A DNA stretch of 64,000 nucleotides from Glycomyces salinus (GTDB lineage: Bacteria > Actinomycetota > Actinomycetes > Mycobacteriales > Micromonosporaceae): the NCBI RefSeq assembly GCF_016428645.1, contig NZ_JAELXW010000020.1, forward strand, positions 1-64,000, read 5' to 3'. Below are positions 1 through 64,000 of the stretch, piece after piece. Position 1 is the first letter of the stretch. Every line of letters starts with the position of its first letter. Below the pieces are notes generated by a model. That model was not told the DNA's origin. It did not search any database and saw only the letters and a program-made list of their open reading frames with translations. A program made the translations under genes and the position numbers.

Positions 1-163
1 ACTGCCGACACTCTCGAACCGATCCCGTTCTTACCCCGCCCCGTCGGGCGACCGGCGGGGGAAGCGCACCAAATGAGTCGCGCAGCCCGAACCCCAGACG
101 CGGGTCGGGCCCCTCGCCATGCCCACCTCCAAGGGACCCCAACGCACACCAGTCACCGATCAC

Positions 164-247
164 CGGCTCCCGGCTCCCGGCTCCCGGCTCCCGGCTCCCG
201 GCTCCCGGCTCCCGGCTCCCGGCTCCCGGCTCCCGGCTCCCGGCTCC
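164..247. repeat. 7-bp tandem repeat, 12 copies
   Basis: Twelve perfect head-to-tail copies of CGGCTCC fill 84 bases. They lie in the 471-base gene-free stretch downstream of the minus-strand hydrolase gene that ends at 472. Open frames across the repeat encode only artificial Pro/Gly/Ser repeats with no start signal, so I treat it as non-coding. Seven-base units of this kind are prone to slippage, and copy number may differ between strains. I see no gene in the rest of 1-471. Confidence 0.9.
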
Positions 248-471
248 CGAAGATCCTGAACCGATCCGACCCCAGGCCCACACCCCACCACCATCCCCAG
301 CTCACCGTCGCCGCCCGACTGAACCCCGACCCGACCCTGCGGAACTGCCGGCAACCGACCCCGACACACCACCTACCGCGCCGTCGCCGCCTGATCGAAC
401 CTTCGCCCGCTCCGGCCCGACAGTCCGAGTCCGACCTTCCCGGTCGGTTCCGTCCTCGTCCCTCCAGGCTC

Positions 472-1617
472 CTATAGGGAAGCCAGGTACTCCTCCAGTG
501 ACGCCGCATAGGCGACCGGGTCCTCGTTCCAGGAGGCGGTGTGGCCAGAGGCGGTGGTGACTACGGTGGCCCGCTCCGGCGGCAGGAGCTCAGCGAAGTC
601 GAGCGTGGCGGTGTGGTCGACCGTCTCGTCGGCGGTGTCCACGAACAGCAGCACGGGCAGGTCGAACTCGTCGGCGAAGTTGCGCTGGTCTAGGTCGTCG
701 AGGTCGATGTCGGCGCGGAACTCGACGATCCGCTTGGCGGCCCAGGTGATCGGGGCGATCACGTCGCGGTCCTCGGCCTGCATGTCGAGGGTGGAGTTCC
801 AGTCCATGACCGGCGAGTCCAGGACCAGGCCCCTGACCACGTCGGTCCCGGCCAGGTCGCGGACGGCGACCGAGACGGCGGCCCCGCCCATGGACCAGCC
901 GTGGAGGACGACGTCCTCGGCCCCGTTGTCCAGCGCGTACTCGACCGCGTCGACCACGTCGTCGGCCTCGTGCTCGCCGAGGCTGTGCTTCCCGTTCGGC
1001 GCGTCGGGCGCGCCCTCGTCGTTGCGGTAGCTGACCGCCAGGACCGGATAGCCGAGCTTGCTGTAGACCTCCACGCCGCGGAGGGTCTCGCCGGGGGAGG
1101 CGTTGCGGCCGTGGACGGTGATGACCCAGGTCGACTCGCTCCCGGGCAGGTACCAGGCGGGCATGTCGCCCAGCTCGGTGGGGACGTCGACGTCCTCGTA
1201 CTCCAGCCCCATCGCGGCCGGGTCGGGGCCGTAGGTCCACTTGTCGATGCGGACGGCGGTGCCCTCGGCCAGCTCTCCGGACTGGACGGCCTCCAGCGAG
1301 CGGGTCACGGTCTCCTCGTCGGAGGAGACGACCTCGCCGAGTACGGCCCGGCCGTCCTCCCATTCGAGCCCCCAGACTCCCGGCCTCTCGGTGTCGTCGT
1401 CCAACGGCAGCGTCACCGTCTCCTCGTCGACGGCCTCGACGGTCAGCGAGTACGAATCGGGCCCGTGCTCGACGTCGATGACCTCCCCGGAGAAGTACCA
1501 CCCGGCGCCGAACAGCGCCCCCAGTGCCAGCACGAGGACCACCGCGAGGGTGATGAGCCACGGCAGCAGCCGACGGCGCCGGGGAGCGGGGACTTCGGTC
1601 TCGGTCTTCGTCGTCAC
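472..1617 (-). CDS. membrane-anchored alpha/beta hydrolase (381 aa)
   Basis: This is a serine hydrolase of the alpha/beta-hydrolase fold held outside the membrane by an N-terminal anchor. After an Arg-rich stretch comes one hydrophobic segment at about residues 17-42. A spacer of about 120 residues leads into the hydrolase domain. The oxyanion-side motif is VITVHGRN near 165-172, and the nucleophile elbow GWSMGG places the Ser at 242. An Asp in FVDTADETVD and the His in ASGHTASW complete a plausible triad. The substrate is not visible from sequence; peptidase S9-like and lipase-like hydrolases share this layout. The next gene on the same strand is a second anchored hydrolase, but the 156-base gap argues against tight coupling. 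Confidence 0.85.
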   Translation of the reverse strand: MTTKTETEVPAPRRRRLLPWLITLAVVLVLALGALFGAGWYFSGEVIDVEHGPDSYSLTVEAVDEETVTLPLDDDTERPGVWGLEWEDGRAVLGEVVSSDEETVTRSLEAVQSGELAEGTAVRIDKWTYGPDPAAMGLEYEDVDVPTELGDMPAWYLPGSESTWVITVHGRNASPGETLRGVEVYSKLGYPVLAVSYRNDEGAPDAPNGKHSLGEHEADDVVDAVEYALDNGAEDVVLHGWSMGGAAVSVAVRDLAGTDVVRGLVLDSPVMDWNSTLDMQAEDRDVIAPITWAAKRIVEFRADIDLDDLDQRNFADEFDLPVLLFVDTADETVDHTATLDFAELLPPERATVVTTASGHTASWNEDPVAYAASLEEYLASL

Positions 1618-1773
1618 AACGGGTCCTCTGGGATCGAAGGGGCTGCAACCCGATCATAATCCCGCTCCGCGCACTCGGGATCCCTTGGGAGCTGCCGTTC
1701 TCGGCTATCGTCGCTTTCTGAGAACGGCGAGTTCCACCGCGGAGACCCATGTCCGACGGCTCCGGCCACATCC

Positions 1774-2757
1774 TCATTCGACGCGGTCGAAGAACTCGGT
1801 CAGGTCGGCGGCGATCAGCTCCGGGTACTCGCCGTTGACCGCGTGGGAGGCGTCCGGGTAGACCTCGACCGTCGCCTCCGGAAGCGTCTCGCGGGCGACC
1901 TCGGCGGCCTCCTCGGCATCGTGCATCCCCGACTCCTCCGCCAACACGACCAGCGTGGGGACCTCCATACGCTCGAGCTGCTCGGCAGACGGCCGGACCG
2001 GCGGGGAGAGTTTGAGGACATAGGACTGCATCCCGGCCTCGATCATCCGGGCGATCGGCTCGTCCTCCACGGGAGCGCCGCCCGCGGTCCAGCTGGTGAA
2101 GCCGTCGCGCCACGACTTGGGGAACCAGTGGACGCTGGCCGGGATCGAGCGCACCACGGCCTCGCCGGACAGGTCGGCGAAGGTCATCACCGGATCGAGC
2201 AGTGAGAGACTGGCGACCTTTTGCGGAAGGTGGACGGCCAGGTTCATCGAGGTCCAGCCGCCGATCGAGAGCCCGAGCAGGTGGACGCGCTCCTCGGGCA
2301 GTTCCATGAGCACCTCGTGCAGCCATTGCGCGTGGTCCTCGGCCGAGGTGATCGGACGCTGCTGGACGCTCATGCCCGGCTCGCCGAGCAGGTCGACGGT
2401 GTAGACGCTGCGGATCTGGAGCAGGTCGGGCAGGTTGTCGGCCCACACCGGCGAGGCCGAGGCCCGGCCCGGCAGCAGCAGGAGCGGCGCGGCTTCGGGC
2501 TCGGCGCCCTCGAAGTGGTAGAGGCGCACCACCCCGTAGTCGGTGCGCACGTCCAGCGTCCGGTCGGGCTCGGGCAGTTCGGCCATGGCCTCGTCGTAGG
2601 CGGCCATGAAGTCGTCTTCGGCCTCGGCGGACCGGAAGTAGCCGACCGGCGACGGGTCGCGGAGGAGATAGGCGAGGCCGAGGACCAGCACGGCCAGTAC
2701 CGCCGCGGTGATGCGGACGGTCCGGCTCCGCCGCATCCGAGAGAGCATTCTGCGCAT
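1774..2757 (-). CDS. membrane-anchored alpha/beta hydrolase under TetR control (327 aa)
   Basis: An alpha/beta-hydrolase with an N-terminal transmembrane anchor (about residues 16-31). The nucleophile elbow is GLSIGG in a LLGLSIGGW context, an Asp lies in VVLAEESGMHD, and the terminal His is in PDASHAVNG. I start it at the internal ATG at 2757 because AGGAAGG sits about eight bases upstream. The ATG at 2790 has no such site and would put 11 charged residues before the anchor. It is transcribed away from the TetR gene at 2868, and a near-perfect inverted repeat lies between the two starts. This suggests induction by a ligand of that repressor. Ester or lactone hydrolysis is plausible but not shown. 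Confidence 0.8.
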   Translation of the reverse strand: MRRMLSRMRRSRTVRITAAVLAVLVLGLAYLLRDPSPVGYFRSAEAEDDFMAAYDEAMAELPEPDRTLDVRTDYGVVRLYHFEGAEPEAAPLLLLPGRASASPVWADNLPDLLQIRSVYTVDLLGEPGMSVQQRPITSAEDHAQWLHEVLMELPEERVHLLGLSIGGWTSMNLAVHLPQKVASLSLLDPVMTFADLSGEAVVRSIPASVHWFPKSWRDGFTSWTAGGAPVEDEPIARMIEAGMQSYVLKLSPPVRPSAEQLERMEVPTLVVLAEESGMHDAEEAAEVARETLPEATVEVYPDASHAVNGEYPELIAADLTEFFDRVE

Positions 2758-2791
2758 TGTGGAGTTCCTTCCTGGGTTCGACTGCACCATG

Positions 2792-2809
2792 ATACTAACC
2801 GATTGGTAT
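2792..2809. promoter_or_regulatory. probable TetR operator between divergent genes
   Basis: ATACTAACCGATTGGTAT is an 18-bp inverted repeat with nine-base arms that differ at two positions. It lies 35 bases before the hydrolase start at 2757 and 58 before the TetR start at 2868. A TATAAT hexamer at 2807-2812 (plus strand) overlaps its edge and could be the -10 of the tetR promoter. TetR proteins usually bind such 15-20-bp palindromes over divergent promoters, so autoregulation plus control of the hydrolase is the simplest reading. Confidence 0.65.
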
Positions 2810-2867
2810 AATTTCTGACCATGCGGTAAGTTGCTATTGTCGGGGACACCGTGCCGAGAGGGGAACG

Positions 2868-3467
2868 ATGTCAGCCAAGGCAGCCGGGCGGGACCGGCCC
2901 ACGCTCACCGAGCGGGCCCGCCGCGCCCAGTTCATCCAGGTGACGATCGACCTCGTCGCCCGCCACGGCTACGCGGGGACCTCGCTGGCGAAGATCGCCG
3001 AGGCCGCCGGGGTGTCCAAGGCCGCCGTGCTCTACCACTTCCCCACCAAGAACGCGGTCGTCCAGGCCGCCTACGCAGAGGTGATCGAGGCGCTCACGGA
3101 CCACGTCGGAACCGAGCTGTCGGCCCGTTCGGGCGCGGCGGCGCTGGAGACCTACGTGCGCTCGCTGGTGTCGTACATGACCGCGCACCACGGCCACGCT
3201 CGGATGATCATCGCGGCCATCACCGAGGACAGCGGCGTCGGCGACGGCACGACCTCGGCCAGCCGCTGGCAGAACGTCGGCCTCCTGATAGACGCGGCCA
3301 AGGGCGCCGGCGACTACCGGCCCGAGATCGACTCGCGGGCGACCGCCGTCATCGCCAACGGGGCGGTCGACGCGATCGTGGCCCAATGGCTGGAAGATCC
3401 CGGCTTCGACGCCGCCGCGGCGGCCGAGGCGCTGGTCGAAATGCTCGACCGGTCCTTGCGGGTCTGA
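2868..3467 (+). CDS. TetR-family transcriptional repressor (199 aa)
   Basis: The N-terminal TetR DNA-binding domain covers about residues 14-60: a helix beginning ARRAQFIQVTIDLVARHGY, then the helix-turn-helix TSLAKIAEAAGVSKAAVLYHF, a standard TetR signature. The C-terminal 130 residues are the helical ligand/dimer domain, with no recognisable ligand class. The start is supported by GAGAGGGG six bases before the ATG. It is divergent from the anchored hydrolase at 1774-2757, and a palindrome between them is the likely binding site. It probably represses both genes, though the inducer is unknown. Confidence 0.9.
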   Translation: MSAKAAGRDRPTLTERARRAQFIQVTIDLVARHGYAGTSLAKIAEAAGVSKAAVLYHFPTKNAVVQAAYAEVIEALTDHVGTELSARSGAAALETYVRSLVSYMTAHHGHARMIIAAITEDSGVGDGTTSASRWQNVGLLIDAAKGAGDYRPEIDSRATAVIANGAVDAIVAQWLEDPGFDAAAAAEALVEMLDRSLRV

Positions 3468-3502
3468 ACCGGTAGGATCGGCCCCGAATAGGAAGGGTCT
3501 TC

Positions 3503-4456
3503 ATGCGCCGTCATCCGCTGCTCCTCGTTCCTCTGCTCGCCTCGGCGCTCCTGCTCGCCTCCTGCGGGCAGGGACAGGCCGGAAGCGAGGGCGGGTCGGC
3601 ACAGCGGACCGGCTGCACCGAGGACGGCGTCAGCGTCTCCGTCACCGACATCGGCCAGGTCGAGGACACCGGATTCCTGACGATCGGCCTGTCCAACTGC
3701 GGCGAGGAGACGGTGCTGCTCGACAGCCGCCCGAACGTCGGGGTCTTCGGCGGCGACGTCGTGTTCAGCCGCGACGGGAACGAGCCCGAGTCCTTCCCGA
3801 TCGAGGCCGGGCAGACGGCGTTCGCCACCGCCTCCTGGGGAGCGGTCGATCCCGAGGCGGAAACGGTCACCGTCGACCGGCTGCTGATCAACGCGCCGCC
3901 GCTGGCCGCCGCGTTCGAAGTGGACGTCGCCGAGCCCTTCGAACTGAACTCCGACCAGCGCGCCGACCTGACCGCCTGGCAACTCGCCGGGCCCGACGCT
4001 CCAGTCGACGAGACCGAACCGACCGAGCCCGCCGAGACCGAGGAGCCCGACGCCGCGACCTGCCCCGAAGAGGGCTTCCGCGTCACCGTCAGCGGCATGG
4101 ACGCGGCCATGGGTCTCCGCGCCACCGGCATCGAGCTGGTCAACTGCGGCTCCGCGGACATCGAGGTCAACGGCTACCCCGTCATCGAGATCCCCGGGGC
4201 GGACGTCGAGGTCCGCGAAGGCTCGGACACGCTCGAAGACGCAGGCCCGACCCCCATCACCGTCGCCCCGGGCGAGTCGGTCAACGCCGGGATGATGTGG
4301 CGCAACAAGGTCGAGTCGGCCAACTCGGAAGACGTGGTCGACGCGACCGAGATCTACGTGGGCTACGCCGAGGACTCCCCGACCCAGCTCGTCGAACCCG
4401 AGCACTCCATCGACCTGGGCACCGAACGGTCCCTGGAGGTCACCGCCTGGCGCTGA
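3503..4456 (+). CDS. secreted lipoprotein with two DUF4232-like domains (317 aa)
   Basis: The N-terminus is a lipoprotein signal peptide: RR, a leucine-rich core and the lipobox LLASC, so Cys at about residue 20 would be diacylated by Lgt. The mature part has two similar halves of about 125 residues, starting CTEDGVSVSVT and CPEEGFRVTVS. Each has a conserved second Cys in LSNCG or LVNCG and a central L-D/NS-x-P pattern, which resembles DUF4232. A Glu/Thr/Pro-rich linker at about 170-190 separates them. GGAAGGG precedes the ATG. It stands alone between tetR and the convergent DoxX gene. The role is unknown; cell-surface binding or cell-wall homeostasis is only inference. Confidence 0.75.
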   Translation: MRRHPLLLVPLLASALLLASCGQGQAGSEGGSAQRTGCTEDGVSVSVTDIGQVEDTGFLTIGLSNCGEETVLLDSRPNVGVFGGDVVFSRDGNEPESFPIEAGQTAFATASWGAVDPEAETVTVDRLLINAPPLAAAFEVDVAEPFELNSDQRADLTAWQLAGPDAPVDETEPTEPAETEEPDAATCPEEGFRVTVSGMDAAMGLRATGIELVNCGSADIEVNGYPVIEIPGADVEVREGSDTLEDAGPTPITVAPGESVNAGMMWRNKVESANSEDVVDATEIYVGYAEDSPTQLVEPEHSIDLGTERSLEVTAWR

Positions 4457-4457
4457 C

Positions 4458-4802
4458 CTACCAGGCCGCGGCCGTCGAGCCGAGGGCCAGCGCGAGGTAC
4501 GCCCCGGGGAAGTGGATGTTGTAGAAGACCCGCGCCCGGATGTGGGCGATCATCGCGCCGACGAAGAACAGGGCCAGCCCGATCGCGGCGGCCAGACCGA
4601 CGAAGGGGACGCCGAGCAGGCCGAGCAGCAGGCCCGCCGCCCCGGCCGCCTTCAGCGCGCCCATGGCCGGCAGCCAGGACTCGGGCACCCCGACCTCCGA
4701 CGAGTTGGCCAGGACGAACTTCGCCCTCAGCAGGTCGGCGACGGCCATGCCCCCGTTCGCCAGGATCGTGGCCGCGATGACCGCGGTCGCTGCGATTTCC
4801 AT
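4458..4802 (-). CDS. DoxX-like small membrane protein (114 aa)
   Basis: A four-helix integral membrane protein of the DoxX/DoxX-like type. Hydrophobic segments begin at IAATAVIAATILANG, the LPAMGALKAAGAAGLLLGLL region, FVGLAAAIGLALFFVGAMIAH and AYLALALGSTAA, and the internal VPESWLPAMGALKAAGAAG region is typical of the family. I start it at the ATG at 4802 because GAGAGGGAG lies eight bases upstream. A longer frame adds an Arg-rich leader without support. It is divergent from an ECF41-type sigma factor gene, and genes of this kind are common ECF41 partners. A matching promoter lies upstream of it. Redox or quinone-related roles are suggested for the family but not shown here. Confidence 0.75.
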   Translation of the reverse strand: MEIAATAVIAATILANGGMAVADLLRAKFVLANSSEVGVPESWLPAMGALKAAGAAGLLLGLLGVPFVGLAAAIGLALFFVGAMIAHIRARVFYNIHFPGAYLALALGSTAAAW

Positions 4803-4852
4803 GCGGTGCTCCCTCTCAGTTCCAAGGCGCCTCGGTGCGCTCTCGATTCCAC

Positions 4853-4879
4853 GACGAAGGCCGGGGCGCGAACGTGAGG
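4853..4879 (-). promoter_or_regulatory. ECF41-type promoter for the DoxX gene
   Basis: Read on the minus strand, the order is CCTCACG, 16 bases, then CGTC. The known ECF41 consensus is TGTCACA with a spacer of about 16 and CGTC, so the TCAC core, the spacer and the -10 CGTC fit. It lies about 50 bases upstream of the DoxX start at 4802. The plus-strand promoter of the sigma gene 13 bases away has the same layout, which strengthens both calls. Confidence 0.55.
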
Positions 4880-4891
4880 AGCCGCGCGCCG

Positions 4892-4918
4892 ACTCACATT
4901 CCCGCGCGCCCGTTCGTC
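4892..4918 (+). promoter_or_regulatory. ECF41-type promoter for the sigma-factor gene
   Basis: ACTCACA at 4892-4898 is followed by 16 bases and CGTC at 4915-4918, a good match to the ECF41 pattern TGTCACA-N16-CGTC. The sigma gene starts at 4954, so autoregulation is likely. With the divergent copy at 4853-4879 this gives back-to-back promoters of the same class. Confidence 0.6.
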
Positions 4919-4953
4919 GTAGAGTCATGGGAGATCTGTTGTTGGGAGCACGA

Positions 4954-5844
4954 ATGGCGTCCGAACGGGAAGCCGACCGGGGCCTGCTGCTGAACGTGGC
5001 CTACCGGATGCTCGGCTCGGTCGCCGAGGCCGAGGACGCCGTACAGGAGGCGTACGCGCGCTGGTTCGCGATGGACCCCGGCCGCCGCGACGCGGTCGAG
5101 CGGCCCACGGCGTGGCTGGTGACGACCGTCGGCCGCGTGTGCCTGGACGTGCTGGGCTCGGCGCGGCACCGCCGCGTGCGCTACGTGGGCCCGTGGCTGC
5201 CCGAACCGGTCTCGGGTTCGGCATCGTGGACCAGCCGCGCCGGGGCGCAGCGCGCGCAGGACCCGGCCGAGTTGGTCTCGCTTGACGAGTCGCTCGGCTT
5301 CGCGATGCTGGTCGTGCTGGAGTCGATGACCCCCGCTGAGCGGGTGGCGTTCGTCCTGCACGACGTCTTCGGCTACCCCTTCGACGACATCGCGGCGATC
5401 GTGGGCCGCTCGAACGCGGCCTGCCGCCGGCTGGCGTCCTCGGCGCGGCGGCGGGTCCGCGAGGGGCGGCGGCGCGAGGTCGCCGGACCCGAGGCCGGCC
5501 GCGCGGTCGAGGCGCTCAAGTCCGCCTGGCGGACCGGCGACCCGGACGCCCTGATCGCGCTGCTCGACCCGGAGGCCGCCGCGGTCGCGGACGGCGGCGG
5601 CAAGGTCACCGCCACCCTCCATCCGGTGCGGAGAGCGGCGAACGTGGCCGCCCTGCTGCTCGGCGTCCGGCGCCGGGAGCCCGGGCTGACTCTGGAGTCG
5701 GCCGAGGTCAACGCCGGTCCGGGGCTGGTCGCCCGCGATCGGGACGGCCGGGTGGCCGCGGTCGTCGCGGTCGACTGCGACCGCGGGACCGTTCACCGCC
5801 TCTGGGTGATGCGCAACCCCGACAAGCTGAGTATGTGGCGGTGA
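4954..5844 (+). CDS. ECF41/SigJ-type sigma factor with C-terminal SnoaL-like domain (296 aa)
   Basis: An extracytoplasmic-function sigma factor that directs RNA polymerase to a small regulon. Region 2 is near residues 8-70 (LLNVAYRMLGSVAEAEDAVQEAYARW). Region 4 is near 120-175 (MTPAERVAFVLHDVFGYPFDDIAAIVGRSNAACRRLASSARRRV, split by turns). The last 110 residues form a SnoaL-like extension that marks the ECF41 group and takes the place of an anti-sigma factor. I prefer the ATG at 4954, with GGGAG upstream, to the ATG at 4927. Near-consensus ECF41 promoters precede this gene and the divergent DoxX gene, so DoxX is a likely target. The 3' end overlaps the convergent gene by 52 bases. Confidence 0.9.
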   Translation: MASEREADRGLLLNVAYRMLGSVAEAEDAVQEAYARWFAMDPGRRDAVERPTAWLVTTVGRVCLDVLGSARHRRVRYVGPWLPEPVSGSASWTSRAGAQRAQDPAELVSLDESLGFAMLVVLESMTPAERVAFVLHDVFGYPFDDIAAIVGRSNAACRRLASSARRRVREGRRREVAGPEAGRAVEALKSAWRTGDPDALIALLDPEAAAVADGGGKVTATLHPVRRAANVAALLLGVRRREPGLTLESAEVNAGPGLVARDRDGRVAAVVAVDCDRGTVHRLWVMRNPDKLSMWR

Positions 5845-6452
5845 AGGGCGCCGAGCTGGGCGTGGCGCGCCGGTCCCCTCCTGCGGTGCGCGCCCGCGTA
5901 GAGCGGATGGGCGCGGTAGGCCCGTACCCCCAGCGCGGCCAGCGCGGCGGCCGCGGGGACGGCGATGATCGCGATCCACGGGAGCCCCGCGAACTCGCTC
6001 GGCGCGGCCGAGAGTTCGGCGCTCTCGCCGCCGCAGTCCTCGGGCAGGCCCTGGCCGCGCAGGTAGGCGCAGGCGACGGTCCCGGCCTCGCGGCCCAGAG
6101 GCAGGTCTTCTGAGAGGTGGACCGTGGTCTCCACGGTGGTCTCGGACTCGGCGGGGACGTCGACCGTCCACACGATCCAGCCGTCTACGACCTCGCCTCC
6201 CGGCGAGCTCGCCGACTGGTACTCCTTGGGGAGGCGCTGCTCCAGCCGCAGGTCCTCCAGGCCCTGCCCGCTGCGGTTGCGGACCGTGACGGTGTAGACC
6301 ACCTCGTCTCCGGTCACGGCCCGCTCGATCCCGTCGTCGACCCGGACCGAGAGTCCCGGCTCCTCGGCCTCTGCCGTGCCGGGCGCGGCCGAGGCGGCCG
6401 CCAGCACGGCGAGGGCGAGGGTGAGCTGCCGGGCACGCCTCCGATTCGCCAT
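5793..6452 (-). CDS. secreted, membrane-tethered DUF11-like protein (219 aa)
   Basis: The N-terminal signal peptide (Arg-rich start, hydrophobic core about 10-22, AxA-type end near GTAEAEE) leads into one immunoglobulin-like repeat. Its pattern VTGDEVVYTVTVRNRSGQGLEDLRLEQRLP matches DUF11-type surface domains. A membrane segment at about residues 156-175 precedes a basic cytoplasmic tail of about 40 residues. Two Cys residues could form a disulfide outside the cell. The function is likely structural or adhesive at the cell surface. Its tail overlaps the convergent sigma gene by 52 bases, so the last residues of one may be poorly conserved. Confidence 0.65.
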   Translation of the reverse strand: MANRRRARQLTLALAVLAAASAAPGTAEAEEPGLSVRVDDGIERAVTGDEVVYTVTVRNRSGQGLEDLRLEQRLPKEYQSASSPGGEVVDGWIVWTVDVPAESETTVETTVHLSEDLPLGREAGTVACAYLRGQGLPEDCGGESAELSAAPSEFAGLPWIAIIAVPAAAALAALGVRAYRAHPLYAGAHRRRGPARHAQLGALHRHILSLSGLRITQRR

Positions 6453-6543
6453 GGAACCGAACGTAAGGGCCCCGGGGACGAAACCGGGGGAACCGGGCGC
6501 GGGCGGCGTCCCGGTTCCCCCGAACGAGTCGGCGGTAAGTGAA

Positions 6544-7842
6544 TCACGCGTTCCCGGCGCCGGCTTTGAACTTCACCAGCCACGGCACGGCCCAGGCCGG
6601 GTGGATCCGGCCGTGGAACTCGGGCCCGCGGTCGACCTCGCCGCTCATGGGGTCGTCCGGGTACGCCTCGTTGTAGGCGTCCAGGAGGTCGGTGCGGCGG
6701 CCGTTGAAGAGGCTGCCCTCGATGTGGACGGCGTCGCCGCCCCAGTTGCGGAGGACGTCCCCGGCTTCGACCGAGGGCATGTAGAAGGCGTTGTTCTCCG
6801 CGTAGACCGCCGAGTGCGCCCCCGCCCCGATGGAGTAGAAGTACGGGTACCCCGAGTCAGGGTCGTAGGTGTAGAAGTTGTTGTAGACGTGGTTCTGGCC
6901 GTAGCGCAGGCGCGGGGCGCGCTGGCTGATGTTCTCGAACCAGTTGTGGTGGATGGTGACCCGCAGCTCGTCCCACTCGTCGTAGCGGTCGGAGTCGGTG
7001 TTGCCGATGAGCATGGTCTTGTCGTGGGTGTCGATGTGGTTCCACGAGACGGTGATCATGTCCGAGGCCCGCACGATGTCGATCGCGCCGTCGAGGCGCT
7101 CGACCCGGGCGTCCCAGATGACCGGGGCGTCCTCGTGGTCGTTGTAGTCGCCGTCGGAGATGTCCAGGTGGTCGAGCCAGACGTGGGTGGCGCCGGACAG
7201 TTCGAAGTTGTCGAACTGGGAGTCCCAGGAGTCGCCCTCCCAGCTGGGGAAGCAGTCGTAGGCGTTGTGGACGCCCAGGTTGCGGACGATGACGTTGTCG
7301 ACGCCGCTGAGGTAGAAGGAGCCGTGGGTGACCGAGGCGCCGCGCTTGCCCACGATGGTGGTGTTGGAGCCGATGTCCAGCAGAATGTGCTCGCGGAATG
7401 CCTGGTAGGAGCGGTCGCGGGCGTCTTCGACCGGGCCCGAGGGCTCGTTCCACCCCCAGACCTCGGGGTCGTAGGTCTCCAGGTACAGCTCCCAGCTGTA
7501 CTCGGGGTCGTTGAAGTCGTCGCAGGTGAGGGCATTGCCGTCCGCGTCGGTCCAGGCGTCGATGTCGCCCTCGACGTAGACGATCTTGGATTCGTCGCCC
7601 TGGACGGCCTCCTTGAGCTCGGACCAGGTCTCGACGGTGAAGACGTTCTCGTCGTCGGCGTCGGAGCCGCCGGTGGTGCCGCCTTCGGCGGCGGCCCAGC
7701 CGTCGTCGGAGTCGAGCGTCTGGCGGCCGAGGTCGCGGTCGGGGTGGTGGGGGTGCGCCTGGGCCGCCCCGGCGAGGGCGGTGGCCGCCAGCGCCGCGAC
7801 CGCGGCGGCGCCGACTAGGCGTCGAGCAGGACCGTTCATCAT
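6544..7842 (-). CDS. secreted pectate lyase, PL1 family (432 aa)
   Basis: An extracellular lyase that cleaves polygalacturonate by beta-elimination with calcium. A signal peptide covers about residues 1-29 and ends AGAAQAH. The parallel beta-helix follows, with the family motifs THVWLDHLDISDGDYNDHEDAP (calcium-ligand Asp and Glu) and IHHNWFENISQRAPRLRYG (the Arg pair of the active site). The length fits secreted actinobacterial PL1 enzymes. AAAGGA lies about ten bases before the first of two adjacent ATG codons. A 24-bp palindrome of LacI-operator type sits 38 bases upstream, so expression is probably repressed until pectin breakdown products appear. No LacI gene is in the window. Confidence 0.92.
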   Translation of the reverse strand: MMNGPARRLVGAAAVAALAATALAGAAQAHPHHPDRDLGRQTLDSDDGWAAAEGGTTGGSDADDENVFTVETWSELKEAVQGDESKIVYVEGDIDAWTDADGNALTCDDFNDPEYSWELYLETYDPEVWGWNEPSGPVEDARDRSYQAFREHILLDIGSNTTIVGKRGASVTHGSFYLSGVDNVIVRNLGVHNAYDCFPSWEGDSWDSQFDNFELSGATHVWLDHLDISDGDYNDHEDAPVIWDARVERLDGAIDIVRASDMITVSWNHIDTHDKTMLIGNTDSDRYDEWDELRVTIHHNWFENISQRAPRLRYGQNHVYNNFYTYDPDSGYPYFYSIGAGAHSAVYAENNAFYMPSVEAGDVLRNWGGDAVHIEGSLFNGRRTDLLDAYNEAYPDDPMSGEVDRGPEFHGRIHPAWAVPWLVKFKAGAGNA

Positions 7843-7880
7843 CGAATGCGTCCTTTCGAGGGTTGATCAGGGGGTTGCTG

Positions 7881-7904
7881 GCAAACGGTTGTGCAACCGC
7901 TTGC
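7881..7904. promoter_or_regulatory. LacI-type operator upstream of the pectate lyase
   Basis: A 24-bp inverted repeat with 12-base arms, GCAAACGGTTGT and (reverse complement of the other arm) GCAAGCGGTTGC, differing at two positions. The core GGTTG-TG-CAACC is perfect. This resembles operators of LacI/GalR-family repressors in actinomycetes. It lies 38 bases upstream of the pectate lyase start, where it would block transcription. Confidence 0.65.
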
Positions 7905-7942
7905 TACAGCCTCTCGAATACATTCCGAGATGTCAATACCAA

Positions 7943-7967
7943 TTTATGGCTCGCAAGCTTCGCCAAG
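7943..7967 (+). repeat. dispersed short repeat, copy 1
   Basis: Contains ATGGCTCGCAAGCTTCGCC. It matches copies at 21496-21520 (21 of 25 positions) and, more weakly, 25828-25851. All three are in the same orientation. This copy is in the non-coding gap between the pectate lyase and ahpE. See the finding on the repeat family. Confidence 0.5.
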
Positions 7968-7981
7968 AGTGCCCAGACAGA

Positions 7982-8013
7982 GAAAAACGCCGCCGGAGCC
8001 GGTCCAGCGGCGT
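7982..8013 (-). terminator. intrinsic terminator of ahpE
   Basis: Read on the minus strand, a seven-base stem (ACGCCGC paired with GCGGCGT) is followed at once by TTTTTCTCT. It lies 23 bases after the ahpE stop at 8036. This is one of the few hairpins here with a real T-run. Confidence 0.7.
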
Positions 8014-8035
8014 GAAATGTTGACTGTGTACGGAT

Positions 8036-8500
8036 TTATCCGGCGAGCTCGGCCAGCGCCTTTCGCCAGGCGCCCTGGTCGCGGGCGTCTCCGGGCAGGT
8101 TCATCTCGCTGAACCTGACCACGCCGGTCTTGTCGATGACGAAGGTGCCGCGGTTGGCCATGCCCTTCTCCTCATTGAAGACCCCGTAGGCCTGGGCCAC
8201 CGCGCCGTGCGGCCAGAAGTCGCTCAGCAGCGGGAACTCGAAGCCCTCGCGCTGGGCCCACACCTTGTGGGCGAACGGCGAGTCGATCGAGACGCTGAGG
8301 ACCTGGACCTCGTCGGTCTGGTAGGTGTCGAGGTCGTCGCGGATCCCGCACAGCTCGCCCTCGCACACTCCGGTGAACGCGAACGGGTAGAACACCAGCA
8401 GGACGTGCTTCTCTCCGCGGAAGTCCGCGAGCGAGACCTCCTGGTTGTTCTGGTCCTTGAGCGTGAAGTCGGGGGCGAGTTTTCCGGGTTCGATCGGCAT
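8036..8500 (-). CDS. ahpE: peroxiredoxin, AhpE type (154 aa)
   Basis: A cytosolic thiol peroxidase that reduces hydrogen peroxide, peroxynitrite and organic hydroperoxides. The peroxidatic Cys lies in FAFTGVCEGELC near residue 45, with the conserved Thr three before it. The Arg that activates it is in the AHKVWAQREG to NRGTFVID part of the fold. The second Cys of that motif, five residues later, is as in AhpE-type one-Cys enzymes. The length (154) fits AhpE. DUF3052 lies upstream on the same strand, a common actinobacterial neighbour, and an intrinsic terminator follows the stop. Confidence 0.9.
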   Translation of the reverse strand: MPIEPGKLAPDFTLKDQNNQEVSLADFRGEKHVLLVFYPFAFTGVCEGELCGIRDDLDTYQTDEVQVLSVSIDSPFAHKVWAQREGFEFPLLSDFWPHGAVAQAYGVFNEEKGMANRGTFVIDKTGVVRFSEMNLPGDARDQGAWRKALAELAG

Positions 8501-8558
8501 GGACGCTCCTTGCTATGCCCTCGCGCGGAGGGCGCTCGGCGGTTTGACGGGCTCGACG

Positions 8559-8975
8559 TTAGCGCCGGGACACCGCCATCCGGGAGGCGACCCAGCCCGG
8601 GGAGATGTTGAGCGTCTTGGTGGACTTGAGTCCGGCCAGTTCGGCCGATTCATCGACCGTGACCGGGTCGATGTGGCCCTCGCGCCCGGATTTGGGGGTC
8701 AGCAGCCAGACGATGCCGCCGTCCGCCAGGGGATCGCGGGCGTCGAGCAGGAGGTCGACCAGGTCGCCGTCGTCGTCCCGGCACCACGCCAGGACCACGT
8801 CCACGATCTCGTCGGATTCCTCGTCGAGGAGTTCGCCCACCGCTTCGATCACGGCGGAACGCAAGGTCGCGTCGACGTCGGTGTCGAAGCCGATCTCGAT
8901 GACGGCGTCCACGCCGTCGAGTCCGAGCCGTTGGGCCAAGCTGGTCGCGTCCACCGGGCTGCCCGGAGCGTTCAC
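8559..8975 (-). CDS. DUF3052 family protein (138 aa)
   Basis: A conserved actinobacterial protein of unknown function. Recognisable DUF3052 features are LAQRLGL, the acidic VVLAWCRDDDGDLVDLLLDA segment (read in two parts), DGGIVWLLTPKSGREGHIDP, and a C-terminal GLKSTKTLNISPGWVASRM region. I choose the GTG at 8975 because GGAGGCGACGAC lies immediately upstream. The longer frame adds a segment unlike the family. It is followed 58 bases later by ahpE on the same strand and is divergent from aceE, an arrangement common in actinomycetes. It may be regulated from the gap containing the AGCATATG repeats. Confidence 0.85.
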   Translation of the reverse strand: MNAPGSPVDATSLAQRLGLDGVDAVIEIGFDTDVDATLRSAVIEAVGELLDEESDEIVDVVLAWCRDDDGDLVDLLLDARDPLADGGIVWLLTPKSGREGHIDPVTVDESAELAGLKSTKTLNISPGWVASRMAVSRR

Positions 8976-9020
8976 GTCGTCGCCTCCATCTGTAGTGATT
9001 CTTGTCTGAGCTTGTAGCAC

Positions 9021-9056
9021 AGCATATGAACTAGAGCATATGAGGTGAAGCATATG
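9021..9056. repeat. three AGCATATG boxes at exact 14-bp pitch
   Basis: AGCATATG occurs at 9021, 9035 and 9049, each eight bases long with six-base variable gaps. The block lies in the 377-base gap between the divergent DUF3052 gene (start 8975) and aceE (start 9353). Each box contains the palindrome CATATG. The strict spacing points to a protein-binding array, but I know no regulator for it. I see nothing else certain in 9057-9352. Confidence 0.75.
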
Positions 9057-9352
9057 GGCCTCATGCGCGCCGCGGAGCACGACTCCGAATCGTCCCCGGG
9101 TACGCACCTTCGCCGGGAGCTGAGGTGAGCGCACCTTCACAGGACTGTGATCTTGACTGCGGGCCCGTCGGCAAGCGATTCCCCAGGTAGGCGACGGGGA
9201 ACGCCCCCGCAGGTGTGGGCGTCGCCGCTCCGAGCCGGGTGGCCACAAGATGGTCGCGGTAGATTCGAGGGAGGATGGTAAAAAGCCATTGCACATCTCT
9301 GCCCTACTGCCAACACGAACGCAACGCGCAGTCTAAGAACGAGGGATCGCCC

Positions 9353-12085
9353 GTGACCACGGAACAGAACCGGCCGCCCATCAGTGACGGATTGCCGACC
9401 CAAGTGCCGGACACTGACCCAGACGAGACCAGCGAATGGCTGGAGTCTCTCGACGGCCTCCTCGACAGCGGCGGGCGAACTCGGGCCCGATACGTCGTGC
9501 AGCGACTGCTGGAGCACGCGCGCAAGCGACAGATCGCCGTGCCGGCCTCGACCACGACCGACTACGTCAACTCCATTCCGGTCGAGGGCGAGCCCCACTA
9601 CCCCGGGGACGAGGAGATCGAGCACCGCATCCGCGCCTTCGTGCGCTGGAACGCGGCCATGACCGTGCACCGGGCTCAGCGGCCCGGCATCGGCGTGGGA
9701 GGCCACATCTCCACTTACGCCTCGGCCGCCAACCTCTACGAGGTCGGCTACAACCACTTCTTCCGCGGCCGCTCCCACCCCGGCGGCGGCGACCAGGTCT
9801 TCTTCCAGGGCCACGCCTCCCCCGGCATGTACGCCCGCTCCTTCGTGGAAGGGCGCCTGACGGCCGACCAGCTCGACGGCTTCCGCCAGGAGGTCTCCCG
9901 CCCGCAGGGCGGCCTGCCCTCCTACCCCCACCCCCGGCTGATGCCCGACTACTGGCAGTTCCCGACCGTCTCGATGGGCATCGGCCCGATCAACGCGATC
10001 TACCAGGCGCTGTTCAACCGGTACATGCAGGACCGGGGCATCAAGGACACCTCGCAGCAGCATGTGTGGGCGTTCCTCGGCGACGGCGAGATGGACGAGG
10101 TCGAATCGCGGGGAGCGCTCCAGTGGGCCGCCGGAGCCGAGCTCGACAACCTCACCTTCGTCATCAACTGCAACCTCCAGCGCCTCGACGGCCCGGTCCG
10201 CGGCAACGGCAAGATCGTCCAGGAGCTCGAGGCGTACTTCCGCGGCGCGGGCTGGAACGTCATCAAGGTCATCTGGGGCCGCGAGTGGGACCCGCTCCTG
10301 GCCGCCGACAACGACGGTGCGCTGGTCAACCTCATGAACACCACGCCCGACGGCGACTTCCAGACCTTCAAGGCCGAGTCCGGCGCGTTCATCCGCGAGC
10401 ACTTCTTCGGCCGCGACACCCGCACCAAGGCCATGGCCCAGCACCTCAGCGACGACCAGATCTGGGACCTGCGGCGCGGCGGCCACGACGACCGGAAGAT
10501 CTTCGCGGCCTACCGGGCCGCCATGGAGCACGAGGGCCAGCCGACGGTCATCCTCGCGCACACCATCAAGGGCTACCGGCTCGGATCGAGCTTCGAGGGC
10601 CGCAACGCCACCCACCAGATGAAGAAGCTGACGCTTGACGACCTCAAGGGCTTCCGCGACTCGCTCGACATGCCGGTGGAGGACGAGCAGCTCGAGGCCG
10701 ACCCGTACCTGCCGCCGTACATCAAGCCCGAGGAGGGCAGCCCGGAGGCCGAGTACCTCGCCGAGCGGAACGCCCAGCTCGGCGGGTCGATCCCCTCGCG
10801 CCGGAACACGGTCATCCCGCTGAACCTGCCGGGCGAGGACGCCTACAAGTCGGTCAAGCGCGGCTCGGGCAAGCAGAAGGTCGCCACCACCATGGCGCTG
10901 GTTCGCCTGCTCAAGGACCTCATGCGCGACAAGGAGACCGGCAAGCGCTGGGTGCCGATCATCCCCGACGAGGCGCGCACCTTCGGCATGGACGCGATGT
11001 TCCCGACCGCGAAGATCTACTCTCCGCAGGGGCAGCAGTACCTCTCGGTCGACCGCGACCTGTTCCTGTCCTACAAGGAGTCCGAGCAGGGCCAGCTGCT
11101 GCACCTGGGCATCAACGAGGCCGGCTCGATGGCCGCGTTCACCGCCGCCGGGACCGCCGGCGACACGCTCGACGAGCCGATGATCCCGTTCTACATCTTC
11201 TACTCGATGTTCGGGTTCCAGCGCACCGCCGACGCGATCTGGGCGGCCGCCGACCAGCTGTCGAACGGCTTCCTGGTCGGGGCGACCGCCGGGCGCACCA
11301 CGCTCAACGGCGAGGGCCTCCAGCACGAGGACGGCCACTCGATCCTCATGGCCCACACCAACCCGGCCGTGCTCTCCTACGACCCGGCCTTCGGCTACGA
11401 GGCAGGGCACATCGTGAAGGACGGCCTGCGCCGCATGTACGGCGACGGCGAGCACGTCTTCTACTACCTGACCGTCTACAACGAGCCGATCGTGCAGCCG
11501 GCCGAGCCGGAGGGCGTCGACGTCGACGGCATCCTCAGGGGCATCTACCGGCTCTCCGAGTCCTCGGCCCAGGGCCCGCGCGTCCAGCTGCTGGCCTCCG
11601 GCTCGGGCATGCCGTGGGCGCAGAAGGCCGCCGAGCTGCTCGAGTCGGACTGGGGCGTGGCCGCCGACGTCTGGTCGGTCACCTCGTGGTCCGAGCTCAA
11701 CCGCGACGCGGTCGAGGCCGAGAAGCACAACCTGCGCCACCCGGAGGCCGAGAAGCGGATCCCGTACGTGACCGAGAAGCTCTCGGGGGCCCAGGGGCCG
11801 TTCGTGGCCGTCAGCGACTACATGCGCGCGGTACCTGACCTGATCTCCCGGTGGGTACCCGGCGACTACACCTCGCTCGGCACCGACGGCTTCGGCCACT
11901 CCGACACGCGCGGGGCGCTGCGCCGCCACTTCAACGTCGACGGCGAGTCGGTCGCGGTGGCGGCCCTCCAGCAGCTCGCCGCCCGAGGCGAGGCCAAGCC
12001 GGAACTGGCCGCCCAGGCGGCGGCCAAATACCAGATCACCGACCCGACCGCCGCCGAAGCCGGCGAAGCGGGCGGCGACTCCTGA
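9353..12085 (+). CDS. aceE: pyruvate dehydrogenase E1, homodimeric type (910 aa)
   Basis: The thiamine-diphosphate-dependent decarboxylase of the pyruvate dehydrogenase complex; it converts pyruvate and passes the acetyl group to the lipoyl domain of E2. The ThDP/Mg motif is GDGEMDE near residue 245 with the Asn about 27 residues later ([13 protein letters not shown]). The N-terminal region has [18 protein letters not shown] and the C-terminal half carries the transketolase-like domain. I start at the GTG at 9353, preceded by GAGGGA at good spacing, rather than further upstream. The length of 910 fits the roughly 900-residue actinobacterial AceE. It stands alone and ends in a strong hairpin. 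The AGCATATG boxes upstream may control it. Confidence 0.97.
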
Positions 12086-12093
12086 GAAACGCT

Positions 12094-12132
12094 GAAATGG
12101 GGGCCGGGAGCTTCGCTCCGGGCCCCCATTTC
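12094..12132. terminator. bidirectional hairpin terminator after aceE
   Basis: GAAATGGGGGCC pairs with GGCCCCCATTTC, continued past one mismatch by four more pairs around a CTTCG-type loop. It lies between the stop of aceE at 12085 and the convergent gene ending at 12131, so it probably serves both. Confidence 0.85.
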
Positions 12133-13606
12133 ATGCGTCGACTATGAGGTGCTCGCCGGATCTGGAGACGCAGGGGTAGAAGTACGGGGCGCCGTCGGGG
12201 GCGTTCGGTTCGGGGACGTGGGGCGGGTTCTCGGGGTGGCCTTCGAGGACGCGGAGGCGGCAGGTGCCACACGCGCCGATCTCGCAGGAGGAGGGGACGT
12301 CGACGCCCCCGGCGTTGAGGGCGTCGAGGGCGCTCTGCTGGACGCCGACCTCGACGGCGGTGCCGGTGCGTTCGGCGAGGATCTCGAAGCGCTCGCGGAC
12401 TCCCGAGCCGGAGGAGAAGCGCTCGGTGCGGAGTTCGATGTGGGGCGCGGCCCGGCCGATGGTGCCGGCGAGCGCGTTCAGGAGGCGGTCGGGGCCGCAG
12501 GCGTAGACGCCGGTGGCGCTCGGGAGCCCGGCGACCTCGGCGACCAGGTTCGGGCGTCCGGCCGTGGCGGTCGGGTAGAGGACCACGTTGCCGGGCCAGG
12601 TGGTCGCCAGTTGGTCGGCGAAGGCCATCCTCGATCGCGTCCTGCCGGTGTAGACCAGTCGCCACGGCAGCCCGGCCCGTTCGACCTGGAGGATCATCGA
12701 GACGATCGGGGTGATGCCGATGCCTCCGGCCACGAACAGGTAGTACGGGTGCAGTCCGAGATAGAACATGTTGCGCGGCAGCGAGAGCCGGACGACGTCG
12801 CCGGGCCGCAGCCGGTGGGCCTCGCGGGAGCCCCCTTGACCGGCGTCCTCGCGGAGCACCGCGATCCGGTAGGCGAGCCGGTCGGCGGAGTCCGAGCACA
12901 GCGAGTAGTGCCGCACCAGGCCCGAGGGCAGTTCGACCTCGATGTGGGCGCCCGCTTCGAACGGCGGCAGGAGTCGGTTGTGCAGTCCCGCCAGTTCGAT
13001 CGAGCGGACCTTCTCGGCCAGGTCGGCGACCCTGCGCACCCGCACTTCGAAGCGGCCGTCGTCCTGCGGGCGCTCGACCGCCGGCCTGACCGGGCCCCAC
13101 GGGCGCGCGTATGAGACCACCGCTGCGAAGGCCAGCAGCGCGAAGGCGAGCGCGACGCCGACGGTGAGCGTGAGGTGGGCGGTGCGGTGCGTGCCGCCGA
13201 CGGCCACGAGGTGGTCGCCCAGGTAGGTCGCGCTCGGCCGCAGCACGAGCAGGCCGCCGACGATGACGGCCACGGCCGCTCCGAGCTTGGCGATCACCCA
13301 CCAGTGGCGGACCAGGCCCCACCTGGTCGACAGGCCCAGCGCGACGCCGGTGCCCAGAACCACGAACGAGACGACTCCGGCGCCCAGGTCGTTGAAGACC
13401 TTGACGGCCATCCACACCTCCCCGGCCAGTACCGGGTCGTCGGCGAAGTAGACGTAGACGGCCAGTACCAGCACGAACGTCACATAGGCCAGCCAGCCGA
13501 CCGAGGCCAGGACGTGGCACGCGACCAGGGCCCGGCGCGCGGGCTCGGGGAGCCGGATGCGGGGCCGGTGGCTTCGGCGGGATTTCGGGGCGCGTTCGGT
13601 CGGCAC
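12131..13606 (-). CDS. membrane-fused ferredoxin reductase: DUF2269-like, FAD/NAD and 2Fe-2S domains (491 aa)
   Basis: A single-chain electron-transfer protein. Residues about 25-170 hold four to five membrane helices resembling DUF2269. Next comes an FNR-like FAD domain with RHYSLCSD, then the NAD(P)H-binding domain with GGIGITPIVSMI and YACGPDRLL. Last is a plant-type 2Fe-2S domain with Cys spacing CEIGACGTC and a fourth Cys in YPCVSRS. The last three parts follow the phthalate-dioxygenase-reductase order. It probably moves electrons from NAD(P)H to a membrane or soluble oxygenase, but no partner oxygenase is next to it. Its start is 541 bases from thioredoxin's start on the same strand. 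Confidence 0.8.
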   Translation of the reverse strand: MPTERAPKSRRSHRPRIRLPEPARRALVACHVLASVGWLAYVTFVLVLAVYVYFADDPVLAGEVWMAVKVFNDLGAGVVSFVVLGTGVALGLSTRWGLVRHWWVIAKLGAAVAVIVGGLLVLRPSATYLGDHLVAVGGTHRTAHLTLTVGVALAFALLAFAAVVSYARPWGPVRPAVERPQDDGRFEVRVRRVADLAEKVRSIELAGLHNRLLPPFEAGAHIEVELPSGLVRHYSLCSDSADRLAYRIAVLREDAGQGGSREAHRLRPGDVVRLSLPRNMFYLGLHPYYLFVAGGIGITPIVSMILQVERAGLPWRLVYTGRTRSRMAFADQLATTWPGNVVLYPTATAGRPNLVAEVAGLPSATGVYACGPDRLLNALAGTIGRAAPHIELRTERFSSGSGVRERFEILAERTGTAVEVGVQQSALDALNAGGVDVPSSCEIGACGTCRLRVLEGHPENPPHVPEPNAPDGAPYFYPCVSRSGEHLIVDA

Positions 13607-13682
13607 TGCGATCTCCTCGACGAGAATCGACTTCCGTTGCTGACCTTCGCTTCAAAGTAGCATGTGAGCAGAGCGGACAAAC

Positions 13683-13715
13683 CCGGGCGGGTGCGCACGG
13701 AACGCACCCGCCCGG
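13683..13715. terminator. strong hairpin downstream of thioredoxin
   Basis: A perfect 13-bp stem, CCGGGCGGGTGCG with CGCACCCGCCCGG, around a seven-base loop. It follows the thioredoxin stop at 13752 on the minus strand. No T-run is present, as is common for high-GC terminators. Confidence 0.75.
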
Positions 13716-13751
13716 TCACGAGTATGCGGTTGTCCCCCCTCGGCCGGACGC

Positions 13752-14147
13752 CTAGTGGGAGTGCTCCTCGGCGGACTGGCCCTCTTGAGCCTCCTCCTTG
13801 GCGATCTGCTCGCGGACTTCGTCCATGTCGAGCGCCTTGACCTGCTTGATCACCTCTTCGAGCGCCTCTCCGGGCAGGGCCCCCGGCTGGTTGAACAGGA
13901 GGATGCCGTCCCGGAAGGCCATCAGCGTCGGGATGGACTGGATTCCGGCCGCGGCCGACAGCTCCTGCTGGTCCTCGGTATCGATCTTCCCGAAGACGAT
14001 GTCGTCGTGCTTCTCGCTGGAGGTCTCGTAGGTCGGCGCGAACTGCTTGCAGGGTCCGCACCAGTCGGCCCACCAGTCGACCAGCACGATGTCGTTGCCG
14101 GTGACGGTTTCCTCGAAGGTGTCCTTGGTAAGTGCAACCGTGGCCAT
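13752..14147 (-). CDS. trxA: thioredoxin with charged C-terminal extension (131 aa)
   Basis: A cytosolic disulfide reductase of the thioredoxin fold. The active site WCGPCK lies near residues 30-35 and the cis-Pro loop is SIPTLMAF. The 131 residues exceed the usual 105-110. The extra tail (after ALDMDEVREQIAKEEAQ) is acidic and His-ended and resembles tails of mycobacterial-type thioredoxins. I start at the ATG at 14147, giving MATVALTKDTF, with GAGAGG upstream; the longer frame is unsupported. It is divergent from fasR (119 bases apart) and ends in a strong hairpin. Confidence 0.9.
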   Translation of the reverse strand: MATVALTKDTFEETVTGNDIVLVDWWADWCGPCKQFAPTYETSSEKHDDIVFGKIDTEDQQELSAAAGIQSIPTLMAFRDGILLFNQPGALPGEALEEVIKQVKALDMDEVREQIAKEEAQEGQSAEEHSH

Positions 14148-14265
14148 GAATGGCCGCCTCTCTCTTTCGGCTCTTCTGGTGCTACTCGACCAACGATAGT
14201 GGCCCCTTCGGTATTCCGACCGACGTCGGCGCGCGGCCGGGTCCGCGTCTGGCAGGCTAGGGGGC

Positions 14266-15435
14266 ATGGATCTGGCCTCCACCATTCAGAACATCGAGCG
14301 CTCCTCGTCGGCGCTGACGACCCAGTCGCTCGCCCGAATGGACGAGCGCCTCCCCTGGTTCCGCGATCTGCCGGCAGAGCAGCGTTCGATGGTGACCTTG
14401 GTCGCCCAGGCCGGAGTGCGGCAGTTCCTGGAGTGGCTGCGCGAGGGCGGCCGGGATCTGACCACTTCCGACATGGTGTTCGAGGCCGCCCCGGTCGAGT
14501 TGGCCCGCGCCATCAGCCTCCAGCACACGGTGGCGCTGATCCAGGTCGTCATCGACGTGGTCGAGGAGCAGGTCCCGGCCCTGGCCGCCGAGGGTGAGAA
14601 GGAGGCGCTGCGGGAGTCGGTGCTGCTGTTCAGCCGCGAGATCGCCTTCGCCGCGGCGCGCGTCTACGCGCGAGCGGCCGAGACCCGCGGCGCCTGGGAC
14701 GCGCGCCTCCAGGCGATGCTGGTGGACGCGCTGCTGCGCGGCGATTCGCCCGACGAGCTGGTCGGGCGCGCCGCGGCGCTCGGCTGGTCGGAGTCGCAGT
14801 CGATCACGGTGGTGTGCGGGAGCTCTCCCGGCGGGGAGTCGACGCTGGTCCTTCACAGCGTCCAGCGCGCCGCCCGCCGGCTCGGGCTGGACATCCTGGC
14901 GGGCGTCCACGGCGCGCGCCTGGTGCTGCTGCTGGGCGGGGTGAACGCGCCGATGGAGATCGTGGAGAAGCTCACCGGCCAGTTCGGCGAGGGCCCGATC
15001 GTGGTCGGGCCCAGCGTGACCGGCCTGGCCGATGCCTCGGCTTCGGCGATCGCGGCCGTGTCCGGGTACCGGTCGGCCGCGGCCTGGCCGGAGGCGCCGC
15101 GTCCGGTCTCGGCTACGCAGCTGCTGCCCGAGCGCGCCGTCGCCGGGGAGGAGGCGGCCCGCCGCCAGTTGCGCGAGGGCGTTTACGTGACGCTGCGGCG
15201 CGCCGGCGGGGAGCTGCTGGAGACCATGGACGCGTTCATCGCCTCCGGCGGGGTCCTGGAGGGCACCGCCCGCGAGTTGTACGTGCACCCCAACACGGTC
15301 CGGTACCGCCTGCGCCGCATCCAGGAGGTGACCGGTTTCTCCCCTACCGATCCGCATGAGGCCTTCGTTCTGCGTGTGGGTTTGACCATAGGGCGGCTCG
15401 ACAACGCCCCCGCGAGCCTGCGTTCCCGCAGTTGA
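14266..15435 (+). CDS. fasR: PucR-family activator of fatty-acid synthesis, FasR type (389 aa)
   Basis: A transcription factor that in Streptomyces coelicolor activates fabD-fabH-acpP-fabF. Here it lies directly upstream of those four genes in the same order and orientation, which is the basis for the symbol. The C-terminus carries the PucR-type helix-turn-helix LYVHPNTVRYRLRRIQEVTG near residues 335-355. The first 300 residues are the less conserved sensory part. AGGGGG precedes the ATG closely. A perfect palindrome overlaps its stop codon, upstream of fabD, and is a candidate binding site. The symbol rests on context and architecture; a PucR paralogue is the alternative. Confidence 0.85.
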   Translation: MDLASTIQNIERSSSALTTQSLARMDERLPWFRDLPAEQRSMVTLVAQAGVRQFLEWLREGGRDLTTSDMVFEAAPVELARAISLQHTVALIQVVIDVVEEQVPALAAEGEKEALRESVLLFSREIAFAAARVYARAAETRGAWDARLQAMLVDALLRGDSPDELVGRAAALGWSESQSITVVCGSSPGGESTLVLHSVQRAARRLGLDILAGVHGARLVLLLGGVNAPMEIVEKLTGQFGEGPIVVGPSVTGLADASASAIAAVSGYRSAAAWPEAPRPVSATQLLPERAVAGEEAARRQLREGVYVTLRRAGGELLETMDAFIASGGVLEGTARELYVHPNTVRYRLRRIQEVTGFSPTDPHEAFVLRVGLTIGRLDNAPASLRSRS

Positions 15436-15448
15436 CAACGAACGTTGT
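15435..15448. promoter_or_regulatory. palindrome upstream of fabD, candidate FasR site
   Basis: ACAACG-AA-CGTTGT is a perfect inverted repeat that begins within the fasR stop codon and lies 82 bases before the fabD start. TTGACA at 15432-15437 overlaps its left arm, and TAGGAT at 15448-15453 could be a -10 but is too close to that -35. Activator-dependent promoters often lack a good -35. Confidence 0.45.
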
Positions 15449-15529
15449 AGGATTCCTCCAAGAACAGGGCGGGCTTTCAGTCCTCCCACCGCTCCCGTTT
15501 CGGGTGTTCACTGAGCGAAAGTCTTAGAT

Positions 15530-16447
15530 GTGCTTGCCATAGTCGCTCCCGGGCAGGGTTCGCAGAAGCCCGGGTTCCTCACTCCGTGGATCGAAGCCGA
15601 CCCCGCCGCCGCCGAGCGGTTGCACGAGTGGTCCGAGCTGATCGATCTCGATCTCGTGCGCCTCGGCACCGAGGCCGACCAGGCCGAGATCACCGACACT
15701 GCCAACACGCAGCCGCTGCTGGTCGCCGCGGGCCTCCTGGCCGCCGGGAAACTGCCGGTGGGCGCCGCGAGCGTCGTAGCCGGGCACTCGGTCGGCGAGC
15801 TGACCGCCGCCGCCCTGGCCGGGATCCTCACTCCCGAGGCCGCGGTCCGGCTGGCCGCCGTGCGCGGCCGCGAGATGGCCGCCGCCTGCGGCATCGAGCC
15901 GACCACGATGGCCGCCGTCCTCGGCGGGGTCGAGGACGAGGTCCTGGCCGCCATCGAGACCGCCGGGGCCTGGCCGGCCAACCGCAACGGCGCCGGCCAG
16001 ATCGTCGCCGCCGGGCCGGTGGCCGCGATCGAGAAGCTCACCGAGAACGCCCCCGAGCGGGCCCGCATCATTCCGCTCAAGGTCGCCGGGGCCTTCCACA
16101 CTCCGCACATGGCGCCCGCCCAGGAGGCCCTGGAGTCGGTCGCCGGGGACGTCCCCACCGCCGACCCCGAGCGGACCTTCCTGTCGAATCGCGACGGAAA
16201 GGCCGTCGAGACCGGCGCCCAGGCGCTGCGCCAACTGGTGGAGCAGGTCACCTCTCCGGTCCGCTGGGACGCCTGCATGAGTACGCTTGGAACACTGGGC
16301 GTCACCGCAGTGATCGAGCTGCCCCCGGCGGGGACGCTCACCGGGCTGGCCAAGCGGGCTCTCAAGGGCGTCGAGCGACTGGGCGTCAACACCCCCGAGG
16401 ACCTCGAGGCCGCCGCCGAACTCGCCGCCAGTGAAGGAGTCAAGTGA
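15530..16447 (+). CDS. fabD: malonyl-CoA:ACP transacylase (305 aa)
   Basis: Transfers malonyl from CoA to acyl carrier protein, loading the type II fatty-acid synthase. The active Ser is in GHSVGE (about residue 85), the oxyanion Gln is in the early GQGSQ motif, and the catalytic His is in VAGAFHTPHM. The start is GTG at 15530; the frame opens LAIVAPGQGSQ as in other FabD proteins. Its stop overlaps the start of fabH in GTGA, so the two are translationally coupled. It is the first gene of the fabD-fabH-acpP-fabF operon and likely responds to FasR. Confidence 0.95.
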   Translation: MLAIVAPGQGSQKPGFLTPWIEADPAAAERLHEWSELIDLDLVRLGTEADQAEITDTANTQPLLVAAGLLAAGKLPVGAASVVAGHSVGELTAAALAGILTPEAAVRLAAVRGREMAAACGIEPTTMAAVLGGVEDEVLAAIETAGAWPANRNGAGQIVAAGPVAAIEKLTENAPERARIIPLKVAGAFHTPHMAPAQEALESVAGDVPTADPERTFLSNRDGKAVETGAQALRQLVEQVTSPVRWDACMSTLGTLGVTAVIELPPAGTLTGLAKRALKGVERLGVNTPEDLEAAAELAASEGVK

Positions 16448-17394
16448 GCATCGGTTCTCGTGTGATCAGTCTCGGCCACTACCAGCCGGAGAAGATCCTC
16501 ACCAATGACGACCTCGCGAAGATGGTCGACACCAGCGACGAGTGGATCGTCAGCCGCGTCGGCATCAAGGAGCGGCGCATCGCAGCCGAGGACGAGAAGG
16601 TCGCCGACCTGGCGGTCCGTGCCGCCCGCCAGGCCCTGGAGAACTCCGGCCACGGTCCCGGCGACATCGACATGGTCGTGGTCGCCACCGTCTCGGCCAA
16701 GGACGTCTGCCCCAACACCGCCTGCCGCGTCGCCGACGAGCTCGGCATCGCCACGCCCGCCGCGATCGACGTCAACACCGCCTGCTCGGGCTTCGAGTAC
16801 GCGCTGGCCCAGGCCGACATGGCGATCCGGATCGGTTCCGCCGAGCGGGCCCTGGTCATCGGCGCCGAGAAGCTCACCGCCGTGACCGACTGGGACGACC
16901 GCTCCTCGTGCGTCCTGTTCGGCGACGGCGCCGGCGCGGTCGTGGTGGAGGGCACCGACGACCCGGAGCTGGCCATCAGCCCGGTCGTGTGGGGCTCGGA
17001 GCCGTCGATGAGCGACGTCATCCGCATCGAGGAGGACGTACCGTACATCAAGCAGGCCGGACAGACTGTGTTCCGTTGGGCCACTACGCAACTGGCCCCG
17101 CTGATCGAGCAGGTCGCCGACCGGGCCGGAGTGAAGATCAACGAGCTGGCGGCCTTCGTCCCCCACCAGGCGAACCTGCGGATCATCCAGGGCATCGCCA
17201 AACGCCTCGACTTCAGCGAGGACTGCGTCGTCGCCGAGGACATCGTCTATTCCGGCAACACTTCGGCGGCTTCGGTGCCGCTGGCGTTGTCGAAACTCGT
17301 ACAGGATGGCAATATCGCCTCCGGCGCCCCGATCCTGCTGTTCGGGTTCGGCGGCGGGCTCACCTATGCCGGGCAAGTCATCCGCTGCCCGTAA
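16444..17394 (+). CDS. fabH: beta-ketoacyl-ACP synthase III (316 aa)
   Basis: Condenses an acyl-CoA primer with malonyl-ACP to start fatty-acid chains; in actinomycetes it often prefers branched primers. The triad is visible: Cys in NTACSGFEYAL (about residue 113), His in FVPHQANLRI and Asn in YSGNTSAAS. The GTG start overlaps the fabD stop, which fixes the start. The 316-residue length is normal. acpP follows after 20 bases. Confidence 0.96.
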   Translation: MSIGSRVISLGHYQPEKILTNDDLAKMVDTSDEWIVSRVGIKERRIAAEDEKVADLAVRAARQALENSGHGPGDIDMVVVATVSAKDVCPNTACRVADELGIATPAAIDVNTACSGFEYALAQADMAIRIGSAERALVIGAEKLTAVTDWDDRSSCVLFGDGAGAVVVEGTDDPELAISPVVWGSEPSMSDVIRIEEDVPYIKQAGQTVFRWATTQLAPLIEQVADRAGVKINELAAFVPHQANLRIIQGIAKRLDFSEDCVVAEDIVYSGNTSAASVPLALSKLVQDGNIASGAPILLFGFGGGLTYAGQVIRCP

Positions 17395-17414
17395 CTATCG
17401 AGAGGAAACTACTC

Positions 17415-17660
17415 ATGGCTGAACTGTCTCGTGACGAGATCCGCGAAGGTCTTGCGGACATTCTCGAAGAGGTCGCGGGCGTCAACCCCGACGACGTCGC
17501 CGACGGCAAGTCGTTCACCGAGGATCTTGACGTCGACTCGCTGGCCATGGTCGAGGTCGTCGTGGCCGCCGAGGAGAAGTTCGGTGTGAAGATCCCCGAC
17601 GACGAGGTCGCCAACCTGAAGACGGTCGGGGACGCCGTCTCCTACATCGAGAAGGGCTGA
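17415..17660 (+). CDS. acpP: acyl carrier protein (81 aa)
   Basis: The carrier for growing acyl chains. The phosphopantetheine attachment Ser is in DVDSLAMVE at about residue 42. The protein is acidic and helical like all ACPs (FTEDLDVDSL, PDDEVANLKTV). AGAGGAAA lies at good spacing before the ATG. It lies between fabH and fabF with gaps of 20 and 2 bases, so all four genes are co-transcribed. Confidence 0.97.
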   Translation: MAELSRDEIREGLADILEEVAGVNPDDVADGKSFTEDLDVDSLAMVEVVVAAEEKFGVKIPDDEVANLKTVGDAVSYIEKG

Positions 17661-17662
17661 CG

Positions 17663-18880
17663 TTGACTGAGGTAGTCGTCACCGGACTCGGCGCGACCAC
17701 ACCGCTCGGCGGGGACGTGGCGTCGACATGGGAAGGACTCGTGGCCGGGAGGTCGGGCGTCGTCGCTCTCACCGAGGAGTGGGCGCAGGAGCTTCCGTCG
17801 CGCATCGCGGCGCAGCTGGTCGTCGATCCCTCGGAGGTGCTGCCCAGGGTGCGGCTCCGCCGCCTCGACCGCTCCGAGCAGATCGCGCTCATCGCCTCGC
17901 AGCAGGCGTGGGACGACGCGGGGCTGAGCGACGACCTCGACAAGGAGCGGCTCGGGGTGGTGTTCGGCTCCGGTATCGGCGGTGCGCTGACGCTGCTGGA
18001 GCAGGACGACATCCTCGAGGAGAAGGGCCCGCGGCGGGTCTCGCCGTTCACCGTGCCCATGCTCATGCCCAACGGACCGGCGGCCGTGGTCGGACTGGAG
18101 TTCGGCGCCCAGGCCGGGGTGCACGCCCCGACCAGCGCCTGCGCCACCTCGGCGGAGGCGATCTCGTGGGCGGCCGACATGATCCGCGCCGGCCGTGCCG
18201 ACGTGGCCGTCGCCGGCGGCTCCGAAGCGGTCATCGGCGGCCTGCCGATGGCCGGGTTCGCCTCGATGAAGGCCATGTCCACCCGCAACGACGAGCCCGA
18301 GCGGGCCTCGCGTCCCTGGGACGCCGACCGCGACGGCTTCGTCATGGGCGAGGGCGCCGGGGCGCTGGTGCTGGAGCGCCGCGAGCACGCTGAGGCGCGC
18401 GGCGCCCGGATCTACGCGGTCGTGGCCGGTTCGGGTCTGACCTCGGACGGCTTCGACATCGTGCAGCCCGATCCGGAGTGCAACGGCGGCGGTCGCGCGA
18501 TGCGCGCGGCCATCCGCCAGGCCGGGATCGACCGGAAGGACGTCGGACACGTCAACGCCCACGCCACCTCGACTCCGGTCGGCGACATGGCGGAGATCAA
18601 GGGCGTCAAGCGGGAGATCGGCGAGCACCCGGTGCTCACCGGGACCAAGTCGATGACCGGGCACCTGCTCGGCGGGGCCGGCGCGGTCGAGTCGATCGCG
18701 ACGATCATGGCCCTGGTCGAGGGCGTGATCCCTCCGACGATCAACCTGGAGAACCCGGACCCCGAGCTCGACCTGGACGTGGCCGCGAACGAGGCCCGCA
18801 AGGTCGACCTGGTCGCCGCCATGAACACCGGCTTCGGCTTCGGCGGGCACAACGCCGCCATCTTGTTCACCAAGCCGTAG
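17663..18880 (+). CDS. fabF: beta-ketoacyl-ACP synthase II (405 aa)
   Basis: The elongating condensing enzyme of type II fatty-acid synthesis. The Cys nucleophile is in TSACATSAEA (about residue 160). The His residues are in NAHATSTPVGD and KSMTGHLLGGAGA, and the Gly-rich end is GFGFGGHNA. The start is TTG at 17663, two bases after the acpP stop, and translation probably continues from acpP. The 405-residue length is typical. A GC-rich hairpin follows and closes the operon. Confidence 0.96.
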   Translation: MTEVVVTGLGATTPLGGDVASTWEGLVAGRSGVVALTEEWAQELPSRIAAQLVVDPSEVLPRVRLRRLDRSEQIALIASQQAWDDAGLSDDLDKERLGVVFGSGIGGALTLLEQDDILEEKGPRRVSPFTVPMLMPNGPAAVVGLEFGAQAGVHAPTSACATSAEAISWAADMIRAGRADVAVAGGSEAVIGGLPMAGFASMKAMSTRNDEPERASRPWDADRDGFVMGEGAGALVLERREHAEARGARIYAVVAGSGLTSDGFDIVQPDPECNGGGRAMRAAIRQAGIDRKDVGHVNAHATSTPVGDMAEIKGVKREIGEHPVLTGTKSMTGHLLGGAGAVESIATIMALVEGVIPPTINLENPDPELDLDVAANEARKVDLVAAMNTGFGFGGHNAAILFTKP

Positions 18881-18928
18881 GCGGAGTGAACCTGAAGTAG
18901 AGCACCGAGCCGTAGGTTCCCTTTTTTC

Positions 18929-18956
18929 GGGCCCCATCGCGAAAGCGGTGGGGCCC
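18929..18956. terminator. hairpin after the fab operon
   Basis: GGGCCCCATCGC pairs with GCGGTGGGGCCC (one G-T pair) around a GAAA loop, 48 bases after the fabF stop. A T6 run lies on its 5' side, so on the minus strand it would be followed by A residues. I treat it as a plus-strand terminator without a T-run. Confidence 0.7.
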
Positions 18957-19097
18957 TTGGCGTCCCTGCGGTCGCCGTCCTCGCTCTCGGAGCTCGGCCG
19001 CTCCGGGCATGCCACCGCCGCGACGGGACTCCGGTGCGGTCCGCGAAACCTTAGACTGGGGGGCAGGAAACCCTTACACCGCATTTTGGAGCCGATC

Positions 19098-20315
19098 ATG
19101 GCCACCGCATCCGGGCCGACGGCGGAAGCCGCCGCGCCCACTCCCCCGACCTCCATATCCAAATCGGAGCGCTCGCTGGCGCCCGACATCGCGCGCGGCG
19201 CGATGCTGCTGTTCATCGCCCTCGCCAACGTCCCGATCTACCTGCACGGCCGTTCGCTCGACGACCACAACCACATCGCCGACTCCAGCACGGCCGACAC
19301 GATCGCCCTGTTCATCGAGCAGCTGTTCATCGCCGAACGCTCCCGGCCGATGTTCGCGATCCTCTACGGTTTCGGCATCGCCGTGATGGCCTCGCGCATG
19401 TTCTCGCGCGGCATGGAGGCCAAGGGCGTCCGCAAGATCCTCCGCCGCCGCTCCTGGTGGCTGATCGCGTTCGGCTTCGTCCACGCCACGCTCCTGTTCT
19501 TCGGCGACATCCTCGCCCCCTACGGCGCGACCGGGCTGATCGCGCTGGGCTTCGTCCACCTGTCGAACCGCGCGCTGCGCCGCTGGCTGTGGGGCAGCGC
19601 CATCTACTTCGCGGTCGTCGGCACTCCGCTGTTCTCGATCATGCTCACCAGCGCCGGGTCCGAGCCTCCCGGCGTCGAGGGACTACCGCCCTATGTGGAT
19701 CAATTGGTGACCGGGTCGATCGCCTCGGTGGCGGTCGTGTTCATCTCGGTCCTGACGGCGTGGTTCATTCCGCTCGTGATCGTGGGCATGATGATCCAGC
19801 GCGCCGGGTGGATCGACCACCCCGAGGAGCACCTGCTGCGGCTCAAGCGCGTCTTCGTCTCCGGGATGGCCGTCAACGTCGCCAGCTCCCTGCCGATCTC
19901 GTTGATCGCCCTCGGCGCCTGGGACGCCTCACCGAGCATGCACTCGGTCTCCTACGGGGTGACGATGCTCGGCGGCATGTACGCCGGGCTCGGCTACATC
20001 TGCGGGTTCGCGCTGCTGGCCCACCGCTGGCGCTCGCGCGGGCGGCGCGGCGTGCCCGGCGCGCTCGCGGCGGTCGGCGAGCGCTCGCTGACCTGCTACC
20101 TGACGCAGTCGATCATCATGGCCCCGCTGCTGTCGGCCTGGGCCTTCGGGCTCGGCGACGGCATGGGCTACCTGGCCGCCTTCGTGGTCGCCATGGGCAC
20201 CTGGGCGACGACGATCCTGATCGCGGTCCTGCTCGACAGGGCAGGCAGGCGCGGACCGTTCGAGGTGCTGCTGCGGCGGCTGACCTACGGCAAGGGGCGT
20301 CCCGCGCGGACGTGA
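19098..20315 (+). CDS. DUF418 (YeiB-like) polytopic membrane protein (405 aa)
   Basis: An integral membrane protein with about ten hydrophobic helices. The DUF418 family is recognised by the N-terminal SERSLAPDIARGAMLLFIALAN region, the RPMFAILYGFGIAVMASR motif, and near the end GERSLTCYLTQSIIMAPLLSAW. The family is related to acyltransferase-3-like membrane proteins, but no reaction is established. I start at the ATG at 19098, with TTTTGGAG upstream; the frame is open earlier but has no site. TTAGACT about 45 bases upstream could be a -10. The following gene starts 12 bases later, so the two may be co-transcribed. Confidence 0.85.
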   Translation: MATASGPTAEAAAPTPPTSISKSERSLAPDIARGAMLLFIALANVPIYLHGRSLDDHNHIADSSTADTIALFIEQLFIAERSRPMFAILYGFGIAVMASRMFSRGMEAKGVRKILRRRSWWLIAFGFVHATLLFFGDILAPYGATGLIALGFVHLSNRALRRWLWGSAIYFAVVGTPLFSIMLTSAGSEPPGVEGLPPYVDQLVTGSIASVAVVFISVLTAWFIPLVIVGMMIQRAGWIDHPEEHLLRLKRVFVSGMAVNVASSLPISLIALGAWDASPSMHSVSYGVTMLGGMYAGLGYICGFALLAHRWRSRGRRGVPGALAAVGERSLTCYLTQSIIMAPLLSAWAFGLGDGMGYLAAFVVAMGTWATTILIAVLLDRAGRRGPFEVLLRRLTYGKGRPART

Positions 20316-20327
20316 GAGAATGCTCGG

Positions 20328-20864
20328 GTGCATGTGAGGCAGGCACCCTTCCGGCTGTACCGATCGGCCGTGTTCGCGGCCGTGACGGTGTCGGCCTCGG
20401 CCCTGCTGCACATCTGGGGCGGCGGGGCCGTCCCGCGCCCGGCTCCCTTCGCCGGTGCGCTGATCCTGGCCTTCGTGCTCGCGTTCGCGGTGGGCGGCCG
20501 CGAGCACGGCTTCGGCTCACTGGCACCGCTGTGCCTGGCGATCCAGGTGGGCATGCACGTCTTCTTCCAGTCCGGGGCGGTCACCGGCGAGCTCCATGAC
20601 CACGGCTCGGGCGTGGCGATGCTCTCGGCCCACCTGATCGCGGGGCTGACGCAGGCGGCCTGGCTGGCGCGCGGCGAGGCCGCGCTGGCGGCCCTGCTGG
20701 ACCTGCTGACACTGTTCTTCGCGCGGGTGCTGCGGCTCCGCCAGTCTCGCACGCTCGTGGTCGTCCGTCCGCGGACGGCGCCGCCCGGACCGGCGCCCCT
20801 GCGGCGCCTGGAGTGGGTCGCGGTCGCGATCCCGCGCCGCGGTCCACCCGTTCCCGCTCTCTGA
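20328..20864 (+). CDS. small polytopic membrane protein (178 aa)
   Basis: I do not recognise a family with certainty. It has about four membrane helices: AVFAAVTVSASALLHI, FAGALILAFVLAFAVG, LAPLCLAIQVGMHVFF and LSAHLIAGLTQAAWLA. A fifth hydrophobic stretch follows in LLDLLTLFFARVL, then a basic Pro/Arg-rich tail. His residues in LLHIWGG, GMHVFF and GELHDHG could bind metal or heme. The start is GTG at 20328. The PepSY-DyP gene follows 76 bases later on the same strand. Similar small membrane proteins occur beside PepSY and copper or heme genes in actinomycetes, so a linked metal role is plausible but inferred. Confidence 0.6.
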   Translation: MHVRQAPFRLYRSAVFAAVTVSASALLHIWGGGAVPRPAPFAGALILAFVLAFAVGGREHGFGSLAPLCLAIQVGMHVFFQSGAVTGELHDHGSGVAMLSAHLIAGLTQAAWLARGEAALAALLDLLTLFFARVLRLRQSRTLVVVRPRTAPPGPAPLRRLEWVAVAIPRRGPPVPAL

Positions 20865-20940
20865 ACCCCCGTCAGTCCCCTCGGCGCTTCGGCGCCGCTT
20901 CGTCATGCCCGAGCACCTCGGGCACCTCAGAGAGTGAGCC

Positions 20941-23631
20941 ATGTCCAACACCAGAGTTCCGGCTGCCCTGCGGCAGCTGCTGCTCCGGCTGCATTTCTAC
21001 GCCGGAGTGTTCATATCCCCGTTCCTTGTCATAGCGGCCCTCACCGGGCTGCTGTACGCCTCCGCATACGCCGTCGAGGACGTCCTCTACGACGACCTGC
21101 GCACCGTCGCCGGCTCCGGCGGCGAACCGGTGCCGCTGGCCGACCAGGTGCGCGCCGCCGCCGAGGCCCACCCCGAATGGGCCGTCACCGGCGTGCGGCC
21201 CGGCCACGAGCCCGACGACTCCACCGGCGTCCTGATGGACGACGGCGTCGCCCGCGAGACCGGCGCGGTCGCCATCGTCTACGTCGACCCCTACACCGGC
21301 GAGGTGCAAGGGGACTCGACCACCTACGGCAGCTCCCAGGCGGGACCGTTCCGCGAGTGGGTCGCCACCTTCCACCGGACCCTCCACCTCGGGGACCTCG
21401 GGCGCAACTACAGCGAACTGGCCGCGAGCTGGCTGTGGGTCATCGTCGGGGCCGGGCTGGTCCTGTGGCTGTGGCGCAAGCGCCGCCAGAGCGAACTTAC
21501 GGCTCGCAAGCGTCGCCGAGGGGGCAGGCTCCTGTGGCCCCGGCGGGGCGCGAGCGGCCGCACGAAGTCGCTGTCCTGGCACGGGCCGATCGGCCTGTGG
21601 CTGGCGGTGCTGCTGCTGTTCCTGTCGGCCACCGGCCTGACCTGGTCGCGCTTCGCCGGTGAGCACATCGGCGAGCTGCGGCAGCAGCTGTCGTGGACGA
21701 CGCCGTCGCTGGAGGCCGCAGGCGGCGGAGAGCACGCCGCCCACGGCGGCCACGACCACGCCCACAACGAGGCCGGGATGCTCCCGGTCGACTCCCTCGA
21801 CACGGTGTACGAGACCGCTCGCGACGCCGGCCTGGAGGGCCCGCTGGAGCTGACGCTGCCGACCGGCGAGAGCGGCGAGTTCGTCGCGTCCGAGACCCAG
21901 CGGTCCTATCCGGTGCAGCAGGACAAGATCGCCGTCACCGTCGACGAGACCGGGGCCGCGCAGGTCACCGAGGAGCTCCGCTTCGCCGACTGGCCGTTCA
22001 TGGCCCAGGCGACCAGCGTCGCCATCGCCCTGCACATGGGTCTGCTGTTCGGTCCGGCCAACCAGATCTTCCTGGCGGCGGCGATGTCGGCGTTCCTGAC
22101 CCTGATCTTCCTGGGCTACCGCATGTGGTGGCAGCGCCGCACCACCGACTCGATGCTCGGCAGGCCCTACCCGCCAGGGGCGCTGCGCTCGCTGCCGTGG
22201 TGGATGGTCGCCGCCGCCGTCCCGGCGGTCGCGCTCGTCGGCTGGTTCCTGCCACTGTTCGGCATCCCGCTGCTGGCCTTCCTGATCGCCGACGTGCTCA
22301 TCGGCCTGTGGCGGCGCCGCCGACCCGAGCCCGACCGGGAACCGAGCGAGGGCGTCACGCGCCGCACCGCGCTGGGAGCGGCCACGGCCACCGCCGCGGT
22401 CGCCGGGGGCTTCGGATACAGCCTCGACTCGAACCACGAGCACGAGGACGCCGACGGCGCCCACGACCACGCCGCCGGGGGCGGGGCCGAGCCGTTCTTC
22501 GGCGAACGCCAGAGCGGCATCGCCACTCCGGCGCAGGCCCACGCGATGTTCGTCGCCTTCGACCTCGCCGGAGACTCCTCCCCGGACACGCTCAAGAGTC
22601 TGCTCCAGCAGTGGTCGGCGGTCGCAGACGCGCTCATGCGCGGCGAGGCCCCGCCGCCGACCGCCTACGACACCGAGGAGCACTTCGACGCCGAGGCCGT
22701 GGCGGCCGGGCTCGACCCGGCGCGGCTGACGGTCACGTTCGGGCTGGGTCCGAGCGCGTTCACCAAGACCGGGCTGGAGTCGGCGCAGCCGACGCGGCTG
22801 GTCGAGCTCCCCGAGTTCGACGGCGACCGGCTCAACCCGGCCTGGTCCGGCGGGGACCTGATCATCCAGGTCTGCGGCGACGACCTCCAGGTCGTCTCCA
22901 ACGCGTTCCTGGAGCTGCGCAAGCGCGCGGTCGGCCTGGCCACGCTGCGGTGGATGCAGCAGGGCTTCATCTCGACCCCCGCCGACGGCGGCACGCCCCG
23001 CAACCTCATGGGCTTCAAGGACGGCACGCTCAACCCCGAGCTCGGCGGCGTCGAGTTCGACGAGCGGGTCTGGGCGGGAGACTCAGAGCCCGACTGGTTC
23101 TCCGGCGGCACCTTCCTGGTGTTCCGGAAGATCCGGATGCGGCTGCCGAACTGGTCGATGGCCACCGCCGAGGAGCAGAACCTGACCATCGGCAAGGACC
23201 GCGACACCGGGGCGCCGCTGAGCGGCGGCGGCGAGTTCGCCCACCCGGACTTCGAGGCGGACGACGGCAGCGGGCTCCCGGCGGTCCCGCCGGACTCGCA
23301 TCTGGCGCTGACGCACATGGCGAAGATGTTCCGGCGCGGATACAACTACGACTACGGGTATCTGACCCAGGGGGACGTCTCCTCGGACGCGGTCGAGCAC
23401 GAGCATGCGCCGGGCACGCCCGACGACGATCACGCCGAGCATCCCTATGACGCGGGGCTGCTGTTCGCGTCCTTCCAGGCCGATCCGCAGGTCTTCATCG
23501 ACACGCAGGAGAAGATGGCCGGCGGGGACCGCCTGATGGAGTTCATCGTCGCCGAGGGGAGCGGGATCTACGCGGTCCCGCCCGGCGCGTCCGAGGGCGG
23601 CTTCGTGGGCGAGGGCCTGTTCACCGAGTGA
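20941..23631 (+). CDS. PepSY-TM domain fused to a DyP-type heme peroxidase (896 aa)
   Basis: Residues 1-440 form a PepSY-associated membrane domain: LHFYAGVFISPFLVIAALTG, VATFHRTLHLGDLGRNYSEL with paired His, and later helices around 220-235, 355-390 and 415-440. After an RR-containing hydrophobic segment near 471 (VTRRTALGAATATAAVAGG), residues about 505-890 are a DyP peroxidase. The distal Asp is in GFKDGT near 690 and the proximal His in LTHMAKMFRRGYNYDYG near 790. Three His-rich stretches (HGGHDHAHNE, HEHEDADGAHDH, HEHAPG) may bind metal. DyPs are normally separate Tat-exported proteins; here the Tat-like segment is internal and probably a membrane anchor. A role in outer-face heme or metal redox is inferred. 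Confidence 0.85.
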   Translation: MSNTRVPAALRQLLLRLHFYAGVFISPFLVIAALTGLLYASAYAVEDVLYDDLRTVAGSGGEPVPLADQVRAAAEAHPEWAVTGVRPGHEPDDSTGVLMDDGVARETGAVAIVYVDPYTGEVQGDSTTYGSSQAGPFREWVATFHRTLHLGDLGRNYSELAASWLWVIVGAGLVLWLWRKRRQSELTARKRRRGGRLLWPRRGASGRTKSLSWHGPIGLWLAVLLLFLSATGLTWSRFAGEHIGELRQQLSWTTPSLEAAGGGEHAAHGGHDHAHNEAGMLPVDSLDTVYETARDAGLEGPLELTLPTGESGEFVASETQRSYPVQQDKIAVTVDETGAAQVTEELRFADWPFMAQATSVAIALHMGLLFGPANQIFLAAAMSAFLTLIFLGYRMWWQRRTTDSMLGRPYPPGALRSLPWWMVAAAVPAVALVGWFLPLFGIPLLAFLIADVLIGLWRRRRPEPDREPSEGVTRRTALGAATATAAVAGGFGYSLDSNHEHEDADGAHDHAAGGGAEPFFGERQSGIATPAQAHAMFVAFDLAGDSSPDTLKSLLQQWSAVADALMRGEAPPPTAYDTEEHFDAEAVAAGLDPARLTVTFGLGPSAFTKTGLESAQPTRLVELPEFDGDRLNPAWSGGDLIIQVCGDDLQVVSNAFLELRKRAVGLATLRWMQQGFISTPADGGTPRNLMGFKDGTLNPELGGVEFDERVWAGDSEPDWFSGGTFLVFRKIRMRLPNWSMATAEEQNLTIGKDRDTGAPLSGGGEFAHPDFEADDGSGLPAVPPDSHLALTHMAKMFRRGYNYDYGYLTQGDVSSDAVEHEHAPGTPDDDHAEHPYDAGLLFASFQADPQVFIDTQEKMAGGDRLMEFIVAEGSGIYAVPPGASEGGFVGEGLFTE
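21496..21520 (+). repeat. dispersed short repeat, copy 2 (inside the fusion gene)
   Basis: Contains TTACGGCTCGCAAGCGTCGC, the clearest copy of the family also found at 7943-7967 and 25828-25851. It lies in frame within the PepSY-DyP gene, where it encodes a basic LTARKRRRG linker on the cytoplasmic side of a helix. Confidence 0.55.
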
Positions 23632-23733
23632 CGGTCCGGGCCGTTCCCTGCCCGCGCGGGGGCGGCCCCCTCCCGAACCAGGCGGCCGCCTGCTGCGGAG
23701 TGGCGCTGAGCTGCCCGTACCAGAGGCAGAAGG

Positions 23734-23905
23734 TCAGGACCGCCCCGATCTTGCGGGCGTTGTCGCGGCGGCGGTCTGGGCGGCCACGTCGATCTCCTGT
23801 GCCGCTCCGGGGTCGGTGAAGTGCGCGGTGAAGGTGAGGATGTTCGGGTTGACCTCCCGGGCCAGGGCGACCACGGCGGTCGAGTCGATGCCGCGGTCCT
23901 GCCGG
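23734..23905 (-). pseudogene. remnant of an asparagine synthase (AsnB-like)
   Basis: On the minus strand, GIDSTAVVALAREVNPNI followed by LTFTAHFTDPGAAQEIDVA matches the ATP-pyrophosphatase loop region of asparagine synthases (usual form SGGxDSTAxxAL, then TFTxGF and EIDVA). There is no start and no preceding glutaminase domain. The frame ends after about 50 residues. A second frame further on reads ARKIGAVLTFCLWYG, which resembles the usual C-terminal end. So this looks like a gene that lost most of its length by internal deletion and frameshift. It fills most of the 311-base gap between the PepSY-DyP gene and purC. Confidence 0.5.
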
Positions 23906-23942
23906 TCGCCGGTGCGCACCTGGCCATCGCTGCCGGCGGCGG

Positions 23943-24800
23943 TCACCAGCGCCGCCCGGTGAGGCGCTCGTACGCCTCGACGTATTTGGCGCGGGTGGCC
24001 TCGACGACCTCGGCGGGGATCTCGGGGGCGGGCCCGGCGTCGGGCTTCCAGCCGGTCGAGGAGGCCCAGTCGCGCACGAACTGCTTGTCGAACGACGGCG
24101 GCGGACGGCCGGGCTCCCACTTCGCGGCGTCCCAGAACCGCGAGGAGTCGGAGGTGAGGACCTCGTCGGCTAGGCGGAGGGTCCCCTCGGCGTCGGTTCC
24201 GAACTCGAGCTTGGTGTCGGCGATGATGATGCCGCACTCGGCGGCGATCTCGGCGCCGCGCCGGTAGACGGCCAGGGTCAGCTCGCGCACCCGCTCGGCG
24301 GTCTCGGCCCCGAGGTCGGCGGCCACGTGGTCGAAGCTGACGGCCTCGTCGTGCTCGCCGACCGGGGCCTTGGTGGTGGGGGTGTAGATCGGCTCGGGCA
24401 GCCGCGAGCCGTCGACCAGGCCGGGCGGGAGCGCGATGCCGCAGACGGCGCCGGTCGCGTTGTAGTCGGCAAGGCCCGAGCCGGTGAGGTAGCCGCGGGC
24501 GATGGACTCGACCTTGAGCATGTCCAGGCGCATGACCCGCACCGCGCGCCCGGCGAACTCGGCCGGCACGTCCTCAGTAGAGACGATCTGGTTGGGCACC
24601 AGGTCGGCCAGCCGCTCGAACCACCACGCGCTCAACGCCGTCAGCAGTGCGCCCTTGTCGGGGATCTCGGTGGGGAGGACGACGTCGTAGACGCTCACCC
24701 GGTTGGAGGCGACGAGGATCAAGTCGTCGCCGTCGGCGTACAGGTCGCGGACCTTGCCTTGGTAGATCAATTCCACCGTGTCATTACAGCAGCCGGGCAT
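23943..24800 (-). CDS. purC: SAICAR synthase (285 aa)
   Basis: Phosphoribosylaminoimidazole-succinocarboxamide synthase joins aspartate to CAIR in purine synthesis, using ATP. Family motifs are YQGKVRDLY at the start, [19 protein letters not shown] in the middle and [10 protein letters not shown], then [10 protein letters not shown] near the end. The length is normal. The ATG at 24800 gives ten residues before VELIYQGK; a GTG at that Val is an alternative start and cannot be excluded. It is divergent from lipA with 80 bases between the starts. Confidence 0.95.
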
Positions 24801-24867
24801 TCATCCCACAACTCGTTCGCGGCGCCGCTGTGCCCAGCGACACCTGCCGCCGCCCGGACCCGCGGCG

Positions 24868-24873
24868 TACCCT
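24868..24873 (+). promoter_or_regulatory. -10 element giving a probable leaderless lipA mRNA
   Basis: TACCCT ends seven bases before the GTG start of lipA, where transcription would be expected to begin. No ribosome-binding site precedes that GTG, so a leaderless transcript is the likely explanation. A clear -35 was not found. Confidence 0.4.
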
Positions 24874-24880
24874 AGGCACC

Positions 24881-25870
24881 GTGACTTCCGAACAGCCCAA
24901 GGAACGCCGCATGCTGCGCCTGGAGGCGCGCAACGCCGAGACTCCGATCGAGAAGAAACCCTCTTGGATCAAGGTCAAGGCGAAGACCGGCCCGGAGTAC
25001 ACCGAACTGCGGAGCCTGGTCAAGAGCGAGGGACTCCACACGGTCTGCCAGGAGGCGGGCTGTCCCAACATCTACGAGTGCTGGGAGGACCGGGAGGCCA
25101 CGTTCCTCATCGGCGGCTCCCAGTGCACCCGCCGCTGCGACTTCTGCCAGATCGACACCGGCAAGCCCAGTCCGCTGGACCGGGCCGAGCCGATGAAGGT
25201 CGCCGACTCGGTGAAGACGATGGGCCTGAAGTACGCCACGGTCACCGGCGTCGCCCGCGACGACCTCGAGGACGGCGGGGCCTGGCTCTACGCCGAGACC
25301 GTGCGGCAGATCCACGCGGCCGTCCCCGGCTGCGGGGTCGAGCTGCTCATCCCCGACTTCAACGCCGAGCCAGACCAGCTCGCCGAGGTCTTCTCCTCGC
25401 GCCCCGAGGTGCTGGCCCACAACGTCGAGACCGTGCCGCGCATCTTCAAGCGGATCCGCCCCGCCTTCACCTACGAGCGCTCGCTCGGGGTCATCACCAG
25501 CGCCCGCGAGGACGGCCTGGTCACCAAGTCGAACCTGATCCTCGGCATGGGCGAGACCCGCGAGGAGATCTCGCAGGCCCTGCGCGACCTGTATGAGGCC
25601 GGGTGCGAGCTGATCACCATCACCCAGTACCTGCGCCCGACCAAGCGGCACCACCCGGTCGACCGGTGGGTCAAGCCCGAGGAGTTCGTGGAGCTGAGCG
25701 CCGAGGCCGAGGAGATCGGCTTCGCCGGGGTCATGAGCGGCCCGCTGGTCCGCTCCTCCTACCGGGCCGGACGCCTCTACCAGCAGGCGGTCGAGGCCCG
25801 GTCCCAAGCCGCCTCGGCTCGGCAGATTTACGCCTCGCAAACTTCGGCGAGCGGGCTTGCGAGCCGTTGA
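24881..25870 (+). CDS. lipA: lipoyl synthase (329 aa)
   Basis: A radical-SAM enzyme that inserts two sulfurs into octanoyl groups on E2 and H proteins, supporting the pyruvate dehydrogenase coded by aceE in this window. The radical-SAM cluster is CTRRCDFC. The auxiliary cluster Cys are in [12 protein letters not shown], and the auxiliary Ser is in RSSYRAG near the C-terminus. The start is GTG at 24881, probably leaderless. About 22 residues after the conserved C-terminal region ([18 protein letters not shown] and on) are encoded by the dispersed repeat at 25828 and look like an acquired tail. lipB, often adjacent, is not here. Confidence 0.95.
25828..25867. repeat. dispersed short repeat, copy 3, with inverted half
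   Basis: TTACGCCTCGCAAACTTCGG with its continuation matches copy 2 at 20 of 24 positions. It is followed by CTTGCGAGCCGTT, the reverse complement of the other end of the same unit. It overlaps the last codons of lipA and its stop. Confidence 0.5.
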
Positions 25871-25916
25871 TCGGCCCATCTCTCGAACCCGCGGGTCGCA
25901 CACTAGAATTGAGCAC

Positions 25917-26612
25917 ATGGCAAAGCAGCAGGAGAAAGAGACATTCGGGTCACGGCTGAAGACCATCGGCATGGCCATCAAGTTCACGGCCAAGCGGGAC
26001 AAATGGTTCCTGCCGTTGGAGGCCGCGGCGATTCTGCTGCCGTTCATCGCCGTCACCGCTCTGGTGATCTTCGCCGGGTTCTCGCTGCTGTGGTTCGTCA
26101 GCTCGCTGTTCGTCGCGCTCCTGGCCGGGATGATCGTGCTGAACATGCGCACCAGCAAGGTGGTGAACCGGGAGGCCGTCGGCCGCCCGGGCGCCGCTTA
26201 CGCGCTCATCGACGGGATGCGCGGCTGGACCGTCACGGCGGGGGTGGCCGCGGTCTCGGAGACCCAGATGGTGCACCGCGCGGTCGGCAAGCCGGGCGTG
26301 GTGCTGCTGGGCGAGGGCGGCGGCAAGGTGAAGAAGCTCCTCGGGCAGGAGAAGAAGCGGATCTCGCGGGTGGTCGGCTCGACGCCGATCTACACGTTCA
26401 TGGTCGGCGAGACCCCGAACGACGACTTCTCGGTGACCGAGGTCCGCAAGCGCCTGACGAAGCTGCCGCGGAACATCAACTCCAAGGACGCCAACCACGT
26501 CGCCAAGCGCCTCGACGCGCTCGGCCTGGGCATGGCGATCCCGAAGGGCCCCATGCCCACCAGCGCCAACCAGGGCCGTGCCGCCCGGCGGGCTATGCTG
26601 CGCGGCCGCTGA
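25917..26612 (+). CDS. DUF4191 membrane protein (231 aa)
   Basis: A conserved actinobacterial membrane protein regularly found after lipA. Two adjacent helices lie at about residues 40-80 (AAAILLPFIAVTALVIFAG, SLLWFVSSLFVALLAGMIV). A basic soluble domain follows with KVKKLLGQEKKRISRVVG and LPRNINSKDANHVAKRL, typical of DUF4191. The function is unknown. The start is the ATG at 25917: TAGAAT ends eight bases upstream and there is no ribosome site, so a leaderless transcript is plausible. A hairpin follows the stop. Confidence 0.85.
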   Translation: MAKQQEKETFGSRLKTIGMAIKFTAKRDKWFLPLEAAAILLPFIAVTALVIFAGFSLLWFVSSLFVALLAGMIVLNMRTSKVVNREAVGRPGAAYALIDGMRGWTVTAGVAAVSETQMVHRAVGKPGVVLLGEGGGKVKKLLGQEKKRISRVVGSTPIYTFMVGETPNDDFSVTEVRKRLTKLPRNINSKDANHVAKRLDALGLGMAIPKGPMPTSANQGRAARRAMLRGR

Positions 26613-26638
26613 GCCGCGGAGATCGAAGAGACGAAAAC

Positions 26639-26668
26639 AGCGGGTCGAGCTTCACGGCTCGGCCCGCT
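26639..26668. terminator. hairpin between convergent genes
   Basis: AGCGGGTCGAGC pairs with GCTCGGCCCGCT (one G-T pair) around a six-base loop. It lies between the ends of the DUF4191 gene and the convergent DUF3040 gene and is followed by TCTCC, not a T-run. Confidence 0.7.
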
Positions 26669-26698
26669 TCTCCATTCGGTCCAAGATTCAAGAGCGGT

Positions 26699-27115
26699 TC
26701 AGAACAGGTCCCCGCCGTCGCGGCGTCGGCGCCAGCGCTCCTCCATGCGGGAGGTGAAGCCGCCCGGCTTCGGGGCGCCCTTCGCGCGGCCGCCTCCACC
26801 GGTGGTGCGGCTGGCCTTGCCGTCGACGGCCGTCAGCTTGCCGGTCGTGCCGCGGCGCTGGGCCATGAGCCCGATGATGAGACCGCCGAACATGAGCACC
26901 GCGCCGATCGGAGCGCCCCAATTCGCGGCACCGGCGATGACGGTGCCGACGACGACGCCAATTCCGATGACGGTGACGATGCCGGCCAGGATGAGCCTGC
27001 GACGGGTGACGTGCGCCGGGTCGTGGTTGCGCACAGCAGAGGCGAACTGCGGGTCTTCGGACAAGGACTGCTCGATTTCTTCGAACAGGCGTTGTTCGTG
27101 GTCGGAGAGCGGCAC
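26699..27115 (-). CDS. DUF3040 small membrane protein (138 aa)
   Basis: The DUF3040 signature is at the N-terminus: PLSDHEQRLFEEIEQSLSEDPQFASAV. Two membrane helices follow (LILAGIVTVIGIGVVVGTVI, APIGAVLMFGGLIIGLMAQ) and then a basic Gly/Arg-rich tail. This actinobacterial family is small, conserved and of unknown role; it is often near mraZ/dinB, and dinB is the next gene upstream here. The GTG start at 27115 has AGGAGGAG six bases before it, a very strong site. The tail runs to a hairpin shared with DUF4191. Confidence 0.88.
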   Translation of the reverse strand: MPLSDHEQRLFEEIEQSLSEDPQFASAVRNHDPAHVTRRRLILAGIVTVIGIGVVVGTVIAGAANWGAPIGAVLMFGGLIIGLMAQRRGTTGKLTAVDGKASRTTGGGGRAKGAPKPGGFTSRMEERWRRRRDGGDLF

Positions 27116-27141
27116 GACACTCCTCCTGCGCTAGTCTCGGC

Positions 27142-27164
27142 AGGTCCGCCGCTCCGGCGGGCCT
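27142..27164. other. hairpin between dinB and DUF3040
   Basis: AGGTCCGCCG pairs with CGGCGGGCCT (one G-T pair) across a three-base loop. It lies upstream of DUF3040 and 144 bases after the dinB stop on the minus strand, so it may terminate dinB. I see nothing else in 27165-27308. Confidence 0.5.
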
Positions 27165-27308
27165 AGGTGCTTGTGCTTCAAGTCTACGAGGCTTTCGCCC
27201 GAGGCGGAAGGCAGTTCGTCCTCGAATCTACGTGTTCCCGCCAGCCTGGAGCGGATACCCACGGGAACCCGGTTCCAAGCATGCCACGGGCCACTCTCCT
27301 TTATCTAC

Positions 27309-28517
27309 TCACGAGTCGGTTTTCCGGAGCCGCCCGGCCGACCGGATCGTGCCCTTGCCGAACTTGGCGGCCGCGTCGTCGATGGCGGTCTCGATGTCGC
27401 GCCAGCCGTGGTCGGGCTCGCCGAGTGCGACCTGCCTCCCGACGCTCGCGGATTCGACCAGATGATCGAGCTTGACACCTATGAGCCGAACCGGCGCGGT
27501 GGCCGCGGCGTCGGCCATCTCGCGGGCGGCGGCGTGGATCTCGTGGCCGACGTCGGTCGGGGCGGCGAGCATCCGGGAGCGGGTGATGGTCTTGAAGTCC
27601 CCGAATCGGATCTTCACTGTCACGCCGCGTCCGGCCCATCCGGCCGAGCGGGCGCGGGCGGCGACCTTGCGGGACAGCTCCAGCAGGACCGGGCCCCAGA
27701 CCGAGGCGTCGGGCGCGTCGTGGCCGAAGGTGGTCTCGTTGCTGATGGACTTCTCGACCCGCTCGGGCCGGACCGGGCGGGTGTCGATGTTCCGAGCGAG
27801 TGCGTACAGGTGTTCTGCATTGGCGGATCCGACCGAAGCGGTGAGGCGGTCGACCGAGAGCCCGGCGATGTCGCCGACGGTCCGCATGCCGAGCCGGTTC
27901 AGTTTCTGGGCGGTCTTCTCGCCGATGCCCCAGACCGCGCGTATGGGCAGCGGATGGAGGAACCGGAGCTCGGTCTCGGCCGGGACGACGCCGAGGCCGT
28001 CAGGTTTGGCATGCTCTGAGGCCAACTTCGCCAGGAACTTCGTGGAGGCGATGCCGACGGTGCAGGTGATGCCGTGCTCCTCGCGCACCCGGCGGCGGAT
28101 CTCGCGGGCGATGTGAGCGGGGCTGCCGACGAAGCGGCGGGCCCCGGAGACGTCGAGGAACGCCTCGTCGACCGAGATGGGCTGGACGTGCGGGGTGTAC
28201 TCGCGGAACATCGCCATGACCTGCTGCGATATCTCCCGGTAGGGGCCGCTGGGGGTGATGAACACCCCGTGCGGGCAGCGGCGGCGGGCGATCGCGGTCG
28301 GCAGCGCGGAGTGGACGCCGTACTCGCGGGCCTCGTAGGAGGCGGCCGAGACGACCCCGCGCGGCCCGAGACCGCCCACGATGACCGGTTTGCCGCGCAG
28401 GCTGGGGTCGCGAGCGATCTCGACGGACGCGAAGAACGCGTCCATGTCGACATGCATGATTCCAAGCCCGTCATCGGACAGATCGGGCCCGATGAACTCC
28501 GACTCAACCCCGGCCAC
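27309..28517 (-). CDS. dinB: DNA polymerase IV, Y family (402 aa)
   Basis: A low-fidelity translesion polymerase. The catalytic acidic residues are in IMHVDMDAFFASVE and ISVDEAFLDVSG, with the YEAREYGV region between. The helix-hairpin-helix thumb part is RAVWGIGEKTAQKLNRLGM, and the little-finger domain occupies the last 150 residues. The C-terminus shows no clear beta-clamp motif of the QLxLF type, which is worth noting since canonical DinB1 proteins carry one. It is followed by DUF3040 on the same strand. Confidence 0.95.
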   Translation of the reverse strand: MAGVESEFIGPDLSDDGLGIMHVDMDAFFASVEIARDPSLRGKPVIVGGLGPRGVVSAASYEAREYGVHSALPTAIARRRCPHGVFITPSGPYREISQQVMAMFREYTPHVQPISVDEAFLDVSGARRFVGSPAHIAREIRRRVREEHGITCTVGIASTKFLAKLASEHAKPDGLGVVPAETELRFLHPLPIRAVWGIGEKTAQKLNRLGMRTVGDIAGLSVDRLTASVGSANAEHLYALARNIDTRPVRPERVEKSISNETTFGHDAPDASVWGPVLLELSRKVAARARSAGWAGRGVTVKIRFGDFKTITRSRMLAAPTDVGHEIHAAAREMADAAATAPVRLIGVKLDHLVESASVGRQVALGEPDHGWRDIETAIDDAAAKFGKGTIRSAGRLRKTDS

Positions 28518-28552
28518 ACCCGTAGGCTAACCGGCTCCCCCGACAATCCGGT

Positions 28553-29716
28553 CTAGGTCCGGTACGTCCACAGCGGGACGGCCATCTCGGCGCCGGTCAG
28601 GCCGCCGTGCTGGCCGATCAGGCGCGCCACGTGCGGCGGCTCCCCCTCGACCCCGACCACGGCGAAGGTGTCTTTGCAGGCCACGACCAGGTCGCCGATC
28701 CGCCTCCGGTTCTCGTCGGTGACCGTGGGGCCGTACCAGCCTCGGCCCACCGCCTCGTCCCGGGTCAGGATCTCGGCCCGGCCGCCCACGGCCTCGCCCC
28801 AGGTCGCGGCGACGTCCTCGATCGCCCCGGGCACGGCGTGCAGGTACCGCATCCGTCCGTCCCCGGCGATCGCCTCGACCCCGTGCAGCAGCTCCGGGTG
28901 CTCGTCCACGCGGAGCCGCTCGGTGAGGTTGACCATCCCGTGGTCGGCGGTCACCAGCAGCGCCGCGTCGCGCGGCAGGTACGTCAGCAGGTCGTCGACG
29001 GTCTTGGCCACGGTCGCGACCGCGTCCAGCCACTGCGCCGAGCCGATCCCGTAGAAGTGCCCGGCCGTGTCGACGTTCGGCAGGTAGGCGTAGACCAGGC
29101 TCCGCTCCCCGCGCGCGAGCGCGTTGATCGTCCCTTCGGCGACCTCCTCGGGCGTGGCCGCCGGGAGCCAGTCGGCGCCGCGGTAGATGGCCCTGGTCAG
29201 GCCCGTGTCGCGGAAGGCGCCGTCCGAGACGACCGTGCACACGACACCGTCGGCGGCGGCCCGCTCGAACGCGGTCGGCTCCCGCTGCCACAGCTCGGGG
29301 TCGGGCGCGCCGTCCCACCGGATGTGCGTGACCAGCTCGCCGGACTCGGGCACCCGCAATGTGAAACCGATGATTCCATGATTCCCCGGCGGCGTACCGC
29401 ACGCCAAGGACGCCAGGCTGATCGGTGTCGACGACGGCACGGTCGCGGTGATCGCGGTGAGCCGCCCGAGCTCCCCGTTGTGGATGGCCTCCACGGTCGC
29501 GCTCGCCTGCGCGGCCTGCCGGAGCAGGTGGTATCCGAAGCCGTCCAGCAGCAGCACCGCGATCCGCCGTGCACCGGCCAGTTCCCCGGCCCGCAACGGC
29601 ATCGCGTCGTCTGAGACCGAAACCCCAAGCGCCGCTAGGGCGGTAGGCATGACATCGGCGAGGGTTCCGGCGCCGTAAGCGGGTCGGACCGGTTCCAGAT
29701 GCGCCTGAGAAGACAT
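28553..29716 (-). CDS. alkaline-phosphatase-superfamily phosphodiesterase (387 aa)
   Basis: A nucleotide pyrophosphatase/phosphodiesterase-like enzyme with two metal sites. Visible elements are LLLDGFG (metal Asp), TVPSSTPISL (the Ser/Thr nucleophile region), YLPNVDTAGH, VTADHGM and GQHGG (metal Asp and His). There is no signal peptide, so a cytosolic location is likely. Proteins of this kind are common beside dinB in actinomycetes; the natural substrate is not known. The stop lies 36 bases from the dinB start, so the two genes are probably co-transcribed. Confidence 0.88.
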   Translation of the reverse strand: MSSQAHLEPVRPAYGAGTLADVMPTALAALGVSVSDDAMPLRAGELAGARRIAVLLLDGFGYHLLRQAAQASATVEAIHNGELGRLTAITATVPSSTPISLASLACGTPPGNHGIIGFTLRVPESGELVTHIRWDGAPDPELWQREPTAFERAAADGVVCTVVSDGAFRDTGLTRAIYRGADWLPAATPEEVAEGTINALARGERSLVYAYLPNVDTAGHFYGIGSAQWLDAVATVAKTVDDLLTYLPRDAALLVTADHGMVNLTERLRVDEHPELLHGVEAIAGDGRMRYLHAVPGAIEDVAATWGEAVGGRAEILTRDEAVGRGWYGPTVTDENRRRIGDLVVACKDTFAVVGVEGEPPHVARLIGQHGGLTGAEMAVPLWTYRT

Positions 29717-29763
29717 GCCACGAGGCTAGCGGCTCGCCACGACCGACGCCAGGTGCCGGAGTG

Positions 29764-30426
29764 TCACGGCTCGGGGATCTCCAGGCCGCTGCGGTAGGCG
29801 ATGGCGACCAGGCCCGCACGGTCCCGGGATTCGAGCTTCGACAGCAGGCGGCCCACGTGGGTGCGGACCGTGGCGGGGCTGATGTAGAGGTGGCGGCCGA
29901 TCTCGTCGTTGGTCAGGCCGGTGGCGACCCAGCGGAGGATCTCCAGTTCGCGCTCGGTCAGCTCGCCCAGTCGCGGGTGCGGGCGGGCGGTGCCGGTCTT
30001 GCCTTCGGCGTAGGCGTCGATGACCTTGCGGGTCACGTCCGGGGACAGCAGGGAGTCGCCGGCGGCGGCGAGGCGGACGGCCTTGAGGATCTCGGCCGGG
30101 TCGGTGTCCTTCATGACGAACCCGGCCGCGCCGTTCGAGAGCGCGTCGAAGATGTAGGAGTCGATCTCGAAGGTCGTCATCATGACCACCCGGGTCGCGT
30201 CGAGGTTCGAGTCGCGGCTGATGCGGCGCAGCACCTCCAGGCCGTCGATGCCGGGCATCCTGATGTCGAGCAGGGCCACGTCCGGGCCGATCTCGCGGAT
30301 CAGCCGCCACGCCTGCTCGCCGTCGGTGGCCTCGGCGGCCAGTCGCAGGTCCGGCTCGTCGGCGATCAGGGTCCGAAGCGCCATCCGGATCAGGCTCTGG
30401 TCGTCGGCTACGACGAGTTCGATCAT
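29764..30426 (-). CDS. NarL/LuxR-type response regulator (220 aa)
   Basis: The partner of the histidine kinase just upstream. The receiver domain has the phosphorylated Asp in ALLDIRMPG (near residue 54), with acidic DD early (VVADDQ) and the Lys in FVMKDTD. The C-terminal LuxR helix-turn-helix is LTERELEILRWVATGLTNDEIGRHLYISPATVRTHVGRLL (split around the turn). The start ATG at 30426 is 20 bases after the kinase stop, with GGAGAG upstream. Signals and targets are unknown; pairs of this type often control a nearby transporter, and none is adjacent. Confidence 0.93.
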   Translation of the reverse strand: MIELVVADDQSLIRMALRTLIADEPDLRLAAEATDGEQAWRLIREIGPDVALLDIRMPGIDGLEVLRRISRDSNLDATRVVMMTTFEIDSYIFDALSNGAAGFVMKDTDPAEILKAVRLAAAGDSLLSPDVTRKVIDAYAEGKTGTARPHPRLGELTERELEILRWVATGLTNDEIGRHLYISPATVRTHVGRLLSKLESRDRAGLVAIAYRSGLEIPEP

Positions 30427-30446
30427 GCGCTCTCCTCCAGGTGCCG

Positions 30447-31586
30447 TCAGCTGCCGGTGTACGGGATCTCGGCGTGGACGGCGAAGCCGCCGCCGGGGGC
30501 CGGTCCGGCGCCGAACGTCCCGCCTTGGGCCTCGACTCGTTCGATCATGCCCGCCAGGCCCTGGCCGGGCCGGTCCGGGTCGACCTCTCCCCCGCGGCCG
30601 TCGTCGGTCACCTCGATCGTCAGCGACGCCTCGCCGCACTCGAGGCGCGCGGTCGCCCGGCTCGCGGCGGCGTGCCGGATCACGTTCGTCAGCGACTCCT
30701 GCACCACCCGGTAGGCCGCCGCGGCCACCCGCCCCGGGACCTGGGCGGCGTCGCCGGTCTGCCGGTAGTCGACGGTCAGGCCGCCCTTGCCGATGTCGGC
30801 GACCAGCGCCGGGATGTCGTCGAGCGTGCGGGTCGGCCTCAGCTCGGGGGCCTGCCCGTCGCGCAGCGGGGCCAGCGTGGAGCGCAGGTCGTCCAGCGCG
30901 CGCGTCGAGGTGTCGCGGATCGCCCGCAGGTTCTCGACCACGCCGGGGTCCGCCTCGGGGCGCTTCTCGAGCATGTGGAGGGCCACTCCGGCGTTCATGC
31001 TCACCACCGCGAGGCTGTGGCCGACCACGTCGTGGATCTCGCGGGCCATCGCCACACGCTCGTCGGCGCGGTGGCGTTCGCGGTTCGCGGCGGCGGCCTG
31101 GGCGCGCGCGTTCCGGGCCTCGCGGGCGATCACGCCGCCGACGGTGGGGATGGACAGGTAGATGGCGGTGAGGGCGATGTTCACCAGCAGGCGGTCCCGG
31201 TCGTGGAGTATGAGCTCGTAGAAGACCGGGAACGCCACCAGCAGCGCGCCGACGAAGATCAGGCTGTGCTTGAGGGGGCGGGCCATGACGTAGGAGAACA
31301 CCGCCACCGCGGGCAGGAGATAGACCGGCCCCTCCTGGTAGCCCAGGGCCAGGTAGTACCACAGGACGAGCATGGAGCCGATCAGGGACGCCTCGGGCCA
31401 CAGGCGCCGGACCGACAGCGTCGCCGCGCACAGCCAGATCAGGGCGAACGCGCCCGCTCCGGGGTGCTGCCCGCCGCCGGCTCCGATCGTCCCGGCCGAC
31501 ACCAGGGCGGCCAGCACCACGGCGATCGCCGCGTCGGCCGCGGTCCGCCACAGCCTGGCGCGGGAATCGTTTCGGTGCGTGGTCAC
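30447..31586 (-). CDS. NarL-partner sensor histidine kinase (379 aa)
   Basis: A membrane sensor kinase of the HisKA_3 type. Five to six membrane helices fill residues 15-150, with no extracellular domain. The phosphorylated His is in AREIHDVVGHSLAVV near 185. The ATP-binding parts follow: VQESLTNVIRHAAASRA, VTDDGRGG and GQGLAGMIERVEAQGG. It is co-transcribed with the response regulator 20 bases downstream. Confidence 0.93.
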   Translation of the reverse strand: MTTHRNDSRARLWRTAADAAIAVVLAALVSAGTIGAGGGQHPGAGAFALIWLCAATLSVRRLWPEASLIGSMLVLWYYLALGYQEGPVYLLPAVAVFSYVMARPLKHSLIFVGALLVAFPVFYELILHDRDRLLVNIALTAIYLSIPTVGGVIAREARNARAQAAAANRERHRADERVAMAREIHDVVGHSLAVVSMNAGVALHMLEKRPEADPGVVENLRAIRDTSTRALDDLRSTLAPLRDGQAPELRPTRTLDDIPALVADIGKGGLTVDYRQTGDAAQVPGRVAAAAYRVVQESLTNVIRHAAASRATARLECGEASLTIEVTDDGRGGEVDPDRPGQGLAGMIERVEAQGGTFGAGPAPGGGFAVHAEIPYTGS

Positions 31587-31643
31587 CGGTTCAGCCTACG
31601 GTCGCGGCGGGCGCCCGGCCTCGGTGCGAGACCGTACTCTCCG

Positions 31644-32429
31644 CTACGCCTGAGCGCGTACGGGCTTGCGGGCCAGCAGGTGGATCTGGGTGGCGATGTC
31701 CCTGAACGGGATCCTCGCGGCCGTGGCCAGTTCGAACTCACGCAGCTCCTCCTCCGCTCCGGCCTCGGCCTCGGCCGCCGAGGCGGGGATGAGGTCGCCG
31801 ACCACGCCGACCCCGTGGACCTGCTCGGTCACCAGGCCGGAGCGGCCGATCAGGGCGGTCAGGGTGGCCGTCTCGAAGCGGCGCTTGAGGGTGTCCGTGC
31901 CGTCGACGATGCCGTCGACGTCGGCCAGCAGGTCGAGCGCGGTCGTGAACTGCCCGGTGAGGGCCTTGCCGAGGACGGCGGCGATGCGGTTGGCCACGAG
32001 GATGCTGACCGCTCCGCCTTGGGCGCAGGCGCCCGCCAGTGCCTCGATGGCCAGCTCGGGGTCGTCGATCATCTCCAGCACCGAGTGGCACAGCACCAGG
32101 TCCGCCGATTCGGGCTCGATCACCTCGGGGATCTCGTCGGCGTCGGCCTGGACGGCGGTCACCCGGTCGGTAACGCCCGCGTCGGCCGCCCGCTGGCGCA
32201 GCGAGGCGAGCGCATTGGCGCTGGGTTCGACGACGGTGACGTCGTGTCCGAGCTCGGCCAAGGGCACCGCGAAGCCGCCGGAGCCGCCGCCGACGTCGAT
32301 GATCCGCAGCCGCGCGCCGGTCCCGGCCGCGAACCGCTCGATCTCGGACGACAGCACCGACCACACCACGGCTACGCGCGGGTGGTGGGTCTTCTCGGCG
32401 CTCTCCTTGGGTATGTCGACCATGGCCAA
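31644..32429 (-). CDS. SAM-dependent methyltransferase (261 aa)
   Basis: A class I methyltransferase. The SAM-binding loop is IIDVGGGSGGFAVPLAELG (motif I). An acidic residue follows in TVVEPSANAL, motif II is ADEIPEVIEPESADLVLCHSVLEM, and the rest is less conserved. It resembles the SmtA/CmoM group by length and motifs, but the substrate cannot be read from sequence. It lies between the two-component genes and the WecG-type gene on the same strand, 46 bases from the latter. Confidence 0.85.
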   Translation of the reverse strand: MAMVDIPKESAEKTHHPRVAVVWSVLSSEIERFAAGTGARLRIIDVGGGSGGFAVPLAELGHDVTVVEPSANALASLRQRAADAGVTDRVTAVQADADEIPEVIEPESADLVLCHSVLEMIDDPELAIEALAGACAQGGAVSILVANRIAAVLGKALTGQFTTALDLLADVDGIVDGTDTLKRRFETATLTALIGRSGLVTEQVHGVGVVGDLIPASAAEAEAGAEEELREFELATAARIPFRDIATQIHLLARKPVRAQA

Positions 32430-32475
32430 AGCCTATCGTCGAGGGGGTGCCCGGTCTGATCCACCGGGCACCCCC

Positions 32476-33240
32476 TTAGTCGCGAAGGTGAGGGGGATTG
32501 CGGCGGATCGCCCGCAGATAGGCGGGGTTGTTGCGGAAGTAGCGTCGCCACAGCCGCTTCGGTTCCTTGGTGAGCCGGTAGAACCACTCGAGGCCGTTGC
32601 GCTGCATCCACGGCGGCGCCTGCGGGACGAGCCCGGCGTGGAAGTCGAAGGCGGCGCCGACGCCGAACATGGCGGGGGCGGCCAGCCGGTCGCGGTGCGC
32701 GGCCATCCAGCGCTCCTGCTTGGGCGTGGACAGCCCCACCCACACCAGTTGGGCGCCGGAGTCGTTGATGCGCTGGACGATCTCGTCGTCCTCGGCCTCG
32801 GTCAGGGGACGGAACGGCGGCGAGTAGGAACCGGCGATCTTGACCCCGGGGATGCGCTCGGAGAGCTTCTTGGACAGCAGCTCGGGCACGCCCTCCTTGC
32901 CGCCGTACAGGAACGACGACCAGCCGCGCTCGGCGGCGCGCTGGAGCACGTTGAGCATCAGATCGGGCCCGTAGACGCGGTCCATCCACTCCGCGCCGGC
33001 CTTGCGGCCGGCCCAGACCATCGGCATCCCGTCGGGGGTGGTGAGCCCGGAGCGGTTGTGGATCTCCTTGAGCTCGGGGTCGCGCTGGGACTCCATGACG
33101 CCGTGGACGCCGGTGACGCACACGTAGTGGCGCTCCCGGGAGTCGATCCAGCGCGTGACCTCGGCCAGGGCCATGGCCTGGTTGACGGTGGACACGCCGA
33201 CGCCGAGGACGTCGACGCGGCGGAGCTTGGGATCGGCCAT
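32476..33240 (-). CDS. WecG/TagA/CpsF-family glycosyltransferase (254 aa)
   Basis: A GT26-type enzyme that transfers a sugar from a nucleotide sugar to a lipid-linked acceptor for teichoic-acid-like or exopolysaccharide synthesis. Family signs are TTPDGMPMVWAGR with the catalytic-region Asp, YGPDLML, the FLYGGKEGV segment and WVGLSTPKQERWM. The last part, RLTKEPKRLWRRY, is the membrane-association tail. Its ATG shares a base with the stop of the epimerase gene (TGATG), so the two are translationally coupled. The probable donor is made by that neighbour. Confidence 0.88.
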   Translation of the reverse strand: MADPKLRRVDVLGVGVSTVNQAMALAEVTRWIDSRERHYVCVTGVHGVMESQRDPELKEIHNRSGLTTPDGMPMVWAGRKAGAEWMDRVYGPDLMLNVLQRAAERGWSSFLYGGKEGVPELLSKKLSERIPGVKIAGSYSPPFRPLTEAEDDEIVQRINDSGAQLVWVGLSTPKQERWMAAHRDRLAAPAMFGVGAAFDFHAGLVPQAPPWMQRNGLEWFYRLTKEPKRLWRRYFRNNPAYLRAIRRNPPHLRD

Positions 33241-34223
33241 CAGCGGTTGAGTTTGGCCTTGACCTGGTCGTAGACCCACTCGTAGGTCTTCGCCATGCCC
33301 TCGCGCAGGCTGATCGAGGGCTCCCAGCCGTAGTACTTCTGAATGAGCGTGTTGTCGGAGTTGCGGCCCCGCACGCCCAGCGGCCCGTCGATGTGCTTGA
33401 GGGTGATGTCGATCCCGGCGATGTCGGCGACCAGGTAGTAGAGGTTGTTGATGGTCGTCAGCTCGGAGGAGCCGAGGTTGAGCGGCTCGGTGACGTCGCC
33501 GCGGGTGAGCATCTTGGAGCCGTGGACGCAGTCGTCGATGTAGGTGAACGAGCGGGTCTGCTCGCCGTCGCCCCAGATCTCGACCTCGGTCTCGCCGGTG
33601 AGGGCGGCGACGGCGATCTTGCGGCAGGTGGCGGCGGGGGCCTTCTCGCGGCCGCCGTCCCATGTGCCCTCGGGGCCGTAGATGTTGTGGTAGCGGGCTA
33701 TGCGGGTCTGGAGCCCGAAGTCCTCGCGGAAGTGGCGGCACATGCGCTCGGAGAACAGCTTCTCCCAGCCGTAGCCGTCCTCGGCGTCGGCCGGGTAGGC
33801 GTCCTCTTCCTTCAGCGGGGCGATGTCGGCCTCGGTCTGCTTGTAGCCGGCGTAGACGCAGGCCGAGGAGGAGTAGAAGAAGCGGCCGACCTCGGCGTCC
33901 TTGGAGGCCATGAGCATGTGGGTCGAGGGCAGGACCGAGAGCATGCACAGGGCCTTGTTGTTCTCGATGAAGCCCATGCCGCCCATGTTGCAGGCGAGGT
34001 TGTAGACCTCGGCGGCGCCGTCGCCGACCGCCTCGCGGCAGTTGCCGAGGTCGGCCAGGTCGCGCTCGAGGTTCTCGACCTCGCCGTGGACCTGGTACCA
34101 CTGGTCGAGGGGTTTGATGTCGACGGCGCGCACGGTCTTGCCCTCGTCGAGGAGGTTCTTGACCAGGTGCCCGCCGATGAATCCGCCGGCTCCGGCCACT
34201 ACCGCGTCCACGCTTGCCGCCAT
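33240..34223 (-). CDS. GDP-mannose 3',5'-epimerase-like NAD-dependent epimerase (327 aa)
   Basis: An extended SDR sugar-nucleotide epimerase. The NAD loop is AGAGGFIGGHL near residue 10. The segment MGGMGFIENNK and the active-site stretch SSSACVYAGYK (with Ser and Cys), then GYGWEKLFSERMC supplying the YxxxK pair, are hallmarks of GDP-mannose 3,5-epimerases. GME enzymes give GDP-L-galactose or L-gulose. It is coupled to the WecG-type transferase, so a surface polymer with such a sugar is a reasonable inference. The substrate is not proven; GDP-sugar dehydratases share some motifs. Confidence 0.8.
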   Translation of the reverse strand: MAASVDAVVAGAGGFIGGHLVKNLLDEGKTVRAVDIKPLDQWYQVHGEVENLERDLADLGNCREAVGDGAAEVYNLACNMGGMGFIENNKALCMLSVLPSTHMLMASKDAEVGRFFYSSSACVYAGYKQTEADIAPLKEEDAYPADAEDGYGWEKLFSERMCRHFREDFGLQTRIARYHNIYGPEGTWDGGREKAPAATCRKIAVAALTGETEVEIWGDGEQTRSFTYIDDCVHGSKMLTRGDVTEPLNLGSSELTTINNLYYLVADIAGIDITLKHIDGPLGVRGRNSDNTLIQKYYGWEPSISLREGMAKTYEWVYDQVKAKLNR

Positions 34224-34315
34224 CGTCGCTCCTCATGCTCTCGGCTACGGGGAAAGGGAGTCTTCAGCCTACCCGCCGCCCGGGCGCGTCCGCCCAGCGG
34301 GAATCGCGCTCTATG

Positions 34316-35185
34316 TCACTCTCTGAGTAGAAGTTCCGGGCCCACTCGGAACAGGTCCGGGTCGGGGTCGGCGGCGATCGCCGGGTCGACTCTGGGGGCG
34401 ATGCAGTACAGGCGCACGGGCGGGTCGCCGAGCAGGCGCTTGATGTAGCGCAGCCGCTTGAGCTGGCGTTCGCGCATGCGCAGGCCCCAGCGGACGGTGC
34501 CGATCGCGACCAGGCCGCCCTGCTCGTCCCAGGCGGCGAGTTCGAGGGTGCGCATCTGCCGGTACTCGGGGTCGGGGACGAGGATGCGGGTGGTCGTGGC
34601 GGTGCGGGGGTCGCCCAGGGCCCATTCGCGGGCCAGGGAGACGAACTCCGGGCGGCAGCAGTAGCGCCGGAAGCGGGCGCGCGTCCATCCCCACAGCCTG
34701 TCGGCGATGTAGCCGCGCCGCCACTGGGGCAGGTAGCGCTCCATCACCGCGTAGTAGAAGCGGGCGGGCCGGTGGCCCATGGTCCAGAACGGCAGCTCGG
34801 GTTCGAGCGGGTTCGGGTCGGTGCGGGCCAGCCCGGCCTCGGCCAGGCGCTCCAGCTCCCCGGCGAAGTCCTCGCGTTTGGTGATGCGCGCGATCTCAGG
34901 CACGGTGCGGGGGCGGACGGCCAGCAGCCGCAGCAGGCGCTCGGTCTCCTCTTCGGGCTTCTCCCCGAGCGCGATGGGGACGGCGTTCTCGAACTGCTCG
35001 AACAGCGTGCCCTTGCCGTTGAGGACGGTCGACTTGATCCAGGCCGGGAACGCGTCCGGAGTCTGCGGCAGGTCGCCGGTGTGGGCCAGCACGGCCGGGT
35101 CGGAGCCGATGGCACTGTGGGCGGCGATCGCGGTCTCGGGGTGCGGGATGCCCAGGGAGCGAATGGATTGGCGGAGTGCGCTCAT
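34316..35185 (-). CDS. DUF234-like C-terminal part of an AAA ATPase, P-loop missing (289 aa)
   Basis: The order of elements is that of the archaeal-type/DUF234 ATPases: a winged-helix region (RLLAVRPRTVPEIARITKREDFAGELERLAEAGL), then MGHRPARFYYAVMERYLPQWRRG, then a nuclease-like beta fold with AWDEQGGLVAIGTVRW. The first 60 residues hold no Walker A or B, so the ATPase domain is absent. The preceding gene overlaps its start by four bases, so the missing part is not just upstream. It is either a truncated relic or a stand-alone domain in use. No function is claimed. Confidence 0.6.
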   Translation of the reverse strand: MSALRQSIRSLGIPHPETAIAAHSAIGSDPAVLAHTGDLPQTPDAFPAWIKSTVLNGKGTLFEQFENAVPIALGEKPEEETERLLRLLAVRPRTVPEIARITKREDFAGELERLAEAGLARTDPNPLEPELPFWTMGHRPARFYYAVMERYLPQWRRGYIADRLWGWTRARFRRYCCRPEFVSLAREWALGDPRTATTTRILVPDPEYRQMRTLELAAWDEQGGLVAIGTVRWGLRMRERQLKRLRYIKRLLGDPPVRLYCIAPRVDPAIAADPDPDLFRVGPELLLRE

Positions 35186-35682
35186 AACTTGAGAAGCCTA
35201 TACATCAGGTGCATCCCGACCAGTCCGCGGACCGGGTGGCGGAAGCCGTCGGGGATGACCGCGAGCGTCTCGAACCCGAGCGAGTGCCACAGTTGCACGG
35301 CCCGCTCGTTGGTCTCGACCACGGCGTTGAACTGCATGGCGTGGAAGCCGTCGCGGGCGGCCCGCTCGATCGCGGCCTCGCCGAGCGCGCGGCCCAGGCC
35401 CCGGCCGCCGAAGGCCGGGTCGACCATGAACCCGGCGTTGGCGACGTGGGCGCCCTGGCCGGGCAGGTTCGGGTGGATCTCGACGGTGCCCGCGATCCGG
35501 CCGTCGATCTCGGCGACCAGGCGCGAGGCGGGTTCGGGCCGCTCTATCCAGTACGCCCGCGCCCACTCCTCGGTCGTGTCCGGCGGCCACGGGTAGGTCT
35601 CGGCGGCCTCGATGATCGGCTTCATGAAGGCCCACATGGCGGGCCAGTCGCCCGGCTCGGCGTCTCGGATGAGCATGGTCAT
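35182..35682 (-). CDS. GNAT-family N-acetyltransferase (166 aa)
   Basis: An acetyl-CoA-dependent N-acetyltransferase. Motif A is FMVDPAFGGRGLGRALGEAAIERA, with the RGxGRA acetyl-CoA loop. It is preceded by IAGTVEIHPN and followed by VVETNERAVQLWHSLGFE, as in phosphinothricin-type members. The ATG at 35682 gives MTMLIRDAEPGDWPAM; a weak ribosome site leaves an earlier start possible. It lies 11 bases after the flavin monooxygenase stop, so they are one transcription unit. The substrate is unknown. Confidence 0.88.
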   Translation of the reverse strand: MTMLIRDAEPGDWPAMWAFMKPIIEAAETYPWPPDTTEEWARAYWIERPEPASRLVAEIDGRIAGTVEIHPNLPGQGAHVANAGFMVDPAFGGRGLGRALGEAAIERAARDGFHAMQFNAVVETNERAVQLWHSLGFETLAVIPDGFRHPVRGLVGMHLMYRLLKL

Positions 35683-35693
35683 ACGATATTTGG

Positions 35694-36848
35694 TCAGCGC
35701 GGCGGCTGCCAGTCCGCCAGGGACACCGCGCGGCTGGTCAGCCACGAGTCGGGCATGGCCCGCAGGATGCCGCGGGCGACGCCGGGGCCGCCGGAGGCGA
35801 CCAGGTGGGCGCGGCGGCACAGCCGGGCGACCTTGCGGATGCGGCCGGCCCGGGCCCGGTCGTAGGCGTGGAGGGCGTCGGGGACCGATTCGGGGTGGTG
35901 CCGCAGCGCCCAACCGAGGGTGACCGCGTCCTCCAGGGCCAGGCTCGCGCCGTGGGCGAGGACCGGGGCGGTCCCGTGGGCGGCGTCGCCGGTCAGGACC
36001 AGTCCCCTGTCGCCGTCGGTGTGGTAGACCTTCGCCGGGAGCGGCCAGACGAAGCGCACCGCCTGCTGGGTCAGCTCGGTCGGCCGGGTGGCGGCGATGA
36101 ACTTGCCCACCGGCGCGGGCCAGTCGCCGAACCACCGGTTGATCAACTCGTGCTGGATCTGCGGGGACTCCGGGCGCATCCCGCCGGGCACGGTGGCCCA
36201 CCAGCAGGCCCCGGAATGGCCGAGGTCGGCGTAGCCGAAGCGCCGCCGGTCGGGCCCGTAGATCTCGACGGCCTCGCTGCCGCGCTCGGGGGCGCGGTGG
36301 GCCGGGATGGTGGCGCGGAAGGCCACGACCCCGGCGTCGACGGTCGGGGCGCCGGAGGTGATGAGCGCGCGGGTGGGCGAGTCGACGCCGTCGGCGGCGA
36401 CGATCAGGTCGGCGTCCCAGCGTCTGGTGGCGTCCCCGGCGGCGAGGTCGACCAGGTCGATCCGGGAGACCTGGGTGTCGGGGTGGACCTCGACGTCGCG
36501 GCCGAGGTGGCTGACGAGCGCCTCGTAGAGCACGGCGTTGTGGATCATGACCGACGGCGCGCCGTCGTCGGCGCCGACGGCGGCCGCCGAGAAGGACCCG
36601 ACCTGCCGTTCGTCGGTGCGGATCTCGAAGTGGTGGACGGGCGTCCCGCCCGCGTCGAGGGCGGCGTCGATGCCGAGGGCGCGCAGCGCGCGCACGCCCG
36701 AGGCCCACAGGACCATTCCGACGTTGTCGCCGCGCAACCGCTCGCGCCGCTCCAGCAGCGCCACCCGCCAGCCCAGTTTGGAGAGCATGATGGCGCTGGC
36801 CAGGCCGGCTATGCCGGCGCCGACGACTACGGCTCTACGGTTATGCAC
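35694..36848 (-). CDS. FAD-dependent aromatic-type monooxygenase (384 aa)
   Basis: A class A flavoprotein monooxygenase of the PHBH fold. The FAD-binding loop is VGAGIAGLASA (residues 10-20). The DG motif is VAADGVDSPTR and the GD motif is LTGDAAHGTAP, where the Asp contacts FAD ribose. Length and motif spacing fit NAD(P)H-dependent hydroxylases of aromatic or polyketide substrates. No pathway genes surround it except the GNAT gene just downstream, so the substrate is not assignable. The ATG at 36848 is 58 bases from the lgt stop. Confidence 0.88.
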   Translation of the reverse strand: MHNRRAVVVGAGIAGLASAIMLSKLGWRVALLERRERLRGDNVGMVLWASGVRALRALGIDAALDAGGTPVHHFEIRTDERQVGSFSAAAVGADDGAPSVMIHNAVLYEALVSHLGRDVEVHPDTQVSRIDLVDLAAGDATRRWDADLIVAADGVDSPTRALITSGAPTVDAGVVAFRATIPAHRAPERGSEAVEIYGPDRRRFGYADLGHSGACWWATVPGGMRPESPQIQHELINRWFGDWPAPVGKFIAATRPTELTQQAVRFVWPLPAKVYHTDGDRGLVLTGDAAHGTAPVLAHGASLALEDAVTLGWALRHHPESVPDALHAYDRARAGRIRKVARLCRRAHLVASGGPGVARGILRAMPDSWLTSRAVSLADWQPPR

Positions 36849-36906
36849 GTTGCACCTGCCCGGGGGAAGCGGTGGCGGTCAGCGGTCGTCGCGGATGCGG
36901 CCCGCC

Positions 36907-37938
36907 TCAATATACGTCTCCTCGGCCCCGTCCTTTGGATTCTCCGTCTCGTTCCCGTTTCGGGGGCTCGTCGTCGGAATCCCCGGACTCGCCGGGTTCG
37001 TCCTCGTCATCGGACTCCTCGGAGTCCTCCTCGAGCTTCGGCTCGGTCCCGGCGGGCAGGGCCCCGCCGACGTATCCGGCGGACTTCGCCTCGGAGGAGT
37101 CCCAGTCGAACGGCACGAGGGTCTCGCCGTCGAGCAGCAGGACCTGCCGCTTGCCGCGCGAGCGCAGCAGGTAGATGATCGCGCCGACGATGATGGCCAG
37201 GCTCATCCACTGGTTGAGCCGCATCCCGCCGAATGCCTCGGCCGGGTCGATGCGCATGGCCTCGATCCAGAACCGTCCGACGCCGTACAGCAGGACGTAG
37301 ATGGCGAAGGCCCGCCCGGCCCCGAACCTGAACCTGCGGTCGGCGGCCCACACGACCAGCGCGACGCCGACGTTCCACAGCGCCTCGTACAGGAACGTCG
37401 GGTGGAAGGTGGCGTACTGGGCGTAGCCCTCGATTCGGTGCTCGGGGTCGATCTCGAGCGCCCACCAGACCTCGGTGGGCTTGCCGTACAGCTCCTGGTT
37501 GAACCAGTTGCCGAGCCGCCCGATCGCCTGCGCGACCGGCAGGCCGGGGGCGAGGGCGTCGGCGACCATCGTGAACGGCAGGCCGAGCTGGCGGCAGGCG
37601 AACCAGACGCCGACGCCGCCGAGAACGACGGCGCCGGGGATGCCCAGGCCGCCCTCCCAGACCGCGAGGATCTTCCAGGGGTCGCCGTCGGCCCCGAAGT
37701 AGGCGTCGGGGCTGGTGAAGACGTGGTAGAGGCGGCCGCCGACGACGCCGAAGGGCACCGCCCACACGGCGATGTCGAGCACCGCCCATTTGGGGGCTCC
37801 GCGGGAGCGCATCCGCGCCTCGGTGATCCAGCAGGCCGCGACGATGCCCGCGATCAGGGCCAACGCGTAGGCGCGGATGGGGATCGGGCCCAGGTGCCAG
37901 ACGGATTCGCTGGGACTGGGTATGAATGCGAGGTCCAC
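36907..37938 (-). CDS. lgt: prolipoprotein diacylglyceryl transferase (343 aa)
   Basis: The membrane enzyme that attaches diacylglycerol to the lipobox Cys of lipoproteins, such as the one at 3503-4456. Seven helices are visible and the signature GRLGNWFNQELYG is intact, with Arg and Asn/Glu in place. An early Tyr/His pair lies in VVGGRLYHVF. The C-terminus carries an acidic, Glu/Ser-rich cytoplasmic tail of about 60 residues not needed for catalysis, a common actinobacterial extra. It is the last gene of the his/trp operon here, following trpA by 22 bases. Confidence 0.95.
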   Translation of the reverse strand: MDLAFIPSPSESVWHLGPIPIRAYALALIAGIVAACWITEARMRSRGAPKWAVLDIAVWAVPFGVVGGRLYHVFTSPDAYFGADGDPWKILAVWEGGLGIPGAVVLGGVGVWFACRQLGLPFTMVADALAPGLPVAQAIGRLGNWFNQELYGKPTEVWWALEIDPEHRIEGYAQYATFHPTFLYEALWNVGVALVVWAADRRFRFGAGRAFAIYVLLYGVGRFWIEAMRIDPAEAFGGMRLNQWMSLAIIVGAIIYLLRSRGKRQVLLLDGETLVPFDWDSSEAKSAGYVGGALPAGTEPKLEEDSEESDDEDEPGESGDSDDEPPKRERDGESKGRGRGDVY

Positions 37939-37960
37939 GACGATAAACCGTATCGGACGG

Positions 37961-38748
37961 CTATCGGGCCACTCCCTCGGCCAGGTCGGTTGTCAGTTCG
38001 GCCAGGCGGCGGTGCCCTGCGGGGACGTCGTCGGTCTCCAGGTAGCAGTTCACGATGGCCGAGCCGACGATGACGGCGTCGCCGTAGGCGGCGACCTCGG
38101 CGGCCTGGTCGCCGTCGCGCACACCTAGGCCGACGCCGATGGGCAGGCCGGTGTGGGCGCGGGCCCGCTCGACCAGTTTCGGGGCGGCCGCCGAGGTGGC
38201 GGCGCGGGCGCCGGTGACGCCCATGACCGACTGGGCGTAGACGAAGCCGCGGCAGGCCGCGACGGTAGCGGCGATCCGCTCCTCGGTCGAAGAGGGCGCG
38301 ACCAGGAAGACCCGGTCGAGGTCGTGCGCGTCGGAGGCGGCGATCCAGTCCACGGCCTCCTCGGGGATCAGGTCGGGGGTGATGAGCCCGGCCCCTCCTG
38401 CGGCGGCGAAGTCGCGGGCGAAGGCGTCGACGCCGTAGTGCTCGACGAGGTTCCAGTAGGTCATCGACAGGATCGGGACGCGCCCGGCGACGGCCTCGAC
38501 GACCTCGAAGACCTGCCTGGTCCGGAATCCGGCCGCCAGCGCCCGGTCGGCGGCCCGCTGGATGGCCGGGCCGTCCATGACCGGGTCGGAGTAGGGCATG
38601 CCGACCTCGATGAGGTCGGCGCCGTGGTCGATGAGGATGTCGATGGCCTTGATGGAGTCGGCCAGGGTCGGGAAGCCCGCCGGGAGGTAGCCGACCAGGG
38701 CGGCGCGGCCTTCAGCTTTGGTCTTCGCGAATGCGTCGGCGCTCTTCA

Positions 38749-38749
<1 letters not shown>
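37961..38749 (-). CDS. trpA: tryptophan synthase alpha subunit (262 aa)
   Basis: Splits indole-3-glycerol phosphate and channels indole to TrpB. Conserved parts are EVGMPYSDPVMDGPAIQRA (with catalytic Glu), LSMTYWNLVEHYGVDAFA, GLITPDLIPEEA, SSTEERIA and the phosphate-binding GVGLGVRDG and VIVGSAIV. Its ATG overlaps the trpB stop, which fixes the start. The 262-residue length is normal. Confidence 0.96.
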
Positions 38750-39957
<1,208 letters not shown>

Positions 39958-39970
39958 GATGGTTCCCCTC

Positions 39971-40777
39971 TTAGATCGGTCGTGGCGTGGCCGGGTGCGA
40001 CCCGGCGGTGACCAGTTCGGCGACGGCCTCGCGCGGGCTCCGCTGCTTCACGACGCCCTCGCCCACGAGCACGGCGTCGGCCCCGGAGGAGGCGTAGCGG
40101 ATGAGGTCGCGGGTGCCGCGGACGCCCGATTCGGCGATCTTGACGACGTCGCGGGGCAGGCCCGGGGCGATCCGCTCGAACACCGAGCGGTCCACTTGGA
40201 GCGTAGTCAGGTCGCGGGCGTTGACGCCAATGACTTTCGCCCCGGCGGCCAGCGCCCGGTCGGCCTCGGCCTCGGTGTGGACCTCGACCAGGGCGGTCAT
40301 GCCCAGGCCGGTGACGCGCTCGTGGAGGGACACGAGGGTGTCCTGGTCGAGGGCCGCGACGATGAGCAGGACGACGTCCGCGCCGTGGGCGCGGGCCTCG
40401 AGCACCTGGTAGGGCGAGACGACGAAGTCCTTTCGCAGCAGGGGGACATCGACCCTGGCGCGGACGGCGTCGAGGTCGTCCAGGCTGCCTTTGAAGTAGT
40501 TGGGCTCGGTCAGGACGCTGATGACCGCGGCGCCCCCGGCGGCGTACTCCGCGGCGAGGTCGGCCGGGTCGGGGATGTCGGCGAGGGAGCCTTTGGAGGG
40601 GGAGGCGCGCTTGACTTCGGCGATGACGCTCACGCCGCCGCCGTTGAGCGCGGCGTAGCCGTCCAGGGGGGCCGCGGCGCGTTCGGCGGCCTCGCGGATC
40701 GCCTCGAGCGGCACCTCGTTCTCCCGCCGCTCGAGATCGGCGCGGACATCGGTGATGATCTGCTCCAGCACGTTCAC
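39971..40777 (-). CDS. trpC: indole-3-glycerol phosphate synthase (268 aa)
   Basis: Closes the indole ring in tryptophan synthesis. Conserved parts include [13 protein letters not shown] (catalytic Glu and Lys), [22 protein letters not shown] and ESGVRG, and the length (268) is typical. The gap to trpB is 13 bases and to the membrane protein upstream essentially nil. The tail is short and Pro-rich. Confidence 0.96.
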
Positions 40778-41314
40778 CTAAGATCGTCCCTTCTCCTGCG
40801 CCGCTGCCGTGATATTAGGCGACGAGGGGTCCTGACCGGAGTCGAGGGCGTTCCACAGCTTGGCCGGGTCCTCTGCTATGGCGTCGCCATCGACGGGATT
40901 CGAATCGTAGCGGGCTGACGGCTCGGGCCAGCGACCGGAGCGGAGCACCGCGGCGGCCCCGGCGAGGGCGATGAGGAGCCCGGCGGCGGCCAGGCCGATC
41001 GGGGCGAGCCCTTCGGCGGCGTAGAGGGCCCCGGCGAGGACGACGGCGAGCCCGGCGAGGGCGGCCACGACCCCGAGGGCCCGGCGGGTGCGGCGGCCGA
41101 CGACGAGCATGGCGAGGAAGGCCGCTCCGGCGGCGAGCGCGCAGCCCAGGCCCCACGGGGCGAGCTCGGTGCCCGGCTGGGAGGCGGTGGAGGCGATGCC
41201 GACGGCGTTCTCGACGGTCTCGGAGGTCCAGTCGCGGGTGGCGGCCAGCGCGGCGCCGCCGGTCGCGGCGAGCCCGAACAGCACGGTCCGGGCCCTCTCT
41301 GCCGACCCGTTCAT
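40778..41314 (-). CDS. trp-operon-associated membrane protein, TIGR02234-like (178 aa)
   Basis: A four-helix membrane protein regularly found in actinobacterial trp operons before trpC. The first helix carries [20 protein letters not shown], and the signature-like [11 protein letters not shown] segment follows. The other helices are in [36 protein letters not shown] and [17 protein letters not shown]. The cytosolic tail has [26 protein letters not shown]. The ATG at 41314 overlaps the hisI stop in ATGA. The role is unknown; the family is thought to assist tryptophan metabolism. Confidence 0.85.
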
Positions 41315-41694
41315 ACGATCCGCCTTCCGGTGAAGCAGGTGCGGGTGCCGGTGTGGCAGGCCGGGCCGGTCTGGTCGACCTGGAGCAGCACGGTGTCGCC
41401 GTCGCAGTCGATCGAGACGGACTTGACCTCTTGGCGGTTCCCGGAGGTGGCGCCCTTGACCCACAGTTCGCCGCGGCTGCGCGACCAGTAGGTCCCCTCC
41501 CGGGTGTCGACGGTGCGGCGCAGCGCCTCGGCGTTCATCCACGCGAGCATGAGGACCTCCCCGGTGTCGTGCTGCTGGGCGATCGCGGGCACCAGGCCCT
41601 GCTCGTTGAACTTGACGCCCGCTAGGGCGTCCTCGCTGCTCTGTCGGCCTTCCACGTTTAATGATTGTGACCGCTGCCGTGACCGGACCGCCAC
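41311..41694 (-). CDS. hisI: phosphoribosyl-AMP cyclohydrolase (127 aa)
   Basis: A zinc- and magnesium-dependent step of histidine synthesis. Zn and Mg ligands are visible in [11 protein letters not shown] and in the [10 protein letters not shown] pair of Cys. [12 protein letters not shown] and the [19 protein letters not shown] segment (partly shown) are conserved. The frame begins [16 protein letters not shown]; a GTG at that Val would be a shorter start and may be the real one. It is divergent from a RibD-C gene and starts the his/trp operon. trpE, often next, is missing. Confidence 0.94.
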
Positions 41695-41733
41695 TCGGGC
41701 CCGGGTCGGCGCAGATCATGGGATGCTCGTGTC

Positions 41734-42468
41734 GTGAATCGTCCCTATGTGATCGTTTCGGCCGCGATGAGCATCGACGGCTTTCTCGACGACGACTCGG
41801 ACAAGCGGCTGACACTCTCGAACGCGGCCGACCTGGACCGGGTGGACGAGCTGCGGGCGAGCGTGGACGCGATCGCGGTCGGCGCGGGCACGGTCCGGGC
41901 CGACGATCCGCGGCTGCTGGTGCGCTCGCCGGAGCGGCTGGCGCTGCGCCGGGCGGCCGGGCGGGAGCCGACGCCGATGCGGGTGGTCTTCTCCCCCTCC
42001 GGCGAGCTCGACCCGCAGGCGCGCCTGTTCAACACCGGCGACCCGGTGCCGATCGTCTACACCAGCGAGGCCGGGGCCGTGTCGTGCCCGCTGCGGCCGG
42101 GGTCGTCGGTGCTGGTGCCGGTCGGTGAGGACTCGGTGGACCTGACGCGGGCGCTGGCCGACCTGTCCCGGCGCGGGGTCGGGCGGCTGCTGGTCGAGGG
42201 CGGCGGGGTGGTGCACACCGCGTTCCTCTCGCAGGGGCTGGTCGACGAGATGCAGTTGGCGTTCGCGCCGTTCCTGCTGGGGGTGTGGGGCGGGGCCCGG
42301 TTCGTGCAGCCGGCGGAGTTCCCCCAGTCGCCGCGGAACCCGATGGAGCTGGCGGAGGTCCGGCGGATCGGCGATATCGCGCTGGCGGTGTACCGCACCA
42401 GGGACGACCTCGGGTTATCGGTGGGCCGTGTGTGCGGAGGAGCCCGGCGTACCGGACAGGGCCGCTGA
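41734..42468 (+). CDS. RibD C-terminal-domain reductase (244 aa)
   Basis: A dihydrofolate-reductase-fold protein of the RibD_C group. Visible parts are SAAMSIDGFLDD near the N-terminus, VDAIAVGAGTVRADDPRL in the middle and GVGRLLVEGGGVVHTAFL, with LVDEMQLAFAPFLLG, as in riboflavin-type reductases. The cytidine/guanine deaminase half of RibD is absent, so it may be a stand-alone NADPH reductase rather than a pathway enzyme. The start is GTG at 41734, 40 bases from hisI's start on the other strand. Confidence 0.85.
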   Translation: MNRPYVIVSAAMSIDGFLDDDSDKRLTLSNAADLDRVDELRASVDAIAVGAGTVRADDPRLLVRSPERLALRRAAGREPTPMRVVFSPSGELDPQARLFNTGDPVPIVYTSEAGAVSCPLRPGSSVLVPVGEDSVDLTRALADLSRRGVGRLLVEGGGVVHTAFLSQGLVDEMQLAFAPFLLGVWGGARFVQPAEFPQSPRNPMELAEVRRIGDIALAVYRTRDDLGLSVGRVCGGARRTGQGR

Positions 42469-42503
42469 TACGTTGTTCCTTGTCTCCGGCGGAAGGATTG
42501 GTC

Positions 42504-43466
42504 ATGAAGGCGATCGTGGTCGAGCAGACCGGCGGCCCCAACGTGATGCGGCTGCTCGAGGGCGAGGACCCCGGCCCCGGGCCGGGCCGGATCTCGGTCC
42601 GGGTGGCGGCCGCCGGGGTCAACTACATCGACACCTACCACCGATCCGGGCAGTATCCGGTCCCGCTGCCGTTCACTCCGGGCTTGGAGGGCGGCGGCAC
42701 GGTCGCGGCCGTCGGCGAGGGCGTCACCGAGTTCAAGCCCGGCGACGAGGTGGCCTGGCCGCAGGTGCCGGGCTCTTACGCCGACATCGTGATCGGCCCG
42801 CCCGAGGAGTTCGTTCCGGTGCCGCCCAAGGTGTCCCCGGAGACCGCGGCGGCGGTGATCCTGCAGGGGCTCACCGCCCACTACCTGTGCAACTCGGTCC
42901 ACGACGTGCAGCCGGGCGAGACCGTCCTGGTCCACGCCGCGGCCGGGGGCGTGGGGCTGCTGCTGACGCAGATGATCAAGTACAAGGGCGGCACGGTCAT
43001 CGGCACGGTCTCGACCGATGCGAAGGCCGAGCTGGCCCGCTCCAACGGCTGCGACCATGTGCTGTTCTACGAGGACTTCGCCGAGCGGGCCAGGGAGCTG
43101 ACCGGCGGCGAGGGCGTGGCGGCGGTGTACGACGGGGTCGGCAAGGCCACGTTCGAGGCCGGACTGGACGCTTTGCGGCCCAGGGGCATGATGGCCCTGT
43201 TCGGGCAGGCGAGCGGGGCGGTCGAGCCGTTCGATCCGCAGCTGCTCAACGCGAAGGGCTCGCTGTTCCTGACCCGGCCCACGCTCAAGCACTACATGGC
43301 CGATCGCGAGGAGTACCTCTCGCGCGCCGCCGACGTGTTCGGGATGATCGAGGACAACAACCTGCATGTGAGGGTCCATGAGACGTTCCGCCTGGACGAG
43401 GCCGTCGAGGCCCACCAGGCACTGGAGTCGCGCAAGACCACCGGCAAACTGATCCTCGTTCCGTAG
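42504..43466 (+). CDS. quinone oxidoreductase, zeta-crystallin type (320 aa)
   Basis: An NADPH-dependent MDR enzyme without structural zinc. Conserved parts are GVNYIDTYHRSGQYP, PGLEGGGTVAAVGEGV and the NADPH loop VHAAAGGVGLLLTQM. The rest (DHVLFYEDFAE, VYDGVGKATFE, the SRKTTGKLIL ending) is normal. The ATG at 42504 is preceded by GGAAGG. It is followed by the Smr gene 12 bases later, so the two are probably one unit. Confidence 0.92.
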   Translation: MKAIVVEQTGGPNVMRLLEGEDPGPGPGRISVRVAAAGVNYIDTYHRSGQYPVPLPFTPGLEGGGTVAAVGEGVTEFKPGDEVAWPQVPGSYADIVIGPPEEFVPVPPKVSPETAAAVILQGLTAHYLCNSVHDVQPGETVLVHAAAGGVGLLLTQMIKYKGGTVIGTVSTDAKAELARSNGCDHVLFYEDFAERARELTGGEGVAAVYDGVGKATFEAGLDALRPRGMMALFGQASGAVEPFDPQLLNAKGSLFLTRPTLKHYMADREEYLSRAADVFGMIEDNNLHVRVHETFRLDEAVEAHQALESRKTTGKLILVP

Positions 43467-43478
43467 GGGCCCGGCGCG

Positions 43479-43778
43479 ATGGCGAAACTGGTGCTGGACC
43501 TGCACGACATCTACAACCGGGGCGACCAGATCGAGAAGGCGCTGCGGGAGATCATCGACGAGGCGGTCGCGAAGAAGATCGACCTGGTCGAGATCATCCC
43601 GGGCAAGGGCTCGGGGCAGCTCAAGAAGAAGGTCCTGCGGTTCTTGGACCAGAAGGACATCAAGGCCCTGTACCACCGGGTGGACAAGGACTCCAAGAAC
43701 TTCGGCCGACTGTTCGTCCACTTCCAACATGGGCACGGCCAGCACAGTAGGGGCCAGGGCAAACGCCGCAAGCGCTAG
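43479..43778 (+). CDS. Smr-domain protein (99 aa)
   Basis: A stand-alone Smr (MutS2-C-terminal-like) domain, probably a nuclease or nucleic-acid-binding protein. LVLDLHDIYNRGDQ gives the LDLH motif. EIIPGKGSGQLKKKVLRFL is the variant of the HGxGxG loop, and FGRLFVHFQ is the last strand. The tail is basic. GGGGCCC and a weak GGCGCG precede the ATG at 43479. It directly precedes IS701-like debris starting at 43784, so its 3' end borders the island. Confidence 0.8.
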   Translation: MAKLVLDLHDIYNRGDQIEKALREIIDEAVAKKIDLVEIIPGKGSGQLKKKVLRFLDQKDIKALYHRVDKDSKNFGRLFVHFQHGHGQHSRGQGKRRKR

Positions 43779-43783
43779 CACGG

Positions 43784-44045
43784 CAGCCGTAATCTGTTGT
43801 GTCGCCACCGGTGCGCTGACCGAGCCCCGCTTGGCCGAGGCCATGATCGGCCGCGCACTCGCGGCCGGGCTCGAGGCCGGCTGGGTTGCGGCCGACTCGG
43901 TCTACGGCCGCGACGGGCGGTTCCGGTCCTTCCTGGAAGCCCGCCGGATGCCATATATGGTCGAGGTGCCGGCCGGGCAGACCGTGGCCGACCTCGACGG
44001 CGACCGGCGGGTCGACACCCTCATCGCTCGTGCCCGCGACCAGTC
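43784..44045 (+). mobile_element. IS701-like transposase remnant with terminal end
   Basis: At 43784-43801 the end sequence CAGCCGTAATCTGTTGTG is followed by a broken + strand frame reading AMIGRALAAGLEAGWVAADSVYGRDGRFRSFLEARR (split around YGRD) and VEVPAGQ, which matches the central DDE part of IS701-family transposases. There is no start, and the frame decays after about 80 residues. The same end, one base different, recurs at 47747-47764 next to a C-terminal fragment of the same family. Together they mark the edges of the 44-47.7 kb island. Confidence 0.75.
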
Positions 44046-44048
44046 TGG

Positions 44049-44633
44049 TCAGGTCGGCCGGAATCGCCGAGGTGCGATCGTCGCCGCGACTCCTGTGGCC
44101 AGCAGCCCCAAAGCGAGATACGCCGACCACACGTGCCCCGACTCCGTGTTGATCCATGACCACGGGAGCAGCCGTCCGTCGGGAGTTCTTCCAAACGAGA
44201 CCGAAAGGAGCACGACCACTGTCATCAGCGTATTCGCGGTCCTTCCGGCGAAAATTCGCAAGAGGATGAGTGAATATCCGATGACGCCCGCCAGGTTCCG
44301 CACCGCCCGGTCCCACAGCTCGGCATCGGCACCGTCGCCGAGGACCGCACCCGAGACTGCCGTGACTACCAGCACGGTCGCGACCACTGCCAGGTTCAGC
44401 GCGGTCAGCGGTCGCGCCGCAGCCCCCTCCACGTTCTTGTCGGCCGGCTCCATGCTCGAGATCAGCGCGACCGCGACCAACAGGGGCAACACCGTCACCA
44501 GTGGGATCGCCGATGCCGCGCCAACCACCGGTAGCGGAATCGTCCGGGAGCCCACTAGCTCGACTCCCGCGCAGAACACCGCCATCGCCGCCGCGACTGA
44601 CCACAGACGGCGGGACTTCACCCACCAGATCAC
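44049..44633 (-). CDS. polytopic membrane protein (194 aa), exporter-operon partner
   Basis: No recognised family. About five hydrophobic helices are visible, among them WSVAAAMAVFCAGVELV, IPLVTVLPLLVAVALISS and LNLAVVATVLVVTAVSGAVL, and a GxGxxTIAPRRFR tail ends it. Its start overlaps the stop of the larger membrane protein upstream by four bases, so it is the last gene of a three-gene unit with the ABC ATPase. It may be a permease half or immunity protein for the small secreted protein at 46722-47144. Confidence 0.55.
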   Translation of the reverse strand: MIWWVKSRRLWSVAAAMAVFCAGVELVGSRTIPLPVVGAASAIPLVTVLPLLVAVALISSMEPADKNVEGAAARPLTALNLAVVATVLVVTAVSGAVLGDGADAELWDRAVRNLAGVIGYSLILLRIFAGRTANTLMTVVVLLSVSFGRTPDGRLLPWSWINTESGHVWSAYLALGLLATGVAATIAPRRFRPT

Positions 44634-45892
44634 CGTTGCCGCTCCTCAGCCGATCCGGTTCCAGGGCATTCGGCCAGTTCCGCTGCCGCCGAGTCGAACC
44701 ACGCACCCTGGTCAGCGGCGGGCTGGGAAAGCAGATCTTCGAGAGCCGACTTCTGGTCGGGGCCGAGCCTGAAGTCATCGGCGGCCTCGTCCGGTGTGAC
44801 TTCCGCGAGCACAACCTGGATCCATGCGGTCGAGAGGATCTGCATAGCGTAGAACCTGTCTTGGGGGTCGTCGCAGTGGGTGCTGCTCGGTTGAAGGGCC
44901 GAGATCATTGACTTGCGCATCAGATCGGCGTTGAAATCCTCGCGTATGACGAATCTCCACTGGCCGGGTACCGCGCGGTTTCCTTGCCGGAACCCGTTGG
45001 AGAGGTCGACTTCGTACGGCTCGAGTTCCGACGCGATCTGGTCGGCGGTCTGGACCGCCAGCGGCAGAAGTTCGCGGGATTCGGGCCAGACGCAGACCTC
45101 GACACGTGAGGTCTCGCAGGTGAGATCGTCGTCGTCGCGTGCGACGACCGGTATGTATCCCAGTCCGGAAGCGGCGGGGAACGCGATTGCTCCGGCGGTG
45201 GCCACGGCGGCCACGGCGCCGAGTCCGCGCGTCCAGAACCGCCCCAGATCGGACAGCACCAGGATCGCGGCCAGTGCGAACGCGAGAGCCAAAGGCAGTG
45301 AAGCCCATATCAGGGTCGGATCCGGCTGCTGGTCGACCGTGCAGCATTCGGACCATGAGTAGCCGGTCAGGTGACGCCACTTCGGGTCGGTGAGCGCCGC
45401 GGAGCCCGAATAGAGAACGTACCCGCCTATGGCCGCGGCAGGGGCGGCGGCGACTGGCGGTAGATACGCACCCGCTGCTGCACCTACGAGTGTCCATGCG
45501 GAGAGCACCGCCAAGGAGACGACCAACGGCGCGAGATTGAACGAATCGAACGGGTCATCGGCCATTCGCATGGCCGCGGTCAGCATCACCGCCACGGTCC
45601 AGAGACCGCAGGCCCACCCGGGGAGGGTCATTTGGGCCAGGACTCGGAGCCGATTGCGAGCGGGAGCCGTCCTCAGCAGTCCGGATTGGCGCAGCCGTCC
45701 TATGTCCCAGGCGGCCGTAGCCGCCGCGGGCAGGATGGCGAACGGCAGGGAAGCCGCGACATGGCTGGTGACTCCCGGGAAACCGTCGAATCCGGGTGGC
45801 TCCAGGGCGGTCGTGAGGTACCAGCCGAGCAGGGCGAGGATCGGCAGTAGATACAGGCTCGGGGAGGAGGTCCACAGCGTCTTCGCTCGCAC
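44630..45892 (-). CDS. large ABC-associated membrane protein (420 aa)
   Basis: No certain family. Residues 1-270 hold about seven helices (LYLLPILALLGWYL, FAILPAAATAAW, GLWTVAVMLTAAM, VVSLAVLSAWTLVGAAAG and more). The last 150 residues are a soluble domain with conserved-looking Cys pairs (CETSRVEVCVWPES, HCDDPQDRF). I start at the GTG at 45892, one base after the ABC stop. It probably forms the membrane part of the transporter with the ATPase, as bacteriocin-type exporters have, but ABC-2 signatures are not clear. Confidence 0.6.
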   Translation of the reverse strand: MRAKTLWTSSPSLYLLPILALLGWYLTTALEPPGFDGFPGVTSHVAASLPFAILPAAATAAWDIGRLRQSGLLRTAPARNRLRVLAQMTLPGWACGLWTVAVMLTAAMRMADDPFDSFNLAPLVVSLAVLSAWTLVGAAAGAYLPPVAAAPAAAIGGYVLYSGSAALTDPKWRHLTGYSWSECCTVDQQPDPTLIWASLPLALAFALAAILVLSDLGRFWTRGLGAVAAVATAGAIAFPAASGLGYIPVVARDDDDLTCETSRVEVCVWPESRELLPLAVQTADQIASELEPYEVDLSNGFRQGNRAVPGQWRFVIREDFNADLMRKSMISALQPSSTHCDDPQDRFYAMQILSTAWIQVVLAEVTPDEAADDFRLGPDQKSALEDLLSQPAADQGAWFDSAAAELAECPGTGSAEERQR

Positions 45893-45893
45893 G

Positions 45894-46643
45894 TCAGGAC
45901 TCCTGTACCAAGGAACGGTATGCGGCGGCCGCGCGAGCCGAGTCGCTCCCGTCCCGCTCAGCCAGCTCCATGAAGTCCTTCGTAGTGCCCTGGAAGCGCA
46001 CTGAGCCGCCTGCCAGGACCACGACGTGGTCATACTGGGAGCCCATGTCGTCGGTATCGTGGGTGGACACGATGAGGTCGGCGTGCTCGCCGGTCTGAGC
46101 GAGCGTGACTCTCAGATCCTCCCGTTGAAGAGGGTCGAGTCCTGCCGAGGGCTCGTCGAGCATGAGGACCTTCGCGCGATGGACCAGTCCCATTGCGATG
46201 CCCAGGCGTCGGTTCTGACCGCCGGACAACGCCTTGGACGGGCGTTCGGCCAGGTCGGCAAGGCCGACCTTCTCGATCGCGGGCATCGCCGCATCCCAGG
46301 CATCGTGTTTGGGCATGTCCTTGAGCCATCCGGCGTAGGCGACCTGCTCTCGCACGTTGAGACCCGGCATGGCGTTGACGCGCTGCGGGACCCAGCCGAC
46401 GTTGCGGCGGAAAGCCGCCTGTTCCCGACGGCGAGACGGTCGCAGTTCTCCGAAGTACACCTGCCCCTCTTTGGGCATGACGGCTGAGGCCAGGAGGGCC
46501 ATCATCGTGGATTTTCCGGCCCCATTTGGCCCCAGTAGAAGCGTGCGTCCCGTGTCGAACTGAACGGAAAGCCCGTCGAACACGCGATGCTCTCGGAACA
46601 GGGGACGGTACGAGAATCGGCAGTCACGCATACCGAATTCCAA
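45894..46643 (-). CDS. ABC transporter ATP-binding protein (249 aa)
   Basis: A complete ATPase. Walker A is LLLGPNGAGKSTMM near residue 36, the Q-loop region is VGWVPQRVNAM, the signature is LSGGQNRRL and Walker B is VLMLDEPSAGLDP with STHDTDD after it. The start is TTG at 46643, with GAGAGGAACG upstream; an in-frame ATG four codons later is possible. The membrane protein follows after one base. A perfect hairpin lies before it, after the secreted protein gene, and could lower its expression relative to that gene. Confidence 0.85.
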   Translation of the reverse strand: MEFGMRDCRFSYRPLFREHRVFDGLSVQFDTGRTLLLGPNGAGKSTMMALLASAVMPKEGQVYFGELRPSRRREQAAFRRNVGWVPQRVNAMPGLNVREQVAYAGWLKDMPKHDAWDAAMPAIEKVGLADLAERPSKALSGGQNRRLGIAMGLVHRAKVLMLDEPSAGLDPLQREDLRVTLAQTGEHADLIVSTHDTDDMGSQYDHVVVLAGGSVRFQGTTKDFMELAERDGSDSARAAAAYRSLVQES

Positions 46644-46673
46644 AGTGTCGTTCCTCTCAGTATGTATGGTGTA

Positions 46674-46704
46674 GGTCCCGGCTGCTCGATGAGCAGCCGG
46701 GACC
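46674..46704. terminator. perfect 14-bp hairpin between secreted-protein gene and ABC operon
   Basis: GGTCCCGGCTGCTC pairs perfectly with GAGCAGCCGGGACC around a GAT loop. It lies 17 bases after the stop of the small secreted protein and 31 before the ABC start, both on the minus strand. It probably terminates most transcripts or stabilises the first cistron. Confidence 0.75.
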
Positions 46705-46721
46705 TGTACTGGGACGGGTCC

Positions 46722-47144
46722 TCAGTAGCTCACATCGTGCGTGTCGGCGCTGGCTACGACGCCGCCTATGATGTCATCGAATGTGATGTGGAAGTCGCCC
46801 TCGCTTCCGGGATCCCAGCTCACCGAGTCAGAGGAGCTGTCGCAGTCCGATGTCAGATCCCCGTAGCTGACATCGGGCCGGAGGCTCCGCTCGCGGTACA
46901 GGATCTGCTCGATCGAGCCGTATTTGTAGTCCCCGTCGCTGTCACGGACCTCGCAGTTGTCGATCGTCGACACCGTGTTGACGCTGTCGCTCTGGTTGTC
47001 GTGCCACGACCGAGTCTCGAACCCGTCCCGGACGCCGTTGAAGTAGCTGTCCCAGCTGCCCTCGGCCATGGCCGGAGAGGCGAAGCCTGCGACAGCTACC
47101 GCGACTGAAGTCGAGAAGAGCCCCACTCTGAGCTTGTTGCGCAT
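46722..47144 (-). CDS. small secreted protein, possibly bacteriocin-like (140 aa)
   Basis: A clear signal peptide covers residues 1-27 (LRVGLFSTSVAVAVAGFASPAMA, with AMA cleavage). The mature part begins EGSWDSYFNGVRDGFETRSWHD and has two Cys (one possible disulfide) and many Ser/Asp. The layout of a secreted, Trp-rich start after AMA and an adjacent ABC operon recalls the lactococcin-972 type, but the match is only general. The start is the ATG at 47144 with AAAGGA upstream. A LuxR-HTH protein lies further upstream and could regulate it. Confidence 0.6.
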   Translation of the reverse strand: MRNKLRVGLFSTSVAVAVAGFASPAMAEGSWDSYFNGVRDGFETRSWHDNQSDSVNTVSTIDNCEVRDSDGDYKYGSIEQILYRERSLRPDVSYGDLTSDCDSSSDSVSWDPGSEGDFHITFDDIIGGVVASADTHDVSY

Positions 47145-47331
47145 GCATGTCCTTTCGCTTGGGCGGACGAGGACGGCGGCGTTGCTACGATCTCGTTGAG
47201 AACAGGTGCCGACGTCGTTCGTCCGAGCGCTGTCTCGGTCAACCTGGCGAGGCGTTCGGGAGAACTCAGCGCCAGGTTGACACCACCGACACGGGTCGGT
47301 GACCAATCGAGCGTGACGTCGTCACTGCCAG

Positions 47332-47360
47332 TTGACAAGCGGCGCATGCAAATCTGTCAA
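47332..47360. promoter_or_regulatory. inverted repeat upstream of the secreted-protein gene
   Basis: TTGACA at 47332-47337 and TGTCAA at 47355-47360 form a six-base inverted pair around a GCATGC palindrome that sits nearly in the middle. It lies in the gap between the LuxR-HTH gene and the secreted protein. TTGACA could be a -35 on either strand, but no matching -10 is at the right distance. I see nothing else firm in the 273-base gap. Confidence 0.4.
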
Positions 47361-47418
47361 ATAGGGGCATAGTTTGGCGTTTTTGCGACATTCCATGGCG
47401 GTTGCATACCGTAGGTAG

Positions 47419-47688
47419 TCATCTCAACTCGGAAAGATGGTCATCTCTGATCACGCCGACTCGATACGCCTCGAGCACGACCGCCGTGCGCGTCGGCATC
47501 TCGAGGGCCTCGCAGGCTTCCTTCACGTCGCGGTCTACTGAGCGTCTTGAGACGAACAGGCGGTCGGCGATCTGCCGGTTGGTCAGTCCAGCGGCCGCGT
47601 AGATGAGGACCTGCTTCACGCGGGCCGACAGGTGATCGCTTGGCTCGAGGTGTGGACCGGGGGAGTGCATGGAGTTGTTCCTTCGCAA
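47419..47688 (-). CDS. stand-alone LuxR-type helix-turn-helix protein (89 aa)
   Basis: Only the LuxR/GerE DNA-binding domain is present. LSARVKQVLIYAAAGLTNRQIADRLFVSRRSVDRDVKEACEALEMPTRTA (read in pieces) spans most of the protein, with no receiver or sensor domain. It starts at the ATG at 47688 in the minus direction. It lies upstream of the secreted-protein and ABC operon on the same strand, so it is the likely local regulator. Next to its start is IS701-like debris. Confidence 0.75.
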   Translation of the reverse strand: MRRNNSMHSPGPHLEPSDHLSARVKQVLIYAAAGLTNRQIADRLFVSRRSVDRDVKEACEALEMPTRTAVVLEAYRVGVIRDDHLSELR

Positions 47689-47746
47689 TTCCGGGGTTCC
47701 TGGGGGAAGGAACTAACATCACTTTCCGGACGAAATTCTATCATGA

Positions 47747-47875
47747 CAGCCGTAATTTGTTGTGCTGCTTGAGGTTTCGCTGTTAGTGAGACTTGCGTGC
47801 GCGGGTTTGATGGCGGCGTCGCCAGTGGGCAACCGCGAGAGCGTCGGTGAGGGTGCGGGCGGGGTGGGGCACTAT
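47747..47875 (-). mobile_element. IS701-like element end with transposase C-terminus
   Basis: On the plus strand the end CAGCCGTAATTTGTTGTG lies at 47747-47764. Read on the minus strand from about 47875 to the stop at 47783, PHPARTLTDALAVAHWRRRHQTRARKSH matches the C-terminus of IS701-family transposases. The rest of the transposase is gone. A matching end lies at 43784. Confidence 0.75.
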
Positions 47876-47902
47876 CGCCAGGAGACGAGGAGCCGTTCCG
47901 CC

Positions 47903-49168
47903 CTAATAGTCGAATTGGGACGGCGGTGCCTCGGTGGTCCACAGTGCCGAGATGGGGAGGCAGCGGAGCCGGTCCCCGAATGACAACGAGTTGCCGCCGC
48001 AGTACAGGACGAACCCGGCTAGGAATCGATCTCCAAGCCTATCGCGGAGCAATTCCAACCCACGAAGGTCGTCCTTGCGAACCGTTTCACCGGCCTTTAC
48101 CTCGATGCCGATGATGTTTCCTCCCCAGTCCTCAAGCATCAGGTCAACTTCATTCTGGCGACGGTCGCGGAAATGGAACATCTCGAATCGTTCCTCTGCC
48201 CAGGTGGCCTGCTTGCCGATCTCGGCAACGACAAAGTTTTCCAAGAGTCCACCGTCTAGGCCGTCGGACTTCTGTCCCCCGGCTACGTGTCCAGCGAATC
48301 CCGTATCGGTGAAGGCGATCTTCGGCGCTGACACCGTTCGGGCCACCGCGCCCGAAGACCAGGCAGGAATCCTCCTGACCAGGAAGATCAGTTCCAGAAT
48401 GTCGAGATAGGACTGGACTGTATGCACATTCAAGTCGAGACGCCGCGCGAGCGCGCTGTAGTTGACCAATCCGCATACCTGCCCGGCCAGGAGACTGATC
48501 AGATGCTTCACCTCAGACGCCCGCCTTACATCGGCCACCTGCTTCACATCCCTGTTGATGATGTCGGCGAAGTAGCTGTCGAAGAAGTCCCTGCGTCGCT
48601 TCGGCGACTCCCTTCGGACAGCCTCGGGGAATCCTCCGCGACACATTCGATCGAAGTAGTCCCGCTTGCGCAGCCCAAGGTCGACGGCCGTGATATCCGG
48701 GCCGTGCGCGAAACAGGCGTCGACGAAGCCATCTGGAGCGCTGTCGATCTCACCCTGTGACAAGGGCCATAGTTCAATGGTCTGATTGCGTCCTACCAGT
48801 GAGTCCGGCAGCTCTTTCATCGCCAGAAGACGCGCGGACCCCGTCAGTAGGAACTGGCCTGGTCGCGGGTCTTGATCGACCAGGTACTTCATAGTGAGCC
48901 ACAGGTCGGGCACTCGCTGAACCTCGTCGATCAGCATCAGGCCCTCATGCCGGGCGAAGCTAAGCGGATCGCCCTCTGCCGCCAGTCGGGTCTCGGCATC
49001 GTCAAGATACCGGCTGACGCTGTCCGGGCGATCCTTGGTAGCACGCTGAGCCAACGTGCTCTTGCCTACTTGTCTCGCACCGTTGATCACCACGATGCGG
49101 GTATCGTCAAGTGCCTCGTTTACCAGCTCAAACGCTCGCCTCGGGCGATATCCAGGTACTTTCACCAT
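47903..49168 (-). CDS. AAA ATPase with DUF4143 domain (421 aa)
   Basis: A COG1373-type ATPase. Walker A is VVINGARQVGKSTLAQ near residue 28 and Walker B is GLMLIDEVQRVPD. The arginine finger region is FLLTGSARLLAM. The DUF4143 C-terminal part carries a winged-helix segment (LAGQVCGLVNYSALARRLDLN) and a nuclease-like end (RQNEVDLMLED, GIEVKAGETV). I start at the ATG at 49168. The family is common as an accessory gene in many genomes, and its role is not established. Upstream is an array of 22-bp repeats. Confidence 0.9.
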   Translation of the reverse strand: MVKVPGYRPRRAFELVNEALDDTRIVVINGARQVGKSTLAQRATKDRPDSVSRYLDDAETRLAAEGDPLSFARHEGLMLIDEVQRVPDLWLTMKYLVDQDPRPGQFLLTGSARLLAMKELPDSLVGRNQTIELWPLSQGEIDSAPDGFVDACFAHGPDITAVDLGLRKRDYFDRMCRGGFPEAVRRESPKRRRDFFDSYFADIINRDVKQVADVRRASEVKHLISLLAGQVCGLVNYSALARRLDLNVHTVQSYLDILELIFLVRRIPAWSSGAVARTVSAPKIAFTDTGFAGHVAGGQKSDGLDGGLLENFVVAEIGKQATWAEERFEMFHFRDRRQNEVDLMLEDWGGNIIGIEVKAGETVRKDDLRGLELLRDRLGDRFLAGFVLYCGGNSLSFGDRLRCLPISALWTTEAPPSQFDY

Positions 49169-49192
49169 GGCCAGGACTCTACCAGCTAATGA

Positions 49193-49312
49193 CAAATCCG
49201 CCGCCGCCAAACCGCAAATCCGCCAGATCCTAATTACAAATCTGCCAAGGCTCAATCGCAAATCTGCCACTCCCACGGCGCAAATCCGCCAGCTTCGCGC
49301 TCCAGATCTGCA
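49193..49312. repeat. 22-bp-pitch repeat array upstream of the DUF4143 ATPase
   Basis: Plus-strand core CAAATCYGCC starts at 49193, 49215, 49237, 49259 and 49281, and a degenerate copy at 49303, always 22 bases apart. On the minus strand the copies read TGGCRGATTTG, separated by nine variable bases plus a short half-conserved pair. The nearest copy is 25 bases upstream of the ATPase start. It fills most of the gap to the DUF397 gene. Too short and too tightly spaced for a CRISPR array; more like a binding-site array. Confidence 0.85.
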
Positions 49313-49402
49313 CCCGGTGGCCACCACGAACAGCGGGGTCGGGAACCGTACGGCTCCCGACCCCGGACGCAGGCTGAGGACTGCGGGGTTGGTCGGAGGT
49401 CG

Positions 49403-49657
49403 CTAGTTCGCGGCAGCGGCAACGAAGCCGCGCCAGGTGTCCGGGGAGACATCGAGGATCGGGGACTCTTCGCCGAGCTTGGTGTCACGGACCTGGACCG
49501 CACCGGCGAGGGCCCGGGCCTCCACACACTGGTCATTCGCGCCGCCGGAGCTGCGGCTAGACTTCCGCCACTCGCTGGACAGGAAGCGAGCTTCCACGCA
49601 CTGGTCATTCGAACCGGCGCCGCTGCGGCTAGATTTCCGCCACTCGTTTGTCAGCAT
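49403..49657 (-). CDS. DUF397 protein with a duplicated N-terminal motif (84 aa)
   Basis: DUF397 proteins accompany DUF5753 regulators in actinomycetes. EWRKSSRSGAGSNDQCVEAR is followed almost immediately by EWRKSSRSSGGANDQCVEAR, so the usual single N-terminal motif is doubled. The C-terminal part with VRDTKLGEESPILDVSPDTWRGFV is the normal DUF397 end. It overlaps the 3' end of the DUF5753 gene by 29 bases. The pair is often linked to morphology or stress control, but this is context only. Confidence 0.85.
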   Translation of the reverse strand: MLTNEWRKSSRSGAGSNDQCVEARFLSSEWRKSSRSSGGANDQCVEARALAGAVQVRDTKLGEESPILDVSPDTWRGFVAAAAN

Positions 49658-50495
49658 TTACGTACGCTCCTAGCTCTATACACTCGCGCAAGGTGACTTT
49701 GAAGAGCGTACGACACTGGCCTATCAGGCTCGTATCCTCCACCCAGCTCGCTCCGGCGATCGACGGCACGTAGGCGAGCTCGAACCCTTCCGGATGGTCA
49801 AACCCCATAATCGTGAACGACCCCATGTACGCTGCGTGGATTCCCTTCGCTACCGGCAGGATGTAGACGCCGATCCCATACCGCTCAATCAAGCCGAGCA
49901 TGTGTTCGATCTGCGGTTCGTAGAGCGCCGAGTTCGCGATCCTGAGCAAACTTTGCTCGTTGAGGATCACTCTCATTTCAGGAGGATCTCCCTCTTCGAA
50001 GGCGAGCTGCTGGCGTTCGAGCTTGTTCTCGACCGAGTTGAGTGGACGCCTAGGTGCACCATCATGGTGAACCCGAACAAGCTCCTCCATGTACTCACGT
50101 GTCTGTAGGAGTCCATTGACTAGGCCCTCCTCATAGACGTCCATCCGCTTGGCAGCCAGCTCGATCAAGCCGAACGGCGAATCCTTCGCAGGCACACTCG
50201 TCCCTGGTGACTCCTGGAAGCCCGAGGCGTTCGTGACATGAGTCTGCGCTGCCAGCTCGAAGAGCTGCTGTGCTACACCTATCGGCGCACCGAGCCGGAT
50301 CGCCATGCCTTGCACCCTGCTCGGATCGAACTGCTTCGTGGTCCCGTCGAGCGCCCTGGCTAGCGTGTCCTTGTGCATCACCAAGAACCGGGCACCCTCC
50401 CGAAGAGACGGAAAGTCGTGCTTCTCGTAGAGCCGGTTCAGGGTGTTGACAATGACCCAAGCGTCAAACCTCGGATTCGATGGCATGCCGGTCAT
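49629..50495 (-). CDS. DUF5753-type XRE-like regulator (288 aa)
   Basis: The first 70 residues are a helix-turn-helix-like part without a clear XRE signature (REGARFLVMHKDTLARALDGTTKQF). The DUF5753 domain follows: the GLIELAAKRMDVYEEGLVNGLLQTREYMEELVR segment, LERQQLAFEEGDPPEMRVILNEQSLLR and the YILPVAKGIHAAYMGSFTIMGFDHPEG core with FELAYVPS. It overlaps the DUF397 gene downstream. The start at 50495 has an unclear ribosome site. Confidence 0.8.
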   Translation of the reverse strand: MTGMPSNPRFDAWVIVNTLNRLYEKHDFPSLREGARFLVMHKDTLARALDGTTKQFDPSRVQGMAIRLGAPIGVAQQLFELAAQTHVTNASGFQESPGTSVPAKDSPFGLIELAAKRMDVYEEGLVNGLLQTREYMEELVRVHHDGAPRRPLNSVENKLERQQLAFEEGDPPEMRVILNEQSLLRIANSALYEPQIEHMLGLIERYGIGVYILPVAKGIHAAYMGSFTIMGFDHPEGFELAYVPSIAGASWVEDTSLIGQCRTLFKVTLRECIELGAYVNADKRVAEI

Positions 50496-50688
50496 GATGG
50501 CATATGGTGCGTTGTCTCACATCCCCCACTTGAACCACCTGTCGCAAATCAGTGGCGCACAGTGGCCATCTCAATGAGACACCGGTTCCGCGGCCGAGCC
50601 GTTCGGTCGGGACACGACCGCAGATGAGATCTGGTTCTGGCTATTGACCTGCGAATACGGTGGCTTCGTCAACGGGAGGAGAACCGAC

Positions 50689-51009
50689 ATGACTGACATC
50701 CACCGATCAAGATCAATGGCTCCGGCCGGGCTCGACCGCGGGCGGTTCAGCGACGGCGTCCGCCGCTTCACCGTCCGGGCCTCCGGCCCGGACGCTCCGG
50801 ACTCATTCCAGGTCCATGCGGACGGCAATCGTGCCGAGGTGGTGCTCGTGGTCTCGGGCATCAACACCGGAGAACTCCGCGCCACCTGGGGTCCGCACTG
50901 GCGCACCGCGTCCGAGTCCTGGCGGGACTGGTTCGAGGCCAGTTCCTTCATGGTCTTCTACAACGGCCAGGGCCCAGCGGCCGGAAGCGTGAGGCTGTGC
51001 AGTGGCTGA
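50689..51009 (+). CDS. unrecognised small protein (106 aa)
   Basis: No family recognised. A beta-rich, Trp- and Ser-rich sequence with FRSxGVRRFTVRASGPDAPDSFQ-like start and ATWGPHWRTASESWRDWFEAS in the middle. The ATG at 50689 has a textbook GGGAGGAG eight bases upstream, which is strong evidence that it is expressed. The stop overlaps the start of the next gene (GTGGCTGA), so they are translated together. It stands between the DUF5753 gene and IS5-like debris. Confidence 0.65.
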   Translation: MTDIHRSRSMAPAGLDRGRFSDGVRRFTVRASGPDAPDSFQVHADGNRAEVVLVVSGINTGELRATWGPHWRTASESWRDWFEASSFMVFYNGQGPAAGSVRLCSG

Positions 51010-51256
51010 AGCCGACATGATCGACTCCTATATGGGCGAGTTCCGGCGCGGCCCGGCCGTCTTCGTCGTCTTCCGGTTCGACCCGGACTCCTACCGGGTC
51101 GACTGCGATGACGGCAACGGCCCGTCCCAGGTCTGCCGCATCCCCGCCGACCGAACCGAGGCGATCCGCTGGCATGGGCCCTGGAACGGCGACCGCTGGT
51201 GCTCCTGGATCGCGGCCGAGGCCCGCAAGATCATCACCGACCCCGAAACCGGATAA
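51002..51256 (+). CDS. unrecognised small protein (84 aa), coupled to previous
   Basis: No family recognised. Begins MAEADMIDSYMGEFRRGPAVFVVFRFDPDSYRVDCDDG and ends WIAAEARKIITDPETG; acidic, with paired Cys in VDCDDG and SQVCRI. The GTG start lies inside the end of the previous gene, so it is translationally coupled. Nothing marks its role. Downstream begins IS5-like debris at about 51374. Confidence 0.6.
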   Translation: MAEADMIDSYMGEFRRGPAVFVVFRFDPDSYRVDCDDGNGPSQVCRIPADRTEAIRWHGPWNGDRWCSWIAAEARKIITDPETG

Positions 51257-51373
51257 CCGGCCACCGGGCCACTGGGCTGCCAAGCTCGGGTGCGGCGGTG
51301 GGGCCATGCCGTTGTTCGCGTCCCTGCCGGACGCAGGTCCTCCACAGCACCGCCGCACCCGACCCGACTCCGC

Positions 51374-51845
51374 GCACGCCCAAGTAGGTAGTCCCGTGTC
51401 CGGTATGGGGTTGTTGGCTCCCTTCATGAGTCGGCCGAAGCAGGTCATGGCGGCAGCGAGGGTGCCCATGGCCAGGTAGTCGTGGCTGCGGCGTTCGTAT
51501 CGAGGGCTCAAGCGGCGGAAGCCGGTCAGCCAGGAGAACGTGCGCTCGATGACCCACCGGTGGCGGCCCGGGCGCTGGGACGATTCGATCTCCTTCCGGG
51601 CCATCCGGGGGGGGTGATGCCCCGCTTCCGCAGCGCGGCGCGGCAATCATCGTAGTCGTATCCCTTGTCACCGTGGAGTTTGTCCGGGCAGTGCCATGGC
51701 CTGCCGAAACGCTGCCTGATGGGACCGATCTTATCGACCGTGCGCCCCAGGAGGCGCTTGTCGCGGACGCCTGCGGCGCTGACCTCGACACTGAGAGGCA
51801 GGCCGATTCGGTCGGTCGTGGCGTGGATTTTCGCGGCTCTTCTTA
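51374..51845 (-). mobile_element. IS5-like transposase remnant
   Basis: Minus-strand reading gives KIHATTDRIGLPLSVEVSA, VDKIGPIRQRFGRPWHCP, KLHGDKGYDYDDCRAALRKRG and RHRWVIERTFSWLTGFRRL, the second half of an IS5-family transposase. The first half is missing. An eight-G run at 51607-51614 breaks the frame between GITPP and the IARKGIESS-like part. Its C-terminal edge contains CACGCCCAAGTAGGTAGTCC, which recurs as an isolated end at 63769-63793. It lies between the small coupled genes and the lanthipeptide cluster. Confidence 0.8.
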
Positions 51846-51962
51846 CTTAGGGTTCTTCGACGAACAAGTTGACCTCGATGGGTGTCGCTTCCGGCGCAGC
51901 GCCGCTGAACCGCAGATCCGAGAGGTCAAGTAACTCTTCCAAGAGCCCTGACCGACCCGGTA

Positions 51963-52160
51963 TCACAGCCGGGGCGATTCATACGGCTCGCCCTGCATGC
52001 ACACCCGCGAACCCTCACCGAGTTCCCCGGTGACGGCGACCTCGCGGCCGATGTACCACGGGTTCACGGTGCCGATGAGCACGTACTCCCGGGTATCGGT
52101 GCGCAGGAAGGATTCACACGCGTGCGGTGATCCAAGCCCGACACTCACGCGCCCTTGCAC
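51963..52160 (-). CDS. possible small OB-like protein or gene remnant (65 aa)
   Basis: A short frame reading VQGRVSVGLGSPHACESFL and REYVLIGTVNPWYIGREVAVTGE looks like real protein rather than noise, with beta-strand spacing and two Cys. A GTG at 52160 would start it but lacks a ribosome site. It may be the tail of a lost gene. The rest of 51846-52225 shows nothing I can assign. Confidence 0.3.
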   Translation of the reverse strand: MQGRVSVGLGSPHACESFLRTDTREYVLIGTVNPWYIGREVAVTGELGEGSRVCMQGEPYESPRL

Positions 52161-52225
52161 GAGTCTCGTACGAATGCCGGACGGCCGACTGATGTCCCGC
52201 CGATGACGCTCTCGTGCGAATCTAT

Positions 52226-52255
52226 TGCACATTTCATGCACACCCCACTGAGGAT
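52226..52255 (+). promoter_or_regulatory. SARP-type box and -10 before lanA1
   Basis: TGCACAT at 52226-52232 and TGCACAC at 52237-52243 are heptamers at 11-base pitch. Six bases later comes GAGGAT at 52250-52255, a -10-like element. The same layout recurs before lanA2. SARP regulators bind 11-bp-spaced heptamers next to the -10, and a SARP gene lies in this cluster. Confidence 0.6.
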
Positions 52256-52293
52256 CGGTCGGAAAACCCACTTCATCAGAAGGAGCCGAGCCC

Positions 52294-52503
52294 ATGGACG
52301 ACATACGCGCCTGGAAGCGTCCGGAGGAGCGAACCGCCGCAGCGGACGGCACTCACCCCGCAGGATTGGTCGATCTCGACGAAGATCTCGCCGAGCGGGC
52401 TTTGGGCGGCGGCACGGTCAATGCGACCGCGACGCTGAGCCCGCTCTGCGGCACCGCGACACCGCTCTGCGCCTCCACGAGCCTGAACCTCACCTGCGCC
52501 TGA
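52294..52503 (+). CDS. lanA1: lanthipeptide precursor 1 (69 aa)
   Basis: A ribosomal precursor whose leader follows the mersacidin/lichenicidin pattern: RAWKRPEER near the N-terminus, then HPAGLVDLDEDL, and ERALGGG at the end of the leader. The core begins after the GG motif and is rich in Thr and Ser with three Cys (SPLC, TPLC and LTCA contexts). The ATG at 52294 has AAGGAG ten bases before it. The core could form three lanthionine-type rings; I make no claim about topology. It resembles a beta-type component of two-peptide systems more than an alpha type. A SARP-type box precedes the promoter. Confidence 0.85.
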   Translation: MDDIRAWKRPEERTAAADGTHPAGLVDLDEDLAERALGGGTVNATATLSPLCGTATPLCASTSLNLTCA

Positions 52504-52604
52504 TCCCCACGCTCGAATACCACGGGTACCTAACTGAGGAGCATCTCACATCTTCCGCGCTGCAATAGAACCGTCGGTTCCAGAGGCGGCCGTTGCGGAA
52601 CTGA

Positions 52605-52634
52605 TGCAAATCTCTTGCCACATCCGCTGAAGAT
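52605..52634 (+). promoter_or_regulatory. SARP-type box and -10 before lanA2
   Basis: TGCAAAT at 52605-52611 and TGCCACA at 52616-52622 stand 11 bases apart. Exactly six bases later is GAAGAT at 52629-52634. This repeats the lanA1 arrangement with the same spacing. A 160-base leader with a hairpin separates it from lanA2. Confidence 0.6.
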
Positions 52635-52694
52635 CAGATCCATCGGACCCATCGGGACGACGACAGAAGGCGTTCCGATCGGACCGATGCGAGC

Positions 52695-52732
52695 GGGGAT
52701 GGACCGTTCCCTCTGACCGGGGGTCCATCCCC
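52695..52732 (+). terminator. hairpin (attenuator-like) before lanA2
   Basis: GGGGATGGACC pairs perfectly with GGTCCATCCCC across a 16-base loop. It lies between the lanA2 promoter box and the lanA2 start, within the expected 5' leader. It may attenuate or stabilise the operon mRNA, or stop read-through from lanA1. Confidence 0.6.
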
Positions 52733-52794
52733 TCCCACGGGCCCTACCAAGGGTTCGTGGCCATACCACCCTACCTCGAGAAAGAGGTCGTCAC

Positions 52795-53019
52795 ATGAAC
52801 GACATTCGCGCTTGGAAGGACCCCGAACGCCGGCACGAGCTGGGCGGCGACGTCCAGGACAACCCGGCCGGCCTGGTGGATCTCAACGACGACGCCGTCC
52901 TCGACGTCACCGGCGGCACCTCGTGGTGGTGCGCCACGGTCGCCCTCACCGCCACCTTCTGCTCTCCCACCGGAACCATGTGCGGCAGCTGCCAATTCGG
53001 CACCCGCGGCTGCTGCTGA
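52795..53019 (+). CDS. lanA2: lanthipeptide precursor 2 (74 aa)
   Basis: The leader shares RAWKDPERR, then NPAGLVDLNDDAVLDVTGG, with the cut expected after GG. The core starts TSWWCATVALTATFC and continues SPTGTMCGSCQFGTRGCC. The SWWC-ATV-LTA-FC part resembles lichenicidin-beta-type cores (SWTC-ITAG-TVSASLC). It has six Cys and about ten Ser/Thr, so up to six rings or disulfides are possible. The ATG follows GAAAGAGG. The gap to lanA3 is 17 bases, so they share a transcript. Confidence 0.88.
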   Translation: MNDIRAWKDPERRHELGGDVQDNPAGLVDLNDDAVLDVTGGTSWWCATVALTATFCSPTGTMCGSCQFGTRGCC

Positions 53020-53036
53020 TCCAGAAAGGACATCGC

Positions 53037-53270
53037 ATGGACACCGTGCGCGCTTGGAAAGAACCCGAGTACCGCCGTTCCCTAGGCGAAACGGCCCCCG
53101 AGCACCCCGCCGGGACCGGCTTGACGGAAATCGACGAGCTCGCTCTCGGCGAGGTCGCCGGTGCCGCCGGAACCCATCACATCTGGACCGGAGGCTGCTG
53201 CTGGTGCCTTCCCTGGTACTCGGGCATCACCGTCTGCGGCTTGGCCTGCGACGTGCCTACCTGCACGTAG
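53037..53270 (+). CDS. lanA3: lanthipeptide precursor 3, Cys-rich (77 aa)
   Basis: The leader repeats the scheme: RAWKEPEYRRSL, HPAGTGLTEIDEL, then LGEVAGAAG. The core (about THHIWTGGCCWCLPWY then SGITVCGLACDVPTCT) has six Cys and only six Thr/Ser, with a CC and a WC pair at the front. In two-component systems the alpha peptide usually has a CTLTxEC lipid II site; here the equivalent reads CGLACD, so the motif is absent. The leader site GA/AG instead of a clean GG is also unusual. The ATG has AAAGGA upstream. Confidence 0.82.
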   Translation: MDTVRAWKEPEYRRSLGETAPEHPAGTGLTEIDELALGEVAGAAGTHHIWTGGCCWCLPWYSGITVCGLACDVPTCT

Positions 53271-53357
53271 CGACCACAAGAGGGGCGGCGGTGCGCCGAC
53301 CGCCGCCCCGGCCATCGAGACACCGACCGCCTTCCCACAACTTGGATTGGAACCGCC

Positions 53358-56300
53358 ATGGACCGCATACCGCCCCAAGGTCCCGAGCTCCCCTGGCACC
53401 TTGCCGCGACACTGCCCGAGCGTCTCGAGTGGGGAACAGAGCCAAGCGAGAGCGACTACCAGCGTGCGGTGCGCCGTCTGGAGATGTGGGCCGAACTCAA
53501 GTGTTTCAGGGAGGAGGGGCGCGGAATCGCCGAGTGGTTGGACTCCGCGGGCCTGACGTTGGAGGACTTCAGCGGTCTCCTGGGGGAGACTGAGGTGTCG
53601 TTGCGGGCGCGTCGACCCGAAGAGCCCGATTGGCATCAGTCATTTCGGCGCTGGTGGAGCAGCGGTCGGCAGGCTGAGGCACGTCGGGTCCACGGCGACT
53701 TGCGGATGCTCGAGTGGGCCCGGCCGCTTCTCGAAGGCGCTCTCGAAGAGCTCGAGGCCAGGCTCGCCGCGATCGTGACCGAGCAGAACGACCCGGTCTT
53801 CGCGGACGCACATGTCGTCGAGCGCTTCTTGGAGACCGTGCCACTCAAGCACCTCCAGAGGTACATGCAGCGGGTATCCGTTCTGGAGCTCAACGTGTTC
53901 CGGGTCGAAGGGCGCCTTTCCGGCGACGACCCCTCCGCCCGCTTCGCAGATTTCTGCCGTCAGTTGTCAGAGGACGCCGCAGCGGTGCCGCTGTGGGAGG
54001 AGTACGTCGTACTCGCACGCCTGGTCGTCACGCAACTACGGTACTGGATGGAGACCCAGGTCGAACTGCTCACACACCTTGCGGACGACCTCGACACGAT
54101 CCGCACTGGCATTCCAAGCCTGAAGGACGCCGCGCGGCTCGAGTCCATCGGCATCGGCGAGGGCGACCGCCACCACCACGGCCGCTCGGTGTGCATCCTC
54201 CACTTCGACCAGGGCTCGGTCGTCTACAAGCCGCGATCCCTCACCATGGACATGGCGTACAACGGCCTCATCGACTGGATCAACGCGCAAGGCCTCAGAC
54301 TCGACCTGGCCGCCGTCACTACCGTCGACCGCGGCGACCACGGCTGGGTGCGATTCCTGCGGTCCGATCGAACCGTCGGCACCGACGGTGTCGACCGTTT
54401 CGCCTGGCGCACCGGCGCGCTCGCCGCGATCCTCTACGCGCTGCACGCCACCGACTTCCACTTCGAGAACGTCATCGCCGACGGCGAGTACCCGGTCCTG
54501 GTGGACTTGGAGACGCTCCTCCACTCCGACAAGACCGATGCCGTGGCCAAAGTGGAGGGCACCAGCGACGCCGCGGCCGTAGCGCTCGCCCAGTCGGTCC
54601 ACTCGACCGGACTGCTCCCCAATCCGATCGTCATGCGCGATCGCGACGGCACCCACGCGCTCGACATGTCGGGCGCCTCCGGCCACGGAGGCCAGCTCAC
54701 CCCGATGCCCGTGCCGGACTGGGATGGCGCCGAAACCGACACGATGAGACTGGTCAAGCGCCGCATGGAGATGGACGCCGAAAACAATCTCGCCGTCGCC
54801 GAGGATGGATCCAGTATCGACATAGCCCAGCGCCGCGGCGCCGTCTCCGCAGGGTTCAGCGAGGTCTACGACCTCCTGCAGCGGCGCGCGGCGGAACTCC
54901 TCGCCGACGGCGGGCCGATCGCGGCATTCGAGTCCCTGCACACCAGGCACATCGCCCGAGCCACGCACGTCTACGGCACCGTGCTGCTCGAGAGCACACA
55001 CCCCGACTTCCTCCGCGACGGACTCGACCGCGACCGGTCCCTCGCGCGGCTCCGCACCGGCCACGAGTCTCGGCCCGAGCAGAACGCCATGATCGCCGCC
55101 GAGACAGCCGAACTCGCCAACGGGGACGTGCCCGTGTTCACGATCGAAACCTCGACGGGAACTCTGTACGGGGGTACCCCGCCACGGCCGATCGGCGAAC
55201 GGGGGCGTCCGATCGAGGCGGTCCGGAAGCGCATCGGCGGGCTCGCCGAGGCCGACCACCTGCGCCAGAAGTGGATCATCGACGCCGCGCTCGCCGCCAC
55301 CACCATGACCGGCAAGGAGGCCCGCTGGCCGAACTGGTCTCAGCCGCTGCCCTCCGAGCCCGCAGAGGCGGGAGACTTCGAGGAAACGGCGCTCACCGTC
55401 GCGAAGCGCATCCAATCGCTCCTCATCCGCGGGGACGACACTATTGGCTGGCTCGGCCTGGACCTCTACGACGAGCAGCACTGGATGGTCGCCCCCACGC
55501 CACTCGGGCTTTACAATGGCGTCAGTGGGATCACCCACGCCCTCGACGCTGTCGCCACGGTCACCGGCAACCGCGCCCTCACCGATGAGGTGCAGCGGCT
55601 CGACGACTACCTTGTCGCACGCGCCCATCTGCTCGGCCGTATCGTCGACGATCCCGAGACGGCGCCCGACATCAAGTTGACCCCGATAGGCGCGTTCAAC
55701 GAGACGGCCGGGACCGTGTACGCGCTCGCCCACGCCGCCGTCAGGCATGGCCGCGAGGACTGCGCCGAGGCCGCGATGAAACTGGCACCGATCCTCGACC
55801 TCCTAGTGGACCAGGACGTCAGTTTCGACATCGTCTCAGGGGCCGCGGGCCTGATCCTCGTCATGGAGTCCCTGGAAGCCGCCGCCCCAGGGCGCGGCGC
55901 GCTCGACCTCGCCCGCAAGGCCGGCGAACGCCTGCTCGAAGCCCGACTCGACCTCGGCGACGACGGCTGGGCCTGGGCGGGCCCGTCCAACGGCGGCGTC
56001 CCCCTCAACGGGTTCTCGCACGGCACCGCCGGCATCGCCGCCGCGTTCGCCCGGCTCAACGCGATCAGTCCCGACGAGCGGTACCCGGAGGCGATCGAGC
56101 GCGCGCTCGCCTACGAAGCCTCCACGTTCGACCGCGAGAACGGGGTGTGGACAGATCTGCGGATCGACAACCCCGGCGGCCGCACCGTCATGAACGCCTG
56201 GTGCCACGGCGCGCCGGGCATCGGGCTCGCCCGCAGGATGATCCGCGACGCCGGAGGCCACGGGCTCGACCTCGAGCGGCTCCGGTCCGAACAGGACCGG

Positions 56301-56636
56301 GCGGCTGTGATTCTCAACGCCGCCGGCTGGGACGGAGACCCCGTTACCGGGACCGGCAACCACTCGATTTGCCACGGCGACGTCGGCAACCTGCTCATCC
56401 TCGACACCATCGTCGATGACGACAGCATCCGCGAGCGCCTGCCCCGCCTCTGGAAGGCCATCATCGCCGACGGGACCGGCAACGGCTGGCTCTGCGGCGT
56501 CCCGCACGGGGTCGAGACACCAGGACTCATGACGGGCCTCGCCGGCATAGCCTGGGGACTCGCCCGCAAGGCGGACCCGACGCTCGTCCCCGACCTGCTC
56601 CGGCTCGAGGCCCCGGTGGTGCGGGATGACCGATAA
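53358..56636 (+). CDS. lanM: class II lanthipeptide synthetase LanM (1092 aa)
   Basis: A bifunctional enzyme: the N-terminal half (DUF4135) dehydrates Ser/Thr by phosphorylation and elimination, and the C-terminal LanC-like half forms rings. The dehydratase shows VVYKPRSLTMDMAYN, LHATDFHFENVIADGEYPVLVDLETLLH and RHIARATHVYG. The cyclase zinc ligands are visible as Cys in NAWCHGAPGIG near residue 949 and Cys-His in SICHGDVGN near 1005. The length is typical of LanM. It lies 87 bases after lanA3 and overlaps the next gene's start by 11 bases. It is the only LanM here, so it probably processes all three precursors. Confidence 0.95.
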   Translation: MDRIPPQGPELPWHLAATLPERLEWGTEPSESDYQRAVRRLEMWAELKCFREEGRGIAEWLDSAGLTLEDFSGLLGETEVSLRARRPEEPDWHQSFRRWWSSGRQAEARRVHGDLRMLEWARPLLEGALEELEARLAAIVTEQNDPVFADAHVVERFLETVPLKHLQRYMQRVSVLELNVFRVEGRLSGDDPSARFADFCRQLSEDAAAVPLWEEYVVLARLVVTQLRYWMETQVELLTHLADDLDTIRTGIPSLKDAARLESIGIGEGDRHHHGRSVCILHFDQGSVVYKPRSLTMDMAYNGLIDWINAQGLRLDLAAVTTVDRGDHGWVRFLRSDRTVGTDGVDRFAWRTGALAAILYALHATDFHFENVIADGEYPVLVDLETLLHSDKTDAVAKVEGTSDAAAVALAQSVHSTGLLPNPIVMRDRDGTHALDMSGASGHGGQLTPMPVPDWDGAETDTMRLVKRRMEMDAENNLAVAEDGSSIDIAQRRGAVSAGFSEVYDLLQRRAAELLADGGPIAAFESLHTRHIARATHVYGTVLLESTHPDFLRDGLDRDRSLARLRTGHESRPEQNAMIAAETAELANGDVPVFTIETSTGTLYGGTPPRPIGERGRPIEAVRKRIGGLAEADHLRQKWIIDAALAATTMTGKEARWPNWSQPLPSEPAEAGDFEETALTVAKRIQSLLIRGDDTIGWLGLDLYDEQHWMVAPTPLGLYNGVSGITHALDAVATVTGNRALTDEVQRLDDYLVARAHLLGRIVDDPETAPDIKLTPIGAFNETAGTVYALAHAAVRHGREDCAEAAMKLAPILDLLVDQDVSFDIVSGAAGLILVMESLEAAAPGRGALDLARKAGERLLEARLDLGDDGWAWAGPSNGGVPLNGFSHGTAGIAAAFARLNAISPDERYPEAIERALAYEASTFDRENGVWTDLRIDNPGGRTVMNAWCHGAPGIGLARRMIRDAGGHGLDLERLRSEQDRAAVILNAAGWDGDPVTGTGNHSICHGDVGNLLILDTIVDDDSIRERLPRLWKAIIADGTGNGWLCGVPHGVETPGLMTGLAGIAWGLARKADPTLVPDLLRLEAPVVRDDR

Positions 56637-57114
56637 TGAGCGGCCCGGACTCTACCGGCAGGAGGCGGTAGACGCCTACACGCGCCTCGACGGACGCGAC
56701 GCCGCGCCGGATTTCGACCCGGGTGCGGCGATGCCGCGACGCCGCTCGATCGTCGCCGGAGTCCTGTGCATGGCGGCGCTCGTCGCGAGCGGACTCGCTT
56801 ACCGTGTCGACCGCGGGCCCGGCGCCATGGTCGTCTACACCGACGAGGAGTCCATCGTCCTCGCTTTCACCGAGCCGCCACCGGACCTGGTGGGCGAACG
56901 GGTCGTCATGACGCTTCCCGACGGCGGCGAGATCGAGGGCACCGGCGTCCAGAGCGAGCAGGCCACCGCAGGTGGGGGCATCACCGCGACCACGGTCATG
57001 GTCGAACTCGACTCTCCCGGCTCCGCCGACAGCAGCTACGGCGAGACCGTCCTGGTCAACGCCGAAGCGGTGCCGCTGCTGCTGGACCTGTTCGACGACG
57101 AGGAAGGGGCCTGA
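56626..57114 (+). CDS. short adaptor-like membrane protein of the cluster (162 aa)
   Basis: One membrane helix at about residues 40-58 (RRRSIVAGVLCMAALVASGLAY) precedes an extracellular part. The segment GERVVMTLPDGGEIEGTGV with ITATTVMVELD, then VLVNAEAVPLLL, resembles the final beta domain of HlyD-type periplasmic adaptors. The coiled-coil and peptidoglycan-binding parts are missing. The ATG overlaps the lanM stop, so it is coupled. It may assist LanT at the outer face or protect the producer; neither is shown. Confidence 0.6.
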   Translation: MTDNERPGLYRQEAVDAYTRLDGRDAAPDFDPGAAMPRRRSIVAGVLCMAALVASGLAYRVDRGPGAMVVYTDEESIVLAFTEPPPDLVGERVVMTLPDGGEIEGTGVQSEQATAGGGITATTVMVELDSPGSADSSYGETVLVNAEAVPLLLDLFDDEEGA

Positions 57115-57116
57115 AC

Positions 57117-59258
57117 GTGCGCCGTCCGAAGGTCCCGCTCCAACTCCAAGCCTCGCAGACCGAATGCGGCGCCGCCGCGCTCGCGATGGTCCTCGGCTAC
57201 TACGGCCGGCACACACGGACCTCTGAGATCCGCGATGCCCTGGGCTTGGCTCGCGACGGTGCCAGCGCGGCCCAGATCCTCGCGCAGGCCCGCGAACACG
57301 GCTTGAGGACGAAGTCCTACCGGGCAGAGCCCGATGCACTCCGTGAGCTCGTCATCCCGATGATCGTGCACTGGGAGATGAGCCATTTCGTGATTCTGGA
57401 GTCGTTCACGGACGACGGCGTCGTCATCGTCGACCCCGCCCAGGGCCGCCTCCGTCTCACCGACGCCGAGTTCAGTGCCAAGTTCACTGGGATCGTCTTG
57501 GAGATGTACCCCGACGAGGGCTTCGAGTTCCGGCGACGCAAGGGCTTCGGGGCGTTGTCGTTCATCCTGCCACACCTGCCGCGCAACCCGGGCGTTCTGG
57601 GCCTGATCGTCTTCGCTTCAGCCGCGCTGACGCTGCTCGGGCTCTTTCCGGCCTTCCTCACTGGATACGTCATCGATCGGGTGTTGCCCACGCGCGCCGA
57701 GGATCTGCTGTGGGTGCTAGCGGGCGGCGCCATCACCTTCGCGCTGACGCATGGTCTGGTCACGCTGGCCCGGTCCGAGCTGCTGCTGTGGATGCAGACA
57801 CGCACCGACTGGTCCATGATGACCGGCTTCCTGCGCCACCTCATGTCGCTGCCATATCGGTTCTTCCAGATCCGTTCCAGCGGTGACATCATCGTGCGTG
57901 TCTCCTCGACCTCGTTCGTCCGAGACCTGCTCAGCAGCCAGATCCTCGCGATCGCACTCGACCTGGTCCTCCTGGTCGTCTACCTCGCGGTGATCGGGCT
58001 CCATTCGCTCCTGTTCGTGGGGATCCTCCTAACGGTGGCAGTCGCGCAACTCGCGCTCATGGCCGCCACCGCGGGGAAGGCTCAGCGACTGACCGAACGC
58101 GAACTGCATTACCTGGGCGAGGCGCAGTCTACGATGTTCGAAGCAGTCGGCAGCGCCGAGACGGTGAAGGCGTCCGGCGCCGAGGCCGTCATGGTCCGTC
58201 GCTGGTCGCACCGCTTCGCGTCGCAGCTCCAGGCATCGCTGCGCCGCCAGCGACTCGACAACGTGATCGACGCCACCATGACGCTCATCGCCGTCCTCAC
58301 GCCGATGCTGCTGCTCACCTCCGGTGCGGCACTCGCGTTCCAGGGAATCCTGTCGGTCGGCACACTGATGACACTCATCGCCTTGTCGGCCGCTGCACTG
58401 TCGCCTGTCACGCAGCTCGGCCGCAATTTCAAGAACTTCCAGATCGTGCGCGTCCACCTCGACCGACTCCGCGATGTCCTCGAAGAACCGCCCGAACAGG
58501 ACGGCGCCGACCGGCCCGCACCGGATCTGAACGCGCCCATCGAGGTTGCGAAAGTCGCCTTCAGCTATTCTGGAAACGGGCCCCTCGTCCTCCGGGACAT
58601 CGCCTTCACGCTCGAACCGGGCACCACCACTGCGATCGTCGGGGGCACCGGGGCCGGTAAATCCACGCTCGCCCGGATCGTCCTCGGTCTCTACAAGCCG
58701 ACCGAGGGAGCGATCCGATTCGGCGAGCTCGACCTGGAAAGCGCAGACCTGGCAGAACTGCGCCGGCGCACCGGGATCGTCACCCAGGATACCGATCTGT
58801 TCAGCGGTACGATCCTGTCGAACCTCACCATCGGCGCCGAGGCCACCGAATTCGGCGATGTCGTCGCGGCCGCGCGGCTCGCATGCGTCCACGACGACAT
58901 CGTCACCGCGCCGATGGCGTACGACACGGTTCTCGGCGAGGGCGGCTCAGGCCTGTCCGGCGGGCAGCGACAGCGGCTCGCGCTCGCCCGCGCGCTCGTG
59001 CGGCGACCCCGGCTGCTCCTGCTCGACGAAGCAACCTCACACCTCGACGCGGTTACCGAGCAGCGCGTGCACACCAACTTGCGCACACTGGACTGCACCA
59101 AGGTGATCATCGCGCATCGTCTCTCCACCGTGCGCGACGCGGACACCATCCTCGCGCTCGACAGGGGACGGATCGTGGAATCGGGGACGCACGACGAACT
59201 GGTCGCGCGCGGCGGCGTGTACGCCGAGCTCATCGAACGACAGCTTCAGACCGTATGA
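57117..59258 (+). CDS. lanT: LanT: C39 peptidase-ABC exporter (713 aa)
   Basis: A leader-cutting ABC transporter. The N-terminal C39 peptidase has the catalytic Cys in QTECGAAALAMVLGYYG (residue 17), His in HWEMSHFVILES near 88 and Asp in VDPAQGRL. Six membrane helices follow at about 160-430. The ATPase has Walker A VGGTGAGKST, signature LSGGQRQRLALARAL and Walker B LLLLDEATSHLD. The start is GTG at 57117, three bases after the preceding stop. It likely cuts after the GG-type sites and exports the modified peptides. Confidence 0.94.
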   Translation: MRRPKVPLQLQASQTECGAAALAMVLGYYGRHTRTSEIRDALGLARDGASAAQILAQAREHGLRTKSYRAEPDALRELVIPMIVHWEMSHFVILESFTDDGVVIVDPAQGRLRLTDAEFSAKFTGIVLEMYPDEGFEFRRRKGFGALSFILPHLPRNPGVLGLIVFASAALTLLGLFPAFLTGYVIDRVLPTRAEDLLWVLAGGAITFALTHGLVTLARSELLLWMQTRTDWSMMTGFLRHLMSLPYRFFQIRSSGDIIVRVSSTSFVRDLLSSQILAIALDLVLLVVYLAVIGLHSLLFVGILLTVAVAQLALMAATAGKAQRLTERELHYLGEAQSTMFEAVGSAETVKASGAEAVMVRRWSHRFASQLQASLRRQRLDNVIDATMTLIAVLTPMLLLTSGAALAFQGILSVGTLMTLIALSAAALSPVTQLGRNFKNFQIVRVHLDRLRDVLEEPPEQDGADRPAPDLNAPIEVAKVAFSYSGNGPLVLRDIAFTLEPGTTTAIVGGTGAGKSTLARIVLGLYKPTEGAIRFGELDLESADLAELRRRTGIVTQDTDLFSGTILSNLTIGAEATEFGDVVAAARLACVHDDIVTAPMAYDTVLGEGGSGLSGGQRQRLALARALVRRPRLLLLDEATSHLDAVTEQRVHTNLRTLDCTKVIIAHRLSTVRDADTILALDRGRIVESGTHDELVARGGVYAELIERQLQTV

Positions 59259-59268
59259 AGGACAGGAC

Positions 59269-59745
59269 ATGCCGCTGCAAGTGATGGATCGGCTCCGCCA
59301 CGAGAGCGCGAACGCCGCCGGAGCCGCGCTGACCGTCTGGTTGACGTTGAGGATGCCGGCCACAGTCGGGCACGATGCCGTGACGGCGCCGATGGCGGCG
59401 GCGTTCGTCGCGCCACTGGTGGTCGTCTCGATCCACTTCGGCGCCGAATCCCGCCGAATGGTGCAGCAGACCCGTCCAAGGGACACGCGCCTGCTGCGGC
59501 TCGCCTGGGCTCTCTGCGTCGCACTTGTTCTCGGCGCGGTCGCCGATCTTGCCTGGAGATGGTCCGCGCTCGGCGGCGTGGAGCGGTTCTCGACCATGTC
59601 GGTCATGATTGGAGCGGCGCTGTCCTATGTCGGCTGCTTCCACCGCCGGATCGCGTGGACTTCAGCGGGCCGCCCGCGACTTGCGCGGAGTTCGATCCGC
59701 CAGCGGATCGACAGGGGAACGACGTCGCGGTCGAGTCGATCCTGA
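59269..59745 (+). CDS. small polytopic membrane protein, possible immunity (158 aa)
   Basis: Four hydrophobic helices: AAGAALTVWLTLRMP, AVTAPMAAAFVAPLVVVSI, LLRLAWALCVALVLGAVADLAW and MSVMIGAALSYVGCF, then a basic Ser/Arg tail. No family match is evident. The ATG at 59269 with GAAGGAC upstream is 10 bases after lanT, so it is the last gene of the operon. Small membrane proteins in this position often provide self-protection, but that is inference. Confidence 0.6.
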   Translation: MPLQVMDRLRHESANAAGAALTVWLTLRMPATVGHDAVTAPMAAAFVAPLVVVSIHFGAESRRMVQQTRPRDTRLLRLAWALCVALVLGAVADLAWRWSALGGVERFSTMSVMIGAALSYVGCFHRRIAWTSAGRPRLARSSIRQRIDRGTTSRSSRS

Positions 59746-59810
59746 CCGTTCGGGTGCTCGTGAAACGCATCATCGGACGATGTCGCACAACGGTGCTTCG
59801 GCACCTGCGA

Positions 59811-60626
59811 TTACAGTCGCGTGAGCACTTCTCGGACCACCGCGGCGGTTCCGGGCGCGTCCCCTTCGAGGATCGCCGTCTGGAGGCGCTGAACCGTCGA
59901 GGGGAGACCCACGCCGTAGTCCCGGTGGCGGTGCAGCAGTCGCTGGATCCCGTCGAGCGAGCTGAGCCGGTCGCCCGCGAGGAAGCTTGCAGCGACCGCG
60001 AGCTCGGCGAGCTGCGGGTCCTCGCCGGTGCCGGCCCGAGCCTCCGAATGAGCTTCCTGGTAGGACCCGATGACGATGTGCAGCGCGACCGAGAGCCGCC
60101 GCAGGGACCGCCGCGTGTTCGCGAGGGAGGTCTTGACTCCCGTGAACCAGTTCGTCGCGGGGAAGTCCACGCCGAAGCCCTCCAAGTCGAGCGCCAGCAG
60201 GTCCCGGCAGCCGGCGAGAGCCACCACAGGATCCTCGGAGACTCGCCCCCGCACTGTCCTCAGCCGGTGCTCCAATGCCAGAAGATCCACATGGGACGGA
60301 TCGATCTCCAGGCTGTAGCCGCCCTCACCGCCCCAGGCCGCACGATGCGTTACCACCCGCACCTCGTTCCCCAAACTGGCCGACTGAGTCGCAGACCGGA
60401 CCCGCGCGACGAGGGTGCGGACATTGGCACGCGCGGTCACCGGAGGCTCGTCCCAGAGGACGTGCGCGAGCTTGGTCTGCGTGACCACGTGGCTCGGCTG
60501 GAGTGCGAGCACCGCCAGGAGCGCCCTCGCCCGAGCGGGCCGCAGCGTCTCGGCACCATCGCGACCCATGAGGCTCACGGGCGGCAGGAGCTGGACGAGA
60601 AACGGACGGACAAGAGACTCAGGCAA
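59811..60626 (-). CDS. SARP-family transcriptional activator (271 aa)
   Basis: Streptomyces-antibiotic-regulatory-protein type. An OmpR-like winged helix is at about 25-100 (LRPARARALLAVLALQPSHVVTQTKLAHVLWDEPPVTARANVRTLVARVR in pieces). The bacterial transcriptional activation domain begins YSLEIDPSHVDLLALEHRL near residue 105. The start is TTG at 60626, with AGGAG five bases before. It faces the lan operon end to end. SARP boxes before lanA1 and lanA2 make it the likely activator of the whole cluster. Confidence 0.88.
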   Translation of the reverse strand: MPESLVRPFLVQLLPPVSLMGRDGAETLRPARARALLAVLALQPSHVVTQTKLAHVLWDEPPVTARANVRTLVARVRSATQSASLGNEVRVVTHRAAWGGEGGYSLEIDPSHVDLLALEHRLRTVRGRVSEDPVVALAGCRDLLALDLEGFGVDFPATNWFTGVKTSLANTRRSLRRLSVALHIVIGSYQEAHSEARAGTGEDPQLAELAVAASFLAGDRLSSLDGIQRLLHRHRDYGVGLPSTVQRLQTAILEGDAPGTAAVVREVLTRL

Positions 60627-60678
60627 GGGGTCTCCTTCATCGATGATGGGCCTTCAAAGATGAGGTCAGCAGGCTCGG

Positions 60679-60696
60679 TTCGAGGGGCATTCGGGG
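60679..60696. promoter_or_regulatory. 11-bp-spaced TTCG motifs upstream of the SARP gene
   Basis: TTCGAGG and TTCGGGG start 11 bases apart, followed by further TCGAAC and TTCGGA elements at about 60702-60717. This resembles SARP-type repeats but differs in core from the lanA boxes. It lies in the 263-base gap before the SARP gene. I see nothing else firm in that gap. Confidence 0.35.
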
Positions 60697-60889
60697 ATCA
60701 TGCTCGAACATCGTTCGGATTCTATTGCGACCTGCCTGAATCTAGAGCCCCAGCGCACAGATCAAGCACGAGTTATGCACGGATCCTCCCCGCCTGCTCG
60801 GCGCACTGGCGGTACTCGCCACCGGAGGCATCGTTCTATGGAGACCCGGGTCATTGGTGCGTGGAACTGAGGCACGCTCGACCACCTCG

Positions 60890-61876
60890 CTACGACGGTG
60901 TGGTTACCCGGTTCTGTCGGAATGTCTTGCGGTACACCGATGGGGAGACGCCCAGGGTCGCCCTCAGGTGCTGGCGCAGGGAGACGGCGGTGCCGAAGCC
61001 GGTCTTCCCGGCGATCTGGTCGACCGAGAGGTCGCTGGATTCCAGCAGCCGTTTGGCGTGCTCCACTCGCTGCTGCGCCAGCCAGCGCGCCGGGCTCATT
61101 CCCGTCTCCTCGCGGAACCTCCTCGTGAAGGTCCTCCTGCTCATTCTCGCGCGGCGGGACAGCTCGTCGATCGACAGCGGACGGTCCAAGTGCTCCAGTG
61201 CCCAGGCTCTGGCTTCGGCGGTCCCGGCCCGGTCGTCCCCGGGGACCGGCCGGTCGATGAACTGGGCCTGGCCGCCCTCCCGCCACGGCGGCAGCACGCA
61301 TCGGCGCGCGGCCGCGTTGGCGACCTCGCTCCCCCAGTCGAGCCGCACCATGTGCAGGCACAGATCCACCGCCGCGCCGGCTCCGGCCGAGGTCAGGATC
61401 CTGCCCTCGTCGACGAACAGCACGTCCGGATCGACCTTCAAATCCGGGAAGCGCCGTTGGAGCTCGTCGGTCATCACCCAGTGGGTCGTCGCCGTCTGTC
61501 CCTCCAGCAGGCCGAGTTCGGCCAGCAGGAACGCCGCGGTGCAGAACGACACGATCCGCGTCCGCTCGCCGATCCGCGCGAAGGCATCGCGCAGGCCCTC
61601 GGGAGCCCGCGGGACCTCGCACCCCGAGCCGGGCCGCTCGGTGGTCGGCACGATCACGGTGTCGACCTCTTCGAGCAGTTCAGGACCGTGGTCGACCTGG
61701 ATCGAGAAGCCGCTCGCCGACCGGACCGGGCCGCCGTCGAGCGAGCACACCCGGACCTCGTAGCGCGGGGTCGAATCGTCACGGCCCGCCGCGGCGAAGA
61801 CCCGGTGCGGGACGCCGAGTTCGAACGCGATGACGTCTTCCAGAGCCAGAACAGCGATCTTGCGGGATAGCGTCAT
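60890..61876 (-). CDS. GlxA-type AraC-family regulator (328 aa)
   Basis: A DJ-1/PfpI-like domain fused to an AraC helix-turn-helix. The N-terminal part has KIAVLALEDVIAFELGVP and VSFCTAAFLLAELGLLEG. The C-terminal two helix-turn-helix motifs are LSIDELSRRARMSRRTFTRRFREETG and SVDQIAGKTGFGTAVSLRQHL, typical of GlxA regulators. It is divergent from an oxidoreductase gene at 61980, 103 bases away, and probably controls it. Confidence 0.93.
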   Translation of the reverse strand: MTLSRKIAVLALEDVIAFELGVPHRVFAAAGRDDSTPRYEVRVCSLDGGPVRSASGFSIQVDHGPELLEEVDTVIVPTTERPGSGCEVPRAPEGLRDAFARIGERTRIVSFCTAAFLLAELGLLEGQTATTHWVMTDELQRRFPDLKVDPDVLFVDEGRILTSAGAGAAVDLCLHMVRLDWGSEVANAAARRCVLPPWREGGQAQFIDRPVPGDDRAGTAEARAWALEHLDRPLSIDELSRRARMSRRTFTRRFREETGMSPARWLAQQRVEHAKRLLESSDLSVDQIAGKTGFGTAVSLRQHLRATLGVSPSVYRKTFRQNRVTTPS

Positions 61877-61979
61877 GGCCCGATTCTTTCACATCATGAC
61901 CTTCAGGCCACTGGGCGGGACCGGCGGAACCCCGAAGACTGGAAGCCGTTCACCCGCAGACCGCAGAAAGGGAGACCCG

Positions 61980-62915
61980 ATGGCAGCTACGATGCGCGCC
62001 GTGATCCAGCACAGGCTCGGAGGCCCGGAGGTCCTCGAGCTCGCCGAGGTACCGCGCCCCGAGCCCGGCCCCACCGAGGTCATGGTCCGGGTCCGCGCCG
62101 CGGGCACCAACCCCGTCGACTTCAAGACCCGCGAGTCCGGCGGCCTGCGCGGCAGCGAGCCGCCGTTCACCGTCGGCTGGGACGTCTCGGGGACGGTCGA
62201 GGCGGTCGGTCCCGGCGTCCGGATCCTCGAACCGGGCGACGAGGTCTACGGCATGCCCCGGTTCCCGCACCTCGCGGGCGGCTACGCCGAGTTCGTGACC
62301 GCACCGGCCCGGCACTTCCACCGCAAGCCCGCCGGACTCGGCCACGTCGAGGCCGCGGCGCTGCCGCTGGCCGGGCTGACCGCGCACCAGGCGCTGGTCG
62401 ACATCGCGCGGGTCCGCGGCGGACAGCGGGTCCTGGTCCACGCGGCCGCGGGCGGTGTCGGGCATCTAGCGGTCCAGATCGCGAAGGCCAAAGGCGCGTT
62501 CGTCATCGGCACCGCCAGTGCCGCCAAGCACGACTACTTGGACTCGATCGGCGTCGACCGGGCCGTCGACTACCGGACCGAGGACTTCACCGAGTCGCTG
62601 AGCGACCTCGACATCGTGGTCGACCCGATCGGCGGGGAGTACGCCGCCCGCTCGGCCTCGGTCCTCAAGGACGGCGGCTTCCTGATGTCGGTCATTCCCG
62701 GCGAGCTCCCCGAGGCCGAGGAGCGGCGGCTCTCGGCCGGATTCATGCTCGTCGAGCCCGACCTGGCCGGACTGGCGGCCCTGAGCGCCATGGTCGAGGC
62801 CGGGCAGATCGCGCCCACGGTGTCGCAGACCTTCCCCCTCGCCGAGGCGGGGAAGGCCCACGAGGCGCTGGCGTCGGGGCGGACGACGGGCAAGATCGTC
62901 CTGACCGTCGACTGA
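61980..62915 (+). CDS. NADPH:quinone-type oxidoreductase (311 aa)
   Basis: A zinc-free MDR-superfamily reductase. RAAGTNPVDFKTRE, TVGWDVSGTVEAVGPGVR, the VHAAAGGVGHLAVQIAKAKG loop that binds NADPH, and the ending ASGRTTGKIVLTV are standard. The start is the ATG at 61980 with AAAGGGAG upstream. The adjacent divergent AraC gene suggests coordinated control, with aldehyde or quinone stress as a guess. Confidence 0.92.
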   Translation: MAATMRAVIQHRLGGPEVLELAEVPRPEPGPTEVMVRVRAAGTNPVDFKTRESGGLRGSEPPFTVGWDVSGTVEAVGPGVRILEPGDEVYGMPRFPHLAGGYAEFVTAPARHFHRKPAGLGHVEAAALPLAGLTAHQALVDIARVRGGQRVLVHAAAGGVGHLAVQIAKAKGAFVIGTASAAKHDYLDSIGVDRAVDYRTEDFTESLSDLDIVVDPIGGEYAARSASVLKDGGFLMSVIPGELPEAEERRLSAGFMLVEPDLAGLAALSAMVEAGQIAPTVSQTFPLAEAGKAHEALASGRTTGKIVLTVD

Positions 62916-63032
62916 CTCGAGCGGGCCCGCTCGGGCCACGAGCCATGGAGGTCGGGCTGTGGTGCTCCGCGCATACAATGTCCACCGGCATCGGCATCAC
63001 CACAGCGACAATGAGCGAGGAGGGCCGTGGAC

Positions 63033-63695
63033 ATGGACAAGACCGCGGGACCGCGTCCGACACCGCCCTCGACCCGGCGCGGACTCCTCATCGGTGTCGT
63101 GATCGGCCTCTGCGGCACGCTCGTCCTGGTGCTCGCGGCGGCGTGGATGCTCGGGTGGCTCGACGAGGATTCCTCCTCCATCGCCGATTCCTCGTCCGAC
63201 TCCTCCGAACACACCGTGTCCATCGACACCGAGCATCTGGCGGTGGAACTGACCGTCCCGGGCGACGTCGCCATCAACCACGTGGACGTGGGCCCCATTC
63301 AGCACCCCGAGCTCGACTGCCGCACCGTCCGGTACGAATTCGGCGGCGGCCTGACCGTCGAGGCGTTCGCGGCCGACTGCGAGGTCGACGCCTCGCAGCA
63401 GATCCAAAACGGCTGGCACGGCGCCTACCGGACGCTGGAGGACGTGCCGGACCCGGTCGACGTGACCGACATGGCGACCGGGGCCGGTCCCGCCGAGATC
63501 TTCGTCCAGGAATACGCCGAGTACACCAACTCCAGCAACTTCTGGGACGAACCGGTCGCGATCGTGCTGCTCACCGAGCCGGTCGACGCCGACTTCCCGA
63601 CCTTGGTGCTGCGCAGCGATAAAGGGGAGCTCTCACGGGAGGAGCTCACCGATATCGTCTTCTCGCTCAGCACGATCGAGAACTACTCCGACTGA
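63033..63695 (+). CDS. single-pass membrane protein, extracellular domain unknown (220 aa)
   Basis: One membrane helix near residues 19-41 (LLIGVVIGLCGTLVLVLAAAW) precedes a Ser/Asp-rich stretch (DEDSSSIADSSSDSSE) and a 160-residue soluble domain. That domain has two Cys and an LTVPGDVAINHVDVG start. No family recognised. I start at the ATG at 63033, where GAGGAGG has proper spacing; a GTG two codons earlier is too close to it. It precedes an IS5-like end. Confidence 0.65.
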   Translation: MDKTAGPRPTPPSTRRGLLIGVVIGLCGTLVLVLAAAWMLGWLDEDSSSIADSSSDSSEHTVSIDTEHLAVELTVPGDVAINHVDVGPIQHPELDCRTVRYEFGGGLTVEAFAADCEVDASQQIQNGWHGAYRTLEDVPDPVDVTDMATGAGPAEIFVQEYAEYTNSSNFWDEPVAIVLLTEPVDADFPTLVLRSDKGELSREELTDIVFSLSTIENYSD

Positions 63696-63768
63696 CACGG
63701 CGGCGCTCGGCGCGTCAAACCCTGATCAACGGGGTCGCCTCGTTGGCCGGGCGTGTTTCGAAGTCCGG

Positions 63769-63793
63769 GCACGCCCACGTAGGTAGTCCCTGG
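63769..63793. mobile_element. isolated IS5-like end
   Basis: GCACGCCCACGTAGGTAGTCC and three more bases match 51374-51398 at 22 of 25 positions. No transposase surrounds it. It is the right-hand copy of an end that also lies on the left of the lanthipeptide block, about 12.4 kb away. Confidence 0.6.
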
Positions 63794-63837
63794 GGACCCC
63801 TTGGCTCAAGGATGCCACTGGGGTCCGACAGGGAGTC

Positions 63838-64000
63838 TCAGCCGATCGGTTCGGCCTCCTTTCGGGCGCTCTCGTCCTCCTCGTCCACATCGCGGTCGTG
63901 AGCTGGTTCGGTGGGCCGCGCGGGCTCCGTCGCCACCGCGATCGCCGCGCCGATCCACACGACCTCGATGAGCGTCCGGATCCACAGCGGCTCGGGCGAG
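63838..64000 (-). CDS. partial gene running off the window (C-terminal 53 aa)
   Basis: Only the C-terminus is in the window: PEPLWIRTLIEVVWIGAAIAV suggests a last membrane helix, then an acidic tail DRDVDEEDESARKEAEPIG. The stop is at 63838. It is probably a membrane protein of unknown type. Confidence 0.5.
   Translation of the reverse strand, partial: SPEPLWIRTLIEVVWIGAAIAVATEPARPTEPAHDRDVDEEDESARKEAEPIG

Follow-up and report, generated by a model that had tools for sequence, protein, structure and literature searches.

A probable two-component lantibiotic cluster of the roseocin family with an additional precursor gene in Glycomyces salinus

Gene content and layout of the cluster

The window (the whole 64,000-nt stretch of DNA analysed) is part of a 120.7-kb contig in the 5.4-Mb draft genome of Glycomyces salinus (211 contigs). 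Its three lanA genes are accompanied by a single LanM, a LanT of the C39-ABC type, a SARP-like gene and two small membrane proteins (Table 1). An earlier note made from the sequence alone had described a class II lanthipeptide cluster of three precursors next to one LanM, and this description holds: the open reading frames are present, and the draft genome contains a single LanM match at E ≤ 0.001. In profile searches the LanM was recognised by TIGR03897 (737 bits), with CHG at residues 949 and 1005, and LanT by its C39 peptidase and ABC domains.

Table 1. Genes and sequence features of the cluster (window coordinates)
Feature	Position	Strand	Remarks
TGC-N8-TGC-N8-TGC, SARP-box-like	52215..52239	+	upstream of lanA1; GAGGAT (candidate -10) 10 nt on
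lanA1	52294..52503	+	69 aa; orphan third precursor
TGC-N8-TGC-N8-TGC, SARP-box-like	52594..52618	+	upstream of lanA2; GAAGAT (candidate -10) 10 nt on
Hairpin, likely lanA2 5' UTR	52695..52732	+	GGGGATGGACC...GGTCCATCCCC; shared with Glycomyces harbinensis L036
lanA2	52795..53019	+	74 aa; predicted roseocin-beta-type precursor; core end GSCQFGTRGCC
lanA3	53037..53270	+	77 aa; predicted roseocin-alpha-type precursor; core GTHHIWTGGCC...
lanM	53358..56636	+	class II lanthionine synthetase, CHG motifs; placed in roseocin type-2-like clade
Small protein, one likely TM segment (by eye)	56626..57114	+	conserved in relatives
lanT	57111..59258	+	peptidase C39-ABC transporter; predicted leader removal and export
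Second small protein, apparently membrane	59269..59745	+	match in L036
SARP-like regulator	59811..60626	-	Pfam Trans_reg_C
TGC-N8-TGC-N8-TGC	60755..60779	-	~130 nt upstream of SARP-like gene

The run from lanA2 to the second small protein is closely spaced on one strand, as the note had it: lanA3 and lanM are separated by 87 nt, lanM, the first small protein and lanT overlap, and the second small protein starts 10 nt further on. lanA1 stands apart. Its distance to lanA2 is 291 nt, which places it upstream of the likely lanA2 promoter region and outside the tight operon.

The first small protein is 47% identical to its counterpart in G. harbinensis (L036) and 30–32% identical to those in Streptomyces L031, L033 and L034; the label 'adaptor' that it had been given is backed by neither a Pfam (E ≤ 1) nor an NCBIfam (E ≤ 10) family. 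The second small protein, 38.5% identical to its L036 counterpart, is a possible immunity protein. A gene does lie on the opposite strand where a SARP had been proposed. Its identity as a SARP was borne out in part: Trans_reg_C was recognised with 27.1 bits (cut-off 26.2), the SARP model gave 23.2 bits, far under its cut-off of 500, and a BTAD domain was absent from the Pfam and NCBIfam results. It is therefore called SARP-like here.

Relationship to roseocin

Roseocin, from Streptomyces roseosporus, is presented in excerpts of a 2023 paper (PMC10027976, cited throughout from these excerpts) as the only example among actinobacteria in which one LanM serves two synergistic precursors. The core motifs given there are S/TxxxxTxGCC for alpha and GS/TxxxxS/TxGCC for beta precursors; lanA3 contains the alpha motif near the N-terminus of its core (THHIWTGGCC), and lanA2 contains the beta motif (GSCQFGTRGCC). 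Beta and alpha precursors were then picked from related loci by these published motifs (16 and 15, including the window's own), and those of the window were removed before profiles were built (from 15 and 14). On the beta profile lanA2 scored 99.1 bits, and on the alpha profile lanA3 scored 101.8 bits, against best scores of 65.4 and 74.9 among 1000 decoys that joined each gene's own leader to a shuffled core; on the opposite profiles, neither exceeded its decoys. Because the two sets were chosen by the published motifs, the profile and motif tests are not independent of each other. Since the profile scores exceed all decoys, lanA2 is, as judged from sequence, a roseocin-beta-type precursor and lanA3 a roseocin-alpha-type precursor.

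The cores share 25/33 (beta) and 20/35 (alpha) alignment columns with those of Streptomyces. In the alpha alignment, Ser/Thr at positions 2, 7, 18 and 21 and the first five Cys are in register, so that lanA3 has Ser/Thr at all four positions that are dehydrated in roseocin alpha (Ser2, Thr7, Ser18 and Thr21; PMC10027976). The order of lanA2 (beta) and lanA3 (alpha) is that of RosA1-beta and RosA2-alpha in the same excerpts. The roseocin fragment SGVLGTLGCC quoted there was found in Streptomyces loci L031–L034, which ties these loci to roseocin. TIGR03898 (mersacidin/lichenicidin type 2, cut-off 23.5) recognised lanA3 (48.0 bits) and lanA2 (33.8 bits) and was missed by lanA1, which reached 21.3 bits. 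The three cores had been thought unrelated to one another: lanA2 and lanA3 turn out to match a characterised family, as roseocin beta and alpha respectively, and the description is still apt for lanA1, whose core fits neither profile. Position 8 of the lanA3 core is Gly, where the type-2-like relatives considered here have Leu, Phe or Met; for Leu8 of roseocin alpha, the sole natural changes reported in the set of PMC10027976, as excerpted, are Ile, Phe and Trp.

In a tree of 37 LanMs, the window grouped with Glycomyces harbinensis (100/100) and, within an eight-member clade (100/100), with G034 and five Streptomyces; the program flagged an unusual letter make-up in the G034 and G. harbinensis rows. 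The set included Streptomyces LanMs whose alpha precursor contains SGVLGTLGCC; RosM was not among its sequences, and the clade is accordingly labelled 'type-2-like'. By its sequence, the window LanM is placed in this roseocin type-2-like clade. The seven type-2-like loci besides the window (L031, L032, L033, L034, L035, L036 and L088) each contain exactly two precursors, beta then alpha, as determined with a leader profile over ~7–9 kb on each side of lanM.

The window thus has in common with roseocin and the type-2 clusters a single CHG-type LanM and its clade, a beta followed by an alpha precursor with both core motifs, a small hypothetical protein, a bifunctional LanT and a regulator. It differs in the addition of lanA1, a third precursor where type 2 has two per cluster, in Gly8 instead of Leu8 in alpha, and in that the ABC pair of the relatives was not found. 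G. harbinensis L036 has the closest LanM (67%), the genes from lanA2 to the second small protein in identical order, the hairpin in the 5' UTR and the TGC triple, but it is without lanA1 and has an ABC pair downstream, and its SARP-like gene is upstream and divergent, whereas that of the window is convergent at the 3' end. Lacticin 3147-type systems have two dedicated LanMs, and their alpha peptide contains CTxTxD/EC (PMC10027976); the window, in contrast, has one LanM, and lanA3 is without this motif. Taken together, the locus is probably a type-2-like, two-component lantibiotic cluster of the roseocin family that carries one added precursor.

The ABC pair of L036 (15191-16947) consists of an ABC-2 permease and an ATPase located after lanT. 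Pairs are also present in L031, L033, L035 and L088 (33–37% for the permease and 50–57% for the ATPase relative to L036), and they likely serve self-immunity. A search of the window with the L036 ATPase yielded, besides lanT, only an unrelated ABC ATPase (45894-46643; about 30%), and that with the permease nothing below E 3, leaving no close counterpart of the pair there. The best match to the permease in the whole genome (25%, E = 0.003) was not convincing; as the genome is a draft, absence of the permease is not proven. An ABC ATPase and an adjoining permease-like gene (by eye) lie at 44630-46643 on the reverse strand, ~6 kb left of lanA1, and these genes near 44.6–46.6 kb could stand in for the pair of the relatives.

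TGC repeats and putative SARP control

SARP targets are described, in excerpts of PMC10936776 and PMC10972967, as directly repeated sequences, spaced by 11 or 22 bp and close to the -10 element. Repeats of the 11-bp type are present upstream of the predicted SARP target genes of the cluster. The spacing of TGC pairs was counted over nine upstream regions of 250 nt each, namely those of lanA1 and lanA2 in the window and of the beta genes of L031–L036 and L088. A spacing of 11 bp was found in 9/9, 22 bp in 6/9, 33 bp in 4/9 and any other in at most 2/9, the Streptomyces regions among them being related rather than independent. Full TGC triples occur in six of the nine, and L032–L034 have two of the three TGCs. 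A tenth upstream region, from L095 outside the clade, contains none and was excluded from the spacing count. The GANGAT hexamer follows the last TGC by 10 nt in lanA1, lanA2 and L036.

A random 400-bp stretch held a TGC triple in 0.8–1.5% of draws. The window contains four triples against 0.58 expected, and at least four were reached in 1/100 shuffles; three of them precede lanA1, lanA2 and the SARP-like gene, and the fourth is inside an oxidoreductase-like gene (by eye). As the pattern was first noticed by eye in an alignment already holding lanA1, the site at the SARP-like gene is the only independent hit. The lanA2 upstream region aligns with that of L036 (score 84, shuffles at most 31). 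That of lanA1 gave no alignment above shuffles with any other region (against lanA2: score 22, reached by 21/200), and it therefore shares the TGC spacing only.

SARP-like matches of 26–36% identity were found near the cluster in all six type-2-like loci searched (L036, L088, L031, L033, L034 and L035, with L032 left out); outside the clade, matches were weaker in three of four loci and absent from the fourth, L087. The TGC pattern before lanA1 and lanA2 favours their co-expression as predicted from sequence, and because the repeats precede lanA1, lanA2 and the beta genes of the relatives, lanA1 may encode a co-regulated third product. Across the clade, the 11-bp TGC repeat offers a testable SARP target.

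A hairpin common to the window and G. harbinensis lies between the repeat region and lanA2. In folding calculations its z was -2.5 in the window and -3.7 in L036 (8276-8322), and it could be an element of RNA control or stability.

The additional precursor gene lanA1

The precursors had been said to share mersacidin/lichenicidin-type leader motifs, which we can confirm: lanA1 has RAWKRPEER and HPAG, lanA2 RAWKDPERR and NPAG, and lanA3 RAWKEPEYR and HPAG, and not one of 2000 shuffles attained any of the pairwise leader scores. On a leader profile built without window sequences, lanA1 scored 21.5 bits, lanA2 43.8, lanA3 58.1 and four left-out relatives 53.6–69.9. The lanA1 leader is the most divergent among those compared and, being far from the others, may be modified poorly. 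The 30 aa that follow GG make up the lanA1 core; they include 3 Cys, 10 Ser/Thr and the [ST]-P-L-C motif twice (SPLC and TPLC); [ST]-P-x-C rings presumably recall nisin ring B. The gene is preceded by a Shine-Dalgarno-like AAGGAG and has a third-codon-position GC of 0.80. lanA1 thus looks like a real gene on sequence criteria, and its kin were not recognised.

Kinship of the lanA1 core with either roseocin family was not supported, the score on the beta profile (32.9 bits) being reached by 32% of decoys and that on the alpha profile (24.0 bits) by 21% (p 0.32 and 0.21). A comparison of the core with the C-termini of 54 distinct other precursors in a census yielded nothing (best p 0.034, uncorrected for 54 tests). 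The L082 peptide, alike by eye, aligns with lanA1 over 4 residues only, and a plasmid search with lanA1 returned seven records with a best E of about 2, as expected by chance.

A lanA1 search of 354 GTDB-family genomes, including its own and 21 congeners, matched 28 genomes at E ≤ 0.01: its own (lanA1 and lanA2) and 27 others. Loci from 19 of the 27 were examined and comprised four beta genes, seven members of a short peptide family of genus g4 and eight in which the motif filter recognised no precursor. In four more of the 27, the match falls by its coordinates on a known beta gene. Within the genus, lanA1 matches G012 alone, via its beta gene. No lanA1 orthologue was recognised among the 354 genomes, no match examined covering its core as an orthologue would. 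By leader profile, lanA1 is also missing from all seven type-2-like relatives (0/7 as far as examined). The earlier note had regarded such an absence of a precursor from relatives as telling against its proposal, and it was found here for lanA1.

These findings bear on whether lanA1 is a strongly diverged beta duplicate that acts as an alternative beta peptide, a reading we regard as unlikely. Its leader scores 89 to lanA2 against 72 to lanA3, and 24.0 bits on the beta-leader against 20.0 on the alpha-leader profile; its two best non-self matches are beta genes (its own lanA2 and that of G012), and its mean global core score against seven beta cores was reached by 4% of 2000 shuffles. However, the core is not above decoys on the beta profile, local pairwise comparison gave p 0.13, the best single global core score was reached by 20% of shuffles, and lanA1 is without the C-terminal GCC motif. 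The third precursor of type-1 clusters has been placed near alpha, not beta (PMC10027976).

It is somewhat unlikely that lanA1 is a decaying or fast-drifting leftover of recombination, little expressed, poorly modified and functionless. The divergent leader, which misses the TIGR03898 cut-off, the failure to recognise an orthologue in the family genomes or the type-2-like relatives, and a partial transposase ORF just upstream are all consistent with such a relic. Yet lanA1 retains an open frame, a ribosome site, the GG leader end and three Cys with 10 Ser/Thr, and its upstream TGC triple and -10-like GAGGAT are spaced as before lanA2. The transposase ORF (50948-51646) lies immediately left of lanA1 in a stretch of lower GC and matches DDE_Tnp_1 only at its end (profile positions 158–198 of 200); together with the lower GC it is consistent with rearrangement at the edge of the cluster.

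The basis in hand for the preferred reading, a two-component cluster with one added precursor, is homology, gene order, motif conservation and the repeat pattern, from which we infer regulation, modification, export, activity and any role of lanA1. The SARP-like protein would switch on lanA1, lanA2 and its own gene by binding the 11-bp-spaced TGC repeats that precede each; the single LanM would dehydrate Ser/Thr and close thioether rings in the cores; LanT would cut after the GG/GA site and export the peptides; and alpha (lanA3) and beta (lanA2) would then, as has been published for roseocin, jointly hit Gram-positive bacteria. The product of lanA1 is most likely another lanthipeptide, of different structure, made via the same LanM and LanT, and either an independent third product or a part in a three-component system is possible.

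A true three-component lantibiotic, in which the lanA1 product is needed together with, or strengthens, alpha and beta, would be in keeping with the one LanM and LanT, the common leader type and the common TGC spacing, and such a system has been raised for type-1 clusters in PMC10027976. We consider it quite unlikely, as all seven type-2-like relatives manage without lanA1, and alpha and beta alone suffice for roseocin activity (PMC10027976, Table 1). A more specific version, in which one SARP-like switch drives a three-component lantibiotic and the [ST]-P-L-C-bearing lanA1 peptide joins or tunes the alpha/beta pair, is likewise quite unlikely.

The number of precursors, which the earlier note had thought unusual, has precedents. 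Type-1 roseocin-family clusters, for example in S. rhizosphaericus, combine one LanM with three precursors, the third being LanA2A (PMC10027976), and as in the window the third core is unlike the other two; since a three-component idea has also been published for them, the present arrangement is of limited surprise. In contrast to type 1, the window LanM groups with type-2-like loci in a tree that holds no type-1 sequence, and LanA2A, known here by description only, is placed near alpha peptides and not beta (PMC10027976), whereas the lanA1 core fits neither profile (alpha p 0.21). The excerpts of PMC10027976 leave open whether third precursors in the roseocin family are partners, spare parts or relics. 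Because most of the cluster is ordinary, lanA1 is the part worth testing, and the locus provides a clean case in which the alpha and beta genes are near-standard and an extra gene, with its own upstream region, can be deleted or separately expressed.

Clusters with three precursors were also sought by LanM searches of 151 relatives, 394 class genomes, 354 family genomes, 392 genomes of the genus of G481 (taken as Streptomyces) and 81 relatives of G1146, and loci above chosen E-value limits were examined with flanks of 1.5 kb, or 14–19 kb for 20 of them. No other roseocin-type three-precursor cluster was recognised among these loci. A Streptomyces search of 264 genomes returned only genomes already found, apparently the same set re-sampled. 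In plasmids, LanM identity was at most 35.9% among the matches listed (20 of 193), and no paper describing the Glycomyces cluster was apparent among those listed by literature searches. One family genome (L092) combines three precursors bearing near-identical leaders with one LanM, in a different precursor family; these precursors, at 10282-11201, have differing short cores. In several genomes of genus g4 in the GTDB family, alpha and beta occur together with two LanMs, as in the published type 3, and the short precursor family of this genus, with the core AAATTGHTTACCHCVC, was seen in seven genomes (L103 at 1489-1671, L100, L101 and L104–L107).
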